DNA of 64,000 nt from Pyxidicoccus sp. MSG2 (lineage in GTDB: Bacteria; Myxococcota; Myxococcia; Myxococcales; Myxococcaceae), in NCBI RefSeq assembly GCF_026626705.1, contig NZ_JAPNKC010000001.1, forward strand, positions 7,954,001-8,018,000, given 5' to 3'. Numbering within the stretch: the first letter of the stretch is position 1; the number at the start of each line of letters is the position of its first letter. Below, one piece after another: positions 1 through 64,000 of this stretch. Both the position numbers and the translations under genes were made by a program. Under the pieces are notes generated by a model that was given only the letters and a program-made list of their open reading frames with translations, had not been told where the DNA came from and searched no databases.

Positions 1-1
1 G

Positions 2-673
2 GAGACCCGCCGCCTCGCGGCGCGGCGGTTCGCGGAGCAGTGGCCGGAGTACTGGCGCGAGGCCCTCGCCGCCCACACGGCGCACGCGACGTGGCCGGAG
101 CGGGAGCGCGAGCGGGTGGCGTGGACCCGGAGGGTCCTGGCCGGCGAGCACGAGGCCGTCCTGGAGTCCGTGCAGCGCGAGCTGGAGGCCCTGGAGCTCC
201 CCTTCGCGTCCCGGTGCGAGGTCCACCTCGACGGCGCAGCGCGCGCCTTCCTCGCGGTGGACCTTCCCGAAATCGACGACGTCGCCCCCGAGGTGAAGCA
301 GCGCATGCGGTGGGACGGGACGATGGAGGAGACCGGACACAGGACGAAGGTGGAGCGCCACGAGGACTACCTCCGGCTGGTCGCCGGGCTGGGACTGCTG
401 CTGGCCCGGACCACCTTCATGGCCGCGCCCACCATGCGCCATGTTTCGGTGGCGGGCTTCACGCCGCGGCGCCAGGGAGGCAGTGGCGCCCTCGCGCCCG
501 AGTGCGTCTACGAGGCCACTTTCAGCCGTGAGGCCGCCGCCTCCTGGCACCCGGCGACGGTCGACTCCGTGCGAGTGCTCGACGCGCCCGCGAACCGCTT
601 CCACCTGGGGCCCGACAAGAAGCTGTGGCGAATCGACCCGCCCGGCTGGTGGGCGGCGCCTCCGGACGTGTGA
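2..673 (+). CDS. Hypothetical protein, 5' end outside window
   Basis: The reading frame is open from base 2 with no start inside the conserved part, so the gene begins upstream of the window; 223 residues are visible before TGA. The visible N-terminal part is rich in Arg, Glu and Trp and looks helical. The centre has a mixed stretch, LPEIDDVAPEVKQRM, typical of a small globular domain. There is no signal peptide, membrane segment or motif that I recognise. An internal ATG at 116 is unlikely to be the true start because upstream codons have the same high-GC third-position bias. Function unknown. Confidence 0.7.
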   Translation, partial: ETRRLAARRFAEQWPEYWREALAAHTAHATWPERERERVAWTRRVLAGEHEAVLESVQRELEALELPFASRCEVHLDGAARAFLAVDLPEIDDVAPEVKQRMRWDGTMEETGHRTKVERHEDYLRLVAGLGLLLARTTFMAAPTMRHVSVAGFTPRRQGGSGALAPECVYEATFSREAAASWHPATVDSVRVLDAPANRFHLGPDKKLWRIDPPGWWAAPPDV

Positions 674-731
674 CGTGCGGGGCGTGTGGGGCTGGATGAA
701 TCTCCGGACCTGAGGTGTAGTTCCCATCCGC

Positions 732-1142
732 ATGCCCGTTTTGCGCTACGTCTTCACGCTGAATGCCGTGCGTGAGCTCGGCCGCCTGGCTCCGGACATC
801 GCTCGTGCGAGAGCGGAGGCTTCCTGGGAAGAGTGTCTCCAGGGCATCCGCGAGGCGTGCACGCTGTCGCTCGGCATGGAGTTCGACACGCTGGTGTGCT
901 TCGACGCGCGCTCCGTGGTCCGCCTGTTCGCGCACGCGGAGCAGGCGCGCATCCTCGCCCGGCTGGTGGACGAGCGGGCGCGGGCCTTCGCGGAGCGGGG
1001 CCAGTTCCAGCAGGCGCTGGAGGACACCGTCTACGCGGGGCAGTTGCTGGCCTGCTCGCGCCAGCGCTTCGGCGTGGCGCGCGACGCGCATGCCGCCCAG
1101 ACGCTGGAGCGCGAGCTGCCCGCATTGACCGAGCAGGGCTGA
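732..1142 (+). CDS. Hypothetical protein, 136 aa
   Basis: A short soluble protein of 136 residues with predominantly helical composition (many Ala, Arg, Glu, Leu) and no signal peptide or membrane segment. It starts at ATG 732, 58 bases after the preceding gene on the same strand. Its stop lies 10 bases from the stop of the convergent YcaQ-like gene. Codon use is typical of the window. I recognise no family; the composition could fit a small regulatory or binding protein, but nothing proves that. Confidence 0.6.
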   Translation: MPVLRYVFTLNAVRELGRLAPDIARARAEASWEECLQGIREACTLSLGMEFDTLVCFDARSVVRLFAHAEQARILARLVDERARAFAERGQFQQALEDTVYAGQLLACSRQRFGVARDAHAAQTLERELPALTEQG

Positions 1143-1152
1143 GCCGCGCCCC

Positions 1153-2331
1153 TCACGCGGCGACGCGGGCCCGGGGACGGCGGACGCGCTCCACGCCGCA
1201 CGCCACCGCATGGCGCGCGAGCGCCGCGTCGAGCGCCGCGTCGTCCAGCTTCACGCCCTTCTCGCGCCAGAGGTTGTCCACGTGCAGCGTGTCCTCGCGC
1301 ACGCGCGCCTCCAGCCGGCCCACCAGCGCTCCCTTGTGCAGCAGCGGGCACACGTACCAGCCCCACTGCCGCTGCGCGGCGGGCTTGTACACCTCCCACA
1401 CGTAGTCGAAGCCGAATGCCAGTCGCACCAGCCCGCGGTCCCACAGCACCGGGTCCAACGGCCCGAGGATGCGCATCCGCTCATCCGGCTCCGGGAAGTC
1501 GCGCGCGCGAAAGCCCCGGGGCGCCAGGTACCGCCGGGGCGAGCCCGGCACCATCACCTCCTCCAGCACGCCCTCCTTCACCAGCGTGTCCGGCAGGGGC
1601 GAGGTGCGCACGTCGGTCAGCGTGGACCAGTGCGGCCCGGTGACGCGGCTGAGCAGGCCCGCGGCCTCCACGCGCTCCACGAGGGCCCAGCGCCCGAAGG
1701 TCTCGTCCACCGGCGCGTCCGCGAGGCGGGGCAGGGCGCGGCGGGGCACGTCGTACACCTTGCCGCCCGGAGCGCGCCCGCACACCACCACCTGACAGCG
1801 CGTCCACAGCACCTCCAGGGCCATGGCGGTGGCGCGGCCGGTGCCCTTCCAGCCACTCCAGTCCAGCGGCACCACGGGCCCGTGGTCCGTCAGCGTCTTC
1901 GCGGAGGCCGGGCCCAGTTCCTCCACTTCCTTCAGCACCGCGTCGAGCACCGCCTCCGGCACGCGCTTGAGCCGCTCCTCCAACCGCCACCAGGGCGCCT
2001 GGGCAGCGCGCTCGCGGTAGTAGGGGAAGGCGCTGACGGGCAGCAGGCAGCGCTCCTTGGCGAAGTGCTCGAACGCATGGCCCGGCATCAGGTGGCGGTA
2101 CACGTCGCCGCGGACGAGGCCGTCCACGCGCGCCAGCGCCACGAGGTCCGCGTTGGTGCCGATGACGTCGAGCGGGTCCAACTGGATGCAGCGCAGCGCC
2201 TTCAGCAGGGCGCGCACGCCGCGCGCGCCCGGGGGCAGCGCCGGCCGGGTCAGCCCGAGCTGACCCACGAGGTAGCGCCGCGCTTCGTCAGGGGGCAGCG
2301 TCGCGGCGGGAGGAAGGGAAGAACGAGGCAC
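1153..2331 (-). CDS. YcaQ/AlkX-type winged-helix DNA glycosylase (HTH_42)
   Basis: 392 residues from a GTG start. Members of this family (AlkX/YcaQ, AlkZ) excise alkylated bases and unhook interstrand crosslinks. The diagnostic Gln-x-Asp catalytic motif is present as CIQLDPLDVI near residues 48-57, followed by the family segment with YRHLMPGHAFEHFAKE. The length fits AlkX-like proteins (about 400 aa). The C-terminal half carries the winged-helix and beta-barrel region with conserved aromatic residues (ending in REDTLHVDNLW). The gene is followed by nothing on its strand and preceded by a small acidic protein gene 57 bases upstream. No clear ribosome site precedes the GTG, so the exact start is uncertain. 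Family assignment is strong; the crosslink substrate is inferred from homologues. Confidence 0.85.
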   Translation of the reverse strand: MPRSSLPPAATLPPDEARRYLVGQLGLTRPALPPGARGVRALLKALRCIQLDPLDVIGTNADLVALARVDGLVRGDVYRHLMPGHAFEHFAKERCLLPVSAFPYYRERAAQAPWWRLEERLKRVPEAVLDAVLKEVEELGPASAKTLTDHGPVVPLDWSGWKGTGRATAMALEVLWTRCQVVVCGRAPGGKVYDVPRRALPRLADAPVDETFGRWALVERVEAAGLLSRVTGPHWSTLTDVRTSPLPDTLVKEGVLEEVMVPGSPRRYLAPRGFRARDFPEPDERMRILGPLDPVLWDRGLVRLAFGFDYVWEVYKPAAQRQWGWYVCPLLHKGALVGRLEARVREDTLHVDNLWREKGVKLDDAALDAALARHAVACGVERVRRPRARVAA

Positions 2332-2388
2332 GGAGCGGAACGTTAACAGCGCCCCGCCTTGGTGCCTCGCCTTCCGAGCGACGGATGG

Positions 2389-2706
2389 CTACTCCCGCTG
2401 CGACACCGGCTCCTCGCCGCGCCTGCGGGCCTCTTCGTCCTCCTCGGGGCTGCGGGACTCGGGCTCCGGCTCCAGCCGGGCCTGGCGCTCGCTGGCCTCC
2501 CAGGACTCGTCTGCGTCACGGGCATGCACGCGGGCGGCGGCCTCGTCGTCCTGAGCGCCCGTCCACGTGGTGTGTCCGCCGGCATAACCCTCCAGCGGGC
2601 GGGGGCCCCGGTGGGACTCCACGTCCAGGTCCTTCCGCTCCTCCTCGCGCAGCCGCTCCCGCTCCTGCTCCCGCTGGTGCTGCTTGTCGCTGGGGTTGTC
2701 CGCCAT
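2389..2706 (-). CDS. Small highly charged hydrophilic protein
   Basis: 105 residues starting at ATG 2706 with a very good ribosome site (GGAGGTGA about 7 bases upstream), which makes this gene credible despite its low complexity. The protein is almost entirely Glu, Arg, Asp, Gln and Ser, with no Cys and no hydrophobic segment, and is likely disordered. The N-terminal half contains an Arg/Glu alternating stretch (QREQERERLREEERKD) resembling a single charged helix. Role unknown; a stress-related or nucleoid-associated small protein is one possibility but nothing shows it. Confidence 0.65.
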   Translation of the reverse strand: MADNPSDKQHQREQERERLREEERKDLDVESHRGPRPLEGYAGGHTTWTGAQDDEAAARVHARDADESWEASERQARLEPEPESRSPEEDEEARRRGEEPVSQRE

Positions 2707-2822
2707 GGTGCTGTCACCTCCAGCCCCAAGGTGCGGCCCGCCCTGGAGGACGGCAGCGGGGGAGCGGGCGCTCGTGCCTGGCAGCATGCCCGGCGGACAC
2801 CCGGGCAGCTGCCGCGCGTGGC

Positions 2823-3794
2823 TCAGCGCATGCGCAGCACGACCTTGCCCGTCGCCCGCCGGGCCTCCAGCTCGCGCAGTGCCTGGGCCCCCTGCTCCAG
2901 CGGGAAGACGCTGCCCACCACCGGCTCCAGCACGCCCTGGTCCGCCATCGCCTCCAAATCCTTGGCGATGGTGGGCGTCAGCGACGGCTCGTGCAGGAGG
3001 AAGCCGCCCCAGGCCACGCCCACCAGGTCGATGTTGCGCAGCAGCAGCCGGTTCACCTGCACCTCGGGGATGCGGCCGCCCGCGAAGCCCACCACGAGCA
3101 GCCGGCCCTCGGGCGCCAGGCACTTCAGACTCTTGTCGAAGATGTCGCCGCCCACGGGGTCCAGCACCACGTTGGCCCCCAGGCCGCCCGTCTTCTCGCG
3201 CACCTGGGCCACCCAGTCCCCGGTGGACAGCAGCACCTCGTGCGCCCCGGCCTTCCTCGCGACTTCGGCCTTGCGCTCGTCGCTCACGACGGCGAGCACG
3301 CGCGCGCCCGCGCCCCGGGCCACCTGCACCGCCGCCGTCCCCACGCCGCCCGCCGCGCCGTGGACCACCACCGCGTCCCCCGACTTCACCCGGCCGCGCC
3401 GGTGCAGCGCGAAGTGGGCCGTGTGGTAGTTCATCACCACGCCCGCCGCCGCCTCGAAGCTCCAGCGCGCGGGGATGGGGAACACCATCTCCGGCGGTAT
3501 CGCCGCGACTTCCGCGAAGCCGCCCAGCCCGAAGCTGAACGCCATCACCCGCTGCCCCGGCTTCAACGCCGAGCGCTCCGGCGCGCTGCGCACCACGCCC
3601 GCCACCTCCACGCCCGGCACGAAGGGCAGCGCGGGCTTCATCTGGTACTGCCCGCGCGTGAGCAGCAGGTCCGGGAAGCTCACGCCCGCCGCCGCCACGT
3701 CGATGAGCACCACGTCATTGGACTCGGGCTCTGGGATGTCCACGAGCTGGAGTCCGTCCGGTCCGTCCAGCCGCTGCAGTTGCAGTGCGCGCAT
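2823..3794 (-). CDS. NADPH:quinone oxidoreductase family protein (MDR superfamily)
   Basis: 323 residues, the usual length for zinc-independent medium-chain dehydrogenases/reductases of the quinone oxidoreductase group. The N-terminal GroES-like domain (about 1-125) has the typical PFVPGVEVAGVV segment. The Rossmann domain carries VVVHGAAGGVGTAAVQVA (about 143-160) for NADPH binding. Catalytic and structural zinc Cys residues of alcohol dehydrogenases are absent, as expected for this subfamily. The start at ATG 3794 has GGAGGTAG upstream. The probable reaction is NADPH-dependent reduction of quinones or enoyl ketones; the physiological substrate cannot be told. The permuted tRNA loci lie just upstream, transcribed away from it. 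Confidence 0.9.
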   Translation of the reverse strand: MRALQLQRLDGPDGLQLVDIPEPESNDVVLIDVAAAGVSFPDLLLTRGQYQMKPALPFVPGVEVAGVVRSAPERSALKPGQRVMAFSFGLGGFAEVAAIPPEMVFPIPARWSFEAAAGVVMNYHTAHFALHRRGRVKSGDAVVVHGAAGGVGTAAVQVARGAGARVLAVVSDERKAEVARKAGAHEVLLSTGDWVAQVREKTGGLGANVVLDPVGGDIFDKSLKCLAPEGRLLVVGFAGGRIPEVQVNRLLLRNIDLVGVAWGGFLLHEPSLTPTIAKDLEAMADQGVLEPVVGSVFPLEQGAQALRELEARRATGKVVLRMR

Positions 3795-3962
3795 TGCCTG
3801 TCTACCTCCAGGGTGGGCCCCTAGCGTAGCGGCCCCACCGGGACGCGGTGCGAGAGGATTCGCGGAAAATGAAGTCTCCGCGTCAGGGCCCGCGCGTCGC
3901 GCGCGTCCTTCTCCTCGCAGGCAAGGTCGACGGTGGTAACGCCCGATACCGAGCCACCTCTT
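3795..3962. other. Intergenic region upstream of the permuted tRNA loci
   Basis: 168 bases between the divergent quinone oxidoreductase and the first permuted tRNA module. I searched it for a conventional 5' tRNA half that could pair with the 3' half at 3997-4029 and found none. It should hold the promoter for the tRNA modules, but I see no convincing -35/-10 pair; GATACC near 3949 is a weak -10 candidate. Confidence 0.4.
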
Positions 3963-4109
3963 TTGAAGCGCCCGGCTGGTGAGGCCCTACACGCACTCAT
4001 TGTTGGTTCGAATCCAACTTCCGCCACCAATGGCGGAATAGCCAAATGGTAAAGGCACTCGATTCATATTCGAGCTTCACCCGATGGCTTCACTCCTCGG
4101 GCGCTTCAA
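3963..4109 (+). ncRNA. Permuted tRNA precursor module 1 with flanking clamp helices
   Basis: The outer helix pairs 3963-3974 (TTGAAGCGCCCG) with 4098-4109 (CGGGCGCTTCAA), 12 perfect base pairs. A 3x3 internal loop follows (3975-3977 / 4095-4097). Then comes a 9-bp inner helix, 3978-3986 (GGTGAGGCC) with 4086-4094 (GGCTTCACT), with G-U pairs at positions 1 and 6. Directly inside it on the 5' side lies CTACACGC (3987-3994), shared exactly with module 2. The tRNA halves fill the interior in the order 3' half then 5' half. The design brings the two ends that must be joined next to each other. Structure is seen in the sequence; its processing role is inferred. Confidence 0.75.
3997..4075 (+). tRNA. 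Circularly permuted tRNA, anticodon CAU (Met or Ile2 type)
   Basis: The 3' half comes first: T-arm GTTGG / TTCGAAT / CCAAC (4002-4018), acceptor strand TTCCGCC (4019-4025), A73 and an encoded CCA (4027-4029). Only two bases (AT) separate CCA from the 5' end. The 5' half follows: acceptor GGCGGAA (4032-4038, 7/7 pairs with the 3' strand), TA, a D-arm with GCC/GGC and a GG-containing loop, and a complete anticodon arm CTCGA / TTCATAT / TCGAG (4058-4074) with CAU at 4065-4067. The break therefore lies in the variable loop, which joining would restore as TCATT or CTCATT (5-6 bases). All canonical tRNA features are intact, including T33 and the TTCGAAT T-loop. Elongator Met versus lysidine-modified Ile2 cannot be decided from sequence alone. 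Confidence 0.8.
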
Positions 4110-4126
4110 TACCTCTCACACGTTTC

Positions 4127-4265
4127 GACGTCCGGCCGGAGTGGCCCTACACGCCCTGGGTGCTTGTTGTCGCCGGTTCGAATCCGGCTCTCCCGACTGC
4201 TGCCGGGAGATAGCTCAGTGGTAGAGCGCGAGCCTGAAAACACACGGCTACTCCACTCGGACGTC
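4127..4265 (+). ncRNA. Permuted tRNA precursor module 2 with flanking clamp helices
   Basis: Same architecture as module 1, beginning 17 bases after it. Outer helix 4127-4134 (GACGTCCG) pairs with 4258-4265 (CGGACGTC), 8 bp. A 3x3 internal loop follows (4135-4137 / 4255-4257). The 9-bp inner helix is 4138-4146 (GGAGTGGCC) with 4246-4254 (GGCTACTCC), with a G-U at pair 6 as in module 1. The octamer CTACACGC occupies 4147-4154. Relative to module 1 the outer helix sequence is different but still complementary, and inner pairs 3 and 5 switch U-A to A-U and A-U to U-A. This is covariation that argues for selection on RNA structure. Confidence 0.75.
4157..4235 (+). tRNA. Circularly permuted tRNA-Pro(UGG)
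   Basis: The 3' half is first: TGGGT (positions 34-38), anticodon-stem strand GCTTG (4162-4166), variable loop TTGTC, T-arm GCCGG / TTCGAAT / CCGGC (4172-4188), acceptor TCTCCCG (4189-4195) and A73. No CCA is encoded; a 7-base linker CTGCTGC follows. The 5' half begins with acceptor CGGGAGA (4204-4210, 7/7 pairs), then TA, D-arm GCTC/GAGC, G26, stem CGAGC (4229-4233) and CT (positions 32-33). Joining after T4235 to T4157 gives loop CTTGGGT, anticodon UGG with G37. The C1-G72 pair and G37 are hallmarks of tRNA-Pro, which supports this junction over reading the unjoined CTGAAAA as a Phe loop. Confidence 0.8.
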
Positions 4266-4616
4266 ATCTTCCTTCCCGACAGCTCCCGTCCCGGCCGCGC
4301 GATGCGGGTGCCAATGGCACCCCGTCGACGTGGCCCGGGCGCGTTTGCTGCCGTGGCTTCGCGCGCGGACCCCGCAAATGTTTTTCCGGCCACGGGTTTC
4401 TTCGAGAAAATGCGCCGATCTCGATCTGACCTGTCACGTTCTGCCTTGGTCCGCACGGACTCGGCCGGGTACTTCTAAGCCCATGGAACTTTTAAGTTTC
4501 CATGACAAAGCTTGATTTCTGAGAAGAGGTGACAACGTGAAATAATCGCGCAACCTTGAAATCCCCGTCACCTTCATGCGACCATGCTTCCTAATCTTTC
4601 CACTTAGGAGGATTAC
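4266..4616 (+). other. Intergenic region between permuted tRNAs and M4 peptidase
   Basis: 351 bases without a convincing gene. At 4306-4322 a 7-bp hairpin (GGGTGCC / GGCACCC, loop AAT) could end the tRNA transcript, although no T-tract follows. From about 4470 the sequence becomes clearly AT-richer than the genome, as expected for the promoter of the peptidase gene, and contains an inverted repeat at 4482-4504. I could not fix a -35/-10 pair. No second 3' tRNA half occurs here that could pair with the 5' half at 4204-4235. Confidence 0.5.
4482..4504. repeat. Inverted repeat upstream of M4 peptidase gene
   Basis: CATGGAACTT and AAGTTTCCATG form a near-perfect inverted repeat around a central TT, with one extra T in the right arm. 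It lies 113 bases upstream of the peptidase start in an AT-rich patch, so it could be an operator or a small hairpin in the leader. Function is inferred from position only. Confidence 0.5.
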
Positions 4617-6848
4617 ATGGTGCAGAGCAAGAGAGTGCGCGGAGCGCTCGGAATCGCGGCGATTTCCGTTGTTGTCGGCTGCAACGAGTCCACCCCTGCT
4701 CCCGAGGCCAACAAGCCCGCGGAGGCTGCCCACACGGCGGCGTTGGAGAATGGGCAGAACGTAGTATCCAAGGACGGGGCGGGAATCGCCACGTTCATCA
4801 CGGGCAACCTGGCCCCGGCGCCGGAGATTCCGGCCGAGGGCGCTGCGTCCCTGCAGCGTGATGCGCTGGCCCCGGTGGTCGAGGCCCTGGCCCCGGCGTT
4901 CCACCTGGCCCCGGCCAACCTGGTCTTCACGAAGGGCTACACGGATCCGCAGGGCGACAGCCACTTCCGGTACGCCGTGCGTCACAACGACATCCCCGTG
5001 TTCGGCGGTGAGTTCCGCCTGCACGTGCGTGCCGGGCAGGTCATCGCGGCGAACACCAACGTTCGCAGCGACCTGAAGGCGGACGCCAAGCCCGCCATCG
5101 CCGCCGAGGAGGCGCTGTCCTCTGCCGCGTCGGACCGCGAGACGGTCGCGGGCGCCGTCACCAGCCCCGAGACGGAGCTGGTGTACTTCCGTGACGGCGA
5201 TGAGCTGCGCCTGATGTACAAGCTCGTGCAGACGGGCGAGAAGGCGGACGGCACCCCCGTGCGCGACATCCTGCTGGTCGACGCGAAGAGCGGCGACGTG
5301 CAGCTGCGCATCCCGCAGATCAAGGAGGCGCTCAACCGCCGCCTGCACAACCTCAACCACGGCACCTCGCTGCCGGGCCCCGTGGCCCGCACCGAGGGTC
5401 AGGCCCCCGTGGCCGACGCGGTGGTCAACACCAACTACGACCACCTGGGCACCGTCTACAACTGCTACCAGACGCTGTTCGGCCGCGACTCGCTCAACAA
5501 CGCGGGTGGCATGCTCATCAGCTCGGTGCACTACAGCAACAACTACGTGAACGCCTTCTGGGACGGTACCCAGATGGTGTACGGCGATGGCGACGGGGTG
5601 AATGCCTCGAACCTGGCCAACTCGCTGGACGTGACGGCGCACGAGCTGACGCACGCCGTGACGGAGTACGAGTCGGACCTCATCTACTCGGGTGAGTCCG
5701 GTGGTCTGAACGAGTCCATGTCGGACATCTTCGGCGCGGTCTGCGAGTGGTACGGCGACGGCTCCGGTCCTGTGTCTCCCCGCCACTGGCTGGTGGGCGA
5801 CGACGTGTGGACGCCGAGCATCCCGAACGACGCGCTCCGCTACATGAACGACCCCGTGCTGGACGGGGACTCGCTGGACTACTACCCGAACTACGGCTCG
5901 GGCGTGGACGTGCACTACAGCTCCGGCATCTCCAACCTGGCGTTCTACCTGCTGTCGCAGGGTGGCACGCACCCGCGCGGCAAGACCACCCAGGTCGTCG
6001 CGGGCATCGGCATCGAGAAGGCCGGCCAGATCTTCTACAGGGCCAACCGGGACCTGCTCCTGCCCTCGTCCAACTTCGAGGCCGCGAAGACGGCCACGGA
6101 GCAGGCGGCGGCGCAGCTGGGCTACGACGCGGCGACCATCGCCTCGGTGAGCAACGCGTGGAAGGCCGTCGGCGTCGGCGTGCCGATTCCTCCTCCGCCG
6201 ACGGACCCGCTCGAGAAGGACCTGCCGATCACGGGCATCTCCGGCTCCAGCGGTTCGCTGAAGTACTACAAGGTGACCATCCCCGAGGGTGCGTACGACC
6301 TGACCTTCACGCTGTCCGGTGGCACGGGTGACGCGGACCTGTACGTTCGCTACAACAACGCGCCGACGACCACCTCGTACGACTGCCGTCCGTACCGCTC
6401 GGGCAACGAAGAGACCTGCGCCTTCGCGGCTCCTTCGCACGGCACCTGGTACGTGATGCTGCGCGGCTTCAGCGCCTACGCCAACACCTCTCTGAAGGTG
6501 ACCTGGAAGGGCGGCTACATCCCGGTGGTGAGCGGCGTGCCGTACAAGTACTTCAGCGGCGCGGCGGGCTCGTCCACGGTGTTCACCATCACCATGCCGG
6601 AGCGCAAGCCGGGCACGGGCAAGAACAGCCTGTACATCTCGACGGGCGAGGGCTACGGCAACCCCGACGTGTACGTGAAGCTCGGCTCTGCCCCGACGAA
6701 GTCCGACTACGACTGCCGCAGCGTGAAGGAGCACATGTCCGAGACGTGCAACCTCCTGAACGTGCCGGCGGGCAAGTACTACATCGAGGTCTTCGGCGCG
6801 AAGGGTGGCTACGAGGACATCGCCTTCATCGCCTCGTACCTCCAGTAG
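4617..6848 (+). CDS. Secreted M4 (thermolysin-like) metallopeptidase with PPC domains
   Basis: 743 residues; the start has AGGAGG 5 bases upstream. The N-terminus is a lipoprotein-type signal peptide ending VVVG-C22. An FTP/PepSY propeptide follows (about 65-240, with FGGEFRLHVRAG), then the M4 catalytic domain (about 260-520). Zinc site: HELTH at 342-346 and Glu366 in GGLNESMSDIFG. His433 in DVHYSSG matches thermolysin His231. Two C-terminal PPC domains (about 540-625 and 645-740) each contain DLYV- or DVYV-type strands and a YDCR motif. It is a proenzyme that probably cleaves external protein, fitting predatory or saprophytic myxobacteria. A paralogue with the same order lies at 60251-62443. 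Confidence 0.95.
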   Translation: MVQSKRVRGALGIAAISVVVGCNESTPAPEANKPAEAAHTAALENGQNVVSKDGAGIATFITGNLAPAPEIPAEGAASLQRDALAPVVEALAPAFHLAPANLVFTKGYTDPQGDSHFRYAVRHNDIPVFGGEFRLHVRAGQVIAANTNVRSDLKADAKPAIAAEEALSSAASDRETVAGAVTSPETELVYFRDGDELRLMYKLVQTGEKADGTPVRDILLVDAKSGDVQLRIPQIKEALNRRLHNLNHGTSLPGPVARTEGQAPVADAVVNTNYDHLGTVYNCYQTLFGRDSLNNAGGMLISSVHYSNNYVNAFWDGTQMVYGDGDGVNASNLANSLDVTAHELTHAVTEYESDLIYSGESGGLNESMSDIFGAVCEWYGDGSGPVSPRHWLVGDDVWTPSIPNDALRYMNDPVLDGDSLDYYPNYGSGVDVHYSSGISNLAFYLLSQGGTHPRGKTTQVVAGIGIEKAGQIFYRANRDLLLPSSNFEAAKTATEQAAAQLGYDAATIASVSNAWKAVGVGVPIPPPPTDPLEKDLPITGISGSSGSLKYYKVTIPEGAYDLTFTLSGGTGDADLYVRYNNAPTTTSYDCRPYRSGNEETCAFAAPSHGTWYVMLRGFSAYANTSLKVTWKGGYIPVVSGVPYKYFSGAAGSSTVFTITMPERKPGTGKNSLYISTGEGYGNPDVYVKLGSAPTKSDYDCRSVKEHMSETCNLLNVPAGKYYIEVFGAKGGYEDIAFIASYLQ

Positions 6849-6864
6849 TCAGCCGTCTGAAGTG

Positions 6865-6888
6865 ACGGCGCGGCGAAAGCCGCGCCGT
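6865..6888 (+). terminator. Hairpin after M4 peptidase gene
   Basis: ACGGCGCGGC and GCCGCGCCGT form a perfect 10-bp stem closed by a GAAA tetraloop, 17 bases after the stop codon. No T-tract follows, which is common for high-GC genomes. It lies between two convergent genes. Confidence 0.7.
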
Positions 6889-6892
6889 TGAG

Positions 6893-6927
6893 GCCCCGGG
6901 TCGTCCGCTCAGGCGGGCACCCGGGGC
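6893..6927 (-). terminator. Hairpin after metallophosphoesterase gene
   Basis: GCCCCGGGT and ACCCGGGGC pair over 9 bp around an inner sequence that can itself pair (CCGC/GCGG). It lies 26 bases beyond the minus-strand stop at 6953 and next to the plus-strand hairpin. No T-tract. Confidence 0.55.
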
Positions 6928-6952
6928 TTCGGCTTTTCTGGGAAGGGGTGCT

Positions 6953-7792
6953 TCAGAGCGGCCGTACGGCCGGGCCGGGGAGGATTTCCCGCATGAAACG
7001 CTCCAGGCTGCCGCCGCCCCGGTGCTTCCACTGCATGGGGTAGCCGAGCGACACCTCCTCGAAGCGCACGCCGTCCCGCCACAGCGTGGCGGGCATGTGG
7101 AGGTGCCCGGAGACGACCACCTCCGCGCGGAAGCGCGTGTGCCAGTCCTCCGTGCGCTTGGTGCCGCACCAGATGGAGAAGCGGGGGATGCGCGGCAGCC
7201 GCACGTGCTCGTAGCGCAGCGGGTAGTGGTTGATGAGCACCGTGGAGCAGTCCGCGGGCAGCGCCTGCAGGCGCGCCAGGGTGGACTCCACGCGCGCGGC
7301 GCACCAGGCGGAACGGCTGAGGTAGGGCTCCGGGTGCAGGAGCACCTCGTCCGTGCACAGCAGGTCCTCCTCCCACGCCCACTCGAGCGCCTTTTCCGCG
7401 GGCACGTGGTCCGGGCGGAAGGAGTAGTCGTAGCCCAGGAACATGGGCACCAGGACCCGGGGAGGCCCCTCGCCGGGCCAGCGCGGGTAGGGGTCCTCCG
7501 GCGTGAGCGCGCCGTAGCTGCGGCACAGCGCCACCAGCCGCTGGTAGCGCGCCTCGCCGCGCAGGGGCGGCTGCTCTGACGGCATCGTCCACAGCTCGTG
7601 GTTGCCCGGCACCCAGAGCACCTGCCGGAAGCGCTCGGTGAGGGTGCGCAGCATCAGCTCCATCTCTGCCAGCGTCTCCCCCACGTCGCCCGCGACGATG
7701 AGCCAGTCCTCCGGATGTGCGGGGATGGACTGAAGGGCCTGCTTGTTGTCGGGGTGGCGCAGGTGCAAATCACTGATGGCGTAGAGCTTCAT
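6953..7792 (-). CDS. Calcineurin-like metallophosphoesterase
   Basis: 279 residues from ATG 7792, chosen because the protein then begins MKLYAISDLHLRH, the usual N-terminus of the family; the frame is open further upstream but lacks family character. The dinuclear metal site motifs are all present: SDLH (7-10), AGDVGET, GNHE, NHYP and GHLH. It hydrolyses a phosphoester with two metal ions; the substrate is unknown. No signal peptide, so cytoplasmic. It stands alone, convergent with the M4 peptidase. Confidence 0.9.
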   Translation of the reverse strand: MKLYAISDLHLRHPDNKQALQSIPAHPEDWLIVAGDVGETLAEMELMLRTLTERFRQVLWVPGNHELWTMPSEQPPLRGEARYQRLVALCRSYGALTPEDPYPRWPGEGPPRVLVPMFLGYDYSFRPDHVPAEKALEWAWEEDLLCTDEVLLHPEPYLSRSAWCAARVESTLARLQALPADCSTVLINHYPLRYEHVRLPRIPRFSIWCGTKRTEDWHTRFRAEVVVSGHLHMPATLWRDGVRFEEVSLGYPMQWKHRGGGSLERFMREILPGPAVRPL

Positions 7793-8002
7793 GGCGCGAG
7801 AGCGGGACCTTACCGCGTGCCCCGGGCGGCCGTCGTCCCCGGTGTGTCCGTCGGGTTGCCGCCAGAGCGGGTCATCCTCCCCGCGCACGGGAGGCCGCCT
7901 CGCGGGCCGGCCCCACCTGCCGCGTCCTCCGTGGGCAGGACTCCGTGGTCATCGGGGACGCGAGGGATGACGTGTGGGGTCCTCCGTGTTCCTGCTGACG
8001 CC

Positions 8003-8380
8003 TCACGCCGGACTGCCGACCACCCCCGCGCCCAGCGCGCGCAGCAGCGCATACAGCTCAGAGGGCGGCGCGGCGCGGTCCATCCAGGTGATGCCCCGCG
8101 CTCGCGGAGTCCGCGGCGGCAATGCCGTGTGGAGCGCGCAGGCGGTGCGCGGGTAGCGCGCGCGCACCTGCTCGAGCAGGCACAGCCCGTCACCATCCGG
8201 CAACAACTCACTGCTCACCACCACCGCGGGAGGCTCCTCCCGCACGAGGGCGAGCGCCTCCGCCACCCCGCGCGCGAAGCGCTTGCAGCCGGGCAGGTCC
8301 CTCACCAGACGCCGCAGTGCCGCGAGTGAGCGCGGGTCTTCGTCCACGAACAGGAAGGTCAACATGGTCTTCGCGTCCAC
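8003..8380 (-). CDS. Atypical receiver-domain protein lacking the phospho-acceptor Asp
   Basis: 125 residues from GTG 8380 (an ATG at 8365 is an alternative; neither has a good ribosome site). The fold pattern is that of a stand-alone response-regulator receiver: FLFVDEDP at strand 1 supplies the acidic cluster, and VVVSSELLPDGDG aligns with strand 3. Aligning the Pro of that loop with CheY Pro61 puts Ser at the Asp57 position, so normal phosphorylation is not expected. The conserved Lys of strand 5 also seems replaced. It may be a phosphorylation-independent receiver or a degenerate one. It is transcribed away from the XRE regulator at 8506. Confidence 0.7.
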   Translation of the reverse strand: MDAKTMLTFLFVDEDPRSLAALRRLVRDLPGCKRFARGVAEALALVREEPPAVVVSSELLPDGDGLCLLEQVRARYPRTACALHTALPPRTPRARGITWMDRAAPPSELYALLRALGAGVVGSPA

Positions 8381-8505
8381 TGCGCAGGACCCGTGAGGTG
8401 GGTGTGATGCACGGGGTCACCAGCCGACAAGACTACCCAGGAAGTTCTTGGATGCCAACCTCTCAAGTCATATCGACATAGGCGGACCCGGTAGGTTAAC
8501 GACCC

Positions 8506-8874
8506 ATGGAAAAGACCCTCGCATCCCGCCTTGGAGGAGCCGCGCGCCTCGCCAGGACCCGCCTCAACCTGACCCAGGCGGACGTCGCGGAGCGCATCGG
8601 CATCGCGAGCGAAGTCTATGGGCGACTGGAGCGCGGCCACATGCTGCCCAGCATCCAGACCTTCCGCCGGCTGTGCGTGGTGCTCTCCATCTCCGCGGAC
8701 GAGGCGCTGGGCCTCAAGCCGTCGCAGGAAGTGAAGTGGGCCGCGGAGCCTCCGAGCGACTACGGCGAATCCGCCGAGCTGCGCCGCCTCATGCGTCGCG
8801 CCCGCCAGCTGGACCGCACCGCCATCCGCATCCTCAGCGTGCTCGCCGCGCAGTTCAAACCGAAGGGCAACTGA
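8506..8874 (+). CDS. XRE-family helix-turn-helix transcriptional regulator
   Basis: 122 residues. An HTH_3 domain occupies about residues 8-66: RLARTRLNLTQADVAERIG, then ASEVYGRLERGHMLPS with the recognition helix, then LCVVLSISADEALGL. The C-terminal tail (70-122) is charged and helical with no recognisable effector domain. The gene is divergent from the receiver-like gene at 8003-8380 and converges on the DUF790 gene only 5 bases away. Target unknown. Confidence 0.9.
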   Translation: MEKTLASRLGGAARLARTRLNLTQADVAERIGIASEVYGRLERGHMLPSIQTFRRLCVVLSISADEALGLKPSQEVKWAAEPPSDYGESAELRRLMRRARQLDRTAIRILSVLAAQFKPKGN

Positions 8875-8879
8875 CCCGC

Positions 8880-10094
8880 TCATCGCCCGGACGCCTCCGC
8901 TCCCAACTTCGAGAGTCGCTCGCGCAGCTTCTTCGCCGAGGGAAAACCGTTGAAGAGCACCACCTGCGGGTGGGCCTCCAGCGCCTCGCGCTCCACCGCC
9001 GCCTTCGCCAGCGCCCGGTCCACGCCCAGCAGCAGCCCGCCGTCCGGGCGCGAGCGCAGCTCCGCCAGCCTCCGCGCCAGCGGCCCCGCGTGCCAGGCGT
9101 GGAAGAGCTCCAGCGCCACCTCGCGCCGCGACTCGCGGTGGCGGAAGGTCAGGTCCGGCACGCACAGCCCCGAGGCGCCCATGTGCCGGGGCAGCGGCGT
9201 GAGGTCCAGCTCCCAGGCTTCGTCCTGGAAGCCCTCCGCCAGCGAGGCCACCTCCGCCGGCACGTGGCCCAGCGCGGCTGGTAGCGGCGACACCAGCGGG
9301 TCCTTGTCGCTGAGCGAAAGGGTGGCCTGCTTGCGCGCCGTCTCCACCGTGGCCGTGAGCTCCCAACGCCCCAACACCGGCACCACCGACAGGAAGGACG
9401 CCAGCTGCAGGCCGTACTTCTTCTGCAGGGCCAGCATCGCCCCCGGGCCCTCCACCTCAAGCGACCAGTCCTCGCCGACGTGCCGCACTTCGGCCACCAG
9501 CCGGCAGAACTTCAGCCACCGGAGCACCTTGCGCACGCGCAGCAACTCCGGCGCGAGCGCCCGCAGCGTGAGGCGCCGCGCCGTCAGCAGCGGGCCCTGC
9601 GCCAATGCGAGGTTGTAGCGGTCCACCAGGGCCTGCGGGGTGAGGGGCTCGCCGTCCCAGCCCACCAGCCGCCGGTGACCGGGCAGGTCCGAGTACAGCG
9701 CCTCGCGCACCTCGGACAGTGGCGCGGGCAGGACTTGCGAGAGCCGCGCTTCGTATGCCTCCACCGTCGTGTCCGGCGGCAGCGTGCGCAGCACTCCGGC
9801 GGCCCCCTTCAGTCGCTCCCAGCGCGCCTCGCTCACGCCCGGGGAGGCTTCGTCGAAGCACAGCCGGTCCATCGACAGCTTTACCAGCCCGCGCGCCACC
9901 TTCGGCCGCGTGAAGGCTCCGGCCTTCAGCCCGAAGGACTCCTCCACGTCGTCCAACATCACTCCGCGCGAGGCCTCCACCTCGGCCAGCAACTCCTGGG
10001 CGAAGGCCAGCAGCGCCTCGTCGTCGCGCTTCACGTAGGCGGGGCGCAGCACGCCCTGGCGGACGCGGTAGGTGAGCAGGTCGCGGGTCAGCAC
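8880..10094 (-). CDS. DUF790 (Bax1-like) nuclease, partner of XPB helicase
   Basis: 404 residues from GTG 10094, which lies one base after the TGA of the upstream helicase gene and has AGGAAGAGG about 8 bases upstream. The N-terminus VLTRDLLTYRVRQG is typical of DUF790. In archaea the DUF790 protein Bax1 is a structure-specific nuclease that binds XPB in nucleotide excision repair. The C-terminal part has PDLTF followed by EVALELFHAWH (about 315-335), consistent with a PD-(D/E)XK-like nuclease core. Tight coupling to the XPB-like gene supports a joint function. Nuclease activity here is inferred from family. Confidence 0.85.
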   Translation of the reverse strand: MLTRDLLTYRVRQGVLRPAYVKRDDEALLAFAQELLAEVEASRGVMLDDVEESFGLKAGAFTRPKVARGLVKLSMDRLCFDEASPGVSEARWERLKGAAGVLRTLPPDTTVEAYEARLSQVLPAPLSEVREALYSDLPGHRRLVGWDGEPLTPQALVDRYNLALAQGPLLTARRLTLRALAPELLRVRKVLRWLKFCRLVAEVRHVGEDWSLEVEGPGAMLALQKKYGLQLASFLSVVPVLGRWELTATVETARKQATLSLSDKDPLVSPLPAALGHVPAEVASLAEGFQDEAWELDLTPLPRHMGASGLCVPDLTFRHRESRREVALELFHAWHAGPLARRLAELRSRPDGGLLLGVDRALAKAAVEREALEAHPQVVLFNGFPSAKKLRERLSKLGAEASGR

Positions 10095-10095
10095 C

Positions 10096-11475
10096 TCACG
10101 CCTCTTCCTGGTACGCGTCGTGCTGACGCCGCCGCTCGCTGATGCCGCTCTCCGCCGTCTGCGCCGAGCACACCTCGTACAGCAGCGCCCGCTTTCCGGG
10201 GCGCTTGCGGAGGATGCGCCCCAGGCGCTGCACGTGCTCGCGCACGCTGCCACTCCCGCTGAGCACCACGCCCACGCGTGCGTCGGGCACGTCCACGCCT
10301 TCATTCAGCACGCGCGAGGTGAGCAGCACCGGCAACTCTCCGCTCGAGAACGCAGCCAGCAGCGCCTTGCGCTCCGGCACCGGCGTGTGGTGCGTGAGCG
10401 CGGGAAGCAGCAGCCGCCGCGCCAGCGTATAGACAGTCTCGTTGTCATCGGTGAAGACGATGACGCGGTCCTCGCGGTGCTCCAGGAGGATGCGCCACAG
10501 CACCTCCTGCTTGGCGCTGGAGGTCAGGGCGATGCGGCGCTGCTCGCGGTACGCCCGGTACGCGGCACGGCCCTCGTCGCTGCGCTGGCTCTGCGCCAGG
10601 AAGCGCGCCCACCCTTCCGGTGCGGAGAGCTGCACGCCCAGCCTGCGCACGAAGCCCACGTACAGCGCCCTCGCCGCGTCGTAGCGCGCCTTCTCGTCCG
10701 GCGGCAGCGGCACCTCCACCCGCTTCACCTCGTAGGGCGCAAGGTACTCGCCCTGCAGCTCGCGGATGTCCGTGCGGTGCACGCGCGGGCCCAGCAACTC
10801 CTCGCACACGCGCTCGCCGCCGTCCGTGCGCTCCAACGTCGCCGTCAGTCCCAGCCGGTACGGCGCCAGCGAGCCCTCCGCCACGAAGCGGTAGCTGGGC
10901 GCTGGCAGGTGGTGGCACTCGTCGCAGATGAGGAGGCCGAAGCGGTTGCCGTGGAACTCCGTCTGCAACGTGGCCGAGTCGTATGTCGTCACCGTCAGCG
11001 GCTGCCTGTCACTCACCCCGCCGCCCAGCAGCCCCACCGGCACGGAGAAGTGGCGGGCCAGCACGCCTTGCCACTGCGTCATCAAATCCAGCGTGGGCAC
11101 CACCACCAGGGTGGGCCGCTTCACCTGCGCGATGGCCAGCACCGCCATCAGCGTCTTGCCCGCGCCCGTGGGCAGCTCCACCAGACCCCGGCCTCCCGCC
11201 TTCGTCCACGCGTCCAGCGCCGCGCGCTGGTGGGGGAAGGGGGTGATGGGCGTGGTGAGCTCCAACTCCAGCGGCTCGAAGCGCCTGGCCCGGTCCTCGT
11301 ACGGCAGCCCCAGCTCGCGCAGCCGCAGCACCGCGTCGCGGTAGTGCCACGCGGGCGCGCGGTACACCCCCGTGCGGGAGTCCCTTTGAAACAGGGCAAG
11401 CAGGCGGGCGTCGTCCGGCAGCACCGGGGCCACCAGGGTGCCGCAGTCGAAGTGGAGCTCGGTGGGGGTGGCCAT
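10096..11475 (-). CDS. XPB/Rad25-like DEAD/DEAH-box helicase
   Basis: 459 residues from ATG 11475; an in-frame GTG at 11607 would add 44 unconvincing residues. Superfamily 2 motifs: PFPHQ (Q-motif-like, about 80), PTGAGKT (102-108), CDECHH (184-189), LTATLERTDG (210-219, containing the RED-like region of XPB) and QRLGRILRKRPGK (motif VI). XPB-family helicases unwind DNA during nucleotide excision repair; bacterial versions are scattered and often sit beside DUF790, as here. The gene directly precedes the DUF790 gene, so the pair is probably one transcript. Confidence 0.9.
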   Translation of the reverse strand: MATPTELHFDCGTLVAPVLPDDARLLALFQRDSRTGVYRAPAWHYRDAVLRLRELGLPYEDRARRFEPLELELTTPITPFPHQRAALDAWTKAGGRGLVELPTGAGKTLMAVLAIAQVKRPTLVVVPTLDLMTQWQGVLARHFSVPVGLLGGGVSDRQPLTVTTYDSATLQTEFHGNRFGLLICDECHHLPAPSYRFVAEGSLAPYRLGLTATLERTDGGERVCEELLGPRVHRTDIRELQGEYLAPYEVKRVEVPLPPDEKARYDAARALYVGFVRRLGVQLSAPEGWARFLAQSQRSDEGRAAYRAYREQRRIALTSSAKQEVLWRILLEHREDRVIVFTDDNETVYTLARRLLLPALTHHTPVPERKALLAAFSSGELPVLLTSRVLNEGVDVPDARVGVVLSGSGSVREHVQRLGRILRKRPGKRALLYEVCSAQTAESGISERRRQHDAYQEEA

Positions 11476-11624
11476 GCGCCTGACGGGAAGTAGCCCGTCA
11501 ACCCGCGTTTCGCCACCATCAAGAAAGACCTGGAGAGTAGGACCACCGCCTGACCTCCTGGTTCCCCTCCGGCCGTCGTCCTGACTTGCGGAGGTGGGAG
11601 GGTTCACGGTACCCAGCGCGCGGC

Positions 11625-12083
11625 ATGCGTCTCATCTCGCTCGTTCCCCTGCTGTGCGGCCTGGCCGTGGTGGCCCAGGCCGGTCTCAACCGTCGCTTCG
11701 CGGGCCAGTGGGGGCTGCTGAGCGCCGTCCTCATGAACATGGTGGTGGCAACGGTGGCCACCTTCGCCGTCTACGTGGTGGCGCGCTCGGTGCCGGGCTT
11801 CTGGCCCGAGGCCGCCGCTCCCGGTGGCTCCGGCCGCTTCTTCGACGGCTTCACCGTGTGGCACCTGCTGCCGGGCCTGTGTGGAGTGCTCATCGTCGTC
11901 GGCATGCCGTGGGCCATGGGCCGGCTGGGCGCGGTGCAGTCCGCGCTCCTGCTGATGGCCGCGCAGCTCCTCACCAGCCTCGTGTGGGATGCCATGGTGG
12001 AAGGGCGTCCGGCCACGCTCGCCCGGGTGGTGGGCTCGGCGCTCGCCTTCGCGGGGGCCGCCATCGCGGTGTGGAAGGGCTAG
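11625..12083 (+). CDS. DUF606/YdcZ-family DMT-type membrane protein
   Basis: 152 residues starting MRLISLVPLLCGLAVVAQ at ATG 11625. The length and the four or five hydrophobic segments match the DUF606 half-size drug/metabolite transporter family, with the characteristic N-terminal QAGLNRRF (Gln-Ala-Gly-x-Asn) motif. Membrane segments lie near 4-20, 33-54, 79-96, 100-120 and 133-150. Members act as dimers; substrate unknown. It is divergent from the XPB-like gene. Confidence 0.85.
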   Translation: MRLISLVPLLCGLAVVAQAGLNRRFAGQWGLLSAVLMNMVVATVATFAVYVVARSVPGFWPEAAAPGGSGRFFDGFTVWHLLPGLCGVLIVVGMPWAMGRLGAVQSALLLMAAQLLTSLVWDAMVEGRPATLARVVGSALAFAGAAIAVWKG

Positions 12084-12095
12084 ATTCAACGGGTG

Positions 12096-12503
12096 ATGCG
12101 CCGCGTCCTCATCGTCAGTCCCCACACTCCCTCACGCGAGTTGCTGCGGCGCATGCTCGAGGAGCCGGGGCTGTCGGTGTCCGCGACGGGCGACACGGAT
12201 GATGCGTTCGCCGCCATCTCCTCCACGCCGCCGGTGCTCGTGGTGGTGGACCTGCGCAGGCCGGACGAGGACCACCCGCTGTTCCTCGGACTGCTGCGCA
12301 AGCGTCACCCCGCGCTGCCCGTCATCGCGCTGGTGCCCGGACGGTTGCGCATCTTCGACGGCCGCCACGAGCGCGTGCGCGAGGCCCATGGAGAGACGAC
12401 CGAGGCGCTCCAGCACCTGCTCGGCGCGCTGAGGCAGGCCATGCACGACGTGCTCGCGCAGGAATTGCTCCGCGTGCTGCGCACCCCGGTGGGACAGGCC
12501 TGA
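12096..12503 (+). CDS. Receiver-like protein with altered acidic pocket
   Basis: 135 residues from ATG 12096 (GTG 12093 is equally possible), 12 bases after the DUF606 gene. RRVLIVSPHTPSRELL aligns with receiver strand 1, but the usual pair of acidic residues that binds Mg2+ is Ser-Pro here. The likely phospho-acceptor Asp is kept in VVVDLRRPDED. The C-terminus replaces the normal alpha4-beta5 region by a long helix. It is probably a stand-alone, atypical receiver; partner kinase unknown. Confidence 0.65.
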   Translation: MRRVLIVSPHTPSRELLRRMLEEPGLSVSATGDTDDAFAAISSTPPVLVVVDLRRPDEDHPLFLGLLRKRHPALPVIALVPGRLRIFDGRHERVREAHGETTEALQHLLGALRQAMHDVLAQELLRVLRTPVGQA

Positions 12504-12571
12504 CGCGCGGAGACATGCGGGCCCGGGAGGGGGCATGGGCGAGGAGCCCTGCTCGCGGCTACGCTGGGGAC

Positions 12572-13411
12572 ATGCGTGCTGTCCGCCTCGCGCCGCTCCT
12601 GCTGCTCCTCGTGCTCGCTCCCCGCGTTGGAAGGGCGCAGGCGGCGGAGACTCCCTCGGAAGACGGTTCGTGGAATGCGTTTCCGGAGGGCGCGGCTCCC
12701 ACACCTGTCGTCGAAGAGCCGTTCGAGCCCATCGACTTCCCCGGCCAGACGGCCGCGCCCGACACGGCCATGGATGCGGCACCCGCCCGCGACATCGGCC
12801 CTGCTTCGGAGCCTCCCGCTCCAGAGGGAGACTTCTCACGGGAGGCTTCCTCACCGCTGAGCCTCATCCCCTCGCCGTCCGCTTCCGGCCCCTCGCCGCG
12901 CCTGACGCCGGAGCCGCTGGCGGTGCCACTGGTGCGCTCGCTCCTGGACCTGGCGGGGGCGAGCGCCCTGACGTTGAGCAGCGCCGTCGCGATGGATGCG
13001 CTCGTCGGCACGCGCTGCTTCCGCGACACCGAGCGCATGTGCATCCTCACGTCCTTCCTCGTCACGATGCTGAGCGTCTCGGCCACCGCGCCCGTGGGGG
13101 CGTGGGCCGTCGGCAGCCTCCTGGGCGGTGAGGGGAAGCTCTGGGCGGCCTACCTGGGCGCGGCGATGGGGATGGGCCTGGGCGTCATCGGCACCATGCC
13201 CACCATCGCCTTCGGGAGCGGCGTCATCCTCGCGGTCGCCGGCCCCATCGGCGCGGCGGTCGGCGCGGTCATCGGCTACGAGGTCTCCCACCGGAGCGTG
13301 GTGCGCGGCGCCTCGCGGTTCGCGCAGCGGCCCGCGGGCTTGAGGGTGTCCCCCCTGGTCGCCACCACCCAGGGCGGCAGCCTGCTGGGTGGGATGATGG
13401 GGACCTTCTGA
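12572..13411 (+). CDS. Exported membrane protein of unknown function
   Basis: 279 residues from ATG 12572. An N-terminal signal peptide (MRAVRLAPLLLLLVLAPRVGRAQA) is followed by a Pro/Ala/Ser-rich segment to about residue 125 that is probably disordered. The C-terminal half has several hydrophobic, glycine-rich helices (about 130-150, 165-190, 195-235 and 240-255), suggesting a membrane-embedded domain. Two Cys (TRCFRD and ERMCIL) could form a disulphide. No family recognised. Confidence 0.7.
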   Translation: MRAVRLAPLLLLLVLAPRVGRAQAAETPSEDGSWNAFPEGAAPTPVVEEPFEPIDFPGQTAAPDTAMDAAPARDIGPASEPPAPEGDFSREASSPLSLIPSPSASGPSPRLTPEPLAVPLVRSLLDLAGASALTLSSAVAMDALVGTRCFRDTERMCILTSFLVTMLSVSATAPVGAWAVGSLLGGEGKLWAAYLGAAMGMGLGVIGTMPTIAFGSGVILAVAGPIGAAVGAVIGYEVSHRSVVRGASRFAQRPAGLRVSPLVATTQGGSLLGGMMGTF

Positions 13412-13427
13412 GCGGAAGCGCCACGCT

Positions 13428-14063
13428 TCAGAGGCGCAGGCGGTAGCCCAGGCTCGCGAGGAGGCCGCCCACGTTGGCGTCCCCCGTGATGACGAGGTCC
13501 ACCGGGGCGAAGTGGTAGTGCGCCTCCACGAAGAGCCCGCCCGGACCGAGCGGCAACTCCAGCCCGGCCAGCGCCTGCAGGCCCAGGCCGCCGTCGCTCT
13601 CCGAGGACACGGCGCCGAAGATGTCCGCTGTCGCGCGGTGCAGGTAGAGGCCGACGCCGCCGCCCACGTACGGCGTGAGCGTGCCGAGCGTGTGCTCGAA
13701 GCGGTACACGGCCGACAGCTGGAAGGCCACCTCGCGCACGGCGACCGAGTAGGTGCCATCCGGCGGAGGGGCGCCGAAGCCACCGAGCTGCGGGTCCGTC
13801 AGCGTGCCCGACAGCTTCGGCCGGTGGTAGTTCACCTCCACCACCACCGCGAGCCGCCGCTCCAGCAGCGGCGTGATGTAGCCCACCTCCGCGGCCAGGT
13901 AGAGGTCGCCGCTCAGCGGCGTGGTGGTCTTGAAGAAGCCCACCTTCGGGGCGAGCAGGACGCTGCCCTCGCGATGGGCGGTGTCCGTCTCGGCCGCGAG
14001 CGGCGTGGCGGGCTCGGCGGCGGCGAGCGTGGTGAGCGCGGCGAGCAGGGCAAGGGCGTTCAT
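13428..14063 (-). CDS. Outer-membrane beta-barrel protein
   Basis: 211 residues from ATG 14063, which overlaps the stop of the upstream lipoprotein gene (ATGA). The signal peptide is MNALALLAALTTLAAA. The remainder alternates polar and hydrophobic residues with repeated short strands ending in aromatic residues, for example FQLSAVYRFEHTLGTLTPYVGGGVGLYL, and finishes LASLGYRLRL. This is the pattern of OmpA/OmpW-like 8-stranded barrels. It is probably made with the IPT/TIG lipoprotein. Function beyond barrel structure unknown. Confidence 0.8.
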   Translation of the reverse strand: MNALALLAALTTLAAAEPATPLAAETDTAHREGSVLLAPKVGFFKTTTPLSGDLYLAAEVGYITPLLERRLAVVVEVNYHRPKLSGTLTDPQLGGFGAPPPDGTYSVAVREVAFQLSAVYRFEHTLGTLTPYVGGGVGLYLHRATADIFGAVSSESDGGLGLQALAGLELPLGPGGLFVEAHYHFAPVDLVITGDANVGGLLASLGYRLRL

Positions 14064-15226
14064 GGTGCAGGCGCTCCGCAGGGCTGGGAAGCCAGGGCAC
14101 ACTCCCCGAGGTCCGACATCAGGCCCACCGCCCCGTCCGCGGTGACGGTGAAGCCCTGGATGGCCGGCACCTCGCCGATGGCGCCCCCCGGGTCCGCGAC
14201 CTCGAGAGCGTAGGGGCCGCCGGGCACGATGCCGCCCGGACACCGCGGGTCGGTGATGGGCGGCGCGTCGAGGCCGGAGCAGGTGGGCACCACCGCCCTC
14301 ACGGTGCCGGGCGCGTCGTAGGTGACGTCGCGCAGCGGGATGCGCACCACCTCCGACGGATTCGTCTTCAGGGGCGCCACGAGGACGATGTCCGGCGGCC
14401 CCGAGAACGGGCGCTGATCTCCGGTGGGCGTGTTGGTGAGGGTGATGGCCTGGTCGCTCAGCTCGCTGCCGGTGCGCGGCGCCAGGGTGAGCGTGCCCAA
14501 GCGCTCGTAGGTGATGTCCAGCGCGCGGGACACCGTGGTGCCACAGCCCTCCGGGTTGGTGAGCACCAGGTCGTAGACGCCTTCGGACATCCCGGGGGGA
14601 ATCTCCGACTCGATGCGCGTGGGCGAGATGACGTTGATGACGAACAGCGACTGGCGAGACCCGTCGGCGCTGACCAGGACGATGTACGGGAAGGTGTCGA
14701 GCCGGAAGCCCGTCCCCTCGATGACGATGGGGCTCGAGCCCGCGAACGTATAGCCATCCGGCGGCGGCTCCACCCGGGTGATGGTCGGCGGCGGCACGAC
14801 GATGACCGCGTCCGCCAGCGAGGCGCTGCCGCCCACCGGGTTGCTCACCTCCAGCGTGTAGCTGCCCTCGGGCAGATCCACCGGCGGCGTCGAGTCCCGC
14901 GTGGGCACGTCCACCAGCAGCAGCTCCGGGCGGATGTAGAAGACGTGCTCCCGGGGCAGCGTGAGCGTCGTGGGCCCGCGCAGCGTCACCTCCGGCAGCG
15001 CCGCCACGGGCGTCTCTTCGAGCACGTCCCCGGGCACGGGGGCGAAGCCGTCACCGGCAATCTCGAGCCGCCAGCCGTGCTCCGCGCCCTGGGCATTGCA
15101 GATGCGCGGGGGCGTGACGTTGCGGGTGAGCGGGTTGATGGCTCCCTGGATGCGGGGCGTGGGGCCTTCCGTCGTCCGGGAGCAGGCGACAAGTGCGAGC
15201 AGGGCTGCGGCGACCGGCAGGCGCAA
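14060..15226 (-). CDS. IPT/TIG-domain lipoprotein
   Basis: 388 residues from TTG 15226, selected because GGAGGAG sits 6 bases upstream and the product then begins with a clean lipoprotein signal (RLPVAAALLALVAC). An open frame with TTG 15247 is the alternative. At least two immunoglobulin-like IPT/TIG repeats are visible: PPTITRVEPPPDGYTFAG...IVIEGTGF (about 155-185) and TLTLAPRTGSELSDQAITLTN. Such proteins are surface or periplasmic binding proteins. The gene overlaps the beta-barrel gene by 4 bases and is presumably cotranscribed with it. Confidence 0.8.
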   Translation of the reverse strand: MRLPVAAALLALVACSRTTEGPTPRIQGAINPLTRNVTPPRICNAQGAEHGWRLEIAGDGFAPVPGDVLEETPVAALPEVTLRGPTTLTLPREHVFYIRPELLLVDVPTRDSTPPVDLPEGSYTLEVSNPVGGSASLADAVIVVPPPTITRVEPPPDGYTFAGSSPIVIEGTGFRLDTFPYIVLVSADGSRQSLFVINVISPTRIESEIPPGMSEGVYDLVLTNPEGCGTTVSRALDITYERLGTLTLAPRTGSELSDQAITLTNTPTGDQRPFSGPPDIVLVAPLKTNPSEVVRIPLRDVTYDAPGTVRAVVPTCSGLDAPPITDPRCPGGIVPGGPYALEVADPGGAIGEVPAIQGFTVTADGAVGLMSDLGECALASQPCGAPAP

Positions 15227-15959
15227 AGCGGTTCTCCTCCACCTCAACAGGCGCGCGGCACGTTAGGACGGCCACCCCCGAGGGCCGGAGTTTTTTCCGG
15301 TTTCCCGCTGGCACCATGCCCGCCCTGGCAGGAGAGGGTTCCGTAACGCATTGAAATCACCGGGCTTGTTGCCTTCGTCAGCGGCTGGCACGGCCGATGC
15401 TATTGCTCCAGGCAGCTGGGAACGGCGAGGTACGGCGGACGAGGGGGTCGGGGGGCGTGGGGGGACGCCGTACGCGCCAGGTGGTGGGGGGCAGGGGCGA
15501 AAGTCGAGGCAGTGCCTGGAGTGGGGAGGCAGGCCTCGCGGGGTGGGCCGGAGCAGCAGGCCGGCAAGGGTGGGTGGCGGCGGGCGCAGCGGCACTTCGG
15601 GGTTTGGAAGGACTGCGGGCACGGGGATGGGTGGGGCGGGGAAGGGGACGGACTCCGGCGAGGTGGGGGCCTCGTCGGAGTCCGGTTCACTTCGGATGGG
15701 CGGGCGGCGGGTCGGGGGGCGGTCGACGTTCGCGGGTGAGGAGACACCTCCTCCTGGCGAGCGGTCCTGTCGGAGTGGGTCGGTGGGGCGGGACGGTCGG
15801 GCACTGCGGGGACATGGGGTGGGCGGCTCCGGTGGGGAGGCAACTCCCGCCGGAGCCTGTCCGTCCGGTTCGAGCGGTGGAGGCGGAGGAGGGTGGACGC
15901 GAAGGCGCGAGCCACCAGGGTGCGGCAGGTCGGCGGCGGTGGGGAGTTGGAGGCGGTTC
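15227..15959. other. Gene-free stretch with extreme G/C strand skew
   Basis: 733 bases between divergent genes. From about 15420 to 15900 the plus strand is dominated by G-runs (GGGGG, GGTGGGGGG, GTGGGGCGGG) with few C-runs. Translating the plus strand gives Gly/Arg-rich low-complexity peptide and the minus strand gives Pro-rich peptide. Neither looks like a domain, and the real downstream protein has its own start and signal peptide at 15960. Many G-runs could fold into G-quadruplexes. Promoters for the two flanking genes should be here but I cannot place them. Confidence 0.6.
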
Positions 15960-16598
15960 ATGGGGGCGGTATCAGCGCTCACATTGCTGGGTTTGTTGCT
16001 GACGGCGCGGGTGGCGCTGGCGGCGGGGGCGGCGCCCTCGGCGCGGCTGACTCCTCCGGCGGAGGTGCAGGGCCGGGTCCAGGACCCGGAGCGACTCGCG
16101 CCTTTCGGGCTGATGCTGGACGCGGGCATCCCCGAGGGGGCGGGGCTCTCGGTGTCCTTCCGGCCCAGGCATGAGGTGCGGCTGCACCTGGGCGCCACGC
16201 ACAACGGCATCCGCGCAGGCGCGCGGGCGGGGCTCACGCTGCTGCCCATGAGCGGATGGGTGACGCCGGCGCTGACGCTCGAGCTGGGCCATGCGCAACC
16301 CGCGTCCGAGCGCGGCCTGGAGCGGCGGCTGGCGGATAGGACGCTCTTGCCCAGCCCCTCGTTCGAGCGGGTGGGCTACACGTACGCGAGCGCGCTGCTG
16401 GGCCTCGAGGTGCAGGCGCCCGGAGGCCTGACGTTCTTCATCCGGGGTGGCTTCAGCGTCATGGAGCTGTACGGCCCCGGCATGGAGCACCTGGACGAAC
16501 CCTTCCGCGGCGCACTGGCTCCCGAGGAGGCCCGGCCCTGGCGGGTGCGCAGCACGCGGCCCACGGCGAAGCTGGGAATCCTGCTGTCCTTCGGTTAG
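15960..16598 (+). CDS. Exported probable outer-membrane protein
   Basis: 212 residues from ATG 15960, with TTGGAGG 6 bases upstream. The N-terminal signal peptide MGAVSALTLLGLLLTARVALA argues against the longer open frame that runs back to 15351 through low-complexity G-rich sequence. The mature part has alternating strands (LSVSFRPRHEVRLHLGATHNG, TYASALLGLEVQ, TFFIRGGFSVME) and ends KLGILLSFG, consistent with a small beta-barrel. Its stop overlaps the stop of the convergent hydrolase gene. Confidence 0.75.
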   Translation: MGAVSALTLLGLLLTARVALAAGAAPSARLTPPAEVQGRVQDPERLAPFGLMLDAGIPEGAGLSVSFRPRHEVRLHLGATHNGIRAGARAGLTLLPMSGWVTPALTLELGHAQPASERGLERRLADRTLLPSPSFERVGYTYASALLGLEVQAPGGLTFFIRGGFSVMELYGPGMEHLDEPFRGALAPEEARPWRVRSTRPTAKLGILLSFG

Positions 16599-17566
16599 CG
16601 CAACCGCGCGGCGAAGAACTCCAGCACCTGGGCCTCGGCCCAGAAGTGCGGGCGGTGCGCGCGGCCCGCGACGAAGCCCACGTGTCCACCGCGCTCGGTG
16701 AGCACCACGCTCAGGAGCGGATTGTCGCTGGCGCTCGGGGGAATGACCGGTGCCTCCAGCATCGGGTCGTCCGCGGCGCTCAGGAGCAGCGTGGGCCGGC
16801 GGATGGCGTGCAGCCGGGGACCGGAGGACGCCTCGGCGTAGTAGTGCGTCGCGTCCCGGAAGCCGTGCAGCGGAGCGGTGACGGCATCGTCGAAGGCGCG
16901 GATGGAGCGCGCGGCCTCCATGGCCCGGCCGTCGAAGGCGCCGGGAAAGCGCCGCAGCTTCTCGCGCGCCTTCCCCTTCAGCGTGCGCAGGAAGCGCTCC
17001 CGGTACAGCCGGTGGAAGGCACCGGGGCCATCGAGCTTCCGGCAGCAGGCGTCCAAGTCGTACGGCGCGCTGATGGATGCGGCCGCGTCCACGGGCGCGC
17101 TTTCACCCTGCTCCTCCAGCAGCCGGCACAACACGTTGGCGCCCAGCGAGAAGCCCACGGCGAAGAGGGGCCCGGTGACGCGCGCACGCACCTCGTTGAG
17201 CACGAGCAGGGCGTCGTGGATGTCGCCCGAGTGGTATGAGCGCGCCAGGCGGTTGGGCTCGCCGCTGCACGAGCGGAAGTTGAGCGCGGTGGCGCCCCAG
17301 CCGCGCTCGGCCGCGCCGCGGAGGATGGCGGTGACGTAGCCCGCGCGGGACGAGCCCTCCAGGCCGTGAAGCGCCACCACGTGCGGTGCGCCGCGCGGGC
17401 CGTCGAAGGTGTCCACGTCGACGAAGTCCCCGTCGGGCAATTCGCGGCGCTCGCGGCGCGCCGTGGGCGCATGGGTGGGGCGCACGAGCGAGGCGTAGAT
17501 GGTCTGCGCATGCTCGTTCGCCAATCCGGGCGCGGGGACGAAGGGCTGGGTGGGCTGGAATCGCAC
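16595..17566 (-). CDS. YheT-family alpha/beta hydrolase
   Basis: 323 residues from GTG 17566. YheT/EMB8-type features: the N-terminal GLANEHAQTIYASLVRP (HxQT motif), LHGLEGSSRAGY as oxyanion-hole region, nucleophile elbow GFSLGANV, acid in SAADDPML, and catalytic His in ERGGHVGF. Length is usual for the family. The probable activity is an esterase or hydrolase on a small lipid or ester substrate, cytoplasmic. The cysteine-cluster gene upstream is separated by 56 bases on the same strand. Confidence 0.9.
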   Translation of the reverse strand: MRFQPTQPFVPAPGLANEHAQTIYASLVRPTHAPTARRERRELPDGDFVDVDTFDGPRGAPHVVALHGLEGSSRAGYVTAILRGAAERGWGATALNFRSCSGEPNRLARSYHSGDIHDALLVLNEVRARVTGPLFAVGFSLGANVLCRLLEEQGESAPVDAAASISAPYDLDACCRKLDGPGAFHRLYRERFLRTLKGKAREKLRRFPGAFDGRAMEAARSIRAFDDAVTAPLHGFRDATHYYAEASSGPRLHAIRRPTLLLSAADDPMLEAPVIPPSASDNPLLSVVLTERGGHVGFVAGRAHRPHFWAEAQVLEFFAARLR

Positions 17567-17622
17567 GGCCGGGGGATTAACGCCCAGGGGCCGTGCGGAC
17601 AAGGGACAACCCCGCGGCGTGT

Positions 17623-17961
17623 CTATTCGTCGCGGCGTCCGGGAGGCAGCCCGGCGGAGGGGCGACCGGCGGCCAGGCGGCGGGCGCTGCGCATGGTGGG
17701 GCAGCCCTGCTCGCGCACCTCGCGGGCCTCTTCCGCGAGGCCGAAGAGGTCCAGGTACTTCTTCACGCGCTCGTCCAGCGTGGGTGCCTCGATGAGACGG
17801 CAGACCTCGTCCGCGGCGTAGTCGCGGCAGACGGCCGGCCGCTGCTCGTACACGCGGCAGAGGTTGTCCTCGCCGAGGTGCGGGCAGCGCAGGCCCAGCG
17901 GCTTGTCCAGCGCGGCGATGTCCGGCGCCACACAGCAGGCGCCACAACAGGTGCACTCCAT
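17623..17961 (-). CDS. YkgJ-family cysteine-cluster protein
   Basis: 112 residues from ATG 17961. Eight Cys are placed as expected for the YkgJ (CxxCxxxCC) family: CTCCGACC at the N-terminus, RCPHL, CRVYEQRP and CRDY. The cluster probably binds zinc or an iron-sulphur centre; the molecular role of the family is not established. It lies 20 bases downstream of the zinc-finger membrane protein gene on the same strand. Confidence 0.85.
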   Translation of the reverse strand: MECTCCGACCVAPDIAALDKPLGLRCPHLGEDNLCRVYEQRPAVCRDYAADEVCRLIEAPTLDERVKKYLDLFGLAEEAREVREQGCPTMRSARRLAAGRPSAGLPPGRRDE

Positions 17962-17981
17962 GGACGGTTGACCTCGGTGAC

Positions 17982-19127
17982 TCAACGCGGGACGACCTGC
18001 TCCACCTTCCCCAGGTTCGTCACCGTGAGGCGGGCGTCCTGGCCCTTCTTCCACGCCACGAACTCCTGCTCGCTCTTCGGCTCGAGCACGTGCTCCTTCG
18101 TCCCGTCGTCCTCGTACCGGAGGTGGACGGAGTAGTGCTCCTCGCGGCGCAGGCGGTCCACGCCGCTCACGGACAATTCGGGCCAGCGCGGCCGGTCATC
18201 CGTGCCAGACGTCTCGCGGCGGTCCACCTGCTTCCACTCGTAGGTGTCGTAGGTGCACTCCTGTGCGTAGACGGGCTCGGTGCGGTAGCGCGTCTCGTTC
18301 TGACAGTCCTCGTAGCTCTCGTTGCAGTACTTCGTCACGTCCTCGCACACCTCTTCGACGAAGCCGTTGCCCTTGTCGCGGCGGCGGCACTTCTCCTCGG
18401 TGCCGCAGGCCACGCGGCGCGACTTCGTCCGGCACACCCGCTCCGTGCCGTCCGCCACCCGGCGCGTGCCACGCTGGCGCGACACGCAGCCGCGGACGTT
18501 GGCCACGCCCGCCACCTCGCCCGCGCCGTTGACGGGCATGCGCGGGGAGGTGGTGCGCAGTTCGTCGCGCCAGCCCGTCTTCGCCACCGGGGTGAAGCGC
18601 TCCTGCACCACCGCGCGCTTCCACTCCGTCCCCGTCACCTCCCCGGGGTACTCGTGCGTGCGGCTGCCCCAGAAGCCGAACACGCCCGAGCCGAAGCAGC
18701 AGGAGAACAGCACGCCCAGCACGAGCCAGCCCGTCTTCCCCATGCGCTTCTTCGGCTGCGCTACGGGCTGGGGGGCGACCACGGGGGAGTCCAGGTCCTT
18801 GCTCGTGGCCGCCTTCGCGTCGTCGGTACGCTCCGCGCTGCACTGCTTGCAGCGGGGGGCGTCACCCCGGTTGGCGGCGCCGCAGTACGCGCAGAACCAG
18901 TCCTCCCCGGCGGCGGCCACTTCCAGCGTCTCGGAGTCCGTGACGCCCTCGCGCAGGGACTTGCCGCTCTTCGCGTCCACCCCGCCGAAGTCGAACTCCG
19001 ACTCCTTGCCCGTCAGCTCGCGGGGGTTGTTGCAGGTGGGGCAGAGCTTGTGGCGCGCGGGGATGCCCTTCGTGTCACAGGACGTGCAGTTCCAGGTCCC
19101 TTCGATGATGCGGGTGCGCTTGGCCAT
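17982..19127 (-). CDS. Membrane protein with two N-terminal zinc ribbons
   Basis: 381 residues. Two RanBP2-like zinc fingers are visible: CTSCDTKGIPARHKLCPTC (14-32) and CAYCGAANRGDAPRCKQC (about 78-95). A single membrane helix (about 133-155, GWLVLGVLFSCCFGSGVFGFWG) follows a Pro/Lys-rich linker. The outer part is unusual: a Cys-rich segment with several Cys spaced about ten residues apart (about 220-300) and many charged residues. The zinc fingers would be cytoplasmic and the Cys-rich part periplasmic. I recognise no named family. Confidence 0.7.
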   Translation of the reverse strand: MAKRTRIIEGTWNCTSCDTKGIPARHKLCPTCNNPRELTGKESEFDFGGVDAKSGKSLREGVTDSETLEVAAAGEDWFCAYCGAANRGDAPRCKQCSAERTDDAKAATSKDLDSPVVAPQPVAQPKKRMGKTGWLVLGVLFSCCFGSGVFGFWGSRTHEYPGEVTGTEWKRAVVQERFTPVAKTGWRDELRTTSPRMPVNGAGEVAGVANVRGCVSRQRGTRRVADGTERVCRTKSRRVACGTEEKCRRRDKGNGFVEEVCEDVTKYCNESYEDCQNETRYRTEPVYAQECTYDTYEWKQVDRRETSGTDDRPRWPELSVSGVDRLRREEHYSVHLRYEDDGTKEHVLEPKSEQEFVAWKKGQDARLTVTNLGKVEQVVPR

Positions 19128-19149
19128 GGGTTCCCATCCTATCCGGCGC

Positions 19150-20106
19150 TCACACCCAGAGCGCGCGAGGGAAGGGGATGGCCGCCGCCGGAGGCAGGCC
19201 CGGCCGCAGGGGGCGCACCATGGGCAGCGAGCCTTCCCTCGCCACGCGGGTGGCCCCGGGGACTCGCGCCAGCAGCTCGGCGGTGCCGGGCTCCTCCCAC
19301 AGCACCACCTTCGCCAGCTTCGCCCGGTGTGCCACGGCGCTCGCCATCTCCAGCAGCGTGGCGGCGTCCTCCCCGGAGCGCGCGTCCAGCATCAGCACCA
19401 CCAGCTCGCCGTAGCGGGCCATCATCGCCCACAGGGCGGTGGAGTCGCCCACCACCGCGCCACACGCCTCGGGCTGGGGCCGGCTCAGCAGCTCCGCGTA
19501 GATGCGCTCGCGCTCCAGGTGCCAGTCCACCTGCGCCGGGCTCGGCCAGAGGTAGAAGGGCGCTTCCGGCCGCCGCATCCGCTCCAGCGCGGCCGCCACG
19601 TCCCCGTCTCCGAGCAGTGCGTCCACGCGGCGCGGGGATGGCTCCTCACGGGCCGGCAGGTTCCAGTCCCAGGCGGGGACCTCCTCGTAGCCGGAGCGGC
19701 GGTAGAGGGGGGCGCCCACGTCGGAGAAGAGGACGGCGGCGTGGCCCCGCGGCGAGGCGCGCTCCAGCTCCGCGGCCACGAGGTCCATCATCCGCGTGGC
19801 GTGGCCGTGGCCGCGCAGGTGCTCCTCGGTGAAGACGCTGGCGATGGAGAAGCTGTCGCCATGCGCGAGCTGTCCGTCCGGGCCGCGCAGCCAGCTGTCG
19901 TTGTGGAACGTCTCGCACGAGACGAGCACCCGGCCGTCGTCCTCGCACAAAAGCCACGTGTTCATTCCCTCGGCGCACCAGGGGCGGGCGCGCAGCCGCA
20001 GCTCCCGCTGGTGGAACTGCTCCACCGTCAGCGGCGAGCCCCAGGCGGCGTGGGTGACGCGGTCTCTCTCGGCCTTCTGTGCTTCGGTGGCAAGGACCAG
20101 GTGCAT
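19150..20106 (-). CDS. GNAT-family N-acetyltransferase (LYC1-like)
   Basis: 318 residues. The GNAT core lies in the N-terminal half: FSIASVFTEEHLRGHGHATRMM (about 86-107) has the acetyl-CoA pyrophosphate-binding R-G-x-G-x-A motif, followed by LFSDVGAPLYRRSGYEEV. A second, C-terminal domain (about 165-318) resembles the extension in fungal lysine acetyltransferase LYC1-like proteins. Substrate unknown. No signal peptide. Same strand as its neighbours with 20-80 base gaps. Confidence 0.8.
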   Translation of the reverse strand: MHLVLATEAQKAERDRVTHAAWGSPLTVEQFHQRELRLRARPWCAEGMNTWLLCEDDGRVLVSCETFHNDSWLRGPDGQLAHGDSFSIASVFTEEHLRGHGHATRMMDLVAAELERASPRGHAAVLFSDVGAPLYRRSGYEEVPAWDWNLPAREEPSPRRVDALLGDGDVAAALERMRRPEAPFYLWPSPAQVDWHLERERIYAELLSRPQPEACGAVVGDSTALWAMMARYGELVVLMLDARSGEDAATLLEMASAVAHRAKLAKVVLWEEPGTAELLARVPGATRVAREGSLPMVRPLRPGLPPAAAIPFPRALWV

Positions 20107-20181
20107 GACGCCCAGGCTAGCCGTGCCCGTCTCCGCGCGCAGCAGGCGGCGCGTATGTCCGGCGCCCCTCCGCCCTCCAGC

Positions 20182-20847
20182 TCACAGCCGGGTGGTGTAA
20201 GGGAAGCGGAAGTGGAGCTGCAGGTAGGCCTGGCCGACGTGGAAGATGCCGTCGCGCAGGTGGTCCGGCAGCCCGAGCCCGCCCAGTTCCTGCGGCACGT
20301 AGAGGGCGGACTCCCAGCCCACGCTGACGAGGAAGCGCTTGGAGAACTGCAGCTCCAGGTCCACGCCCAGCTCCGCGCCGGGCCGCAGGAAGTGCGTGTC
20401 CGCCAGCGTGTCCGAGTACAGGTACGCGTACGTCAGCAGCAGCCCGGCCCCCACGGACAGGCGCACCGGGCTGCTGGACAGCGGCAGGCCCAGCGACAGC
20501 GGCTTCCACGTGGCGCCGTACATGCCGGTGTCGCGCACCTTCGGGGAGATGATGAGCGTGTCCGGGATGAGGATGGACGGGGAGATGCGAATCTCGTCCA
20601 GGCTCTGCGCCTGCTTGCGGTAGCGCTTGGGGATGAGGCGCTGGTTCTTCTTCAGCCACTCGCGGTCCAGCACCGCGTCCACCGAGATTTTCAACCCGGT
20701 GTGGATGGGCTGGTCGTCGAAGACGGGACCGAAGAAGAGGAACGCGGCGGGTCCCACGCCCACATCCACCGGGACGGTGACGCGCTGGGCGGCGGCCATC
20801 GCGGGCAACAGCAGGGTGGACAGCAGCAGGAGTCGGGCGGGGTTCAA
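20182..20847 (-). CDS. Exported outer-membrane protein, unknown
   Basis: 221 residues from TTG 20847, preceded 4 bases away by GAGGAGG. The signal peptide is LLLLSTLLLPAMAAA. The mature protein has repeated beta-strand segments (VDVGVGPAAFLFFGPVF, RLSVGAGLLLTYAYLY, RFLVSVGWESALYVP) and ends LQLHFRFPYTTRL, with an aromatic near the C-terminus, as in small outer-membrane barrels. The family is not recognised. It is divergent from the DUF481 gene. Confidence 0.75.
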   Translation of the reverse strand: MNPARLLLLSTLLLPAMAAAQRVTVPVDVGVGPAAFLFFGPVFDDQPIHTGLKISVDAVLDREWLKKNQRLIPKRYRKQAQSLDEIRISPSILIPDTLIISPKVRDTGMYGATWKPLSLGLPLSSSPVRLSVGAGLLLTYAYLYSDTLADTHFLRPGAELGVDLELQFSKRFLVSVGWESALYVPQELGGLGLPDHLRDGIFHVGQAYLQLHFRFPYTTRL

Positions 20848-20950
20848 AGGGCCTCCTCGGGGCTCCGAGAAGGCCAGAATTAATCACGGAGGCATTGAAT
20901 CACGGCCCTCCTTTGGAGCAGGAAGGGTCGCCTCAGAACTGGAGACCCCG

Positions 20951-21973
20951 ATGCTTTCCGCCGCGCTGTTGATTGCCACCTCCCTGCAGGCCCAGGTGCC
21001 TGCCCCCACCACTCCCGCACCCACCGCTCCCCGGGCCGCCCCGGTGTCCGAGCCCGCTCCCGCGCCAGCCAGCGCGGAGGAGCGCGCGGCCGCCGCCGCC
21101 GAGCGCGCCGCCGCCGCCGCCGAGCGCGCCGCCGAGGCCAGCGCCCGTGCCGCGGAGGCCGCCGAGCGCGCGGCCACCGCCGCCGCGGGCCAGCCGGCCG
21201 CCGCGCCTGTCGCCGCCGCACCTGCTCCCGAGGCCGCACCCGCGCCCGCCGCGAAGGCGGACGTGTGGGACGTCACCCTGGGCGCGGGGCTCATCTCCAT
21301 CACGGGCAACGCCTCCACCTTCACCTTCAGCGGCCTGGCCAGCGCGCAGCGCAAGACGGAGCACTGGATCTACGCCGTCAAGGCGTACAGCTCCTACGGC
21401 CGCAGCCGCCCGCCCGAGCTGGAGGGTGAGGAGGCCGTCTCGCAGGTGGTGGCGCTCAACGCGGGCGCGGAGTTGCGCGGCGACCGGCGCTTCACCCAGG
21501 TGCTCAGTGGCTATGCGCTGATTGGCGCGGAGACGGACCACGTGAAGAGCGTGGAGTCGCGCACCTTCGGCGAGGGCGGTCTCGGCATCCTCTGGTGGGA
21601 CGAGAAGTCGAAGGAGGGCAAGGAGTCCTACCTCCGCACCGACGCCGCCTTCCGGTACGCCTACGAGACGCGCTTCCAGTACTACCCCGAGCGCCTGGAT
21701 TTGGAGGACGTGGACCTGGGCGGCCCCCGCTTCGGCGCGGCGTTCCGCTACAGCGTCAACGAGCATGTCCTCTTCAAGGAGGACGTGGAGGTGCTCATCA
21801 GCGTCATCGGCGACTCGCGCGTGCTGGCCAGCAGCCAGACGCAGCTGTCGGTGGGACTGACGGACGCGCTCTCTCTGGCTGCCGGCTTCCTCGTGAAGAC
21901 GGACAGCGAGCCGCCCGCCGGCAAGGTGTCCACCGACACGGCGCTGTCCCTCAACCTCGAGGTGAAGCTGTAG
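20951..21973 (+). CDS. DUF481-type outer-membrane protein with Ala/Glu heptads
   Basis: 340 residues from ATG 20951 with GGAG 7 bases upstream. The signal peptide is short (MLSAALLIATSLQAQ), then comes a Pro/Ala linker, then five heptads of the type ERAAAAA (about 44-78) that should form a rod-like coiled coil, then another Pro/Ala linker. The C-terminal domain (about 103-340) begins WDVTLGAGLISITGN and has the paired strands of the DUF481/YdiY beta-barrel family. Role: outer-membrane protein of unknown ligand. Confidence 0.85.
   Translation: MLSAALLIATSLQAQVPAPTTPAPTAPRAAPVSEPAPAPASAEERAAAAAERAAAAAERAAEASARAAEAAERAATAAAGQPAAAPVAAAPAPEAAPAPAAKADVWDVTLGAGLISITGNASTFTFSGLASAQRKTEHWIYAVKAYSSYGRSRPPELEGEEAVSQVVALNAGAELRGDRRFTQVLSGYALIGAETDHVKSVESRTFGEGGLGILWWDEKSKEGKESYLRTDAAFRYAYETRFQYYPERLDLEDVDLGGPRFGAAFRYSVNEHVLFKEDVEVLISVIGDSRVLASSQTQLSVGLTDALSLAAGFLVKTDSEPPAGKVSTDTALSLNLEVKL
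21080..21184 (+). repeat. Five 21-bp imperfect repeats encoding Ala/Glu heptads
   Basis: The coding sequence repeats with a 21-base period, each unit giving E/A-R-A-A-x-A-x. The repeat is inside the DUF481-type gene and is a likely site of length variation between strains. Confidence 0.75.
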
Positions 21974-21986
21974 CCCGCAAAAGCAA

Positions 21987-22017
21987 CGCGGCGCCGGGGA
22001 AGTCCCTCGGCGCCGCG
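21987..22017 (+). terminator. Hairpin between convergent DUF481 and ctaF genes
   Basis: CGCGGCGCCG and CGGCGCCGCG form a perfect 10-bp stem with an 11-base loop, 13 bases after the plus-strand stop. It could end both this gene and the long minus-strand respiratory operon. No T-tract. Confidence 0.65.
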
Positions 22018-22056
22018 CGGGGTGGGGCGGTGAGCCCCGAAGTCCTCGGAGGCCGG

Positions 22057-22500
22057 TCAGTGGCCTTCGGACTGCTCGTGGGAGCCGTGGCTCCGCACGC
22101 CGCCGCCGAAGCGGCCTTCCTTCACGTTGGCGCCGATGTCCGGCGGCTGCAGGTCGCTGTACTGCGAGCCCGGGGGGTTGGAGCCCCGGAAGCGCGTGCC
22201 CAGGTCCAGCAGCGGCACTGCCAGCATCAGCAGCACGAAGAGGATGGACACGCTGAACACCAGGCGGTTGGCGCCCCGGTGGTCGATGAGGTGCATGAAG
22301 TACAGCGTCACCAGCGTGCCCTTCACCGTGGCGATGACGAGCGCCAGCACCAGGCCGAAGCTGGGCAGGTGCATGCGGCCGGTGATGACGGTGACGAGCG
22401 TCAGCACCAGGAGCACGCCCCAGATGAGCCAGTAGCGGCCCGCCCCGTGGTGCTCCTCCATGTTGTGCGCTTCCTGACGGGATTCGTTGGCGATGGCCAT
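22057..22500 (-). CDS. ctaF: Cytochrome c oxidase subunit IV (caa3 type)
   Basis: 147 residues with three membrane helices (about 23-41, 49-70, 81-101), the COX4_pro/CtaF pattern including the helix LVLALVIATVKGTLVTLYFMHL with the conserved Lys and His. A long soluble tail (105-147) rich in Gly, Ser and His follows. It is the last gene of the act-cta operon, 14 bases downstream of ctaE. The subunit stabilises the oxidase and has no cofactor. Confidence 0.9.
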   Translation of the reverse strand: MAIANESRQEAHNMEEHHGAGRYWLIWGVLLVLTLVTVITGRMHLPSFGLVLALVIATVKGTLVTLYFMHLIDHRGANRLVFSVSILFVLLMLAVPLLDLGTRFRGSNPPGSQYSDLQPPDIGANVKEGRFGGGVRSHGSHEQSEGH

Positions 22501-22514
22501 GGTCTATGAATCCT

Positions 22515-23183
22515 TCAGACGAGGTACAGCATCGGGAACAGGAAGATCCACACCAGGTCGACGAGGTGCCAGTACATGCTGCCCAGCTCGACCATGGTGT
22601 AGTTGTTGGGGCCGAAGTCGGCCCGCCGCATCGCGCGCACCATGGAGAACGTCAGCACCACCATGCCGATGATGACGTGGAGGCCGTGCAGCGCCGTCGC
22701 GCAGAAGTACACCGTGAAGTACATCGGCGCGCCCGGCAGCTGGATGCCCTCGTAGAAGTAGTACCGGCCCGGCAGCGTCCCGATGTGGAACTTGTGCGAG
22801 TACTCGAAGTACTTGATGACGAGGAAGCCCACGGCCATCAGCAGCGTGAGGAAGATCTGGATGGCCACCATCTTGTTCTTCCCCTCCTTCGCGTAGTGCA
22901 CCGCGAGCGCCGCGGTGAGCGAGGAGGTGATGAGGACGATGGTGTTCACCGTGCCCATCGTCAGGTCCAGGCTCCGGCTGCTGGCCGCCCACGCTTCCGG
23001 GAAGAGGAAGCGGTAGCAGCCGTAGCAGATGAAGAGGCCTGCGAAGAGCAGGATTTCCGTCGCCAGGAACAGCCACATGCCCAGCCGGGCCGCGTGGTTC
23101 TGCACCTCGAGCGACGCGAAGTGCATGGCGAGCCGGGGGACGGGGGCCACCGTCCCGTCGGCGGTGGAAGCACTAGACTGCAT
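22515..23183 (-). CDS. ctaE: Cytochrome c oxidase subunit III
   Basis: 222 residues with five membrane helices, as in the short five-helix subunit III of caa3 oxidases. Family signatures: [18 protein letters not shown] in helix 1, [22 protein letters not shown] near 155-175, and [17 protein letters not shown] at the C-terminus. Its start overlaps the end of ctaD by 11 bases. It sits in the inner membrane next to subunit I. Confidence 0.95.
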
Positions 23184-24843
23184 CGGGCACCTCGGCCTTC
23201 TTCGGATCCACGTAGAAGTGGGGCTCCTCGGGGTAGGTCGGCTGCGGACCCACGAAGTTGTGGGTCGGCGGCGGGGACTCGGTCAGCCACTCGTAGCCCT
23301 TGCTGCGCCACGGGTTCTTTCCGGCCGCCCGCCCGTAGAACAGGGCGTACGTCAGGTAGCAGGCGATGATGACGAAGCCGAACGCCAGCAGGGACGCGCC
23401 CGCCGTGGAGGCCACGTTGAGCGCCTGGAAGCGCTCCGGGTACTCGTAGTAGCGGCGCGGCATGCCGTTGTTGCCCAGGAGGAACTGGGGGATGAACGTG
23501 GCGTTGAACCCGAGGATGATGAGCGCCGCGGACACCAGGCCCCAGCCCTCGTGGTACGTGCGCCCGAACATCTTCGGGAACCAGTAGTGGAGCGAGGCCA
23601 GGAAGGCCATGATGGTCGCTCCCACCATGATGAAGTGGAAGTGCGCCACCACGAAGTAGGTGTCGTGCCAGGGGACGTCCAGCGACACCGTGCCCAGGGC
23701 GATGCCCGTCATGCCACCGAACACGGTGAAGAACAGGAAGCCGCAGAAGTAGGCGAAGGGCGTCTTGAAGTCGACGGCGCCCTTGTAGACGGTGCCCACC
23801 CAGTTGAAGACCTTGATGGCGGTGAACACGCCCACCAACATGGTCAGCACGCCGAACAGACCACCGACGAAGGTGGACTGGCCGGACACGAACATGTGGT
23901 GGCCCCAGGCGAAGAAGCCGACGAAGGCGATGCCGAGGCTGGAGTACGCCACCGCGCGGTAGCCGAAGATGTTCTTCCGGCTGAAGGCGGCCACGATTTC
24001 ACTCATCACGCCGAAGGCCGGCAGCACCATGATGTACACGGCCGGGTGGCTGTAGAACCAGAACAGGTGCTGGAAGAGCACCGGGTCGCCGCCGCGGGCC
24101 GGGTCGAACATGCCGAACCCGAACAGGTTCTCCACCGTCACCAGCACCAGCAGCAGGCCAATCACCGGCGTGGCCAGCACCTGGATGCAGCTGGTGGCGT
24201 AGATGGCCCACACGAACAGGGGCATCTTGAACCAGGTGATGCCCGGCGCCCGCATGGTGTGGACGGTGACGATGAAGTTGATGCCCGTGACGATGGAGCT
24301 GAACCCGATGATGAAGGCGCCGAAGAGCACGGGCGCCACCGTCGTCGTCGTGTGCGTGCTGTAGGGCGCGTAGAACGTCCACCCGGTGTCGAGGCCGCCG
24401 TTGAGCATGCCCCACAGCGCCAGCATGGCGCCGGCCAGGTAGATGTAGAGCGACAGCAGGTTCAGCCGGGGGAAGGCCACGTCCTTGGCGCCCAGCATCA
24501 GCGGCAGCATGAAGTTGCCGAAGACGGCCGGAATCGCCGGAATCATGAAGAGGAAGATCATGACCAGGCCGTGGAGCGTGAACGTACGGTTGTACGTCAT
24601 CGCGTCCATGATGGTCGGACCGGGCGTGAGCAGCTCCACCCGGATGAGCAGCGCGAAGATGCCGCCCACCAGGAAGAAGAGCAGGACCCAGAACAGGAAC
24701 ATGAGCCCGATGCGCTTGTGGTCCACCGTCAGCAGCCACGACTTGATGGTGGTGCCGTCGACCAGGTAGTTCGGGTGGTGGTCGTGGTGCTCGTCGTGCG
24801 CGGGAGCCGCGCCCGGGGAGGCGATGCTACTGGATGGCGTCAT
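23173..24843 (-). CDS. ctaD: Cytochrome c oxidase subunit I, A2-type haem-copper oxidase
   Basis: 556 residues, twelve membrane helices. The active-site helix reads [11 protein letters not shown]; the YSHPxV form replaces the Glu of the HPEVY motif and marks family A2 enzymes, which use Tyr-Ser for the D-channel end. CuB histidines WGHHMF and haem ligands ([19 protein letters not shown]) are present. It reduces O2 to water and pumps protons. Start codon overlaps the end of ctaC by 17 bases. Confidence 0.97.
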
Positions 24844-25873
24844 AGGCGGGTCCCTCGGAAGCGCCCTCGCGAACGTTCGGAGTGCGCAGCGACTTGATGT
24901 ACTCGACGATGGCGGCCGTCTCCGGGCCCTGCAGCTTGCCCTGGTAGGTCGGCATCACGTTCTGGTAGCCCGCCACCAGGTGGGCGCCCGGGTCCATCAT
25001 CGACTGGGTGATGTAGGCCTCGTCCACGCGGATGTCCTGCCCGTCGTCGAGCTTCTCCACGCGGTCATACATGCCGAGGAAGGTGGGGCCGATGTGCTTC
25101 GAGCCGTCCACCGAGTGGCACTTGAGGCAGCCCTCGCTGCCCGCGAGCACCTGCCCCTGCTCCACCATGCGGGCCACCGGCGGCACCAGCGAGGTATCCG
25201 CAAGCGCGTCCTGACGGTCCTGCAGGCGGCCGCGGCGCTGGTCCTTGATCCACACGTCGTACTCCTCCTGGGGGAGGACCACGACCTCGGCCAGCATCTT
25301 CGAGTGCGACAGGCCGCAGTACTCGGTGCACAGCACCTGGTACGTGCCCGGCTTGGTCGCCTCGAACCAGATCTGCGTGTAGCGACCCGGCAGCGCGTCC
25401 TGCTTGATGCGGAACGACGGCACGTAGAAGGAGTGCAGCACGTCCCGGGACGTGATGAGCAGGCGCACCGGACGGTTGGCCGGGACGTGAAGGACATTCA
25501 CGCCGTTGGGGCCCTCCGGGTACGCGAACTTCCACATCCACTGCTTGCCCATGACGTAGACGTCCATCGCGTCCTTGGGCGGCGTGGTGACCCAGGTGAA
25601 GTCCCGGAAGCCGATGCCGAACCAGGCCAGGAAGAACACCAGCGGCACGGAGACGAAGAGGAACTCCGTCTTCAGCGTGGGAACGACGTACTCCGTCGCC
25701 TGGGCCGGGAGGCGGCGACGGTACCGGAAGAACATGAACAGGGCCGCCAGGCCGACGCCCGCCGACATCACCATCGTCGTACCGACGACGAAGTGATGCA
25801 GCATGTCGACCCGTTCCGCGAACGTGGATGCGGCCTCCGGGAGGAACAGGATGTTGTTGAGAAGCTCGCTCAT
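24827..25873 (-). CDS. ctaC: Cytochrome c oxidase subunit II fused to cytochrome c
   Basis: 348 residues. Two N-terminal membrane helices (about 30-50 and 70-92) are followed by the cupredoxin domain with the CuA site [12 protein letters not shown] (about 181-192). A C-terminal monohaem cytochrome c domain with CLKCH (about 257-261) and a distal Met marks the caa3 type. Electrons enter by the haem, pass to CuA and then to subunit I. The start overlaps the SCO stop as ATGA. Confidence 0.97.
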
Positions 25874-26748
25874 GCCGCCGCGCCTTTCTTCAGCTCGCGC
25901 CTCCAGAAATAGATCAGCATCGTCGCCAGGGCGCAGAACACCAGCGTGCCGCCCAGGCGGATGAACCCGAAGATGTAGAATCCGTACCGCTTGCTGGCGG
26001 TGTCATACTTGAAGCAGGACATGACGACGCGGTCGAAGCTGGTACCCACGCGGCCCCCGGCCGCCTCCAGCAACGCGAGCTTCATGTCCTTGGGAGGAAA
26101 GGTCACTCCGTAGAGGTACCGGGAGATGCTTCCCTCGGGGGTGATGACCTGCACCACCGCGGGGTGGCCGTACTGCTTGGTGCCTGTGTCGTACGTGTAC
26201 TTGAAGCCCACCGCGTCCGCGAGCCGGTGGACTTCCGCGTCCGTCCCGATGAGGAAGTGCCAGGGCGCGCGCTCCGGCTTGCCCATGGACTGGAGGTGAC
26301 GCCGGCGGCGGTTGAGGCTCTCCGCCGGGGTGTCCTCGGGGTCGATGCTGACCGTCACCGCCTCGTAGTCCTCGCCCAGCTCCAGCCCCAGTTCCTGCAT
26401 GGCCTTCACCTGGCCATTGAGCACCAGGTTACAGAGCATGGGGCAGTTGTAATACACGAGCGTCAGCAGGGTGGGCTTCGTCTTGGACAGCACCTCACCC
26501 AGCTTCACCTCGCGCCCGTCTTCGTTCGTGAAGCGCGCGTCCAGGGGGAGCGGGTCCCCCAGGTGCTCCTCCACGTCCACCCCCTTCACCGGAGGCGGCA
26601 GGTCCCGCTGGGCCTCGATGATGGCGCGGGGCGTCTTGCCGGCACCGGGCATGGCGGACGCGGACAGCGCGGTGCCAAGCACCAGCGCCGCCGTGAGCAG
26701 TCCCAGTCTGGCGGCGCGTGGGTGGAAGTGGGAGAGAGCGGGCTTCAT
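25870..26748 (-). CDS. SCO1/SenC-family copper chaperone
   Basis: 292 residues. Signal peptide or N-terminal anchor, thioredoxin-like fold with the copper-binding CxxxC in YYNCPMLCNLV (about 103-113) and the distal His in QYGHPAVVQ. A C-terminal membrane helix (about 264-284) is an addition to the core. SCO proteins deliver copper to the CuA centre of subunit II, which is encoded directly downstream with a 4-base overlap, so the role is well supported by context. Confidence 0.93.
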   Translation of the reverse strand: MKPALSHFHPRAARLGLLTAALVLGTALSASAMPGAGKTPRAIIEAQRDLPPPVKGVDVEEHLGDPLPLDARFTNEDGREVKLGEVLSKTKPTLLTLVYYNCPMLCNLVLNGQVKAMQELGLELGEDYEAVTVSIDPEDTPAESLNRRRRHLQSMGKPERAPWHFLIGTDAEVHRLADAVGFKYTYDTGTKQYGHPAVVQVITPEGSISRYLYGVTFPPKDMKLALLEAAGGRVGTSFDRVVMSCFKYDTASKRYGFYIFGFIRLGGTLVFCALATMLIYFWRRELKKGAAA

Positions 26749-26784
26749 GGCAGGACGGCTCTTACGCCAGGGGGAAGGCGGATG

Positions 26785-27264
26785 CTACTGCCTCGGTGAC
26801 GCAGGGGTCCCCGGGGCGGGGGGCGTCGTCGGGGGCGTCTGCGGGGCAGGCGACGGAGGGGTGGGAGGCGGGTTGCGCGCCTCGTGGATGACCCGGTCCA
26901 TGGCCTCGTCGAGGGTGGGGTGGGCCTTCACGCCGGGCTGGTCACCCCAGCCGGCGCCGAGCGACTGGTGCTGGCCGCTCAGCTTGTCCACTGCGTGCCA
27001 GTCCTGTTCGAAGAGGCGCTGGTTGACGATGCCAACCTCGTACTGCCCCATGGCGGCGGGACGCGGCGGCGGGCCGTCCGGCTGGATTTCCTCCATCGTC
27101 CGGACCTGGATGCGCCAGGCCCAGAGGATGCCAACGAGGAAGATGATGAGAGAGCCCACGCCGATGCCGACCACCTTGCCCATGACGAGGTGGTCTTCCT
27201 CGGCCGACACACCGTGCGCGCCGACGATGACGCGCGACTCGAGCTCCGACTGGGTCTTCTTCAT
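26785..27264 (-). CDS. Small single-span membrane protein of the ACIII-caa3 operon
   Basis: 159 residues from ATG 27264, which overlaps the actF stop as ATGA. One membrane helix (about 32-50, VGIGVGSLIIFLVGILWAW) follows a charged N-terminus. The C-terminal third is almost pure Pro/Thr/Ala. The middle contains RLFEQDWHAVDKL and AHPTLDEAMDRVIHEA, segments that look conserved rather than random. No cofactor motif. Its place between actF and SCO suggests an accessory or assembly subunit. Confidence 0.8.
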   Translation of the reverse strand: MKKTQSELESRVIVGAHGVSAEEDHLVMGKVVGIGVGSLIIFLVGILWAWRIQVRTMEEIQPDGPPPRPAAMGQYEVGIVNQRLFEQDWHAVDKLSGQHQSLGAGWGDQPGVKAHPTLDEAMDRVIHEARNPPPTPPSPAPQTPPTTPPAPGTPASPRQ

Positions 27265-28493
27265 GGCTGCACGTACCTCAGGGACTCGGCGATGTAGGGG
27301 TCCTTCACCGGGAGCGTGAAGCGGTTGCGAGCCTGCATGAGCGCGAAGCCCACCGAAATGCCGCCCACCCCGAGGAACGCCGTCACCAGCGTCCAGTGGA
27401 AGGTGGGGCCGGCCGAGCCCGTCAGCGCGGGCCACACCAGCCAGTACAGGTCCACCGCGTGGATGGCCAGGATGTAGACGGCCACCACCGCCAGCTTGCG
27501 CGGCTGCAGCTTCAGGTTGCGCGACAGCAGGATGAAGAAGGGCAGCAGGAAGTGAAGGAAGAACAGGGCGATGGACAGCGGCCGCCACGGGCCGAAGATG
27601 CGCAGGCCGTACCAGGGCGCCTCTTCCGGGATGTTGGCAATCCACACCAGCAGGAACTGGGAGAAGGCGATGTAGGCCCAGAACGCGGTGAAGGCGAGCA
27701 TCAGCTTGCCGAGGTTGTGGAAGTGGTCGAGCTTCACGACGCTGCCGTAGAGGTTGGCACCCTGGGCGTTGACGGTGACGACGGTCAGCACGCAGAAGGC
27801 CGCCAGGAAGCTGCCGGCGAAGTAATAGACGCCGAAGATGGTGGACTGCCAGAGCGGCGTGAGGCTCATCAACCAGTCGAAAGAAGCGAAGGTGATGGTG
27901 AGCGCAAGGAACGGCAGTGCACCCGGAGAGAACCGGCGCTGCTTCACCGTGAGGTCCAGCTCGCCCGTCTCGTCCTGCTTCAGGCTCCACGAGCGCAGGC
28001 GCCAGGACACGAAGGCCCACACGCCGAAGTAGATGACCTGGCGGAAGTAGAAGAAGGTCGGGTTGAGGTAGCCGTGCTGCTTGTGCGCCAGGTGCTCGAC
28101 CTCGATGCCGTGGATTTCATTGGCCAGGTGCGAGCCCGGCCACCACGGGTACAGGTCCTTCATCATGGCCAGCAGCGGCAGGAACAGCACGATGAAGATG
28201 GGCACCGAGGCGGCGGCCGTCTCCATGGTGCGGCGCAGGACGATGAGCCACTTCGCCTTGGCCGTGTGGAAGATGGCCACCATGATGAGGAAGGCGACGC
28301 TGATGCCCAGCCAGTAGACGAAGGCGATGAGGTAGCTGTGCGAGGCCTCACCCTTGGCGTCGGTGGCGAAGTAGCCGGCGAGCGTGGCCAGCAGGCCCAG
28401 GGCGCCCAGGCCGAACGCGGGCACCATCAGCTTCGGGGTGGCGGTGTAGCGCGCGTAATCCGAGGCGCGCGCGGTGGTGACGGGGGGACTCAT
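27261..28493 (-). CDS. actF: Alternative complex III membrane subunit ActF (NrfD-like)
   Basis: 410 residues with about ten membrane helices and no cofactor motif, homologous in outline to ActC and NrfD/PsrC quinol-binding subunits. It starts at ATG 28493, overlapping the actE stop (ATGA). In ACIII, ActC and ActF form the two membrane cores; ActF is thought to bind quinol less clearly than ActC. Its operon position matches Rhodothermus and Flavobacterium ACIII operons. Confidence 0.92.
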   Translation of the reverse strand: MSPPVTTARASDYARYTATPKLMVPAFGLGALGLLATLAGYFATDAKGEASHSYLIAFVYWLGISVAFLIMVAIFHTAKAKWLIVLRRTMETAAASVPIFIVLFLPLLAMMKDLYPWWPGSHLANEIHGIEVEHLAHKQHGYLNPTFFYFRQVIYFGVWAFVSWRLRSWSLKQDETGELDLTVKQRRFSPGALPFLALTITFASFDWLMSLTPLWQSTIFGVYYFAGSFLAAFCVLTVVTVNAQGANLYGSVVKLDHFHNLGKLMLAFTAFWAYIAFSQFLLVWIANIPEEAPWYGLRIFGPWRPLSIALFFLHFLLPFFILLSRNLKLQPRKLAVVAVYILAIHAVDLYWLVWPALTGSAGPTFHWTLVTAFLGVGGISVGFALMQARNRFTLPVKDPYIAESLRYVQP

Positions 28494-29056
28494 CGGTTCT
28501 CCTGCGGAACGGGCTGCTGCCCATCCGAGCGCGTGTTGCGGGCCGCCTGGAGGGCGCGCACGTAGGCGACCACGGCCCAGCGCTCGTGCACGTCGAGCTC
28601 ACCCGAGAAGGACGGCATCACGCCGTAGCCCTCGTTGATGGCGGCGTAGAAGTGACCCGCCGGCTTGCCCTGCAGCTCCAGCAGGGACGGCGGCAGGCGC
28701 AGCGCCATGTTCTCCGCGACGATGCTGTTGCCGTCGCCGAGCACGCCGTGGCACTGCGAGCAGACGATGTTGTACTTCTTCTGACCGAGGGTCAGCAGCT
28801 TCTTGTCCACCTCGACGGGGATGTTGCTGACCATCGTCCCGTTGGTGCGGCCGGTGCTGAGGCCGGGGTTGCCCACCGGGCGCTCACGCGGCACGGTGCC
28901 CGCGGGGGGCGTGCGCATGGCGCGGCCGTCCGCCCAGAAGTCGGACGCCTCGTAGTACTCGTACTTCGCCTGCACCTCCATGCGCTGGAGGAACTCGGAG
29001 GGGACGTCGCAGCCCTGGAGCGCGACGAGTCCGGCGGCGGGGATGAGCCACCTCAT
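28490..29056 (-). CDS. actE: Alternative complex III monohaem cytochrome c subunit ActE
   Basis: 188 residues from ATG 29056, overlapping the actD stop by 4 bases. A lipoprotein signal peptide (RWLIPAAGLVALQGC) anchors it to the membrane. One haem c site, CSQCH (about 102-106), with a distal Met in GVMPSFSGEL. It carries electrons from ActA/ActB haems toward the caa3 cytochrome c domain. Confidence 0.93.
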   Translation of the reverse strand: MRWLIPAAGLVALQGCDVPSEFLQRMEVQAKYEYYEASDFWADGRAMRTPPAGTVPRERPVGNPGLSTGRTNGTMVSNIPVEVDKKLLTLGQKKYNIVCSQCHGVLGDGNSIVAENMALRLPPSLLELQGKPAGHFYAAINEGYGVMPSFSGELDVHERWAVVAYVRALQAARNTRSDGQQPVPQENR

Positions 29057-29598
29057 TCCTTCTCTCCCGTGACGAGGGTCACCTGGGTGGCGCCCAGGGC
29101 CTTGAGCTGATCCATGACGGCGGTGGCGTCCTGTCCCGTCGCCTGCGGCACGCTCAGCCAGTAGCCGTGCGTGGACGCGCTGCGGAAGGCGTCGGACTCG
29201 AAGACGGGGTGGTAGGGCTGCGGCAGCCGGCTGAGCGCGAGCAGGCCGAAGAAGATGCCGAACGCGGCGAACAGCACGCTCAGCTCGAACGTAATCGGCA
29301 CCCACGCGGGCAGCGACAGCAGGGGGCGGCCGCCGATGTTGAGCGGGTAGTCGTACGTGTTCATCCACGTCTGCATCGCGATAGCGGTGGTCAGGCCGGT
29401 GAGGCCGCCGCCCAGCGCGATGAAGGGCACGCGCGAGGGGGGCAGACCCAGGGCCTCCGAGCCGCCGTGCAGCGGATACGGGGAGTAGGTGTCCATCCCC
29501 TGGAAGCCCTTTTCCCGCATCTGACGGGTGGCATCCACGAGGGAGTCTGGCGTGGCGAACTCGGCCAGGACCCAGGATTCGAGGGCTGTGGCTTCCAT
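29053..29598 (-). CDS. actD: Alternative complex III subunit ActD (DUF3341)
   Basis: 181 residues with two membrane helices (about 65-85 and 100-122) between soluble ends. The N-terminal part LAEFATPDSLVDATRQMREKGF and TYSPYPLHG match DUF3341/ActD. It has no cofactor. The gene starts 4 bases after actC and overlaps actE. ActD is a structural subunit of ACIII. Confidence 0.92.
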   Translation of the reverse strand: MEATALESWVLAEFATPDSLVDATRQMREKGFQGMDTYSPYPLHGGSEALGLPPSRVPFIALGGGLTGLTTAIAMQTWMNTYDYPLNIGGRPLLSLPAWVPITFELSVLFAAFGIFFGLLALSRLPQPYHPVFESDAFRSASTHGYWLSVPQATGQDATAVMDQLKALGATQVTLVTGEKE

Positions 29599-29602
29599 GG
29601 CT

Positions 29603-31015
29603 CTAGTGCGCTCCGTGGGTGTCGTGAGCGTTGAGGTGGGCGGCGTGCTTGAGCTCCAACTGCAGCTCCTTCACCTCGCTCACCGCGACCGCGGGCACGA
29701 ACTTCAGGAAGAGGAGGAACAGGGTCCCGAACAGGCCCAGGGTGCCGACGTAGATGCACCAGTCCACCCAGGTGGGGGTGTAGATGGCCCACGACGAGGG
29801 GAGGAAGTCCTGGCTGAGCGAGGTCACGATGATGATGAACCGCTCGCACCACATGCCGATGTTCACCATGATGGAGGCCACCCACATGATGGGGATGCTG
29901 GTGCGGCACTTCTTGAACCAGAAGATGTTCGGGGTGATGACGTTGCAGGCAATCATCAGCCAGTACACGCCGGCGTAGGGCCCGGTGGCGCGGTTCACGT
30001 AGAAGGTCCAGAGCTCGTACTGGTTCTGCGAGTACCAGGCGACGAAGTGCTCCATCATGTACCCGTAGGACACGAGGAGGCCCGTCGCCAGGATGACCTT
30101 GTTCATGTTCTCCAGGTGGCGCTCCGTAATCACGTCACGCAGGCCCAGGTACTTGCGGGCCGGAACCATGAGCGTGATGACCATCGCGAAGCCGCTGAAC
30201 ACGGCGCCGGCCACGAAGTAGGGCGGGAAGATGGTCGCGTGCCAGCCGGGAATCAGCGACACGGCGAAGTCGAAGGAAACGATGGTGTGCACCGAGACCA
30301 CCAGCGGCGTGGAGAGGCCGGCCAGCAGCAGGTACCCAATCTTGTAGTTGTGCCAGTGCCGCCCGGAGCCGCGCCAGCCGAGGCTGAACATGCCGTAGAC
30401 GACCCGCTGGATCTTCGTCTTGGACGAGTCACGCAGGGCGGCCAGGTCCGGGATGAGGCCCACGTACCAGAACAGCGCGGACACCGTGAGGTACGTGGAG
30501 ATGGCGAACACGTCCCACACCAGCGGCGAGCGGAACTGCGGCCACGCGCCCAGGGTGCTGGGGTAGGGGAACAGCCAGAAGGCGAACCAGGGACGGCCGG
30601 TGTGCAGCAGCGGGAAGAGGCCCGCGCACATGACGGCGAACAGCGTCATGGCCTCCGCGAAGCGGTTGATGCTCGTGCGCCACTTCTGCTGGAAGAGCAG
30701 GAGGATGGCGGAGATGAGCGTACCGGCGTGACCGATACCGACCCACCAGACGAAGTTGATGATGTCGAAGGCCCAGCCGACGGGCTGGTTGTTGCCCCAC
30801 ACGCCGATGCCGCGGGCCAGCGTGTAGGTGACGCCGATGACGAGCAGGCCGAGGGCGCTGAGCGTCATGCCGAAGAGCATGAACCAGCCCTTGCCCGGCT
30901 TGGCCCAGACGTGGGCCAGGAGCGTCTCGTTGAGCGACGCATCGTCGTGGTGCGGCGCGACGAGGTGCCGCGGCTCGAGCGGGTCGAGCGGAGCGGTGAT
31001 AGCAGTCTCTGCCAT
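29603..31015 (-). CDS. actC: Alternative complex III membrane subunit ActC (NrfD/PsrC family)
   Basis: 470 residues with about ten membrane helices. Conserved NrfD-family stretches include [24 protein letters not shown] and a quinol-site region with His and Asp residues on the outer side. In ACIII structures ActC holds the quinol-oxidising site. It starts 2 bases after actB. Function assigned from family and exact operon order. Confidence 0.95.
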
Positions 31016-31017
31016 GA

Positions 31018-34214
<3,197 letters not shown>

Positions 34215-34218
<4 letters not shown>

Positions 34219-34877
34219 CGGTGGCATGTGGAGCAGCTCGTGCGCGAGTGGACGTCGTACTCTTCCTTCAGCTTCTGACCGAGCGCGGCGGCCTCGGCCT
34301 TGTCCGCGGGCGGCGCCCAGGTCATCGAGGTGATGAACTCGGCCGGGCGCAGGTTGGGCTCGGGGTTGCGGTGGCAGTCCAGACACCAGGCCATCGTCAG
34401 CGGCGCGTGCTGCTCGACGGCGCCCATCTGGTCGATGCGGCCGTGGCAGGTGGCGCAGCCCACGCCCTTGTTCACGTGGATGGCGTGGTTGAAGTAGACG
34501 AAGTCCGGCAGGTTGTGGACGCGGACCCAGGGGATGGGCTGGTCGGAGAAGAAGGCCTTGCGCACCTCGACGAGGTACGGGCTCTTGTTCCACACCTGGG
34601 CGTGGCAGGACATGCACACGGTGGTGGAGGGGATGCCCGCGGAGGGCGCCTTCTCCACCGTCCAGTGGCAGTACCGGCAGTCGATCTGCTCGTCACCCGC
34701 GTGATGGCGGTGGTCGAACTCGATGGGCTGCTCGACGGGCATCTGCTGGTTGGTGACGTACGGCGAGCGTACGTAGGCCATGAGGCCGCCGATGCCGATG
34801 GCGGGCACGGCGAGGAGCGCCGCGGCGGACAGCCGCGACACCGTGTTCGTCCAGCGTGGGAAGAGAGGGCCGCTCAT
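34215..34877 (-). CDS. actA: Alternative complex III pentahaem cytochrome c ActA
   Basis: 220 residues from ATG 34877. One N-terminal membrane helix (about 18-38) and five haem c motifs: CRYCH, CMSCH, CATCH, CLDCH and CSTCH, matching the pentahaem ActA. It is the first gene of the 12-gene act-cta operon; spacing throughout is short or overlapping. It receives electrons from ActB and passes them to ActE. Confidence 0.95.
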
Positions 34878-35104
34878 ACCAGGACCATGGGCAAGGGGGC
34901 TTCAGCGACAGCGGTGACAGGAGGGCTAAAGGAGGCGCGAGCGTGGCGGGGCGCTGAGGGCGGAGGGGCGATCCCGGCCCCGATGGGGCGGGCGGGCGGA
35001 GGCTCCTGGCGCACGGAATCCGAAGCAGTCACGTCCAACGAAACCTCTATGAGAATGCCGTGGGCGGGGCCCTCCTCCTTCTCCCAGCCCTGACGCGGCG
35101 CGGG

Positions 35105-35133
35105 ACCATCGGGCATCGCTTCGGCAGTGTCAA
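35105..35133 (-). promoter_or_regulatory. Candidate promoter of the act-cta operon
   Basis: On the minus strand a perfect -35 (TTGACA, 35133-35128) is followed after 17 bases by GATGGT (35110-35105), which keeps A and T at positions 2 and 6 of the -10. Transcription would begin near 35098, leaving a leader of about 220 bases before actA. The spacing and the perfect -35 are seen; use in vivo is inferred. Confidence 0.5.
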
Positions 35134-35138
35134 CCATT

Positions 35139-35164
35139 CTGATGTTGCGACTCTGATGTTGAGA
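35139..35164 (-). promoter_or_regulatory. Two direct repeats just upstream of the act promoter
   Basis: CTGATGTTGCGA (35139-35150) and CTGATGTTGAGA (35153-35164) match at 11 of 12 bases and are 14 bases apart. They lie immediately upstream of the candidate -35, a classic activator position. On the transcribed strand each reads TC(G/T)CAACATCAG. The binding protein is unknown. Confidence 0.5.
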
Positions 35165-35400
35165 CAGCCGGATACCACTTCCGCTCGCGGAGGCGGAAAG
35201 TCGCGGGTCCGAGGCGATGAATCTCTCTTCTACGGGGCGGAAGCGGCGTTTGAGCGGCACGCGCGCGGGCGATCACTCCACCCGGTTTCTCCCTCGAAGC
35301 GGACCCGCTGGAGCCCGGGCGTACGCAGCGTGTGAAGCTGAACGGAGCGCTACAGGCCATGACAGAGGAGGTCATCCGCGCCATGAGCAGCGCGTCGCCC

Positions 35401-35763
35401 TCACTCCGCGTCTTCGCCGTCCGGCTCACGCCAGCGCTCGCGGCGGCGGGCCAGCAGCCGCTCCACCAATTCACGAGCGCGTGCGTCACGGTGGTACTTC
35501 ACGTCGTGCCGGCTCTTGCCCTGGTTGCAGCGGGCGCAGGCCAGGCCCAGGTTGGACGGCGCGTCCGTGCCGCCGGCGGTCTGCGGGAGGATGTGCTCGA
35601 TGGTGGCGCGGCTGATGGGCTCGCCATCCAGGCCCACCACGAGGTGGGCGTTGCAGTGGAGGCACTTGCCCAGCCAGGCCTCGCGGCCGCGGTGCTCGGT
35701 GCGCTCGAAGGTGCTGTCAGTGGCGATGATGCCGAGGATGCGACGGCGCTTGGCGGTGCTCAT
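35401..35763 (-). CDS. HNH endonuclease, last gene of ligase-associated repair operon
   Basis: 120 residues from ATG 35763, one base after the PdeM stop. The HNH fold is clear: CLHCNAHLVVG (zinc Cys pair), IEHILPQTAGG with the catalytic His, SNLGLACARCNQGK with the second Cys pair and Asn. A basic tail rich in Arg follows. The family includes nicking and repair-related nucleases. Its position as fifth gene of the exonuclease-ligase-helicase-PdeM operon suggests a DNA-processing role, although HNH is not a standard member of that set. Confidence 0.9.
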   Translation of the reverse strand: MSTAKRRRILGIIATDSTFERTEHRGREAWLGKCLHCNAHLVVGLDGEPISRATIEHILPQTAGGTDAPSNLGLACARCNQGKSRHDVKYHRDARARELVERLLARRRERWREPDGEDAE

Positions 35764-35764
35764 C

Positions 35765-36418
35765 CTACACCTCGACCACGGCGGGTTCGGCGATGGCGAA
35801 GACGCGCTCGCCGGGGCGGGGGGAGACATCGAGCCCGCCGGTGAAGGCGCTGAAGGCGGGCAGTACGCCCACGTCGCGGCCCACATGGAAGCAGGGCAGA
35901 CGGAGCCTGTCTGCTCCGCCGGACAGGCGCACCATGGGATGGAGGTGGCCCGCCCACACGTAGCGGCCGGGCGCGGGCTCCGGGTGGTGGGCGAAGCGGA
36001 AGGGGCCCTCGTCGGCGTGGGACTCCAGGACTTCGAGGCGCCACTCCGGGGGGAGCGTCTTCACATGGCGGTCGTGGTTGCCGCGTACCAGCACCAGCTC
36101 CACGCTGGCGTGGGACTCGCGCCAGACGGCGAGCCGCTGGACGAGGGCGGGCGTGAGGCCCTGGCGGGAGTGGATGAGGTCGCCCAGGAGGAGCAGGCGG
36201 CGGGCACCGGTGGCGGACAGCGCGGCGGACAGGCGCGCGAGGTCATCCTCCAGCACGCCGCCGGGCAGGGGGATGCCGTGCTGCTGGAAGCTCTCCGTCT
36301 TGCCCCAGTGCAGGTCCGCGACGGCCAGGATGCCTGCCTCGGGCCAGTGCAGGGCGCGCTCGGGGAGCAGCTCCAGGAGGGTGCCGCCTACGCGGACTTG
36401 GCATCTTCTCGCGTCCAT
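35765..36418 (-). CDS. pdeM: Ligase-associated DNA damage response endonuclease PdeM
   Basis: 217 residues. The calcineurin-like phosphoesterase motifs are VADLHWGK (about 33-40), LLLLGDLIHSR, VRGNHDRH and AGHLHPM. The early metal motif with DLHWGKTESFQ is diagnostic for PdeM-type proteins found with ATP-dependent ligase and Lhr-like helicase. The start overlaps the helicase gene by 31 bases. Probably a DNA phosphodiesterase or nuclease; activity inferred from family. Confidence 0.92.
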   Translation of the reverse strand: MDARRCQVRVGGTLLELLPERALHWPEAGILAVADLHWGKTESFQQHGIPLPGGVLEDDLARLSAALSATGARRLLLLGDLIHSRQGLTPALVQRLAVWRESHASVELVLVRGNHDRHVKTLPPEWRLEVLESHADEGPFRFAHHPEPAPGRYVWAGHLHPMVRLSGGADRLRLPCFHVGRDVGVLPAFSAFTGGLDVSPRPGERVFAIAEPAVVEV

Positions 36419-39003
36419 CGCTCCTTCAGGCGCTCCACGCGCTCCAGCAGGGACTCATTGGAGACGCTGGCGCTGATGCGCTCGACGACGAGCGGGAAGC
36501 CCAGCGGGGTGGGCCTGCGCACGTGGACGAACTCCACGGGACTCTTCTCCAGGCGCTCCAGCGTGCGGCCCAGGCGGCCCTGCTCGAATTGCTGCTCCAA
36601 CACCTCGCGGCGGGCCTGGACGAGGAGCAGGTTGTCCGGGTCGTACTTGAGGAAGACGTCATAGAGGAGCGCCGCGCTGGCCTGCACCTGCCGCGTCGAC
36701 CTGCTCGCCCCGGGCAGCCCCGGCAGCACCAGACCCGCCACGCGGGCGATGTCGCGGAACTGCCGCTTCGCGAGCTCGCTCACGTTGACGCTCTCCAGTA
36801 CGTCCTCCACCAGACGTTCGCGGGTGAAGAGGGCGGGGCGCAGCGCCTCCTCGAAGGGAAAGGGCGCCGCCGTGAGCAACTCCAGGCCGTAGTCATTCAC
36901 CGACAGGCTGAAGGTGGCCTTCTGGAGGCGCGTGAGGCGCAGGGCGAGCAGGGCCGCCAGCCCCTCGTGCACCAGCCGGCCCTCGAAGGGGTAGAGGAAG
37001 AGGTGATGGCCGTCGCGTGTCTCGCACGTCTCCGCGAGCAGCGAGCCCGCGGCGGGGATGCGCGACAGCCGCTCCTGGGCCTCCAGCACGGGCCAGGCGG
37101 CGGCCAGCTCGTCCGTGGTGACGTCCCCGTGGCGCGCGGAGTCCAGGGTGCGGCGCACGGCATGGGCCAGCGAGCTGGACAGGGGCAGGCGGCTGCCATT
37201 CCAGCGCGGCGTCTGCGTGGCCTTCGCCTTCGCGGGCTTCACATAGGCCGTCATGTCCTTGAATCGGCTGAACTCCAGCCGCTTGCCCGCGAAGAGGAAG
37301 GTGTCCCCGGGGCGCAGCCGGCTGATGTACGCCTCCTCGACGTTGCCCAGCTTCCCGCCGCTCCAGTAACGCAGTTGCACCACCGCGTTGGACGTAATCG
37401 TGCCGATGTTGAGGCGGTGCAGGCGGCCGATGCGTGCGTCCGCGATGACGAAGCGGCCCTCGTGCTCCACCACGCGGCGGAACTCCGGATAGGCGCGCAG
37501 GGTGGGGCCGCCCTCGCGCACCAGGGCGAGCGTCCACTCGAACTCCTCGTCGGTGAGGCCGGCGTAGGCGGCCGCGGTGCGCACCTCGTCGCGCAGCGCG
37601 TCGCGCGTGAAGCCGCCGCCCAGGGCACACGTCACCAGGTGCTGCGCGAGCACGTCCAGCGGCTTGCCCGGCGGCGTGCGCGGCTCCACCTCGCGGCGGA
37701 GGATGGCGTCCCTGGCGGCGGCCATCTCCACCAACTCCAGCGCGTGCGTGGGGACGAAGAGGATGCGACACGTGGCGCCGGGACGGTGGGCGCTGCGGCC
37801 GGCGCGCTGCATCGTCCGGCCGATGCCCTTGGGGCTGCCCACCTGCACCACGCGCTCCACGGGGCCGAAGTCCACGCCCAGGTCCAGCGACGACGTGCAC
37901 ACGACGATGCGCAGCCCGCCGTCCTTGAGGCCCGCCTCCACGCGCTCGCGCTCCTCGCGGTCGATGGAGCCGTGGTGCAGGGCGATGAGGTGCTCCCACT
38001 CCGGGCGGGCGAAGCGCAGGCCCTCGAACCAGCGCTCCGCCTGCGAGCGCGTGTTGGTGAAGACGAGCGTGGACTGCTCCGGGTCCAACCACGCGGCCAC
38101 GCGCGCCAGCATGGTGAAGCCCAGGTGGCCGGACCAGGGGAAGCTGTCCACCGAGTCCGGCAGCAGCGTGTCCACCTCCACCGGGCGCTCCAGGTCCGCG
38201 CTCACCAGCGTCGGCACGCGGCCGGTGCCCACGACGTGGCGCGCGGCCTCGTCCAGGTTGGCCAGCGTGGCGGACAGCGCCCAGGTGCGCACCTCCGGGG
38301 CGAAGCGGCGCAGGCGGGCCAGGGCCAGCTCCAGTTGCGTGCCCCGCTTCGAGCCGAGCAGCTCGTGCCACTCGTCCACGATGACCGAGCGCAGCGATGC
38401 GAACAGCTCCGCGGCGCGCTCGTTGGACAGGAGGACGGAGAGGGACTCCGGCGTGGTGATGAGCACCTCGGGCAGGCGCTCTCGCTGGCGCTGGCGCACG
38501 GAGGACGACGTGTCACCGGTGCGGCTCTCCACGTCGAGGTCCGCGCCCAGCACGCGCAGCGGCTCCAGCAGGGCCTTCTCCACGTCACGCGACACCGCGC
38601 GCAGCGGCGTCACGTACAGGACCTGGAGTCCCTTCTGGCCGCGCTCCGCCACGTCCGCGAGCGGGCCGATATAGGCCGCGTAAGTCTTCCCAGCGCCCGT
38701 GGGCACGTGGATGAGGCCGCTGTCTCCGCGCGCGTACGCGGCCCAGGCCTCCTCCTGGAACGCGTAGGGCGTCCACCCCTTCGACGCGAACCAGCCGCGC
38801 AGCCGCTCCATGGGCGTGCCCGTCAGCGGCGCAGTGGTGGCCCCGGTGCCCTCGGCGGCCCTGCGGCGCCGCACCGTGCGCCGCTTCTTCTTCGCCGGCG
38901 GGCCCTGCATGGCGGGGGCGCCGCCGCCCTCGTTGCCGGAGCGCAGCGCCTTGCGGCGGGCGGCAATCTGCGCCCTCAACGTGCGCGACCTACCCGCGGG
39001 CAT
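36388..39003 (-). CDS. Ligase-associated DEXH-box helicase (Lhr-like)
   Basis: 871 residues. Superfamily 2 motifs: PTGAGKT (101-107), DEWHELLGSKRG (motif II), LSATLAN (motif III) and QRAGRSAHRPG (motif VI). These are followed by the Lhr winged-helix and C-terminal region. The first 60 residues are very basic (KKKRRTVRRRR) and may be an extension or a start that is too early. The gene overlaps the ligase by 14 bases. Family: single-strand DNA-dependent 3'-5' helicases of the ligase-associated damage-response set. Confidence 0.94.
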   Translation of the reverse strand: MPAGRSRTLRAQIAARRKALRSGNEGGGAPAMQGPPAKKKRRTVRRRRAAEGTGATTAPLTGTPMERLRGWFASKGWTPYAFQEEAWAAYARGDSGLIHVPTGAGKTYAAYIGPLADVAERGQKGLQVLYVTPLRAVSRDVEKALLEPLRVLGADLDVESRTGDTSSSVRQRQRERLPEVLITTPESLSVLLSNERAAELFASLRSVIVDEWHELLGSKRGTQLELALARLRRFAPEVRTWALSATLANLDEAARHVVGTGRVPTLVSADLERPVEVDTLLPDSVDSFPWSGHLGFTMLARVAAWLDPEQSTLVFTNTRSQAERWFEGLRFARPEWEHLIALHHGSIDREERERVEAGLKDGGLRIVVCTSSLDLGVDFGPVERVVQVGSPKGIGRTMQRAGRSAHRPGATCRILFVPTHALELVEMAAARDAILRREVEPRTPPGKPLDVLAQHLVTCALGGGFTRDALRDEVRTAAAYAGLTDEEFEWTLALVREGGPTLRAYPEFRRVVEHEGRFVIADARIGRLHRLNIGTITSNAVVQLRYWSGGKLGNVEEAYISRLRPGDTFLFAGKRLEFSRFKDMTAYVKPAKAKATQTPRWNGSRLPLSSSLAHAVRRTLDSARHGDVTTDELAAAWPVLEAQERLSRIPAAGSLLAETCETRDGHHLFLYPFEGRLVHEGLAALLALRLTRLQKATFSLSVNDYGLELLTAAPFPFEEALRPALFTRERLVEDVLESVNVSELAKRQFRDIARVAGLVLPGLPGASRSTRQVQASAALLYDVFLKYDPDNLLLVQARREVLEQQFEQGRLGRTLERLEKSPVEFVHVRRPTPLGFPLVVERISASVSNESLLERVERLKERWTREDAKSA

Positions 39004-40585
39004 CGAGCAGCTCCTTCAGTGTGTCCAGCGTGTCCGCGTCCTGGGGCTTCTTGTCCGTGCGCCAGCGGGCGATGCGCGGGAAGCGCAGCGCCACGCCCGA
39101 CTTGTGGCGCGGCGAGGCCTGGATGCCCTCGAAGTGCAGCTCGAAGACCTGCTCCGGCTCCACCGAGCGCACCGGTCCGTACTTCTCCTTCGTGTGCGCG
39201 CGAATCCACCTGTCGAGCCGGCCAATCTCCTCGTCCGTGAGGCCGGAGTACGCCTTCGTCACCGGCTGCAGCTCCGTGCCGTTCCACACCGCGAAGGTGT
39301 AGTCGGTGTACAGCGACGAGCGCCGGCCGTGGCCCGGGTGCGCATAGAGGAGCACCGCGTCCACGGTGAACGGGTCAATCTTCCATTTCCACCAGTCGCC
39401 CCGCTTGCGCCCGGTGAGGTACGCGGAGTCGAGGCGCTTGAGCATGAAGCCCTCGACGTTGCGCTCGCGGGCCTCGCCCCGCACCTTCGCCAATTCCTCC
39501 CATGACGCCGCCTGCACCGACGGGGAGAGGGGGAAGCGCGGCCGGTCCTTCAGCAGCGCCTCCAGCTTCGCGCGCCGCTCGCGCAGCGGCAGCTCGCGCA
39601 CGTCCTTCCCGCCCAGCTCCAGCAGGTCATAGACGATGAAGGCCGCGGGAGCTTCCGCGAGCACCTTGGGCGTCAGCTTCTGCCGGCCGATGCGCCGCTG
39701 GAGCAGCGCGAAGGGCAGGGGTTTGCCGTCCTCGTAGGCCAGCACCTCGCCGTCCAGCACCGTGCCCTCGGGCAGCGCGGCGGCGGCGTCGCTGATTTCG
39801 GGGAAGCGGTCGGTGATGAGCTCCTCGCCACGGCTCCACAGGTACACGCCGCCCTGCCGGCGGATGAGCTGGCCGCGAATGCCGTCCCACTTCCACTCCA
39901 CCTGCCAGTCCGCGAGGTCTCCAATCGACTCCGGTGGCTGCTCCAGCGGCGAGGCCAGGTAGAAGGGGTAGGGCCGCGAGCTGTGCCCGTCCGAGACATC
40001 CGGCGACACGAGCTGCTTGAAGAAGGCCGGCGTGGGCGTCCACGTCCCCATCAGCCGGTGCGCCACGCTCGGCGGCGGCAGCCCCGCAACCTGCGCCACC
40101 GCGCGAATCACCAGCGTCGCGGAGACGCCCACGCGCAGCTCGCCGGTGAGCATCTTGTTGAGCAGGAACAGCTCCCGCCGGGGCATGGCCTTCCACCACG
40201 ACACCACGCGCTCGCGCTGCTCCGCGGCGTCCAGGTTCCGCAGCGGCAACAGGCGCTGCTCCAGCCACACGGAGAGGGGCAGTTCCTCGGGCTCGGGCGG
40301 GCGCTCGAGCGCGTCCAGCAGCAGGGCAATGACTTCCGCGAGGTCTCCCACGGAGGCGTAGACCTCCTCGAAGAGCCAGCCCGGGATGCCCGTCAACTCC
40401 TGCGTCCACCCCACCAACAGCTTCGTGGTGAGCAGCCGCTTCAGCTTCTGGCCCGTGAGGAAATACAGCGCCCACGCCGCGTCCTCGGGAGGGGCTTCCT
40501 GGAAGTAGCGCACCAGCGCGTCCACCTTCGCGTTGGTGGACGTCGTCTGGTCCAGCGCTTCGTAGAGGTCCGCCAGTCGCCTCAC
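38990..40585 (-). CDS. ATP-dependent DNA ligase (ligase-associated repair operon)
   Basis: 531 residues from GTG 40585. The N-terminal DNA-binding domain (about 1-200) is followed by the nucleotidyltransferase core, with the AMP-accepting Lys232 in EWKWDGIRGQL (motif I). Motif III-like LDGEVLAY, motif IV and motif V (EGFMLKRLDSAYLTGRKRGDWWKWK) follow, then an OB-fold domain. It is the ligase around which the exonuclease, helicase and PdeM genes cluster. The reaction is ATP-dependent nick sealing. Confidence 0.95.
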   Translation of the reverse strand: MRRLADLYEALDQTTSTNAKVDALVRYFQEAPPEDAAWALYFLTGQKLKRLLTTKLLVGWTQELTGIPGWLFEEVYASVGDLAEVIALLLDALERPPEPEELPLSVWLEQRLLPLRNLDAAEQRERVVSWWKAMPRRELFLLNKMLTGELRVGVSATLVIRAVAQVAGLPPPSVAHRLMGTWTPTPAFFKQLVSPDVSDGHSSRPYPFYLASPLEQPPESIGDLADWQVEWKWDGIRGQLIRRQGGVYLWSRGEELITDRFPEISDAAAALPEGTVLDGEVLAYEDGKPLPFALLQRRIGRQKLTPKVLAEAPAAFIVYDLLELGGKDVRELPLRERRAKLEALLKDRPRFPLSPSVQAASWEELAKVRGEARERNVEGFMLKRLDSAYLTGRKRGDWWKWKIDPFTVDAVLLYAHPGHGRRSSLYTDYTFAVWNGTELQPVTKAYSGLTDEEIGRLDRWIRAHTKEKYGPVRSVEPEQVFELHFEGIQASPRHKSGVALRFPRIARWRTDKKPQDADTLDTLKELLDARG

Positions 40586-40588
40586 GCG

Positions 40589-41641
40589 TCAGTCCTCCGC
40601 CTCGCCCTCGAAGGGCGTGGCCAGGGGGGCCGCGTCCACGCCGGAGTCGCGCAGGTAGTGCGCCAGCGGGTCCGTGTAGCCGTGCGTCACCAGCACCCGC
40701 TCCGCCTGCGTGTCCGCCACCGTGCGCAAGAGGTCCGGCCAGTCCGCGTGGTCCGACAGCACGAAGCCCCGGTCGAACCCGCGCCTGCGCCGGTTGCCGC
40801 GCACCCGCATCCATCCGGACGCGAAGCCCGTCTCGTGCTCGCCGAAGCGGCGCATCCACGTGGAGCCCCCCGCGCTCGGCGGCGCCAGCACCAGCGCGCC
40901 CGCGAAGGACGTGCCCTTCTCCACCTCCGACACCAGTTGCGTCGGAATCATGTGCACGCCCGCCTCGCGGTACACCGCCACGAGGCTGTTGAGGGCTCCG
41001 TGCACATGGGCCGGCCGGTCCGTCAGCCGCGCCAGTTCCGCGAGGATTCGCTGCGCCTTGCCCAGCGCGTAGCAGAACAGCACCGCGGAGCGCCCCGCCG
41101 CGCGGTTGGAATCCCACCACTTCAGGATGTCCTCCGCGACCAGGCGCGTGTCGCCCCAGCGGTAGATGGGCAGGCCGAATGTCGCCTCGGTGATGAAGGT
41201 GTTGCAGCGCACCACTTCGAAGGGCGCGCACGTCGGGTCCGGCGCGCGCTTGTAGTCGCCGGAGACGACCCACACCTCGCCCTTGTGCTCGAGGCGAATC
41301 TGCGCGCTGCCCAGCACATGGCCCGCGGGGTGGAAGCTGACGGTGACGTCGTTGATGCTCAGGCGCTCGCCGTACTCCAGCGTGTCGATGACAGCGTCCG
41401 CGCCCAACCGACGGTGCAGCAGCCCCTCGCCTGCTCGGGCGCCCAGGTAGCGGTGGCTGCCGCCCCGTGCGTGGTCCCCGTGCGCATGCGTGATGAGCGC
41501 CCGCTCCACGGGACGCCAGGGGTCGATGTGGAAGCGCCCCGGGGCGCAGTAGAGCCCCTGTGGCGTCACCGTGATGAGCGGAGAGGGATGGGAGGCGCTC
41601 AAAGCTTCATTCAGATAGCGAGGCAGCCCGATGGTGGCCAC
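40589..41641 (-). CDS. Ligase-associated DNA exonuclease (metallo-beta-lactamase fold)
   Basis: 350 residues from GTG 41641. The metallo-beta-lactamase metal motif is THAHGDHARGG (His52, His54, Asp56, His57), with later motifs SFHPAGHVLGSAQIRLEH, VVSGDYKR and LSDHADW, as in SNM1/beta-CASP-related nucleases. It is the first gene of the operon and lies 3 bases before the ligase. It probably trims DNA ends before ligation; inferred from family and context. Confidence 0.93.
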   Translation of the reverse strand: MATIGLPRYLNEALSASHPSPLITVTPQGLYCAPGRFHIDPWRPVERALITHAHGDHARGGSHRYLGARAGEGLLHRRLGADAVIDTLEYGERLSINDVTVSFHPAGHVLGSAQIRLEHKGEVWVVSGDYKRAPDPTCAPFEVVRCNTFITEATFGLPIYRWGDTRLVAEDILKWWDSNRAAGRSAVLFCYALGKAQRILAELARLTDRPAHVHGALNSLVAVYREAGVHMIPTQLVSEVEKGTSFAGALVLAPPSAGGSTWMRRFGEHETGFASGWMRVRGNRRRRGFDRGFVLSDHADWPDLLRTVADTQAERVLVTHGYTDPLAHYLRDSGVDAAPLATPFEGEAED

Positions 41642-41728
41642 CGGAGGTGTGTGTCCTCCCTACGGACCATTGCCCCCTGGCCTGCCCCTCTGGCACTCAC
41701 CTGTCACGGGCGTCCCGTGGCCTTGCCT

Positions 41729-41775
41729 CGGGAATATCCCGTCCCCTTGGACGGCGTTGCCGGACAGGGGATAAC
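41729..41775 (+). promoter_or_regulatory. Candidate promoter with palindrome before the SH3 protein gene
   Basis: TTGGAC (41747-41752) and GATAAC (41770-41775) are separated by 17 bases and fit a weak sigma70 promoter with a start near 41782. Just upstream lies the palindrome CGGGAATATCCCG (41729-41741). The region divides this gene from the divergent exonuclease-ligase operon, so the palindrome could control either. Confidence 0.4.
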
Positions 41776-41806
41776 ACCGGCACCTTCCTCCCCGGATGCC
41801 CTCCGC

Positions 41807-42739
41807 ATGACGCCTGCCCTCCTGCTGTCGCTGGCTCTCTCCCAGTCGCCCGAGCTCGAGCTCGAGCTGCACTACACCGCGACGTCGCTGGAGGAGGGGG
41901 AGGACGCGTCGAAGCGCACCCTGGACACCTACGACTTCACGCAGTTCGAGCCGTCCGCGAAGAAAGCGGACCTCTACGTGGGCGTGGACGAGGCCAACCT
42001 CCGCCAGTCGCCTGGCGCGGACGCGGCCGTCGTCACCACCCTGCCGCTGGGCGCTCCCGTGCGCGTGCTGGAGCGCGGCAAGGAGCGCCTCAAGGTGGGG
42101 GAGTACGTCAACCACTGGTACCAGGTGGAATACACGGACGGGAAGGGTGCTGCCTTCAAGGGCTGGCTCTTCGGCAACACGCTCACGCCGTTCCGCCTCG
42201 AGGGGGACTTCGACAACGACGGTGAGCAGGAGGTGGCCACCGTGGTGATGAGCTCGGACTTCAAGATTCGCGTCCGCGTCCTGGAGCCGAACGTGAAGCC
42301 GCCCCGTCGTGTCAGCAGCGTGGACATCACCCCCGCCGGACAGGGCTATATGAGCGTGGACGGCGGGTCTGCGAAGGTGACGCTCGTCGCGGGGAAGACG
42401 GCGGGACTCGCGCTGGTGCAGGTGGACTCCGTGCCCGAGGCGTGCAGCGACTACAGCACCACGTACGTGAGCTACACGGTTCCGGGCGGCAAGAAGGGCG
42501 TGCTCGGCAAGGCGAAGCTGGCGCTGGAGGTGGCCGGGCTGGCGGACCCGCCGAACCACTCCTCGTACAAGGTCTCCTTTCAGCCGAAGCAGCAGGGGCT
42601 GACGGTGGTGCGGACGAACGTCGAGGAGGACGAGTCCGGCAAGGAAGTGAAGACGACGGAGCGCACGAAGTACAAGCTCGCCGACGGTGTCTTCTCCGAG
42701 GTGAAGGCCTCGGGCGCCACGGCGGAAACGAAGCCCTAG
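41807..42739 (+). CDS. Exported SH3b-domain protein
   Basis: 310 residues from ATG 41807. A short signal peptide (MTPALLLSLALSQS) is followed by acidic sequence and a bacterial SH3 domain (about 55-128: YVGVDEANLRQSPGADAAVVTTLPLGAPVRVLE, ending GWLFGNTLTP). The C-terminal half begins with a DxDxDG-like segment, EGDFDNDGEQE (about 133), that could bind Ca2+, then beta-rich sequence with no family. SH3b domains often bind cell wall. It precedes trpE by 16 bases but is not obviously related. Confidence 0.85.
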   Translation: MTPALLLSLALSQSPELELELHYTATSLEEGEDASKRTLDTYDFTQFEPSAKKADLYVGVDEANLRQSPGADAAVVTTLPLGAPVRVLERGKERLKVGEYVNHWYQVEYTDGKGAAFKGWLFGNTLTPFRLEGDFDNDGEQEVATVVMSSDFKIRVRVLEPNVKPPRRVSSVDITPAGQGYMSVDGGSAKVTLVAGKTAGLALVQVDSVPEACSDYSTTYVSYTVPGGKKGVLGKAKLALEVAGLADPPNHSSYKVSFQPKQQGLTVVRTNVEEDESGKEVKTTERTKYKLADGVFSEVKASGATAETKP

Positions 42740-42755
42740 AAGGGCAGAGCCAGTC

Positions 42756-44255
42756 ATGAAGATGGATGCACAGGAGCGGAAGTCGGCCTATCGCCAGCTC
42801 GCGGAGAAGGGCGAGGCGGTGCCGGTGTCGGTGGAGCTGCCGGCGGACCTGGATACGCCTCTGTCGGCGTACCTGAAGCTGGGCGGAGGCTCGCGCGGCT
42901 TCATCCTCGAGTCCTGCTACGGCGGCGAGCGCTTCGGGCGCTACAGCCACGTGGGAGCCCATCCCGCCGGGCGCGTGCGCCTGGACGCCACCGGAGCCAC
43001 GTTGTGGCGTGGCTCACGCGAGGAGCGCCGCGACGGCAAGCCCCTGGACGTCCTGCGCACGTTGTGGCGCGAGCTGGCCGTGGCCCGGCTCCCCGGCGAG
43101 GCCCCGTTCCTGGGCGGACTCGTCGGCTACATGGGCTACCACTGCTTCTCGTGGCTGGAGCCCACCGTGCCGGACCGGCACGCGCGCGATACCTCGTTCC
43201 CCGACTCGGAATGGCTGGTGTGCGAGGACTTCGTCACCCATGACTCGCGCACCGGGACGCTCAAGGCCACCGCCATTGCCCGGCCCTCGCTGCACGGCAG
43301 CGCGGTCGCGGCGTTGAAGGACGCCGAGGAGCGCGCGCAGGTGCTGGCGGACAAGCTGCTCAAGCCGCTGCCTCCGGAGGCGTACGCGCCCGGCCCGCGC
43401 ATGCGCGGTGACGCGGCCCCTGTCGCCTGCTGGGACCGCGCCGGCTACGAGGCCGCGGTGGAGCGCGCCAAGGAATACATCCGCGCCGGAGACATCTTCC
43501 AGGTGGTGCTCGCGCGGCGCTTCGAGGCGCTCGGTGCGCCGCCGCCGCTGTCGCTCTACCGGGCGCTGCGGCGGGTGAACCCGTCGCCGTACCTCTTCCT
43601 GGTGGAGCTGGGCGAGGCGCGCGCGCTGGTGGGCGCTTCGCCGGAGCTGCTCGTGCAGGTGCGCGACGGCGACGTGGTGGTGCGGCCGCTGGCGGGCACC
43701 CGCCGTCGTGGCGCCACCGAGGCCGAGGACCTGGCGCTGGAGAAGGAGCTGCTCGCGGACGAGAAGGAGCTGGCCGAGCACGTCATGCTGGTGGACCTGG
43801 GCCGCAACGACGTGGGCCGCGTGGCCGCGCCGGGCTCGGTGCGCGTCGAGGACATGAAGGTCATCGAGCGCTACAGCCACGTGATGCACATCGTCTCGCA
43901 GGTGCGCGGGAAGCTGGACGCGAAGTACGACGCGCTGGACGCGCTGGCCAGCACGTTCCCCGCGGGCACCGTGTCGGGCGCTCCGAAGATTCGCGCGATG
44001 CAGATCATCGACGAGCTGGAGCCTCAGCGGCGCGGGCCGTACGCGGGCGCGGTGGGCTACCTGTCCTTCTGCGGCACGCTGGACGTGGCGATTGCCCTGC
44101 GGACCTTCTTCGTGGACGGAGACCGGACGATGTGGACCTCGGGCGCGGGCCTGGTGGCGGACTCGGTGCCGTCGAAGGAGGCGGACGAGACGGAGGCCAA
44201 GGCGGGTGCCATGGCCGCCGCGCTGCGGATGGCGCGCGAGGGAGGTGGCCGGTGA
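42756..44255 (+). CDS. trpE: Anthranilate synthase component I
   Basis: 499 residues. The N-terminal domain (about 10-190) carries the Trp feedback-site segment GFILESCYGGERFGRYS. The chorismate-binding domain (about 215-490) includes IRAGDIFQVVLARRF, RPLAGTRRRGATEAED, HVMLVDLGRNDVGRV and TFPAGTVSGAPKIRAM. Converts chorismate to anthranilate with ammonia from TrpG. Its stop overlaps the trpG GTG start, so the pair is translationally coupled. It is separated from the rest of the trp genes by about 8 kb. Confidence 0.97.
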   Translation: MKMDAQERKSAYRQLAEKGEAVPVSVELPADLDTPLSAYLKLGGGSRGFILESCYGGERFGRYSHVGAHPAGRVRLDATGATLWRGSREERRDGKPLDVLRTLWRELAVARLPGEAPFLGGLVGYMGYHCFSWLEPTVPDRHARDTSFPDSEWLVCEDFVTHDSRTGTLKATAIARPSLHGSAVAALKDAEERAQVLADKLLKPLPPEAYAPGPRMRGDAAPVACWDRAGYEAAVERAKEYIRAGDIFQVVLARRFEALGAPPPLSLYRALRRVNPSPYLFLVELGEARALVGASPELLVQVRDGDVVVRPLAGTRRRGATEAEDLALEKELLADEKELAEHVMLVDLGRNDVGRVAAPGSVRVEDMKVIERYSHVMHIVSQVRGKLDAKYDALDALASTFPAGTVSGAPKIRAMQIIDELEPQRRGPYAGAVGYLSFCGTLDVAIALRTFFVDGDRTMWTSGAGLVADSVPSKEADETEAKAGAMAAALRMAREGGGR

Positions 44256-44815
44256 TTCTCGTCATCGACAACTACGACTCGTTCACCTTCAACCTCGTCC
44301 AGTTGCTGTACACGCTGGGCGCCGAGGTGAAGGTGGTGCGCAATGACGACCTGGACGTCGCGGGCGTCGCGGCGACGGGGGCTTCGCACCTGGTGATTTC
44401 TCCGGGCCCGTGCACGCCGCATGAAGCGGGCGTCAGCGTGGCGGCCATTGCCCGCTCCCGCGTGCCGGTGCTGGGCGTGTGCCTGGGGCACCAGTCCATT
44501 GGCGCGGCGTTCGGCGGCAAGGTGATTCGCGCGCCAGCGCCGGTGCACGGGAAGGCGGCCCAGATTCAGCACGGGAACACGGGCGTGTTCACCGGGGTGA
44601 GCCAGGGCTTCACGGCGGCGCGCTACCACTCGCTCATCGTGGACGCGCCCTCGCTGCCCGCGGAACTGGAGGCCACCGCGTGGAGCCAGGACGGCCTCAT
44701 CATGGCGCTGCGTCACCGCACGCGGCCCGTGGTGGGCTTCCAGTTCCATCCCGAGAGCGTCCTCACCCCCGAGGGGCCGAAGCTGGTGCGCAACTTCCTC
44801 GACGGGCGACTGTAG
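44252..44815 (+). CDS. trpG: Anthranilate synthase component II (glutamine amidotransferase)
   Basis: 187 residues from GTG 44252, with GGGAGGT 6 bases upstream and a 4-base overlap with trpE. Class I amidotransferase: ILVIDNYDSFTFNLVQ, ISPGPCTP, nucleophile Cys77 in GVCLGHQS, and FQFHPESVLTPEG with the His and Glu of the triad. It releases ammonia from glutamine for TrpE. It may also serve p-aminobenzoate synthase, as TrpG does in some bacteria. Confidence 0.96.
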   Translation: MILVIDNYDSFTFNLVQLLYTLGAEVKVVRNDDLDVAGVAATGASHLVISPGPCTPHEAGVSVAAIARSRVPVLGVCLGHQSIGAAFGGKVIRAPAPVHGKAAQIQHGNTGVFTGVSQGFTAARYHSLIVDAPSLPAELEATAWSQDGLIMALRHRTRPVVGFQFHPESVLTPEGPKLVRNFLDGRL

Positions 44816-44818
44816 GCA

Positions 44819-45454
44819 TCAGGCGCCGGGGGCTCCCTCGTGGGAGCCCCCGTTGCGCAGGTGCGTCATGTCGTTCCAGGTGACGATGACAGGTTGGGTG
44901 CCGTCACCGTCGAGGCTGAGGACGCTGATGGACGCGGTGCCCAGCATGAAGAGGCAGCCACGCTCCGGAGGCAGTCCCAGCCACCGCGCCGCGAGCACCC
45001 GCAGCAGGTGGCCGTGGGCGAAGATGAGCACGTCTCCGTTCACCGCGCAGGCGTCCGCGATGACGCCGTCCACGCGGGCGCCCACCTGTGCGGCCGTCTC
45101 TCCGTTCGGCACTCCGTCCTTCCACAGCGCCCAGCCCGGACGCTCCGCGCGGATTTCGTCGCCGGTGCGGCCCTCGTAGTCGCCGTAGTCCCACTCCATG
45201 AGGTCGGGTCGCCGCTTCGCCACGTCGCCGAAGCCGGCCAGTGCGCACGTCTCGGCCGCGCGGCTCAGGGGGCTCGTCCACACCTCGGCGAAGCGCCATT
45301 CCTCGAGCGGCGTCGCGAGCAGCCCGGCCATCTTCCGCCCGTCTTCGAGCAGCGGCACGTCCGTGCGGCCCGTGTGCTGGCCACTCCGGCTCCACACCGT
45401 CTCGCCGTGCCGGACGAGCACCACCTGGGGACCTCGGGTCTTCATGGCGCGCAT
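44819..45454 (-). CDS. Histidine phosphatase (phosphoglycerate mutase-like) family protein
   Basis: 211 residues from ATG 45454; ATG 45445 is an equally good choice. The RHGE motif (VVLVRHGETVWS) holds the phosphorylated His. Further active-site residues are in TSPLSRAAETC, EWDYGDYEGRTGDEI and FAHGHLLRVLAARW. Likely a small cytoplasmic phosphatase of the GpmB type; substrate unknown. The last 11 codons contain the terminator hairpin shared with trpG. Confidence 0.9.
   Translation of the reverse strand: MRAMKTRGPQVVLVRHGETVWSRSGQHTGRTDVPLLEDGRKMAGLLATPLEEWRFAEVWTSPLSRAAETCALAGFGDVAKRRPDLMEWDYGDYEGRTGDEIRAERPGWALWKDGVPNGETAAQVGARVDGVIADACAVNGDVLIFAHGHLLRVLAARWLGLPPERGCLFMLGTASISVLSLDGDGTQPVIVTWNDMTHLRNGGSHEGAPGA
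44828..44851 (+). terminator. Terminator hairpin after trpEG inside the convergent gene end
   Basis: GGGGGCTCCC and GGGAGCCCCC form a perfect 10-bp stem with loop TCGT, 12 bases after the trpG stop. The same DNA encodes the C-terminal residues of the minus-strand phosphatase. No T-tract. Confidence 0.7.
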
Positions 45455-45634
45455 CGTGCCAGACGGCGCCCGGGAGGACTCGCGTCTTCCCTCCAGGAGC
45501 GCCCGAGGCCGGACACTCTTGCCTTCGAGAAGGGCGCCTGGGGTGCGTTCCGGACGGAGCTCTGGCCGACCTACGACCACCGCCCCAACTGGGAGCAGTC
45601 CCGGCTTCGTCGGGACGTGCCGCCCCTATGTCGG

Positions 45635-47062
45635 CTATCCGCCGTCGGCGCCCTCGGTGGTGCCCGAGGTGGCAGGGCGTGGTGGAGGGAACACCGGGGT
45701 GTAGCAGGCTCGCTTGTACACGTAGGACTCCTCGTCGCAGTCCTTCATGTCGGAGACCTTCAACTCCCTCCAGCAGCCGCCGTTGATGACGACCTGTCCC
45801 CGGGTGAAACAGCGGCCGTTGGCATCGGGCCGGGCCTGCCCTGGCAGGGGCCTGGGTGGCATGTCCAGGGTGATGGCCGACCACGCCGATGGTGCCCGGA
45901 CCGGAGCCACGGGCGCCGTCAGCACCGAGTCCCCGACCGCCACGGTGCCGCCGTCCTTCGCATGCTCCTGCTGCGTCAGTGGCTCCGGCGTGGGCTCCGC
46001 GACCTGGCTCGCGTTCCTATTCAGGCCGACGGCCAATGCCAGGGAGGCTCCCAGGCTGGCCGCCGCGAACCACGGCCACCGCGCCACACGCGGTGGCGGG
46101 GCCACGACGCGCCGGGGGGGGGCTGGGATGACGCTCCGGGCACGGGGCGCTCCTTCCGTGAAGAGCGGTATGTCCAGTTCGGGCCTTGCCTTCCGTGCGT
46201 CGCGCTCCAGCGCTTCGGCCAGCTCGCGTGCGCTCCCACGCGGGCCGGGGTGGGGCGTGAGCATCCGGGCCACCAGCGCATCCAGCTCCGGAGCGCAGCG
46301 GATGTTGTGCGCCCTCGGGGAACGGTTGTGGACGTCCTCCAGGTGCCCGGCCAGTGGCTCCTCGACGGAGAGGGGATAGCGGGCGGTGAGCATCCGATAG
46401 GCGGTGACGCCCAATGCGAAGACGTCATCCGCGGGCCCGGGCGCATAGGGCTCTGACGGTGCCGGGCTCCCGAGGCGCACGGTGCGCCAGGCCTCTGGCG
46501 AGCGATAGGCCAGTGTGCCCGGAGGGAAGAACTGCGAGGTCAGCGTCGCGGCGACCACGTGGTGTCCCGAGCCGAAATCCATCAAGAAGGCCTGTCCATC
46601 CGGGTGGCGGACCAGGACGTTGTCTCCCTTCACGTCACGATGGACTCCCCTCGCGGCGTGCGTGGCCTCCAGGGCTCGTGCCAGACGCGCGAGCAGGTGG
46701 AGCACCTGCCGGGACGTGGGGCGCCGCACCCGCGCCCAGTCGTAGAGCGGGAGACCCTCGACGAAATCCATGGCGACATATGGGTAGCAGCGGGTGCCTT
46801 CGGGGTTCTGCCATTGCCCGTGGTCCCAGAGGCGTGGGACGGCCGGGTGCTGGACGCGGGTGAGCAGCTCGGCCTCCCTCGCGAAGCGCTCATCCCACGG
46901 GTGCAGGGCGAGCTTGAGAGCCACGATGAGCTGCGCGTCCTCCTCGCTCTCGGCGCGGTAGACGGCGCCATAGCCGCCGCGGCCTCGCGGCTCCACCACG
47001 CGCCAGGGTCCGACTCGCGTTCCCGGCGGAAGATAGGCCGGATGGAGGGTGCCCGTATTCAT
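45635..47062 (-). CDS. Hanks-type Ser/Thr protein kinase with membrane anchor
   Basis: 475 residues. Kinase domain about 18-290: glycine loop GRGGYGAVYRA (28-37), VALK with Lys50, HRDVKGDN (141-148) and DFGSG (162-166). RSPEAWR replaces the usual APE. A membrane helix (about 328-347) separates it from a periplasmic tail with several Cys (CFTRG, GGCW, DCDEE, RACYTP). Myxobacteria have many such kinases in developmental and stress signalling. A truncated copy is at 50605-51181, and the upstream region is duplicated with it. Confidence 0.95.
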   Translation of the reverse strand: MNTGTLHPAYLPPGTRVGPWRVVEPRGRGGYGAVYRAESEEDAQLIVALKLALHPWDERFAREAELLTRVQHPAVPRLWDHGQWQNPEGTRCYPYVAMDFVEGLPLYDWARVRRPTSRQVLHLLARLARALEATHAARGVHRDVKGDNVLVRHPDGQAFLMDFGSGHHVVAATLTSQFFPPGTLAYRSPEAWRTVRLGSPAPSEPYAPGPADDVFALGVTAYRMLTARYPLSVEEPLAGHLEDVHNRSPRAHNIRCAPELDALVARMLTPHPGPRGSARELAEALERDARKARPELDIPLFTEGAPRARSVIPAPPRRVVAPPPRVARWPWFAAASLGASLALAVGLNRNASQVAEPTPEPLTQQEHAKDGGTVAVGDSVLTAPVAPVRAPSAWSAITLDMPPRPLPGQARPDANGRCFTRGQVVINGGCWRELKVSDMKDCDEESYVYKRACYTPVFPPPRPATSGTTEGADGG

Positions 47063-47319
47063 GAGGTGCCTCGCGAGGAATGCTTCCGTGCTCCCGGAGA
47101 CTACTCGCGAAGTAGGTATGCGTCAGCGCAATCTGGCAGGTGGAGGGAGACACCTCCCGGAGCCAGGTTGCCCGTCCCGAGCTTCTCGTGCTGCCCGGCT
47201 TCTTGACGCCGCTGCGCGGCAACCGCCGACAAATACGCTTCCGCACGGGACGCCTGTATCCTCTGCGCCATTTCTCTTCGAGCCGCCAACCCAGGCTTCC
47301 CCGTGAAGGAGCGCTCCAC

Positions 47320-49302
47320 TTGAACACCGCCACGACTTCCCAGCCGAAGGAGATAACCCTGCGCGGGGTGACCCTCGGCGTCCTCATCACGCTGGTGTTC
47401 ACCGCGGCGCAGGTCTACCTGGGCCTGAAGGTCGGCCTCACCTTCGCGACCTCCATCCCCGCGGCGGTCATCTCGATGGCGCTCCTGAGCGCCTTCAAGA
47501 ACGCCACCATCCAGGAGAACAACATCGTCCAGACGCTGGCCTCGGCGGCGGGCACGCTCGCTTCCGTCATCTTCGTCCTGCCCGGACTGTTGATGACCGG
47601 CTGGTGGACGGATGTGCCGTTCTGGCCGACGTTCGGCGCGTGTGCCATCGGCGGCGTGCTCGGCGTGATGTACACCGTGCCGCTGCGCCGCGCGCTGGTC
47701 TCCGGCTCCGACCTTCCGTATCCCGAGGGCGTGGCGGCCGCCGAGGTGCTCAAGGTCGGCACCTCCTCGCGCTCTGGCGCGGCCGAAGGCAAGGCCGGAC
47801 TCATGTCCGTCATCTGGGGCAGCATTGCCTCGGCCCTGTTCGCGGCGGCCGCCGCCGCCAAATTGATGGCAGGTGAGGTGGCCGGGTATTTCAGGGCGGG
47901 CAGCGGTGCCACCGGCATCGGTGCCGCCAGCTCGCTGGCGCTCATCGGCGCGGGACACCTGATGGGCATCACGGTCGGCATCGCGATGCTGGCCGGCCTG
48001 GTGATTGCGTGGGGCATCCTGGTTCCGGTCCTCACGTCCATGACCCCGATGCCGGGCGCCACGGCGGCGGAGCACGCGCTGCGCGTCTGGGGCACCCAGG
48101 TGCGCATGCTCGGCGCCGGCGCCATCGGCGCGGCGGCCATCGTGACGCTGGCGGGTCTGGCGAAGCCGGTCATCGGGGGCCTGCGGTCCGCGCTGGAGGC
48201 GGCGCGGCGTGCCGGGACGCAGGGCCAGGCGCTCGAGCGCACGGAGCAGGACCTGCCCATCCGCACGGTGGGGTTGGTGACGCTGGTCTCCCTGGTGCCG
48301 GCCGGCTGGCTCCTGGCGAACTTCCTCCAGGGCACCGTCCTGGAGAGCCTGAGCGTGCCGCTGGTCGCCGTGGGCATCGGCTATGTCCTGCTCGCGGGCA
48401 TCTGTGCCGCCGCCGTCTGCGGCTACATGGCCGGCCTCATCGGCTCGTCGAACTCGCCTGTCTCGGGCATTGCCATCCTCACCATCCTCGGCGCCGCGCT
48501 CAGCGTCGGTGTCGTCGGGCGGCAGGTCACCGGGCCCGACGTGGCCCCCGCGCTGGTGGCGTTCGCGCTGTTCGTCACCACGGTGGTGCTGGCCGTGGCG
48601 GTCATCGGCAATGACAACCTTCAGGACCTGAAGACCGGCCAGCTGGTGGACGCGACGCCCTGGAAGCAGCAGGTGGCCCTGCTCATCGGCGTGGTCGCGG
48701 GCTCGGCCGTGGTCCCTCCCGTGCTGGCCTTGCTGAACCGGGCCTACGGCTTCGCGGGCGCGCCCAACGCCAATGCCATCTCCGCGCAGCCGCTGGCGGC
48801 GCCGCAGGCGACCCTGATTTCAACCCTGGCCAAGGGCGTGATTGGCGGCGACCTGCGGTGGGACCTCGTGCTGTGGGGCGCCGCGCTCGGACTGACGCTG
48901 GTCGTCATCAACTTCGTGGTGAAGAAGGTCAGCAAGGACCGCTACAGCCTGCCGCCGCTGGGCGTGGGCCTCGCCATCTACCTGCCCAGCGCCGTCACGG
49001 CGCCGGTGGTCGTGGGCGCGCTGGCGGGCTGGGCCTTCGAGCGCGCGGCGAGCAAGCAGCTCTGGGGCGAGCCCGCCAAGCGCCTGGGCGTGCTCATCAT
49101 GTCCGGCTTCATCGTGGGCGAGAGCCTGTTCAACGTCGCGCTGGCCGGGTTGATCGTCTCGACGGGCAGGGGCGAGCCGCTGGCCATCCCGAACGAGATG
49201 GGTGAGGTGACGACCATGGTCATCGCCCTGGTGCTCGGCATCATCGCGGTGGGCGGGCTGTACCGCTGGGCGGCGCGGACGGCGCTCCGCATCTCGACCT
49301 GA
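47320..49302 (+). CDS. OPT-family oligopeptide transporter
   Basis: 660 residues from TTG 47320 with AAGGAG 9 bases upstream; a longer frame from 47140 is the duplicated regulatory region and not protein-like. About 14-16 membrane helices. OPT signatures: LRGVTLGVLITLVFTAAQVYLGLKVGLTFATSIPAAV, QENNIVQTLASAAG, and ALVSGSDLPYPEGVAAAEVL. The last is the hallmark proton-coupled OPT motif. It takes up short peptides or metal-peptide compounds across the inner membrane. It is divergent from the kinase gene. Confidence 0.95.
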   Translation: MNTATTSQPKEITLRGVTLGVLITLVFTAAQVYLGLKVGLTFATSIPAAVISMALLSAFKNATIQENNIVQTLASAAGTLASVIFVLPGLLMTGWWTDVPFWPTFGACAIGGVLGVMYTVPLRRALVSGSDLPYPEGVAAAEVLKVGTSSRSGAAEGKAGLMSVIWGSIASALFAAAAAAKLMAGEVAGYFRAGSGATGIGAASSLALIGAGHLMGITVGIAMLAGLVIAWGILVPVLTSMTPMPGATAAEHALRVWGTQVRMLGAGAIGAAAIVTLAGLAKPVIGGLRSALEAARRAGTQGQALERTEQDLPIRTVGLVTLVSLVPAGWLLANFLQGTVLESLSVPLVAVGIGYVLLAGICAAAVCGYMAGLIGSSNSPVSGIAILTILGAALSVGVVGRQVTGPDVAPALVAFALFVTTVVLAVAVIGNDNLQDLKTGQLVDATPWKQQVALLIGVVAGSAVVPPVLALLNRAYGFAGAPNANAISAQPLAAPQATLISTLAKGVIGGDLRWDLVLWGAALGLTLVVINFVVKKVSKDRYSLPPLGVGLAIYLPSAVTAPVVVGALAGWAFERAASKQLWGEPAKRLGVLIMSGFIVGESLFNVALAGLIVSTGRGEPLAIPNEMGEVTTMVIALVLGIIAVGGLYRWAARTALRIST

Positions 49303-49319
49303 GCGCGGGCCCTGGGCTC

Positions 49320-50579
49320 ATGAGCGGGAGCGCGTGGGGCGAGCTGGAGCACGCGCTGGTGACGTCCTGGAACGTGGACACGCTCGCGGTCTACGCGGAC
49401 CACCTCCAGCAACGCGGGGACCCCCGGGGCGCGCTGATTGCCCTCGACCTGAGCCCCGCGCCCGAAGACACGGCCTGGAGGACGGAGCGCCAGTCGCTCC
49501 TCGTGGCCTGGCTCGGTGAGGAGCTCGCGGCCCGCGCGGGACACCTCGTGCAGCATGGGTTCCTCCATTCGCTTCGCGAGGACCGGTTCCATCCCCCGGG
49601 CGTGCTCGAGGGTCCGCTGGGTGGGTTCGTCCGGAGCTGCACCCTCCGAGGAGGCGAGCGGGACGTGGCGCGCCTCGCGAGCCGCCCGCGGCCCTGGCTC
49701 ACCTCGTTGACCCTGGTGAACCTGTCCGACGCACCCGTCAGCGCCCTGGTGCGGGACGCGCTCGTCACCGCGGCCCCACACCTTCAAGAGCTCCAGCTCC
49801 TGGGGCGCCCCGCGTTCGACGCGTTCATGCACCCCGCTGTCCGCCGCGTCTACCAGGAGCGGCAGAGGGGGGCCCGCCCGTATCCGACCCTCACCGCTCC
49901 CGACGGCGTCGACGTGCGTGACCTCTCTCCCTCCCATGATGTCCGCGGGCCCTACGTCACGCGGGAAGAGGTGGACCTCGCGCTGGACGCGGTGGATGCG
50001 ACGCCCGACCGCGGCCAGCTCCAGGCGCTGTATGGCGGTCTGTTCACCGACGGGGACTCGCTGCCGGCGCTGTTGCTGCGCCTGCGCGCGGCGGGGCTCG
50101 TCACCCTGGACGGCCCCATCGCCCGGCTGACGCGGGCGGGGCGCGTCCTGCGCGACAAGGAGCCCCATCGCCCGCCTCGCGTGCGCGCGAGGGAGGTGGA
50201 TTCCTCCAAGTGGGTCCTCTGGGCGGAGACAACCCCGGTGAGGCAGTCGTACATGGTGGGGCTCCTCCGCCACCATGCGCGGCACCTCGAGCAATGTCTC
50301 GCGCTCACTCCGCTCAACGCGGACGTCCAGGAGGTGTTGGTGGCCTGGCGCCACTTCCTGACCGAGCTGCAGGCTGCCGACGACTCGGAGCGTCTGCGGT
50401 TCAACGACGAGGCTTCCCTCGCCCGCGCCGTGGAGACGCTGCTGGAGCTGTGGGATTTGCTGGGCCGGGAGCTGCGCTGGGAGGACAGGGGCCTCGGTGA
50501 GCTCAGGGACCTGGAGGCGGCACTTGGACCATCCTCCGCCGCCAGGGCCGTCCTCTTCCGGCTCGTGTGGGGCATGTGA
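49320..50579 (+). CDS. TIGR02996-type protein, unknown function
   Basis: 419 residues. Residues about 20-45, VDTLAVYADHLQQRGDPRGALIALDL, match the TIGR02996 repeat-companion domain (YADWLEERGDPRGE pattern), which is found in large paralogous families of myxobacteria and planctomycetes. The rest (50-230) has weak leucine-rich spacing (LTSLTLVNLSDAPVSALV, LQELQLLG), and the C-terminal part (250-419) is helical. It is 17 bases after the OPT gene. Function unknown. Confidence 0.75.
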   Translation: MSGSAWGELEHALVTSWNVDTLAVYADHLQQRGDPRGALIALDLSPAPEDTAWRTERQSLLVAWLGEELAARAGHLVQHGFLHSLREDRFHPPGVLEGPLGGFVRSCTLRGGERDVARLASRPRPWLTSLTLVNLSDAPVSALVRDALVTAAPHLQELQLLGRPAFDAFMHPAVRRVYQERQRGARPYPTLTAPDGVDVRDLSPSHDVRGPYVTREEVDLALDAVDATPDRGQLQALYGGLFTDGDSLPALLLRLRAAGLVTLDGPIARLTRAGRVLRDKEPHRPPRVRAREVDSSKWVLWAETTPVRQSYMVGLLRHHARHLEQCLALTPLNADVQEVLVAWRHFLTELQAADDSERLRFNDEASLARAVETLLELWDLLGRELRWEDRGLGELRDLEAALGPSSAARAVLFRLVWGM

Positions 50580-50604
50580 GCCGCGCGGGTTGCTCGGCGC
50601 GCGC

Positions 50605-51181
50605 GCCCCTCTCGGCTCGGGGTGGGGCGTGAGCATCCGGACCACCAGCGCATCCAGCTCCGGAGCGCAGCGGACGTTATGCACCCTCGGGGACCGGCGG
50701 TGGGCGTCCTCCAGGTGCCCAGCCAGTGGCTCCTCGACTGAGAGGGGGTACCAGGTGGTGAGCAGCCGATAGGCGGCGACGCCCAATGCGAAGACGTCGT
50801 CCGCGGGCCCGGGCGCGTAGGGCTCTGACGGTGCCTCGCTCCCGAAGCGCCAGGCCTCCAGCGAGCGATAGGCCGGTGTGCCCGGTGGAAATATCTGCCA
50901 CGTCAGCGTCGCGGCGACCACGTGGTGTCCCGAGCCGAAATCCATCAAGAAGGGCTGGCCGTCCGGGTGGCGGATGCGGGCAAGCAGCTCGGCTTCCCGC
51001 GCGAAGCGCTCATCCCACGGGTGCAGGGCGAGCTTGAGGGCCACGGTGACGTTCGCGTCCTCGTCGCGCACGGCGCGGTAGACGGCGCATAGGTGCCGCG
51101 GCCTCGCGGCTCCCCCACGCGCCAGGGTCCGACTCGTGTTCCCGGCGGCAGAAAGGCCGGATGGAGGTTGCCAGTCTCCAT
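50605..51181 (-). pseudogene. Decayed Ser/Thr kinase, truncated paralogue of 45635-47062
   Basis: It begins at ATG 51181 as METGNLHPAFLPPGTRVG, matching the intact kinase closely. A one-base deletion within the glycine loop (RGRGTY-) shifts the frame, which later resumes in the other frame as YRAVRDEDANVTVALKLALHPWDERFA. An in-frame deletion of about 81 codons then removes residues equivalent to 72-152, including HRDVKGDN; the ends join at a CACCCGG repeat. DFGSG and the C-lobe follow to RMLTPHP and stop. The membrane helix and tail are missing. It cannot make an active kinase. Confidence 0.9.
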
Positions 51182-51330
51182 GAGGTGCCTCGCGAGGAGC
51201 TGCGCGGACTGCTCCGTGCTCCCGGAGACTCCTCGCGAAGTAGGGATGCGTCAGCGCAATCTGGCAGGTGGAGGGGACTCCTCCCGGGACCAGGTCGCCC
51301 GTCCCGGGCTTCCCATGGCTTCCCCGGCAA
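51182..51330 (-). repeat. Duplicated upstream region of the kinase pseudogene
   Basis: The 130-140 bases upstream of the pseudogene start are nearly identical to those upstream of the intact kinase (47063-47190). They include GCGTCAGCGCAATCTGGCAG and the palindromic CTACTTCGCGAG(T/G)AG. The duplication therefore carried promoter and gene together. Confidence 0.8.
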
Positions 51331-51459
51331 CCGTCCGCCACGCGCACACGGGCGGGGATGGACGATGAGCCGATGACGCGGGATACGACCCGCGCGAGGG
51401 ATGCGAGCCGGCAGAGAGCGAATGCCGGCTCACACCTCAACAAGGCACGTTAGACCCGC

Positions 51460-52263
51460 TCAGGGCCGGTACTTGCACTTCGCTCCGTCGCCGAAGACGT
51501 TGCTCCAGGGATACGCGCCGCGCGGCCCGCAAACGTTGTATTCGTCCAGAGAGGCGATGTGACCGGTCGACTGGACCTCGGTGAATGAGCTGCCCGCGCT
51601 GATCTGGAAATTCGCGCGGAAGCAGGCGTCCTTGGAGCCGTAGCCATCGTAGTTGGTGGACGCCAGGCAACCGTTGTTGCTGTTGTATTGAGCGACCCAC
51701 CACTCGAGTCCGTCGACATCCGCGCAGCGCTTGAGATCGGCCACGTACCAGCCGATCCACTTGCTCCGCACGGGGTCCGAGTGGGAGCACGCGAGGGAGA
51801 GTCCCGTGGCGGCCTGGGTGCTGACGACCTTTCCGTCGCAGGTGCCGCTCACCCACAGCCACGTGCCATTGCTGCAGCGGAGCTGGGCCGTGCCGGTGCG
51901 CTCACTTCCTGCCGCCACGACGGAGGCGTTGGAGCCATCACTGGTCGCGAAGACAGTCCCGCTGCAGGAATAGGTCCCCACGGTGTTCGCATTGGAGTTC
52001 CAGGCCGACCACTGCTGCTGGCTCCAACTCGCGGTGCCGCTCGGGCAGGACAGGCCCGCCGCGTGAACGCCTTGCTCCGGCGATTGCCCGGAGTCTCCCG
52101 GTGCGTCAGCGGATGGCGAGAAGCCTTCGAACACGGCCTCGGATTCCGATGGCTCCGAAGCCTCACGGTTGGCGTCAGTCGCGCCCCCGCACCCTGCCAG
52201 GATCGTCCCGACCAGGGCCGCACTCCACACGCTACGACACACCCATGCACGAACTCGCATCAT
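51460..52263 (-). CDS. Secreted lipoprotein, Ser/Cys-rich
   Basis: 267 residues from ATG 52263 (or 52260), with AGGAGGGG just upstream. The lipoprotein signal ends VGTILAGC. The mature part has Trp/Cys/Ser-rich segments: CPSGTASWSQQQWSAWNSN (about 73-91), CSNGTWLWVSGTCDG and KCKYRP, with paired Cys suggesting several disulphide-bonded repeats. Its GC and AT-richer codons differ slightly from neighbours. No family recognised; it is surface exposed. Confidence 0.75.
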   Translation of the reverse strand: MMRVRAWVCRSVWSAALVGTILAGCGGATDANREASEPSESEAVFEGFSPSADAPGDSGQSPEQGVHAAGLSCPSGTASWSQQQWSAWNSNANTVGTYSCSGTVFATSDGSNASVVAAGSERTGTAQLRCSNGTWLWVSGTCDGKVVSTQAATGLSLACSHSDPVRSKWIGWYVADLKRCADVDGLEWWVAQYNSNNGCLASTNYDGYGSKDACFRANFQISAGSSFTEVQSTGHIASLDEYNVCGPRGAYPWSNVFGDGAKCKYRP

Positions 52264-52519
52264 TCCCCTCCTGTGATTGTGAATGCCCGACGGGCCGTAC
52301 TCGACGGAACCGGGCCCAGCCGCGCGCATCGGTTGCGCGGCGGGGCCCTGACCATCGGAAGGGATGAGCCGGCGAGGACGAAAGTGATGCACGGAATTCG
52401 CGAGGCGCTCGTCAGGCCTGATTCTTTATCGAGGTAAATCAGGCACTTCGAACGTCACGGTGCAGTGACTCCCGCAGCTGGGCCCGGGCGGGAAATTCGA
52501 GGCGGAGTCAGCGCGAATC

Positions 52520-52558
52520 GAAAAGAACAGGAGGGAGGGCAGGGGAGCCCTACCCTCC
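52520..52558 (-). terminator. Rho-independent terminator of the aroF-trpDCFBA operon
   Basis: On the minus strand GGAGGGTAGGG and CCCTGCCCTCC form an 11-bp stem (one G-U or mismatch) with loop CTC, followed by TCCTGTTCTTTTC, a T-rich tail. It lies just after the trpA stop at 52568. One of the best terminators in the window. Confidence 0.85.
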
Positions 52559-52567
52559 GTCCACGAC

Positions 52568-53359
52568 TCAGCGCTTGAGGCCGCGCTTGATGTCCGCGCA
52601 CAGCGCCTTCGCCGCGCCCGGCCCATCCGAGTGCGCCGCGCGCACCAGCGCGCTGCCCACCACCACGCCGTCCGAGTGTGCCGACAGCGTGCGCGCCTGC
52701 TCCGACGTGGAGATGCCGAAGCCCGCCACCACCGGCACTGGCGACGCCTTGCGCACCACGTCCAACCGCTGTGACAAGTCCGGCGGCAGCTCCGCCCGCA
52801 TGCCCGTCACGCCCGACACGGACACGCAGTAGACGAAGCCCCGCGCGTCACGGGCAATCGCCTCGGCCCGGGCCTTCGGCGTGGTGGGCGCGCACAGCGG
52901 AATCAGGTCCACGCCCGCCGCGTCGAACGTGGCCCGCAGGCCCGCGCTCTCCTCGGGCGGCAGGTCGGGGAGAATCGCGCCCGACACGCCGCGCTCCCGC
53001 GCCAGCTTCGCGAAGCGCTCCTCGCCCATGGCCATGATGACGTTGACGTACGTCATGATGACCAGCGGCGTCTGCGGGCAGCGCTTGCGAACCTCGGGAA
53101 CGACCTCCTCCAGCACGCGCTTCAGCGTGGAGCCCGCCTTCAGCGCCCGCTCGGACGCGGCCTGGATGACGGGACCGTCGGCAATCGGGTCGCTGAACGC
53201 CACCCCGATTTCCACGATGTCCGCGCCACCCTCCACCAGCGCGGCGAACACGTCCACCGAGCGCGCCAGGTCCGGGTCTCCCGCCATGGCGTACGCCACC
53301 AGGACGCCCTCACCCCGCGCCTTCGCCTTCGCGAAGGCCTGTGCAATCTCTCCGCTCAC
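52568..53359 (-). CDS. trpA: Tryptophan synthase alpha subunit
   Basis: 263 residues from GTG 53359, overlapping the trpB stop by 4 bases. [18 protein letters not shown] holds the catalytic Glu and Asp. [10 protein letters not shown] and GFGISTSEQ (phosphate-binding loop) are typical. It cleaves indole-3-glycerol phosphate to indole and glyceraldehyde 3-phosphate; indole passes to TrpB. Confidence 0.97.
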
Positions 53360-54561
53360 GACTTCACCCCCACCGGCGGCGGCACGCCCCGCGCGGAAAT
53401 GGTCGCCACGTCCTTGTCCCCTCGGCCCGAGCAGTTGATGACCAGGTACCTGCCCTTGCCCAGGTCGCGCGCCAGCTCCCGGCCTCGCGCGAAGGCGTGC
53501 GAGGTCTCCAGCGCGGGGAGGATGCCCTCCGTGCGCGCCACCTCGTAGAAGGCCGCCAGGGCCTCGTCGTCCGTGGCGGTGCGCACCTCCATCCGCCCCG
53601 TCTTCGCCAGGTACGCCAGCTCCGGCCCCACGCCCGGGTAGTCCAGGCCGGCGGAGATGCTGTGCGCCTCCTGAATCTGTCCGTGCTCGTCCTGGAGCAC
53701 CAGCGAGCGCGAGCCGTGCAGCACACCCTCCGTGCCCAGCGTCAGCGACGCGCCGTGCTGCCCGGACTCCAGTCCGTGCCCCGCCGCCTCCACGCCCACC
53801 AGCCGCACGTCCTTGTCACCGATGAACGGGTGCAGCACGCCAATCGCATTCGAGCCGCCGCCCACGCACGCGATGATGGCGTCCGGCAGCTTCCCGAAGG
53901 CCGCCTGCGCCTGCGTGCGCAGCTCCTTGCCGATGACCGACTGGAAGTCGCGCACCACCGTGGGGTAGGGGTGCGGCCCCGCCGCGCTGCCGATGACGTA
54001 GTGCGTGTCCGCCACCTGTGACACCCACGTACGCATGGCCTCGTTCATCGCGTCCTTCAGCGTGCGCGAGCCCGACTCCACCGGCTTTACCACCGCGCCC
54101 AGCGCGCGCATGCGGAAGACGTTGAGCGACTGGCGCTCCACGTCCAGCGCGCCCATGTACACCTCGCAGGGCAGGCCGAAGAGGGCGCACGCGGTGGCCG
54201 TGGCCACGCCGTGCTGGCCCGCGCCCGTCTCCGCGATGATGCGCTTCTTCCCCATGCGCTTGGCCAGCAGCACCTGGCCCACGGTGTTGTTGATTTTGTG
54301 CGCGCCCGTGTGCGCCAGGTCCTCGCGCTTGAGCCACACGTGCGCGCCGCCCCACGCCTCGGTGAGCCGCCGCGCGGGCGTCAGCACCGTGGGCCGGCCG
54401 ACGAACTCCTTCAGCACCCGCGCGACTTCCTCACCAAAAGACGGGTCCGCGCTGGCCTTGGCGTAGGCCTCTTCCAGCTCCAGCAGCGCCGGCACCAGCG
54501 TCTCCGGCACGTAGCGCCCGCCGTAGCGCCCGAAGCGTCCGACGGTAGTCTCCGTGGTCAT
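53356..54561 (-). CDS. trpB: Tryptophan synthase beta subunit
   Basis: 401 residues, normal length. [15 protein letters not shown] at the N-terminus, the PLP Lys in HTGAHKINN (about 90-98), the GGGSNAIG phosphate loop and [12 protein letters not shown] are all present. It joins indole and serine into tryptophan. It lies 3 bases after trpF. Confidence 0.98.
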
Positions 54562-54564
54562 CTC

Positions 54565-55203
54565 TCACTCCCAGAGGTTGATGGACTTCGCGAGCCGCAC
54601 GAAGGCGCGCACCGCGTCCAGGTCCTTGATGCCAGGGGCCGACTCCACCCCACTGGCCACATCCACTCCGTACGGCCGCGTCGCCCGCACTGCCTCGGCC
54701 ACGTTGGACGGCTTCAGGCCTCCCGCCACCAGCACGGGCACGCCACTGCCCGACAATGAGGCCACCAGCGACCAGTCGAAGCCGACGCCCCCGCCGCCAT
54801 ACCCCGGAGCCGCCCCGTCCAGCAGCAGCCCCGCCACGTCACCCACGCCCACGTACTCCCGAGCCCGCGCCACGTCTTCCGGGCCGCGCACGCGCAGCGC
54901 CTTGATGACGGGCACGCCGTAGCCCAGGCAGGCCGCCGGTGGTTCGTCGCCGTGGAGCTGCACCGCCGTGAGGCCGCACTCGCGCACCTTCGCGCGGATT
55001 TCGTCGGCGGGCGCGTTGACGAACACGCCCACCACCGCGCCCAGCGGAGGCCGCGTGGCCGCCAGCAGCGTCGCCGTGGCGGTGTCCACGCAGCGGGGCG
55101 ACTTCGCGTAGAAGTTGAGGCCGAGCGCGTCCACGCCCGCCTCCCACGCGGCCCGCGCGTCCTCCAGACGCGTGACGCCGCAGACCTTCACGCGGACGCT
55201 CAT
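54565..55203 (-). CDS. trpF: Phosphoribosylanthranilate isomerase
   Basis: 212 residues from ATG 55203, overlapping trpC by 4 bases (ATGA). MSVRVKVCGVTRLEDA has the catalytic Cys, and VDVASGVESAPGIKD holds the catalytic Asp and phosphate-binding region. TIM barrel. It converts phosphoribosylanthranilate to CdRP. Confidence 0.96.
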   Translation of the reverse strand: MSVRVKVCGVTRLEDARAAWEAGVDALGLNFYAKSPRCVDTATATLLAATRPPLGAVVGVFVNAPADEIRAKVRECGLTAVQLHGDEPPAACLGYGVPVIKALRVRGPEDVARAREYVGVGDVAGLLLDGAAPGYGGGGVGFDWSLVASLSGSGVPVLVAGGLKPSNVAEAVRATRPYGVDVASGVESAPGIKDLDAVRAFVRLAKSINLWE

Positions 55204-56009
55204 GCGGAGCCCTCCGTGCCGAGCAGCCGCCGCAGCGCCCTTCCAGGGTCCGCCTCGCGCAGCAGCGACTCGCCCACCAGCACCGAGTCCGCGCCCGCCT
55301 CGCGCGTCGCCAGCAGGTCCGCCAGCGACTTGAGCCCGCTCTCCGCCACCAGCGCCCGGGAACGGGAGCGCAGCCGCGGCATCACCCGCAGCGCCGTGCC
55401 CGTGTCCGTCTTCAGCGTGGCGAGGTTGCGGTTGTTGATGCCCACCAGCTCCGCGCCCGCGGCCAGTGCACGCTCGGCGTGCGCCTCCGTGTGCGCTTCC
55501 ACCAGCGCGGCCACCCGTACCTCGCGCGCCGCGGCCAGCATCTCCCGCAGCTCGCCGTCCTCCAGCGCGTCCGCGATGAGCAGCACCGCGTCCGCGCCCC
55601 ACAGCGCGCTCTCCTCCACCTCGCGCGCGGCCACCAGGAAGTCCTTGCGCAGCACCGGGACGGACACCGCCGCCCGCACCGCCACCAGGTCCTCCAGGCT
55701 CCCGCCGAAGTCCGGCCCGTCCGTCAGCACGCTGATGGCGCTGGCGCCCGCCGCCTCGTAGGCCCGGGCCACCGCCACCACGTCCGCGTGCGGAAACGCG
55801 CCGCCCGAGGGGCTCTTGCGCTTCACCTCCGCGATGACGCTCACCGGCCGCCCCGGCACCTTCGCCACCAGGGCCCCGGCGAAGTCGCGCGGCGCCGGAC
55901 GCGGGCGCGGCGCCATCGGTGGACGCACGGCCAGCTCCCGACGCTTGCGCGCCATGATGAGGTCCAGCGTCCCGGAGGACGTCGGACCTTCCCGCTGTGC
56001 ACCGCTCAC
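55200..56009 (-). CDS. trpC: Indole-3-glycerol-phosphate synthase
   Basis: 269 residues from GTG 56009 with a 4-base overlap with trpD. PVSVIAEVKRKSPSGG holds the catalytic Lys and Glu; VLRKDFLV and GINNRNLATLKTD follow in order. It is a stand-alone TrpC, not fused to TrpF. TIM barrel; converts CdRP to indole-3-glycerol phosphate. Confidence 0.97.
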   Translation of the reverse strand: MSGAQREGPTSSGTLDLIMARKRRELAVRPPMAPRPRPAPRDFAGALVAKVPGRPVSVIAEVKRKSPSGGAFPHADVVAVARAYEAAGASAISVLTDGPDFGGSLEDLVAVRAAVSVPVLRKDFLVAAREVEESALWGADAVLLIADALEDGELREMLAAAREVRVAALVEAHTEAHAERALAAGAELVGINNRNLATLKTDTGTALRVMPRLRSRSRALVAESGLKSLADLLATREAGADSVLVGESLLREADPGRALRRLLGTEGSA

Positions 56010-57022
56010 GACGCGGCCCCGTGGATGAGCGCGTTCAGCTTGCGCATCGCCGCACCCGAGTCGATGGCGTGCTCCGCCTTCCGCACGCCCTCGAGCAGGT
56101 CCGTCACCAGGCCCACCACCACCAGCGCCGCCGCCGCGTTGAGCAGCACCGCCGTGCGCAGCCCGGAGCGCTCACCGTCCAGCAGCGAGCGCAGCCGCTG
56201 CGCATTCTCCTCCGCGTCGCCGCCGGCGATGGCCTCGCGGGGCACCACCTCCAACCCCGCGTCTTCGGGCCTCACGGTGAACGTCACCACGGTGCCGTCC
56301 TCGCGCAGTTCCGCCACCTGCGTGGGCGAACAGGGCGAGATTTCGTCCAGCCCGTCGTCGCCGTGCACCACCCACGCGCGGCGGCTGCCCAGGCGCCCCA
56401 GCACGCGCGCCGTCTGCTCCACGCGCCTGCCGTCGAAGGTGCCCAGGAGCTGATAGCGCGCGCCGGCCGGGTTGGTCAGCGGGCCCAGCAGGTTGAACAC
56501 GCTGTGGAAGCCCAGGTCGCGCCGCGCCTGCGCCACGTGCTTGAGGGCACTGTGGTGCGAGGGCGCGAAGAGGAAGCCCACCCCGTGCTCGTCGATGTCC
56601 CTCGCCACGCGCTCGTGCGGGCGCTCCATGGAGACGCCCAGCGCCGCCAGCACGTCCGCGCTGCCGCAGCGGCTGGAGACGGCGCGGTTGCCGTGCTTGG
56701 CCACCGTCACCCCCGCCCCGGCGGCCACGAAGGCCACCGCGGTGGAGATGTTGAAGGTGTGCGCCCCATCACCCCCGGTACCGCAGGTGTCGAGCACCAC
56801 CTCCGCTCTCGGAGCGAGCTTCGCCGCGCAGGCCCGCATGGCCTCCGCCGCGCCGAGGATTTCGTCCTCCGTCTCGCCCTTCATCTTGAGCGCCGTCGCG
56901 AGCGCGCCCACCTGGGCAGGCGACGCCTCTCCCGCGAGCATCAGGCCCATGACGCGGGCCATCTCCTCGCGGGTGAGGTCGCGCCGGCCTACCACCTTGC
57001 CCAGCGCATCCTTGAGCGTCAT
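56006..57022 (-). CDS. trpD: Anthranilate phosphoribosyltransferase
   Basis: 338 residues. DTCGTGGDGAHTFNISTAVAFVAAGAG is the PRPP-binding loop, followed by KHGNRAVSSRCGSADVLAALG. It is separate from TrpG here. It lies 3 bases after aroF. Transfers phosphoribosyl to anthranilate. Confidence 0.97.
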   Translation of the reverse strand: MTLKDALGKVVGRRDLTREEMARVMGLMLAGEASPAQVGALATALKMKGETEDEILGAAEAMRACAAKLAPRAEVVLDTCGTGGDGAHTFNISTAVAFVAAGAGVTVAKHGNRAVSSRCGSADVLAALGVSMERPHERVARDIDEHGVGFLFAPSHHSALKHVAQARRDLGFHSVFNLLGPLTNPAGARYQLLGTFDGRRVEQTARVLGRLGSRRAWVVHGDDGLDEISPCSPTQVAELREDGTVVTFTVRPEDAGLEVVPREAIAGGDAEENAQRLRSLLDGERSGLRTAVLLNAAAALVVVGLVTDLLEGVRKAEHAIDSGAAMRKLNALIHGAAS

Positions 57023-57025
57023 GGC

Positions 57026-58051
57026 CTATCCCAGTCTCACGACTTCGCGGCCCATCGCCTGGGCGATGGCGCGGACCTCGTTCATGGACTTCTCGAACTC
57101 GGAGAAGTCCAGCGACTGGGCGCCGTCCGACTTGGCGCGCGGCGGATCCGGGTGGACCTCGACGATGATGCCGTCCGCGCCCACCGCCGTCGCCGCGCGC
57201 ATCATCGCCGGCACCGCCTTGCGCACGCCGATGCCGTGCGAGGGGTCCACGAAGACGGGCAGGTGCGAGAGCGCCTTGAGCATCGGCACCGCGTTGAGGT
57301 CCAGCGTGTTGCGCGTCATCGTCTCGAAGGTGCGGATGCCGCGCTCGCAGAGGATGACCTGGGTGTTGCCGCGGGCGACGATGTACTCGGCCGCCATCAG
57401 CAGTTCCTTGATGGTGGCGCTCATGCCACGCTTGAGCAGCACCGGCTTGCGGCGCTCGCCCACCGCCTCCAGGAGGCTGAAGTTCTGCATGTTGCGCGCG
57501 CCAATCTGGAGGATGTCCGTGTGCTCGGCGACCGCGTCCAGCGTGGCGGTGTCCTTCACCTCGGTGGTGACGAGCAGGCCCGTCTCCTTGCGCGCCTCGG
57601 CGAGCAGCGCGAGGCCGTCACCCTTGAGGCCCTGGAACTCGTAGGGGCTGGTGCGGGGCTTGAACGCGCCGCCGCGCAGCATGGTGGCGCCCGCCTTCTT
57701 CACCGCGTGGGCGGTGGAGAGAATCTGCTCGCGCGACTCCACGGAGCAGGGGCCGGCGATGACGTGGAACGCCGCGCCGCCGATGGTGAGCCCGCCGATG
57801 TCCAGCTGCGTGTTGTCCGGCTTCACCTCGCGGCTGACGAGCTTGAACGGCTGGGAGATGGCCACGGCATCCGCGACGCCAGGGAGGACGCGGAAGGGCT
57901 CCGGCTCGACGGCGCCCGGGTTGCCGGTGATGCCGATGGCAGTGCGGGTGCCCCCTGGAATCGCATGCGGTTGCCAGCCACGACGGCGGATCTCGTCGTT
58001 CACACGCTCGATGTCCTGGGCCGTCGCGTCGGGTCGCATCACGATCAACAT
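57026..58051 (-). CDS. aroF: 3-deoxy-7-phosphoheptulonate synthase (class I, AroF type)
   Basis: 341 residues from ATG 58051 with AGGA upstream. An N-terminal ferredoxin-like domain ([17 protein letters not shown]..., about 1-70), as in the Thermotoga-type enzyme, gives feedback control. The catalytic domain has [34 protein letters not shown] and VDPSHGIG. First step of the shikimate pathway. As first gene of the trp operon it couples chorismate supply to tryptophan synthesis. Confidence 0.96.
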
Positions 58052-58079
58052 GGGGGTTCCTGCTCTCTCTCCGAGTGAA

Positions 58080-58102
58080 GGTGCCGGTCGGAAACCGGCA
58101 CC
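58080..58102 (-). promoter_or_regulatory. Inverted repeat in the aroF-trp leader
   Basis: GGTGCCGGT and ACCGGCACC form a perfect 9-bp stem around CGGAA, about 29 bases upstream of the aroF start. It could be an operator or a hairpin in the mRNA leader that controls the operon. No short Trp-rich leader peptide was seen. Confidence 0.5.
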
Positions 58103-58140
58103 GGCTGTCCAGGCTAACGGGCAGCGGGACCATGTGAAGC

Positions 58141-58184
58141 CACAAGTGTCCGTTGCCCGCAACCGCCCGGGAGTCTCACTTGTG
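58141..58184. promoter_or_regulatory. 8-bp inverted repeat in the divergent aroF / oxidoreductase region
   Basis: CACAAGTG (58141-58148) and CACTTGTG (58177-58184) are perfect inverted arms with 28 bases between them, placed between the divergent genes. Such spacing could bind a dimer on two faces or form a loop. Regulator unknown. Confidence 0.4.
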
Positions 58185-58245
58185 CCCGCGCTGGTTATCA
58201 AGCCAGGGTGAAGGGTTTGTGGCGTGGATGTGGGAGGGCTCGCGC

Positions 58246-59493
58246 GTGTCGAACCCGGACGTCATCGTGGTGGGAGCGGGACTGGCCGGGCTGGCATGCA
58301 CCCGGGCGCTCGTCTCCGCCCGGCTGAAGGTGTTGCTGCTGGATGGTGGTGACGCACCGGGGGGCAGGGTCCGCACGGATGCCCTCGAGGGCTTCCTGAT
58401 GGACAGAGGTTTCCAGGTGTACCTCACCGCCTACCCGGAGGGGCGGCAGGCGCTGGAGCACCGGACGCTCGCGCTGCGACGCTTCATCCCAGGTGCAAAG
58501 GTGTGGCGCGGCGGCAGGCTGCACACCGTGACGGACCCGTTGCGGAGGCCGGTGGAGGCGCTGTCTCACCTGTTCAGCGGGCCCGGCACCTTCGGGGACA
58601 AGCTGCGCGTGTTGGAACTGCGGCAGGCGGTGGTGTCCGGCGAGCTGCAGGACTTGTGGCAGCGGCCCCAGCGCTCTTCGCTGAAGTACCTGGAGGAGCT
58701 GGGCTTCACGGACGACATGCGCGAGGGCTTCCTCCGGCCGTTCTTCGCCGGCATCTTCCTGGAGCGCGAGCTGGCCACATCGAGCCGCTTCCTGGAGTTC
58801 GTCTTCCGCATGTTCTCCACCGGCGACACGGTGGTGCCGGAGCGGGGGATGGGCGCCATTCCCGAGCAGCTCGCCGCGCGGCTGCCCGCGGGCGTGCTGA
58901 GGCTGCGCGCGCCGGTGGCGGACGCGTGGGGCCACCGTGTGCGGCTGGTGGATGGTGAGACGATTCCCGCGAAGGCAGTGGTGGTGGCGGCGGACGCCGC
59001 GGGCGCGCTGTCGCTGCTGCCCGGCCTGCCTCCACACCCGACGAACCGCGTGACGTGTCTGTATTTCGCCGCGCCGGAGCCGCCGGTGCGGGGGCCGTGG
59101 CTGCTGCTCAACGGCGAGGGGCGCGGCGTGGTGAACAACGTGGCGGTGATGAGCGAGGTGTCACCGGCCTATGCGCCACCGGGACAGGCGCTCGTGTCCG
59201 TGTCGGTGCTCGACGGGAAGCTGGACGCGGAGGCCTTGCAGGTGCGCGTGCGGGAGGAGCTGACGGGCTGGTTCGGAAGTGCCGTGTCCGCGTGGCGGCA
59301 CCTGCGCACGTATGTCATTCCCAATGCGCTGCCCTCGCAGCCTCCGGCCGCGCTGGAGCCGCCGCGTCGCACGGTGCGGCTGTCGCCGGGCCTCTATGTC
59401 TGCGGGGACCACCGGGACAACAGCTCCATCGACGGCGCGCTGGGCTCCGGCCGGCGCGCGGCGGAGGCGGTACTGGCGGACCTGGGGCGCTGA
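58246..59493 (+). CDS. FAD-dependent amine-oxidase-like oxidoreductase
   Basis: 415 residues from GTG 58246 with GGGAGGG 9 bases upstream. The Rossmann motif [17 protein letters not shown] (about 6-22) binds FAD, and [12 protein letters not shown] continues the amine oxidase/protoporphyrinogen oxidase pattern. The C-terminal [28 protein letters not shown] is the second FAD contact. Membership of the PPOX/phytoene-dehydrogenase-like group is clear; the substrate is not. Confidence 0.9.
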
Positions 59494-59505
59494 TATGTCT
59501 GGCCC

Positions 59506-60105
59506 ATGTCCCAGCTCATCCTCAAGCTTCGTGACTTGAACAGCGCCATGGTGATGGCGTGGCGCCGGGCGTTTCTCGGCTGTGAAGGCGTGGAGGTCTC
59601 CGGCGGCGACATCTTCGGCGAGCGCGCGGATGCCATTGTCAGCCCGGCGAACAGCTTCGGCTACATGGATGGCGGCATCGACCTGGTCTACAGCCGGTTC
59701 TTCGGCTGGGACCTCCAGACGCGGCTCCAGGAGCGGCTGCGCAACGAGTACCACGGTGAGCTGCCCGTGGGCTCGGCGCTCATCATCGAGACGCGCCACG
59801 CGGAGCTTCCGTGGCTGGTGAGTGCGCCCACGATGCGCATCCCCATGGCCGTGGCCGACACGGTGAACGCCTGGCTCGCCTTCCGGGCCACGCTGCGGGC
59901 GGTGCGGGCGCACAACGCGGCGCACCCTTCCAAGCCCATCCGCAGCCTGCTGTGCCCCGGCCTGTGCACCGCCGTGGGACGCATGCCGCCCGAGCGCGCC
60001 GCGCGGCAGATGCGGCTCGCGTGGGACGTCGTCATGCTGGGACAGCCCTGGCCGCCGCCCACGCCGGGGGCCACGCTCCAGGCGCACTTCGACCTCATTG
60101 ACTGA
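59506..60105 (+). CDS. Macro-domain (ADP-ribose-binding) protein
   Basis: 199 residues. SGGDIFGERADAIVSPANSFGYMDGGID (about 31-58) is the canonical macro-domain nucleotide-binding region, with later PTMRIPMAVADTVNAWLAF and CPGLCTAVGRMPPERAARQM. The protein consists of this domain alone. Macro domains bind or hydrolyse ADP-ribose derivatives. It starts 12 bases after the oxidoreductase gene on the same strand. Confidence 0.9.
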   Translation: MSQLILKLRDLNSAMVMAWRRAFLGCEGVEVSGGDIFGERADAIVSPANSFGYMDGGIDLVYSRFFGWDLQTRLQERLRNEYHGELPVGSALIIETRHAELPWLVSAPTMRIPMAVADTVNAWLAFRATLRAVRAHNAAHPSKPIRSLLCPGLCTAVGRMPPERAARQMRLAWDVVMLGQPWPPPTPGATLQAHFDLID

Positions 60106-60250
60106 CGCGCCCTTTCGTCGCGTCGTGTCAATCCATGTCGGTTGATATGTAGATTGAAACCAGCATGTCGTTGCAATCCAGATGTCCTTGCAATCCAGAG
60201 TTCACTGGCGCCAGCATCGGCTCCCTTCACGCCTGTTCGCAGGGGGACGC

Positions 60251-62443
60251 ATGGTTGAGAAGCGATTGCGCGGTGTCCTGGGCATTTCGTTGTTGTCTTT
60301 GATGACGGGGGCCTGCACGGAGGCCACGCCCTCGGAGAAACCCCGGGACGCGGTGGGGAAGACGTCCTCCACCGCCCGACTGGACGGACTCCAGGTGGTG
60401 GCGGCCGAGCCGGATGGCGTTCCCACCTTCATCAACGGCCCGCTGGGCGCCGTGCCCACCGAGACGGGCGCGGTCCACTCCATCCAGGCAGCGCAGTTGC
60501 GGCCGGTGCTGGAGGGCGCGGCCCCCTTGTTCCGGCTGAAGCCGGATGACCTGTATTTGAAGAAGGCCTACGTCGGCTTCGACGGGGATGCGCACTTCCG
60601 CTACGGCGTGCGGCGCAACGGCATCGACGTGCTGGGCGGCGAGCTGCGCCTGCACGCGCGAAACGGCGCGGTCTTCGCGGCGAACACCAACGCGCGCGGG
60701 GACCTGCTCGCGCCGGAGCGGGCCACCGTCGCTCCCGAGGCGGCCGTCACCGCGGCGAAGCTGGACCGGTCCTCTCCGCCGGGCGCCACCGCCACGGGCG
60801 AGCCCCGGCTCGTCTACTGGCGCGATGGCGACCAGCTCGTCCTGGCGTACGAGGTGCGCGTCCAGGGCACGGGGGCGGATGGCGCACCCCTGGACGACTC
60901 GGTCCTCGTCAACGCACGGAACGGCGACGTCTTCGAGCGCCTCCCGCACATCCACTCCGCGCTGTACCGCAGGGTCTACGACGGGGATGGCGGCCCGGGG
61001 CGCATCGAGGGCGATCCGCCCGTCGCCAACCCCCTGGTCAACATCGCCTATGACCACCTGGGCACTGTCTACCGTTGCTACAACGAGCTCTTCGGCCGCG
61101 ACTCGTATGACAACGCGGGCGCGCACCTCATCAGCACCGTCTACCATCGCAACCACTACGTGAATATCTACTGGGACGGCACCCAGCTGGTGCTCGGCGA
61201 TGGCGGCGGCGTGACTCCCGCCCACCTGGCCGGCGCCGTGGACGTGATGGCGCACGAGGTGACCCACGGCGTGACGGAGACCGAGTCGGACCTCCTCTAC
61301 TCCGGAGAGTCCGGAGGCCTGAACGAGTCCATCTCCGACATCTTCGGCGCCGTCTGCGAGTGGCACAGCAAGGGCAAGGTCGTGGACGCCAACACCTGGC
61401 TCTTCGGCGAGGACGTCTGGACGCCCGACATCCCCGGGGACGCCATCCGTTACATGCACAACCCCAAGCTGGATGGGAACTCGCTGGATAACTACTTCGA
61501 ATACCTCGCGGGCGCGGACGTGCACTTCAGCTCGGGCATCCCCAACCTGGCCTTCTACCTGCTGTCGCAGGGCGGCCTCCATCCGCGCATCCCCAACCAG
61601 TCACCCGTGACGGGCATCGGCATCGAGAAGGCCGCGCGCATCTTCTACAAGGCGAACGTGGACCTCCTGCTGCCATCCTCCAACTTCCAGGATGCGAAGA
61701 ACGCCACGGAGCAGGCCGCGTTCCAGCTCGGCTACGACTCGGAGACCCTCACCTCGGTCACCCGGGCCTGGTGGGCCGTGAAGGTGGGCGTCCCCCACGT
61801 CCCACCGGACAGTGAGCTGGAGAAGGACGTCCCCGTCCAGCTCTCCGGTGCGCAGGGAAGGAAGTTCTGGTTCTTCACGGCAGTCCCCGAGGGCGTGAGG
61901 GACTTGAAGTACACCCTCACCGGCGGCACGGGTGACGCGGACCTGTACGTGCGGTTCAACACCGCCCCGACGACCACCCTCTATGACTGCCGCCCCTACA
62001 AGAGCGGCAACGAGGAGGAGTGCCTCTTCCCGGCGCCAGCCCAGGGCTCCTGGTGGGTGATGGTCAACGGCTTCAGCGCGTACGCCGACGTGACGCTGAA
62101 GGTGACGTGGAAGGGCGGCTACGTGCCACTCCAGCCCGGTGTGGAAGTCACGGGCCTGTCCGGCGCCGCGGGTTCGTCGCGGGTCTTCACCGTCCAGATT
62201 CCGGAGCGCGAGGACGGCGGCACCCGCAACATCCACGCCCGACTCCGGGGCTCGGGCAACGCGGACCTCTACGTGCAGCGCGCCGCCGCGCCGACTCCGA
62301 GCGCCTACGACTGCCGCGGCATCAAGGAGCACAGCACGGAGAACTGCGACCTGAACGGCGCCGAGCCGGGCAGGTACTACGTCGAGGTCTTCGGCGCGAA
62401 GGGCGGCTACTCGGACGGCTCACTCATCGTCACGTACGACTGA
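60251..62443 (+). CDS. Second secreted M4 metallopeptidase, paralogue of 4617-6848
   Basis: 730 residues from ATG 60251 with AGGGGG upstream; an open frame from 60182 adds unconvincing sequence. The lipoprotein-like signal (RLRGVLGISLLSLMTGAC) is less ideal than that of the paralogue. Propeptide about 60-235, M4 domain about 255-515 with HEVTH (335-339) and Glu359, catalytic His in DVHFSSG, then two PPC domains with YDCR motifs. Both genes share domain order and many identical blocks, yet lie about 55 kb apart. Likely secreted proteases of overlapping function. Confidence 0.95.
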   Translation: MVEKRLRGVLGISLLSLMTGACTEATPSEKPRDAVGKTSSTARLDGLQVVAAEPDGVPTFINGPLGAVPTETGAVHSIQAAQLRPVLEGAAPLFRLKPDDLYLKKAYVGFDGDAHFRYGVRRNGIDVLGGELRLHARNGAVFAANTNARGDLLAPERATVAPEAAVTAAKLDRSSPPGATATGEPRLVYWRDGDQLVLAYEVRVQGTGADGAPLDDSVLVNARNGDVFERLPHIHSALYRRVYDGDGGPGRIEGDPPVANPLVNIAYDHLGTVYRCYNELFGRDSYDNAGAHLISTVYHRNHYVNIYWDGTQLVLGDGGGVTPAHLAGAVDVMAHEVTHGVTETESDLLYSGESGGLNESISDIFGAVCEWHSKGKVVDANTWLFGEDVWTPDIPGDAIRYMHNPKLDGNSLDNYFEYLAGADVHFSSGIPNLAFYLLSQGGLHPRIPNQSPVTGIGIEKAARIFYKANVDLLLPSSNFQDAKNATEQAAFQLGYDSETLTSVTRAWWAVKVGVPHVPPDSELEKDVPVQLSGAQGRKFWFFTAVPEGVRDLKYTLTGGTGDADLYVRFNTAPTTTLYDCRPYKSGNEEECLFPAPAQGSWWVMVNGFSAYADVTLKVTWKGGYVPLQPGVEVTGLSGAAGSSRVFTVQIPEREDGGTRNIHARLRGSGNADLYVQRAAAPTPSAYDCRGIKEHSTENCDLNGAEPGRYYVEVFGAKGGYSDGSLIVTYD

Positions 62444-62458
62444 GCGGCCGCGCCGCGG

Positions 62459-62487
62459 GCCCGCCCCTGCCGTGAAGCGGGGCGGGC
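62459..62487 (+). terminator. Hairpin after the second M4 peptidase
   Basis: GCCCGCCCC and GGGGCGGGC pair over 9 bp with an 11-base loop, between two convergent genes. No T-tract; it may serve both strands. Confidence 0.6.
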
Positions 62488-62499
62488 TCACGGCGTGCT

Positions 62500-63957
62500 T
62501 CAGGGAATCGGGGTGGCGACATGCCCCGGCGGGGGCGGCGCGCCGGGAGGCGGCATGGGCTCCACGCGCGCCATGCCCTGCATCCAGCCCGGCGCCCGGC
62601 CGTCGCCGTTGGCCGTCGCCAGCTTCAGCGCGAGCACCGAGCGGCCCTTCAGTGAGAGGTTGCGCTGCGCCACCAGCTCGCGCACCGGCACGTCCACCGT
62701 GCCCACCATCTCGTTGCCGCGCGGGTCGTCCATGTACACCTGGAAGGTGATGGGCGTCTCGTCGAAGGCGTTGCCCAGGATGACGAACTCGGAGTCGTAG
62801 CCCATGTAGATGCCGTTCTTCGGAGGCGTCGTCAGGCGCGTGCCGTCCGGCAGCAGCGCCTCGATGCGCAGGCGGGGCTGGTTCTCCTGGGGGATGGTCA
62901 TCGCCAGCTCCATCACCACGTCCGACATGCCCCGGCGCTCGGCCAGCTGGGTCAGCTTCTGGGCGACGCGCGCGAAGAGCGGGCTGGCCATGCCCACCCA
63001 GGCATTGCCGTCCGGACGGGCGGGCACCACCAGCAGCGAGCGCAGCGCGACGCGGTAGGGCCGCGGCTCCGTCAGCTCCAGCTGACGCGAGGCATAGCCA
63101 TCATCCTGGCCGGTGCGCACGGCGACGCGGTACGCGTCCGCGGCCCGGTTCCAGTCGCGGTTGCCGAGCTGCCGCTCGGCCTCGCCGAGGTTGCGCACGT
63201 ACTCCTCCAGCGGAGCGGCCCGTCCACCCGGCCGCAGGCTCAGCGCCGCGTGGTAGCGCTCCTGCGCCATCGCCCAGTCATGGTTCACCCGCGCGTCGTC
63301 ACCCTCGCGCGCCAGCCGCTCGTACTCCACGGTGACCCACTGCTCGTACTCGGCGGCGATGCCCTGCGCCCAGCCGGCCAGCGAGCCGTCCAGCCCGGCG
63401 ACGAGCTGCGCCAGCTCGTTCGCCGCGATGAGGTTGCGCTCCTGGCGGTAGCCCTCCGCCCGGGCGCGACCGCCGGTGACGATGAGGCGCCGCACCTCTT
63501 CAGAGCGCGCCTTCACCTCCGGGGTCTGCGACAGCTGCGTGGCCCGCTGCATGTCGTTGGCGGCCTCCGGGAAGTGGCCGCTGCGCGCGTGCTCGGCCGC
63601 CCCGTCCAGCATTCCCATGGCCACGCGGTTCGCCGCGCGCATGCGGAAGGCGGCGATGTCCGCATTGCCGCCGTCGATGGAGAGCGCGAAGTCGGACTCG
63701 GCCAGGGCGCAGTTCCAGTCGTCCACCTGCGCGCACGTCTGCGCGCGCTTCTGGGTGTCCTGGAGCGCCTGCTCACGCGCCTGGTCATACTTCGCCTTCA
63801 GCTCCGCATTGTCCGGCTCATTCGCCAGTGCCTGGCGGTACGCCGTGTACGCGTTCTTCCAGTCACCCACGGCGGCCGCGCGGTCTCCCGCCTTCTCGGC
63901 ACTCGCGCACGCGGCCAGCATGATGGCCGCCACCACTCCAAGCACTGCTCGCTTCAT
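62500..63957 (-). CDS. TPR-like lipoprotein
   Basis: 485 residues from ATG 63957. The lipoprotein signal is VVAAIMLAAC. Residues about 25-290 have tetratricopeptide-like repeats: AAVGDWKNAYTAYRQALANEPDNAELKAKYD, VDDWNCALAESDFALSIDGG, and NRDWNRAADAYRVAVRTG. The C-terminal part (300-470) is beta-rich without a known family, ending in a Pro-rich tail. It probably sits on the periplasmic side as part of an envelope assembly. Confidence 0.8.
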   Translation of the reverse strand: MKRAVLGVVAAIMLAACASAEKAGDRAAAVGDWKNAYTAYRQALANEPDNAELKAKYDQAREQALQDTQKRAQTCAQVDDWNCALAESDFALSIDGGNADIAAFRMRAANRVAMGMLDGAAEHARSGHFPEAANDMQRATQLSQTPEVKARSEEVRRLIVTGGRARAEGYRQERNLIAANELAQLVAGLDGSLAGWAQGIAAEYEQWVTVEYERLAREGDDARVNHDWAMAQERYHAALSLRPGGRAAPLEEYVRNLGEAERQLGNRDWNRAADAYRVAVRTGQDDGYASRQLELTEPRPYRVALRSLLVVPARPDGNAWVGMASPLFARVAQKLTQLAERRGMSDVVMELAMTIPQENQPRLRIEALLPDGTRLTTPPKNGIYMGYDSEFVILGNAFDETPITFQVYMDDPRGNEMVGTVDVPVRELVAQRNLSLKGRSVLALKLATANGDGRAPGWMQGMARVEPMPPPGAPPPPGHVATPIP

Positions 63958-64000
63958 GTCAGGGAACCCCTCGTCCAGGTGGCCCCGAGGATAGCCGAAG

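Follow-up and report, generated by a model that had tools for sequence, protein, structure and literature searches.

The two loci at positions 3963 to 4265 of the window, i.e., of the whole 64-kb stretch of DNA that was analysed, are very probably genes for two Y RNA-like (Yrl) noncoding RNAs in tandem, which mimic tRNA by circular permutation and represent a YrlA-type variant; we put the probability of this reading at roughly 0.8. The original prediction had described permuted tRNA genes in a bacterium, of which the architecture proved to be real, conserved and covarying, while the identity as tRNA genes is not supported, in view of the change of anticodon, the anticodon stem missing from locus 2, the ordinary tRNAs of the same genome and the tie to a Ro60-like protein. 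The bacterial permuted-tRNA-gene reading is thus corrected to a large myxobacterial Y RNA-like family with a Ro60-like partner. We infer that the units are transcribed, that the RNAs bind the Ro60-like protein and that they are functional, and the ends of the outer stems would be the transcript ends. The elements of the two units are the following.

3963-4109, + strand: Y RNA-like unit 1, spanning 147 nt from end to end of its outer stem, the presumed transcript ends; 106.4 bits at 3968-4104 with the covariance model R1, for the building of which both window units were used, so that their own R1 scores are not independent; fold z-score -6.83
3963-3975, + strand: unit 1 helix 1, 5' strand, with the partner strand at 4097-4109
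3978-3986, + strand: unit 1 helix 2, 5' strand, with the partner strand at 4086-4094; 2x2 internal loop 3976-3977/4095-4096
3987-3994, + strand: unit 1 conserved single strand CTACACGC (direct sequence), 3' of helix 2
4002-4018, + strand: unit 1 T-arm, 5 bp, loop TTCGAAT
4019-4025, + strand: unit 1 acceptor 3' strand TTCCGCC, 7/7 pairs, followed by the ACCAAT loop at 4026-4031
4032-4038, + strand: unit 1 acceptor 5' strand GGCGGAA, 7/7 pairs
4041-4056, + strand: unit 1 D-arm, 3 bp GCC/GGC
4058-4074, + strand: unit 1 anticodon arm CTCGA-TTCATAT-TCGAG, 5/5 pairs, which would read CAU; called tRNA-Met(cat) when rotated
4086-4109, + strand: unit 1 3' strands of helix 2 (4086-4094) and helix 1 (4097-4109)
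4127-4265, + strand: Y RNA-like unit 2, 139 nt; R1 98 bits, likewise as a model member; fold z-score -3.68; Rfam YrlA match at 4142-4253
4127-4146, + strand: unit 2 5' strands of helix 1 (4127-4135) and helix 2 (4138-4146)
4172-4188, + strand: unit 2 T-arm
4189-4210, + strand: unit 2 acceptor hairpin TCTCCCG-ACTGCTGC-CGGGAGA, 7/7 pairs
4213-4227, + strand: unit 2 D-arm GCTC...GAGC, 4/4 pairs in the model alignment; the MFE fold differs slightly
4228-4245, + strand: unit 2 remnant GCGAGCCTGAAAACACAC, with anticodon-loop-like letters and 0/5 pairs in the anticodon stem
4246-4265, + strand: unit 2 3' strands of helix 2 (4246-4254) and helix 1 (4257-4265)

Each unit is bounded by an outer stem, in which helix 1 (13 bp in unit 1, 9 bp in unit 2) is followed by a 2x2 internal loop and a 9-bp helix 2; these outer 13-bp and 9-bp stems and the second 9-bp helix had been absent from the original prediction. 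Inside the stem, the elements are ordered as a CTACACGC-type single strand, T-arm, acceptor 3' strand, closing loop of 6 or 8 bases in the two window units, acceptor 5' strand, TA and D-arm, to which unit 1 adds the anticodon arm. The place of the loci and the lead of the T-arm and 3' acceptor strand over the 5' acceptor strand and D-arm had thus been predicted correctly for both, and so had the full pairing of the acceptor stems in the permuted order only, since the strands pair at 7/7 positions within each locus (TTCCGCC/GGCGGAA; TCTCCCG/CGGGAGA) and at 4/7 both ways when cross-paired between the loci. The anticodon stems, both claimed to be intact, are so in locus 1 (CTCGA/TCGAG, loop TTCATAT) and not in locus 2, where 0/5 pairs form and the region is unpaired in the fold. 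The acceptor strands are adjacent, therefore all helices nest and folding needs no end-joining. The scan for promoters and terminators at the units gave no match.

On both strands, the 64-kb window has just two instances of a canonical T-arm pattern with a perfect 7-bp hairpin directly after it, which are units 1 and 2, and 20 first-order Markov versions have none; this rules out a chance origin of the permuted layout. In its encoded order, the window gave no tRNA call with ARAGORN. The tRNA search on rotated sequences, which had been proposed as a check for this region and its relatives, gave a clear outcome with ARAGORN at default settings: all 25/25 sequences of the alignment A2 were called as tRNA when rotated to the normal order and 0/25 as encoded. 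The Rfam family YrlA (RF02553) matched unit 2 with 36.4 bits (E 5.1e-5), not reaching its gathering score of 69, and no other Rfam RNA family ranked above it there or on units of L070, L073, L115 and L129. Wherever it matched, it scored 29-43 bits against the gathering score of 69, and the matches adjoining true TROVE genes were also below it; on the units of L003 and L112 the Rfam tRNA model outscored YrlA. Because the family remains below the Rfam gathering score, we class it as a YrlA-type variant and not as a member of RF02553. The Rfam tRNA model gave 42.2 bits on one Y RNA unit of the source genome (G000:C1:2976603-2976673; cut-off 29) and a false 31.7-bit match in the window (4032-4195), which bridges the 5' half of unit 1 to the 3' half of unit 2 over a long insertion. 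Annotators should be aware of this risk of misannotation, as the cut-off of 29 is exceeded both by a single unit and by the span across the window pair.

Judged from the aligned sequences, the structure is under selection, the permuted order included. In A2 (n=25, 37 pairs), 98.4% of the cells are paired and 17/37 pairs change on both sides, with both-side changes at 7/7 pairs of the acceptor helix in the permuted order, and helices 1 and 2 are paired in 99.4% and 98.2% of the cells. The ACA and GC columns of CTACACGC are invariant in the same 25 sequences. For all five covariation measures, 0/500 shuffles reached the observed values. With slid partners the pairing fell to 31.5-50.3%, a comparison that somewhat favours the structure over its slid versions, as A2 was aligned from sequence by MAFFT and the structure was drawn from one member.

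The model R1 was built from the 25 sequences of A2, which were hand-picked from scan lists and comprise units beside the partner protein or in the window. It matched in 27/27 genomes of the genus, 2 to 8 times per genome when weak matches are counted, some of them far from the partner gene, and at E<=0.001 in 96/193 genomes sampled from the phylum. The source genome (13.34 Mb) carries five firm units at 2975665, 2976538, 7957968, 7958128 and 9496810, while a sixth match (2967915, L131, 44.3 bits) is doubtful and was not counted, because ordinary tRNA clusters of this genome (L135, L138) reach up to 41.2 bits with R1. An artefact of tandem tRNAs was also considered for the window pair and rejected, the clusters scoring at most 41.2 bits vs 106.4 and 98 for the window units, both of them model members. 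Tandem copies elsewhere, outside the model, score 79-109 bits, and other outlying units 50-74. In 10 genomes of the same genus (L112-L117, L125-L128), chosen because of a prior R1 match, one or two strong units each are found between the dehydrogenase and M4 peptidase genes that also flank the window pair, and L115 and L117 have an additional weak or partial third unit at the syntenic site. Six genomes of another genus (L119-L124) carry a similar tandem pair without dehydrogenase or M4 peptidase neighbours within about 1.5 kb. These results bear on the idea that the loci are functionless, degenerate tRNA gene fragments resulting from tandem tRNA decay or left as prophage remnants, which would agree with the varying copy number and with the weak R1 matches (<=41.2 bits) across ordinary neighbouring tRNAs. 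The covariation already contradicts this idea by the almost complete pairing with compensatory change, and the outer stems retained at several genome positions, the synteny in 10 genomes and the tie to the protein stand against it as well, so that we find it hardly credible. Short units of 95-96 nt with the common outer stem and without the tRNA-like head were observed in L015, L018 and L025; in this they resemble YrlB.

The Y RNA-like reading is tied to a putative protein partner by both linkage and co-occurrence. In the source genome, two units near 2.976 Mb lie upstream of the gene for a 591-aa protein (L003:2824-4599) and flank a phosphatase gene, whereas about 5 Mb separate this gene from the window pair. 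Among 69 loci around homologues of the partner, some of which represent the same genome in two collections, at least one unit was detected in 54 and at least two in 42 (R1, E<=1e-4); most of the 15/69 loci without a unit at this threshold carry only a 1.5 kb flank. Where a locus has two units, the phosphatase gene is usually between them. Across the 193 sampled genomes, R1 at E<=1e-6 was found in 75/76 with the protein (E<1e-50) and in 0/117 without it; both limits were set after the lists were known and fall in a gap between the best weak R1 match (2.9e-5) and the worst strong one (1.1e-7). The lone exception, G043, has the protein and no strong R1 match, and its genome is 85% complete. The genera g5, g16 and g17 mix genomes with and without the system, and strong RNA and protein agree in each genome except G043; two weak R1 matches (best 5.1e-5) occur in G032 of g17, which has no protein. 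As only units that adjoin the protein gene or lie in the window went into R1, the co-occurrence could miss divergent units elsewhere. Two units also adjoin the partner gene in Myxococcus xanthus strain AM003 (L063), which makes this a tractable species for asking why Y RNAs mimic tRNA.

The 591-aa protein, which among the named records listed is nearest to one from Pyxidicoccus caerfyrddinensis (99%), has a vWA domain (Pfam VWA_2, 4.3e-9), and some 390 further residues match nothing in Pfam. By eye, the vWA domain contains a DKSGS motif, which we take to be the metal site. An AlphaFold2 model, built for the 99%-identical homologue of L061 from 15 sequences and of moderate confidence (pLDDT 65.1, pTM 0.45), consists of a helical part and a vWA domain. 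Foldseek against the PDB placed Ro60/TROVE structures at ranks 1-7, with E from 1.5e-7 to 2.2e-6 and 484-529 aligned columns, yet their TM-scores were 0.28-0.41 and their rmsd 10-18, and in VIA the Ro60 chains had Z of 12.3-12.8 over 274-362 aligned residues, with vWA-only chains scoring as high. With the N-terminal part alone, TROVE 9kop ranked first in Foldseek at E 0.14. A profile comparison with four proteins of the phylum found by Pfam TROVE, one of them below its cut-off, gave a probability of 96.7% and E 4.4e-10 for a single comparison over 434 collinear columns, and E 0.0063 with a probability of 5.9% for the N-terminal part. Pfam TROVE matched 0/15 homologues and nothing in the source genome at E<=0.001, hhalign of the protein alignment A1 against one TROVE protein found nothing, and the sequence search of the PDB with the partner returned vWA-type chains only. 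We therefore name the partner Ro60-like and not TROVE, because Pfam TROVE misses both the 15 homologues and the source genome.

The phosphatase gene (L003:1815-2522), located between the two units and upstream of the Ro60-like gene, is present in 13/17 named loci. The nearest solved relatives of its product are a diadenosine tetraphosphatase, a metallophosphoesterase and a serine/threonine phosphatase; this Ap4A-hydrolase/PPP-type enzyme is possibly the RNA-end or nucleotide phosphatase of the system. The open frame downstream of the Ro60-like gene (L003:4633-5499, cut at the locus end) had no Pfam or NCBIfam match. The source genome also has about six genes for the RNA ligase RtcB, one of them about 15 kb from the Ro60-like gene.

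The anticodons argue against a role in decoding. Among the copies beside the Ro60-like gene, 23 sequences gave 14 anticodons and one indeterminate call (rotated, ARAGORN), or 12 in 19 and one indeterminate call after exclusion of L011, L012, L014 and L070, whose anticodon stem is weak, shifted or missing; those seen include Trp(cca) in the source genome, Pro(tgg), Gln(ctg, ttg), Arg(ccg), Lys(ctt, ttt), Glu(ctc, ttc), Asp(gtc) and Asn(gtt). A decoding tRNA would keep its anticodon, and as the copies differ, they are probably not decoding tRNAs. True circularly permuted tRNA genes, whose ends would be cut and joined by RtcB and whose circle would be opened by RNase P and tRNase Z to release two tRNAs, one of them Met(CAU), could explain that rotated locus 1 is called tRNA-Met(cat), that ACCA follows its acceptor 3' strand and that the source genome has 8 RtcB matches in those about six genes. 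However, ACCA is missing after the acceptor in 6/11 sequences of the locus-1 class (L117, L115, L122, L120, L124, L121), the anticodon differs between related copies, locus 2 lacks the anticodon stem, and the 79 tRNA genes called by ARAGORN in the tRNA regions of the same genome include ordinary Met(cat), Phe(gaa) and Trp(cca) tRNAs in 5, 2 and 2 copies. Moreover, known permuted tRNA genes have bulge-helix-bulge (BHB) junctions (as described in PMC3978253), whereas the ends of the present units pair into a long stem interrupted by a 2x2 internal loop, and the near-perfect co-occurrence with the Ro60-like protein would be left unexplained. We consider this reading very improbable, and the predicted maturation via a circle found no support, given the anticodon changing by species, the stemless locus 2, the ordinary Met, Phe and Trp tRNAs and the Ro60-like protein.

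Another view is that anticodon nucleases are baited or sensed by anticodon-bearing Y RNAs, whose hairpin would be cut or bound instead of tRNA, with Ro60 passing the product to decay or repair. It would fit the locus-1 class, in which the stem CUCGA/UCGAG is identical in 11/11 sequences (n=11 leaves out L114:1710-1844, which also has CUCGA/UCGAG), while the loops come in nine distinct forms with U at the second position in 10/11. The number of R1 matches in genomes of the genus (2 to 8 each, with the weak ones counted) and the several RtcB genes with one near the Ro60-like gene could be taken in the same sense, and so could YrlA itself, whose tRNA-like domain is described as uncut by the Salmonella anticodon nuclease and suggested as its competitive inhibitor (PMC7790460). 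On the other hand, the arm is absent from many copies, and in the locus-1 class the anticodon loop, with a divergence of 0.52, changes no faster than the acceptor loop (0.57) or the 3' linker (0.48), next to 0.00 in the T-loop and the anticodon stem and 0.28 in the acceptor stem, which keeps 7/7 pairs in 11/11. In the locus-2 class (n=11), the anticodon-loop columns, acceptor loop and T-loop diverge by 0.40, 0.49 and 0.05. The bait view is therefore unlikely, and a divergence of this size in the anticodon loop would be as expected from drift. We also think it quite unlikely that dispersed permuted mimics, each presenting its own anticodon hairpin on a Ro60 platform, are decoys or sensors for tRNA-cutting enzymes and that the variety of anticodons is selected and not a product of drift.

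For the Y RNA-like reading, we hypothesize that the paired ends of a unit form the long stem that would be the likely seat of the Ro60-type ring protein, and that the top of the RNA would be the tRNA mimic with its acceptor end closed by a short loop. The free ends would exit between the anticodon arm and the T-arm, where a tRNA has its variable loop. Conservation in the mimic covers the T-arm, the D-arm, the acceptor pairing and, in many copies, the anticodon hairpin, with the anticodon itself free to change. By analogy with the Y RNAs of Salmonella and Deinococcus, the RNA could act as gate and tether of Ro60, and the tRNA-like head may offer a docking surface to tRNA-binding proteins such as nucleases or modification enzymes. 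Many copies in the family carry a whole tRNA cloverleaf including the anticodon arm, and many others lack this arm.

Hints of the origin of the family come from two metagenome-assembled genomes (MAGs). In L073, labelled Kofleriaceae, four matched units lie upstream of the protein and one of them is a permuted Ser(cga) (ARAGORN, lowered threshold). In L074, labelled Planctomycetota, a label that may be wrong, the common outer stem (7/7 and 9/9 pairs) surrounds a tRNA-Arg(acg)-like sequence whose order is unpermuted. This unit (L074:345-474) lies some 3 kb upstream of a Ro60-like gene, and the enclosed sequence reached 53 bits with the Rfam tRNA model and was called as a tRNA unrotated (ARAGORN, lowered threshold). 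A Y stem can thus enclose a tRNA either permuted or unpermuted, which suggests that tRNAs were captured by it repeatedly. In L057, which belongs to a different family of this phylum, a Pfam-TROVE gene has a YrlA match and three Rfam tRNA-Sec matches, of which one exceeds the cut-off, at its place and just upstream of it (L057:200-594 and 645-716).

Among known systems, YrlA is the closest to the window family. According to PMC8394870, this RNA measures 90-150 nt, its basal stem tethers Rsr, and its head, which resembles the D, T and acceptor arms, is modified by DusA and TruB and binds PNPase. The solved Salmonella YrlA, 6CU1, is reported to be circularly permuted relative to tRNA (PMC13355120), a case overlooked by the original prediction when it stated that it knew of no established bacterial one. 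The two share the long stem from paired ends, the permuted head of T-arm, acceptor hairpin and D-arm and, as proposed for the window family, a Ro60-type partner (PMC8394870, PMC13355120), but the window family adds an anticodon arm in many copies, while YrlA is described there with D, T and acceptor arms only; it also differs from RF02553 in scoring below the gathering score of 69, in a partner missed by Pfam TROVE and in several copies per genome. At L056, a Pfam-TROVE gene of the same phylum, two adjoining YrlA matches (42.9 and 31.3 bits) have mildly stable folds (z-scores -1.73 and -2.57), in which no anticodon arm was seen. The partner resembles Ro60/Rsr (TROVE-vWA) in its helical N-terminal half and vWA half, in the Foldseek ranks 1-7 and in the collinear profile match, and differs from it in the absence of a Pfam TROVE match (0/15), the low TM-scores and the N-terminal half, which is not significant alone. 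The circularly permuted tRNA genes of algae and one archaeon, described with BHB junctions and a circle intermediate leading to tRNA, likewise have the 3' half before the 5' half and an acceptor closed by an intervening loop (PMC3978253), but in the window family the anticodon changes among relatives and the ends form a stem, and inspection of the unit folds by eye revealed no BHB motif, only the 13-bp or 9-bp helix, the 2x2 loop and the 9-bp helix. Permuted two-piece tmRNA also has its tRNA-like domain in permuted order (PMC3978253); it differs in that the Rfam tmRNA model gives only weak cross-matches in relatives. Neither myxobacterial Y RNAs nor an anticodon arm of YrlA were reported in the titles and abstract beginnings of the open-licence papers among the listed matches. 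New with respect to YrlA are the anticodon arm, the several copies per genome, the partner missed by Pfam TROVE and the MAG relative with an unpermuted tRNA in the Y stem.
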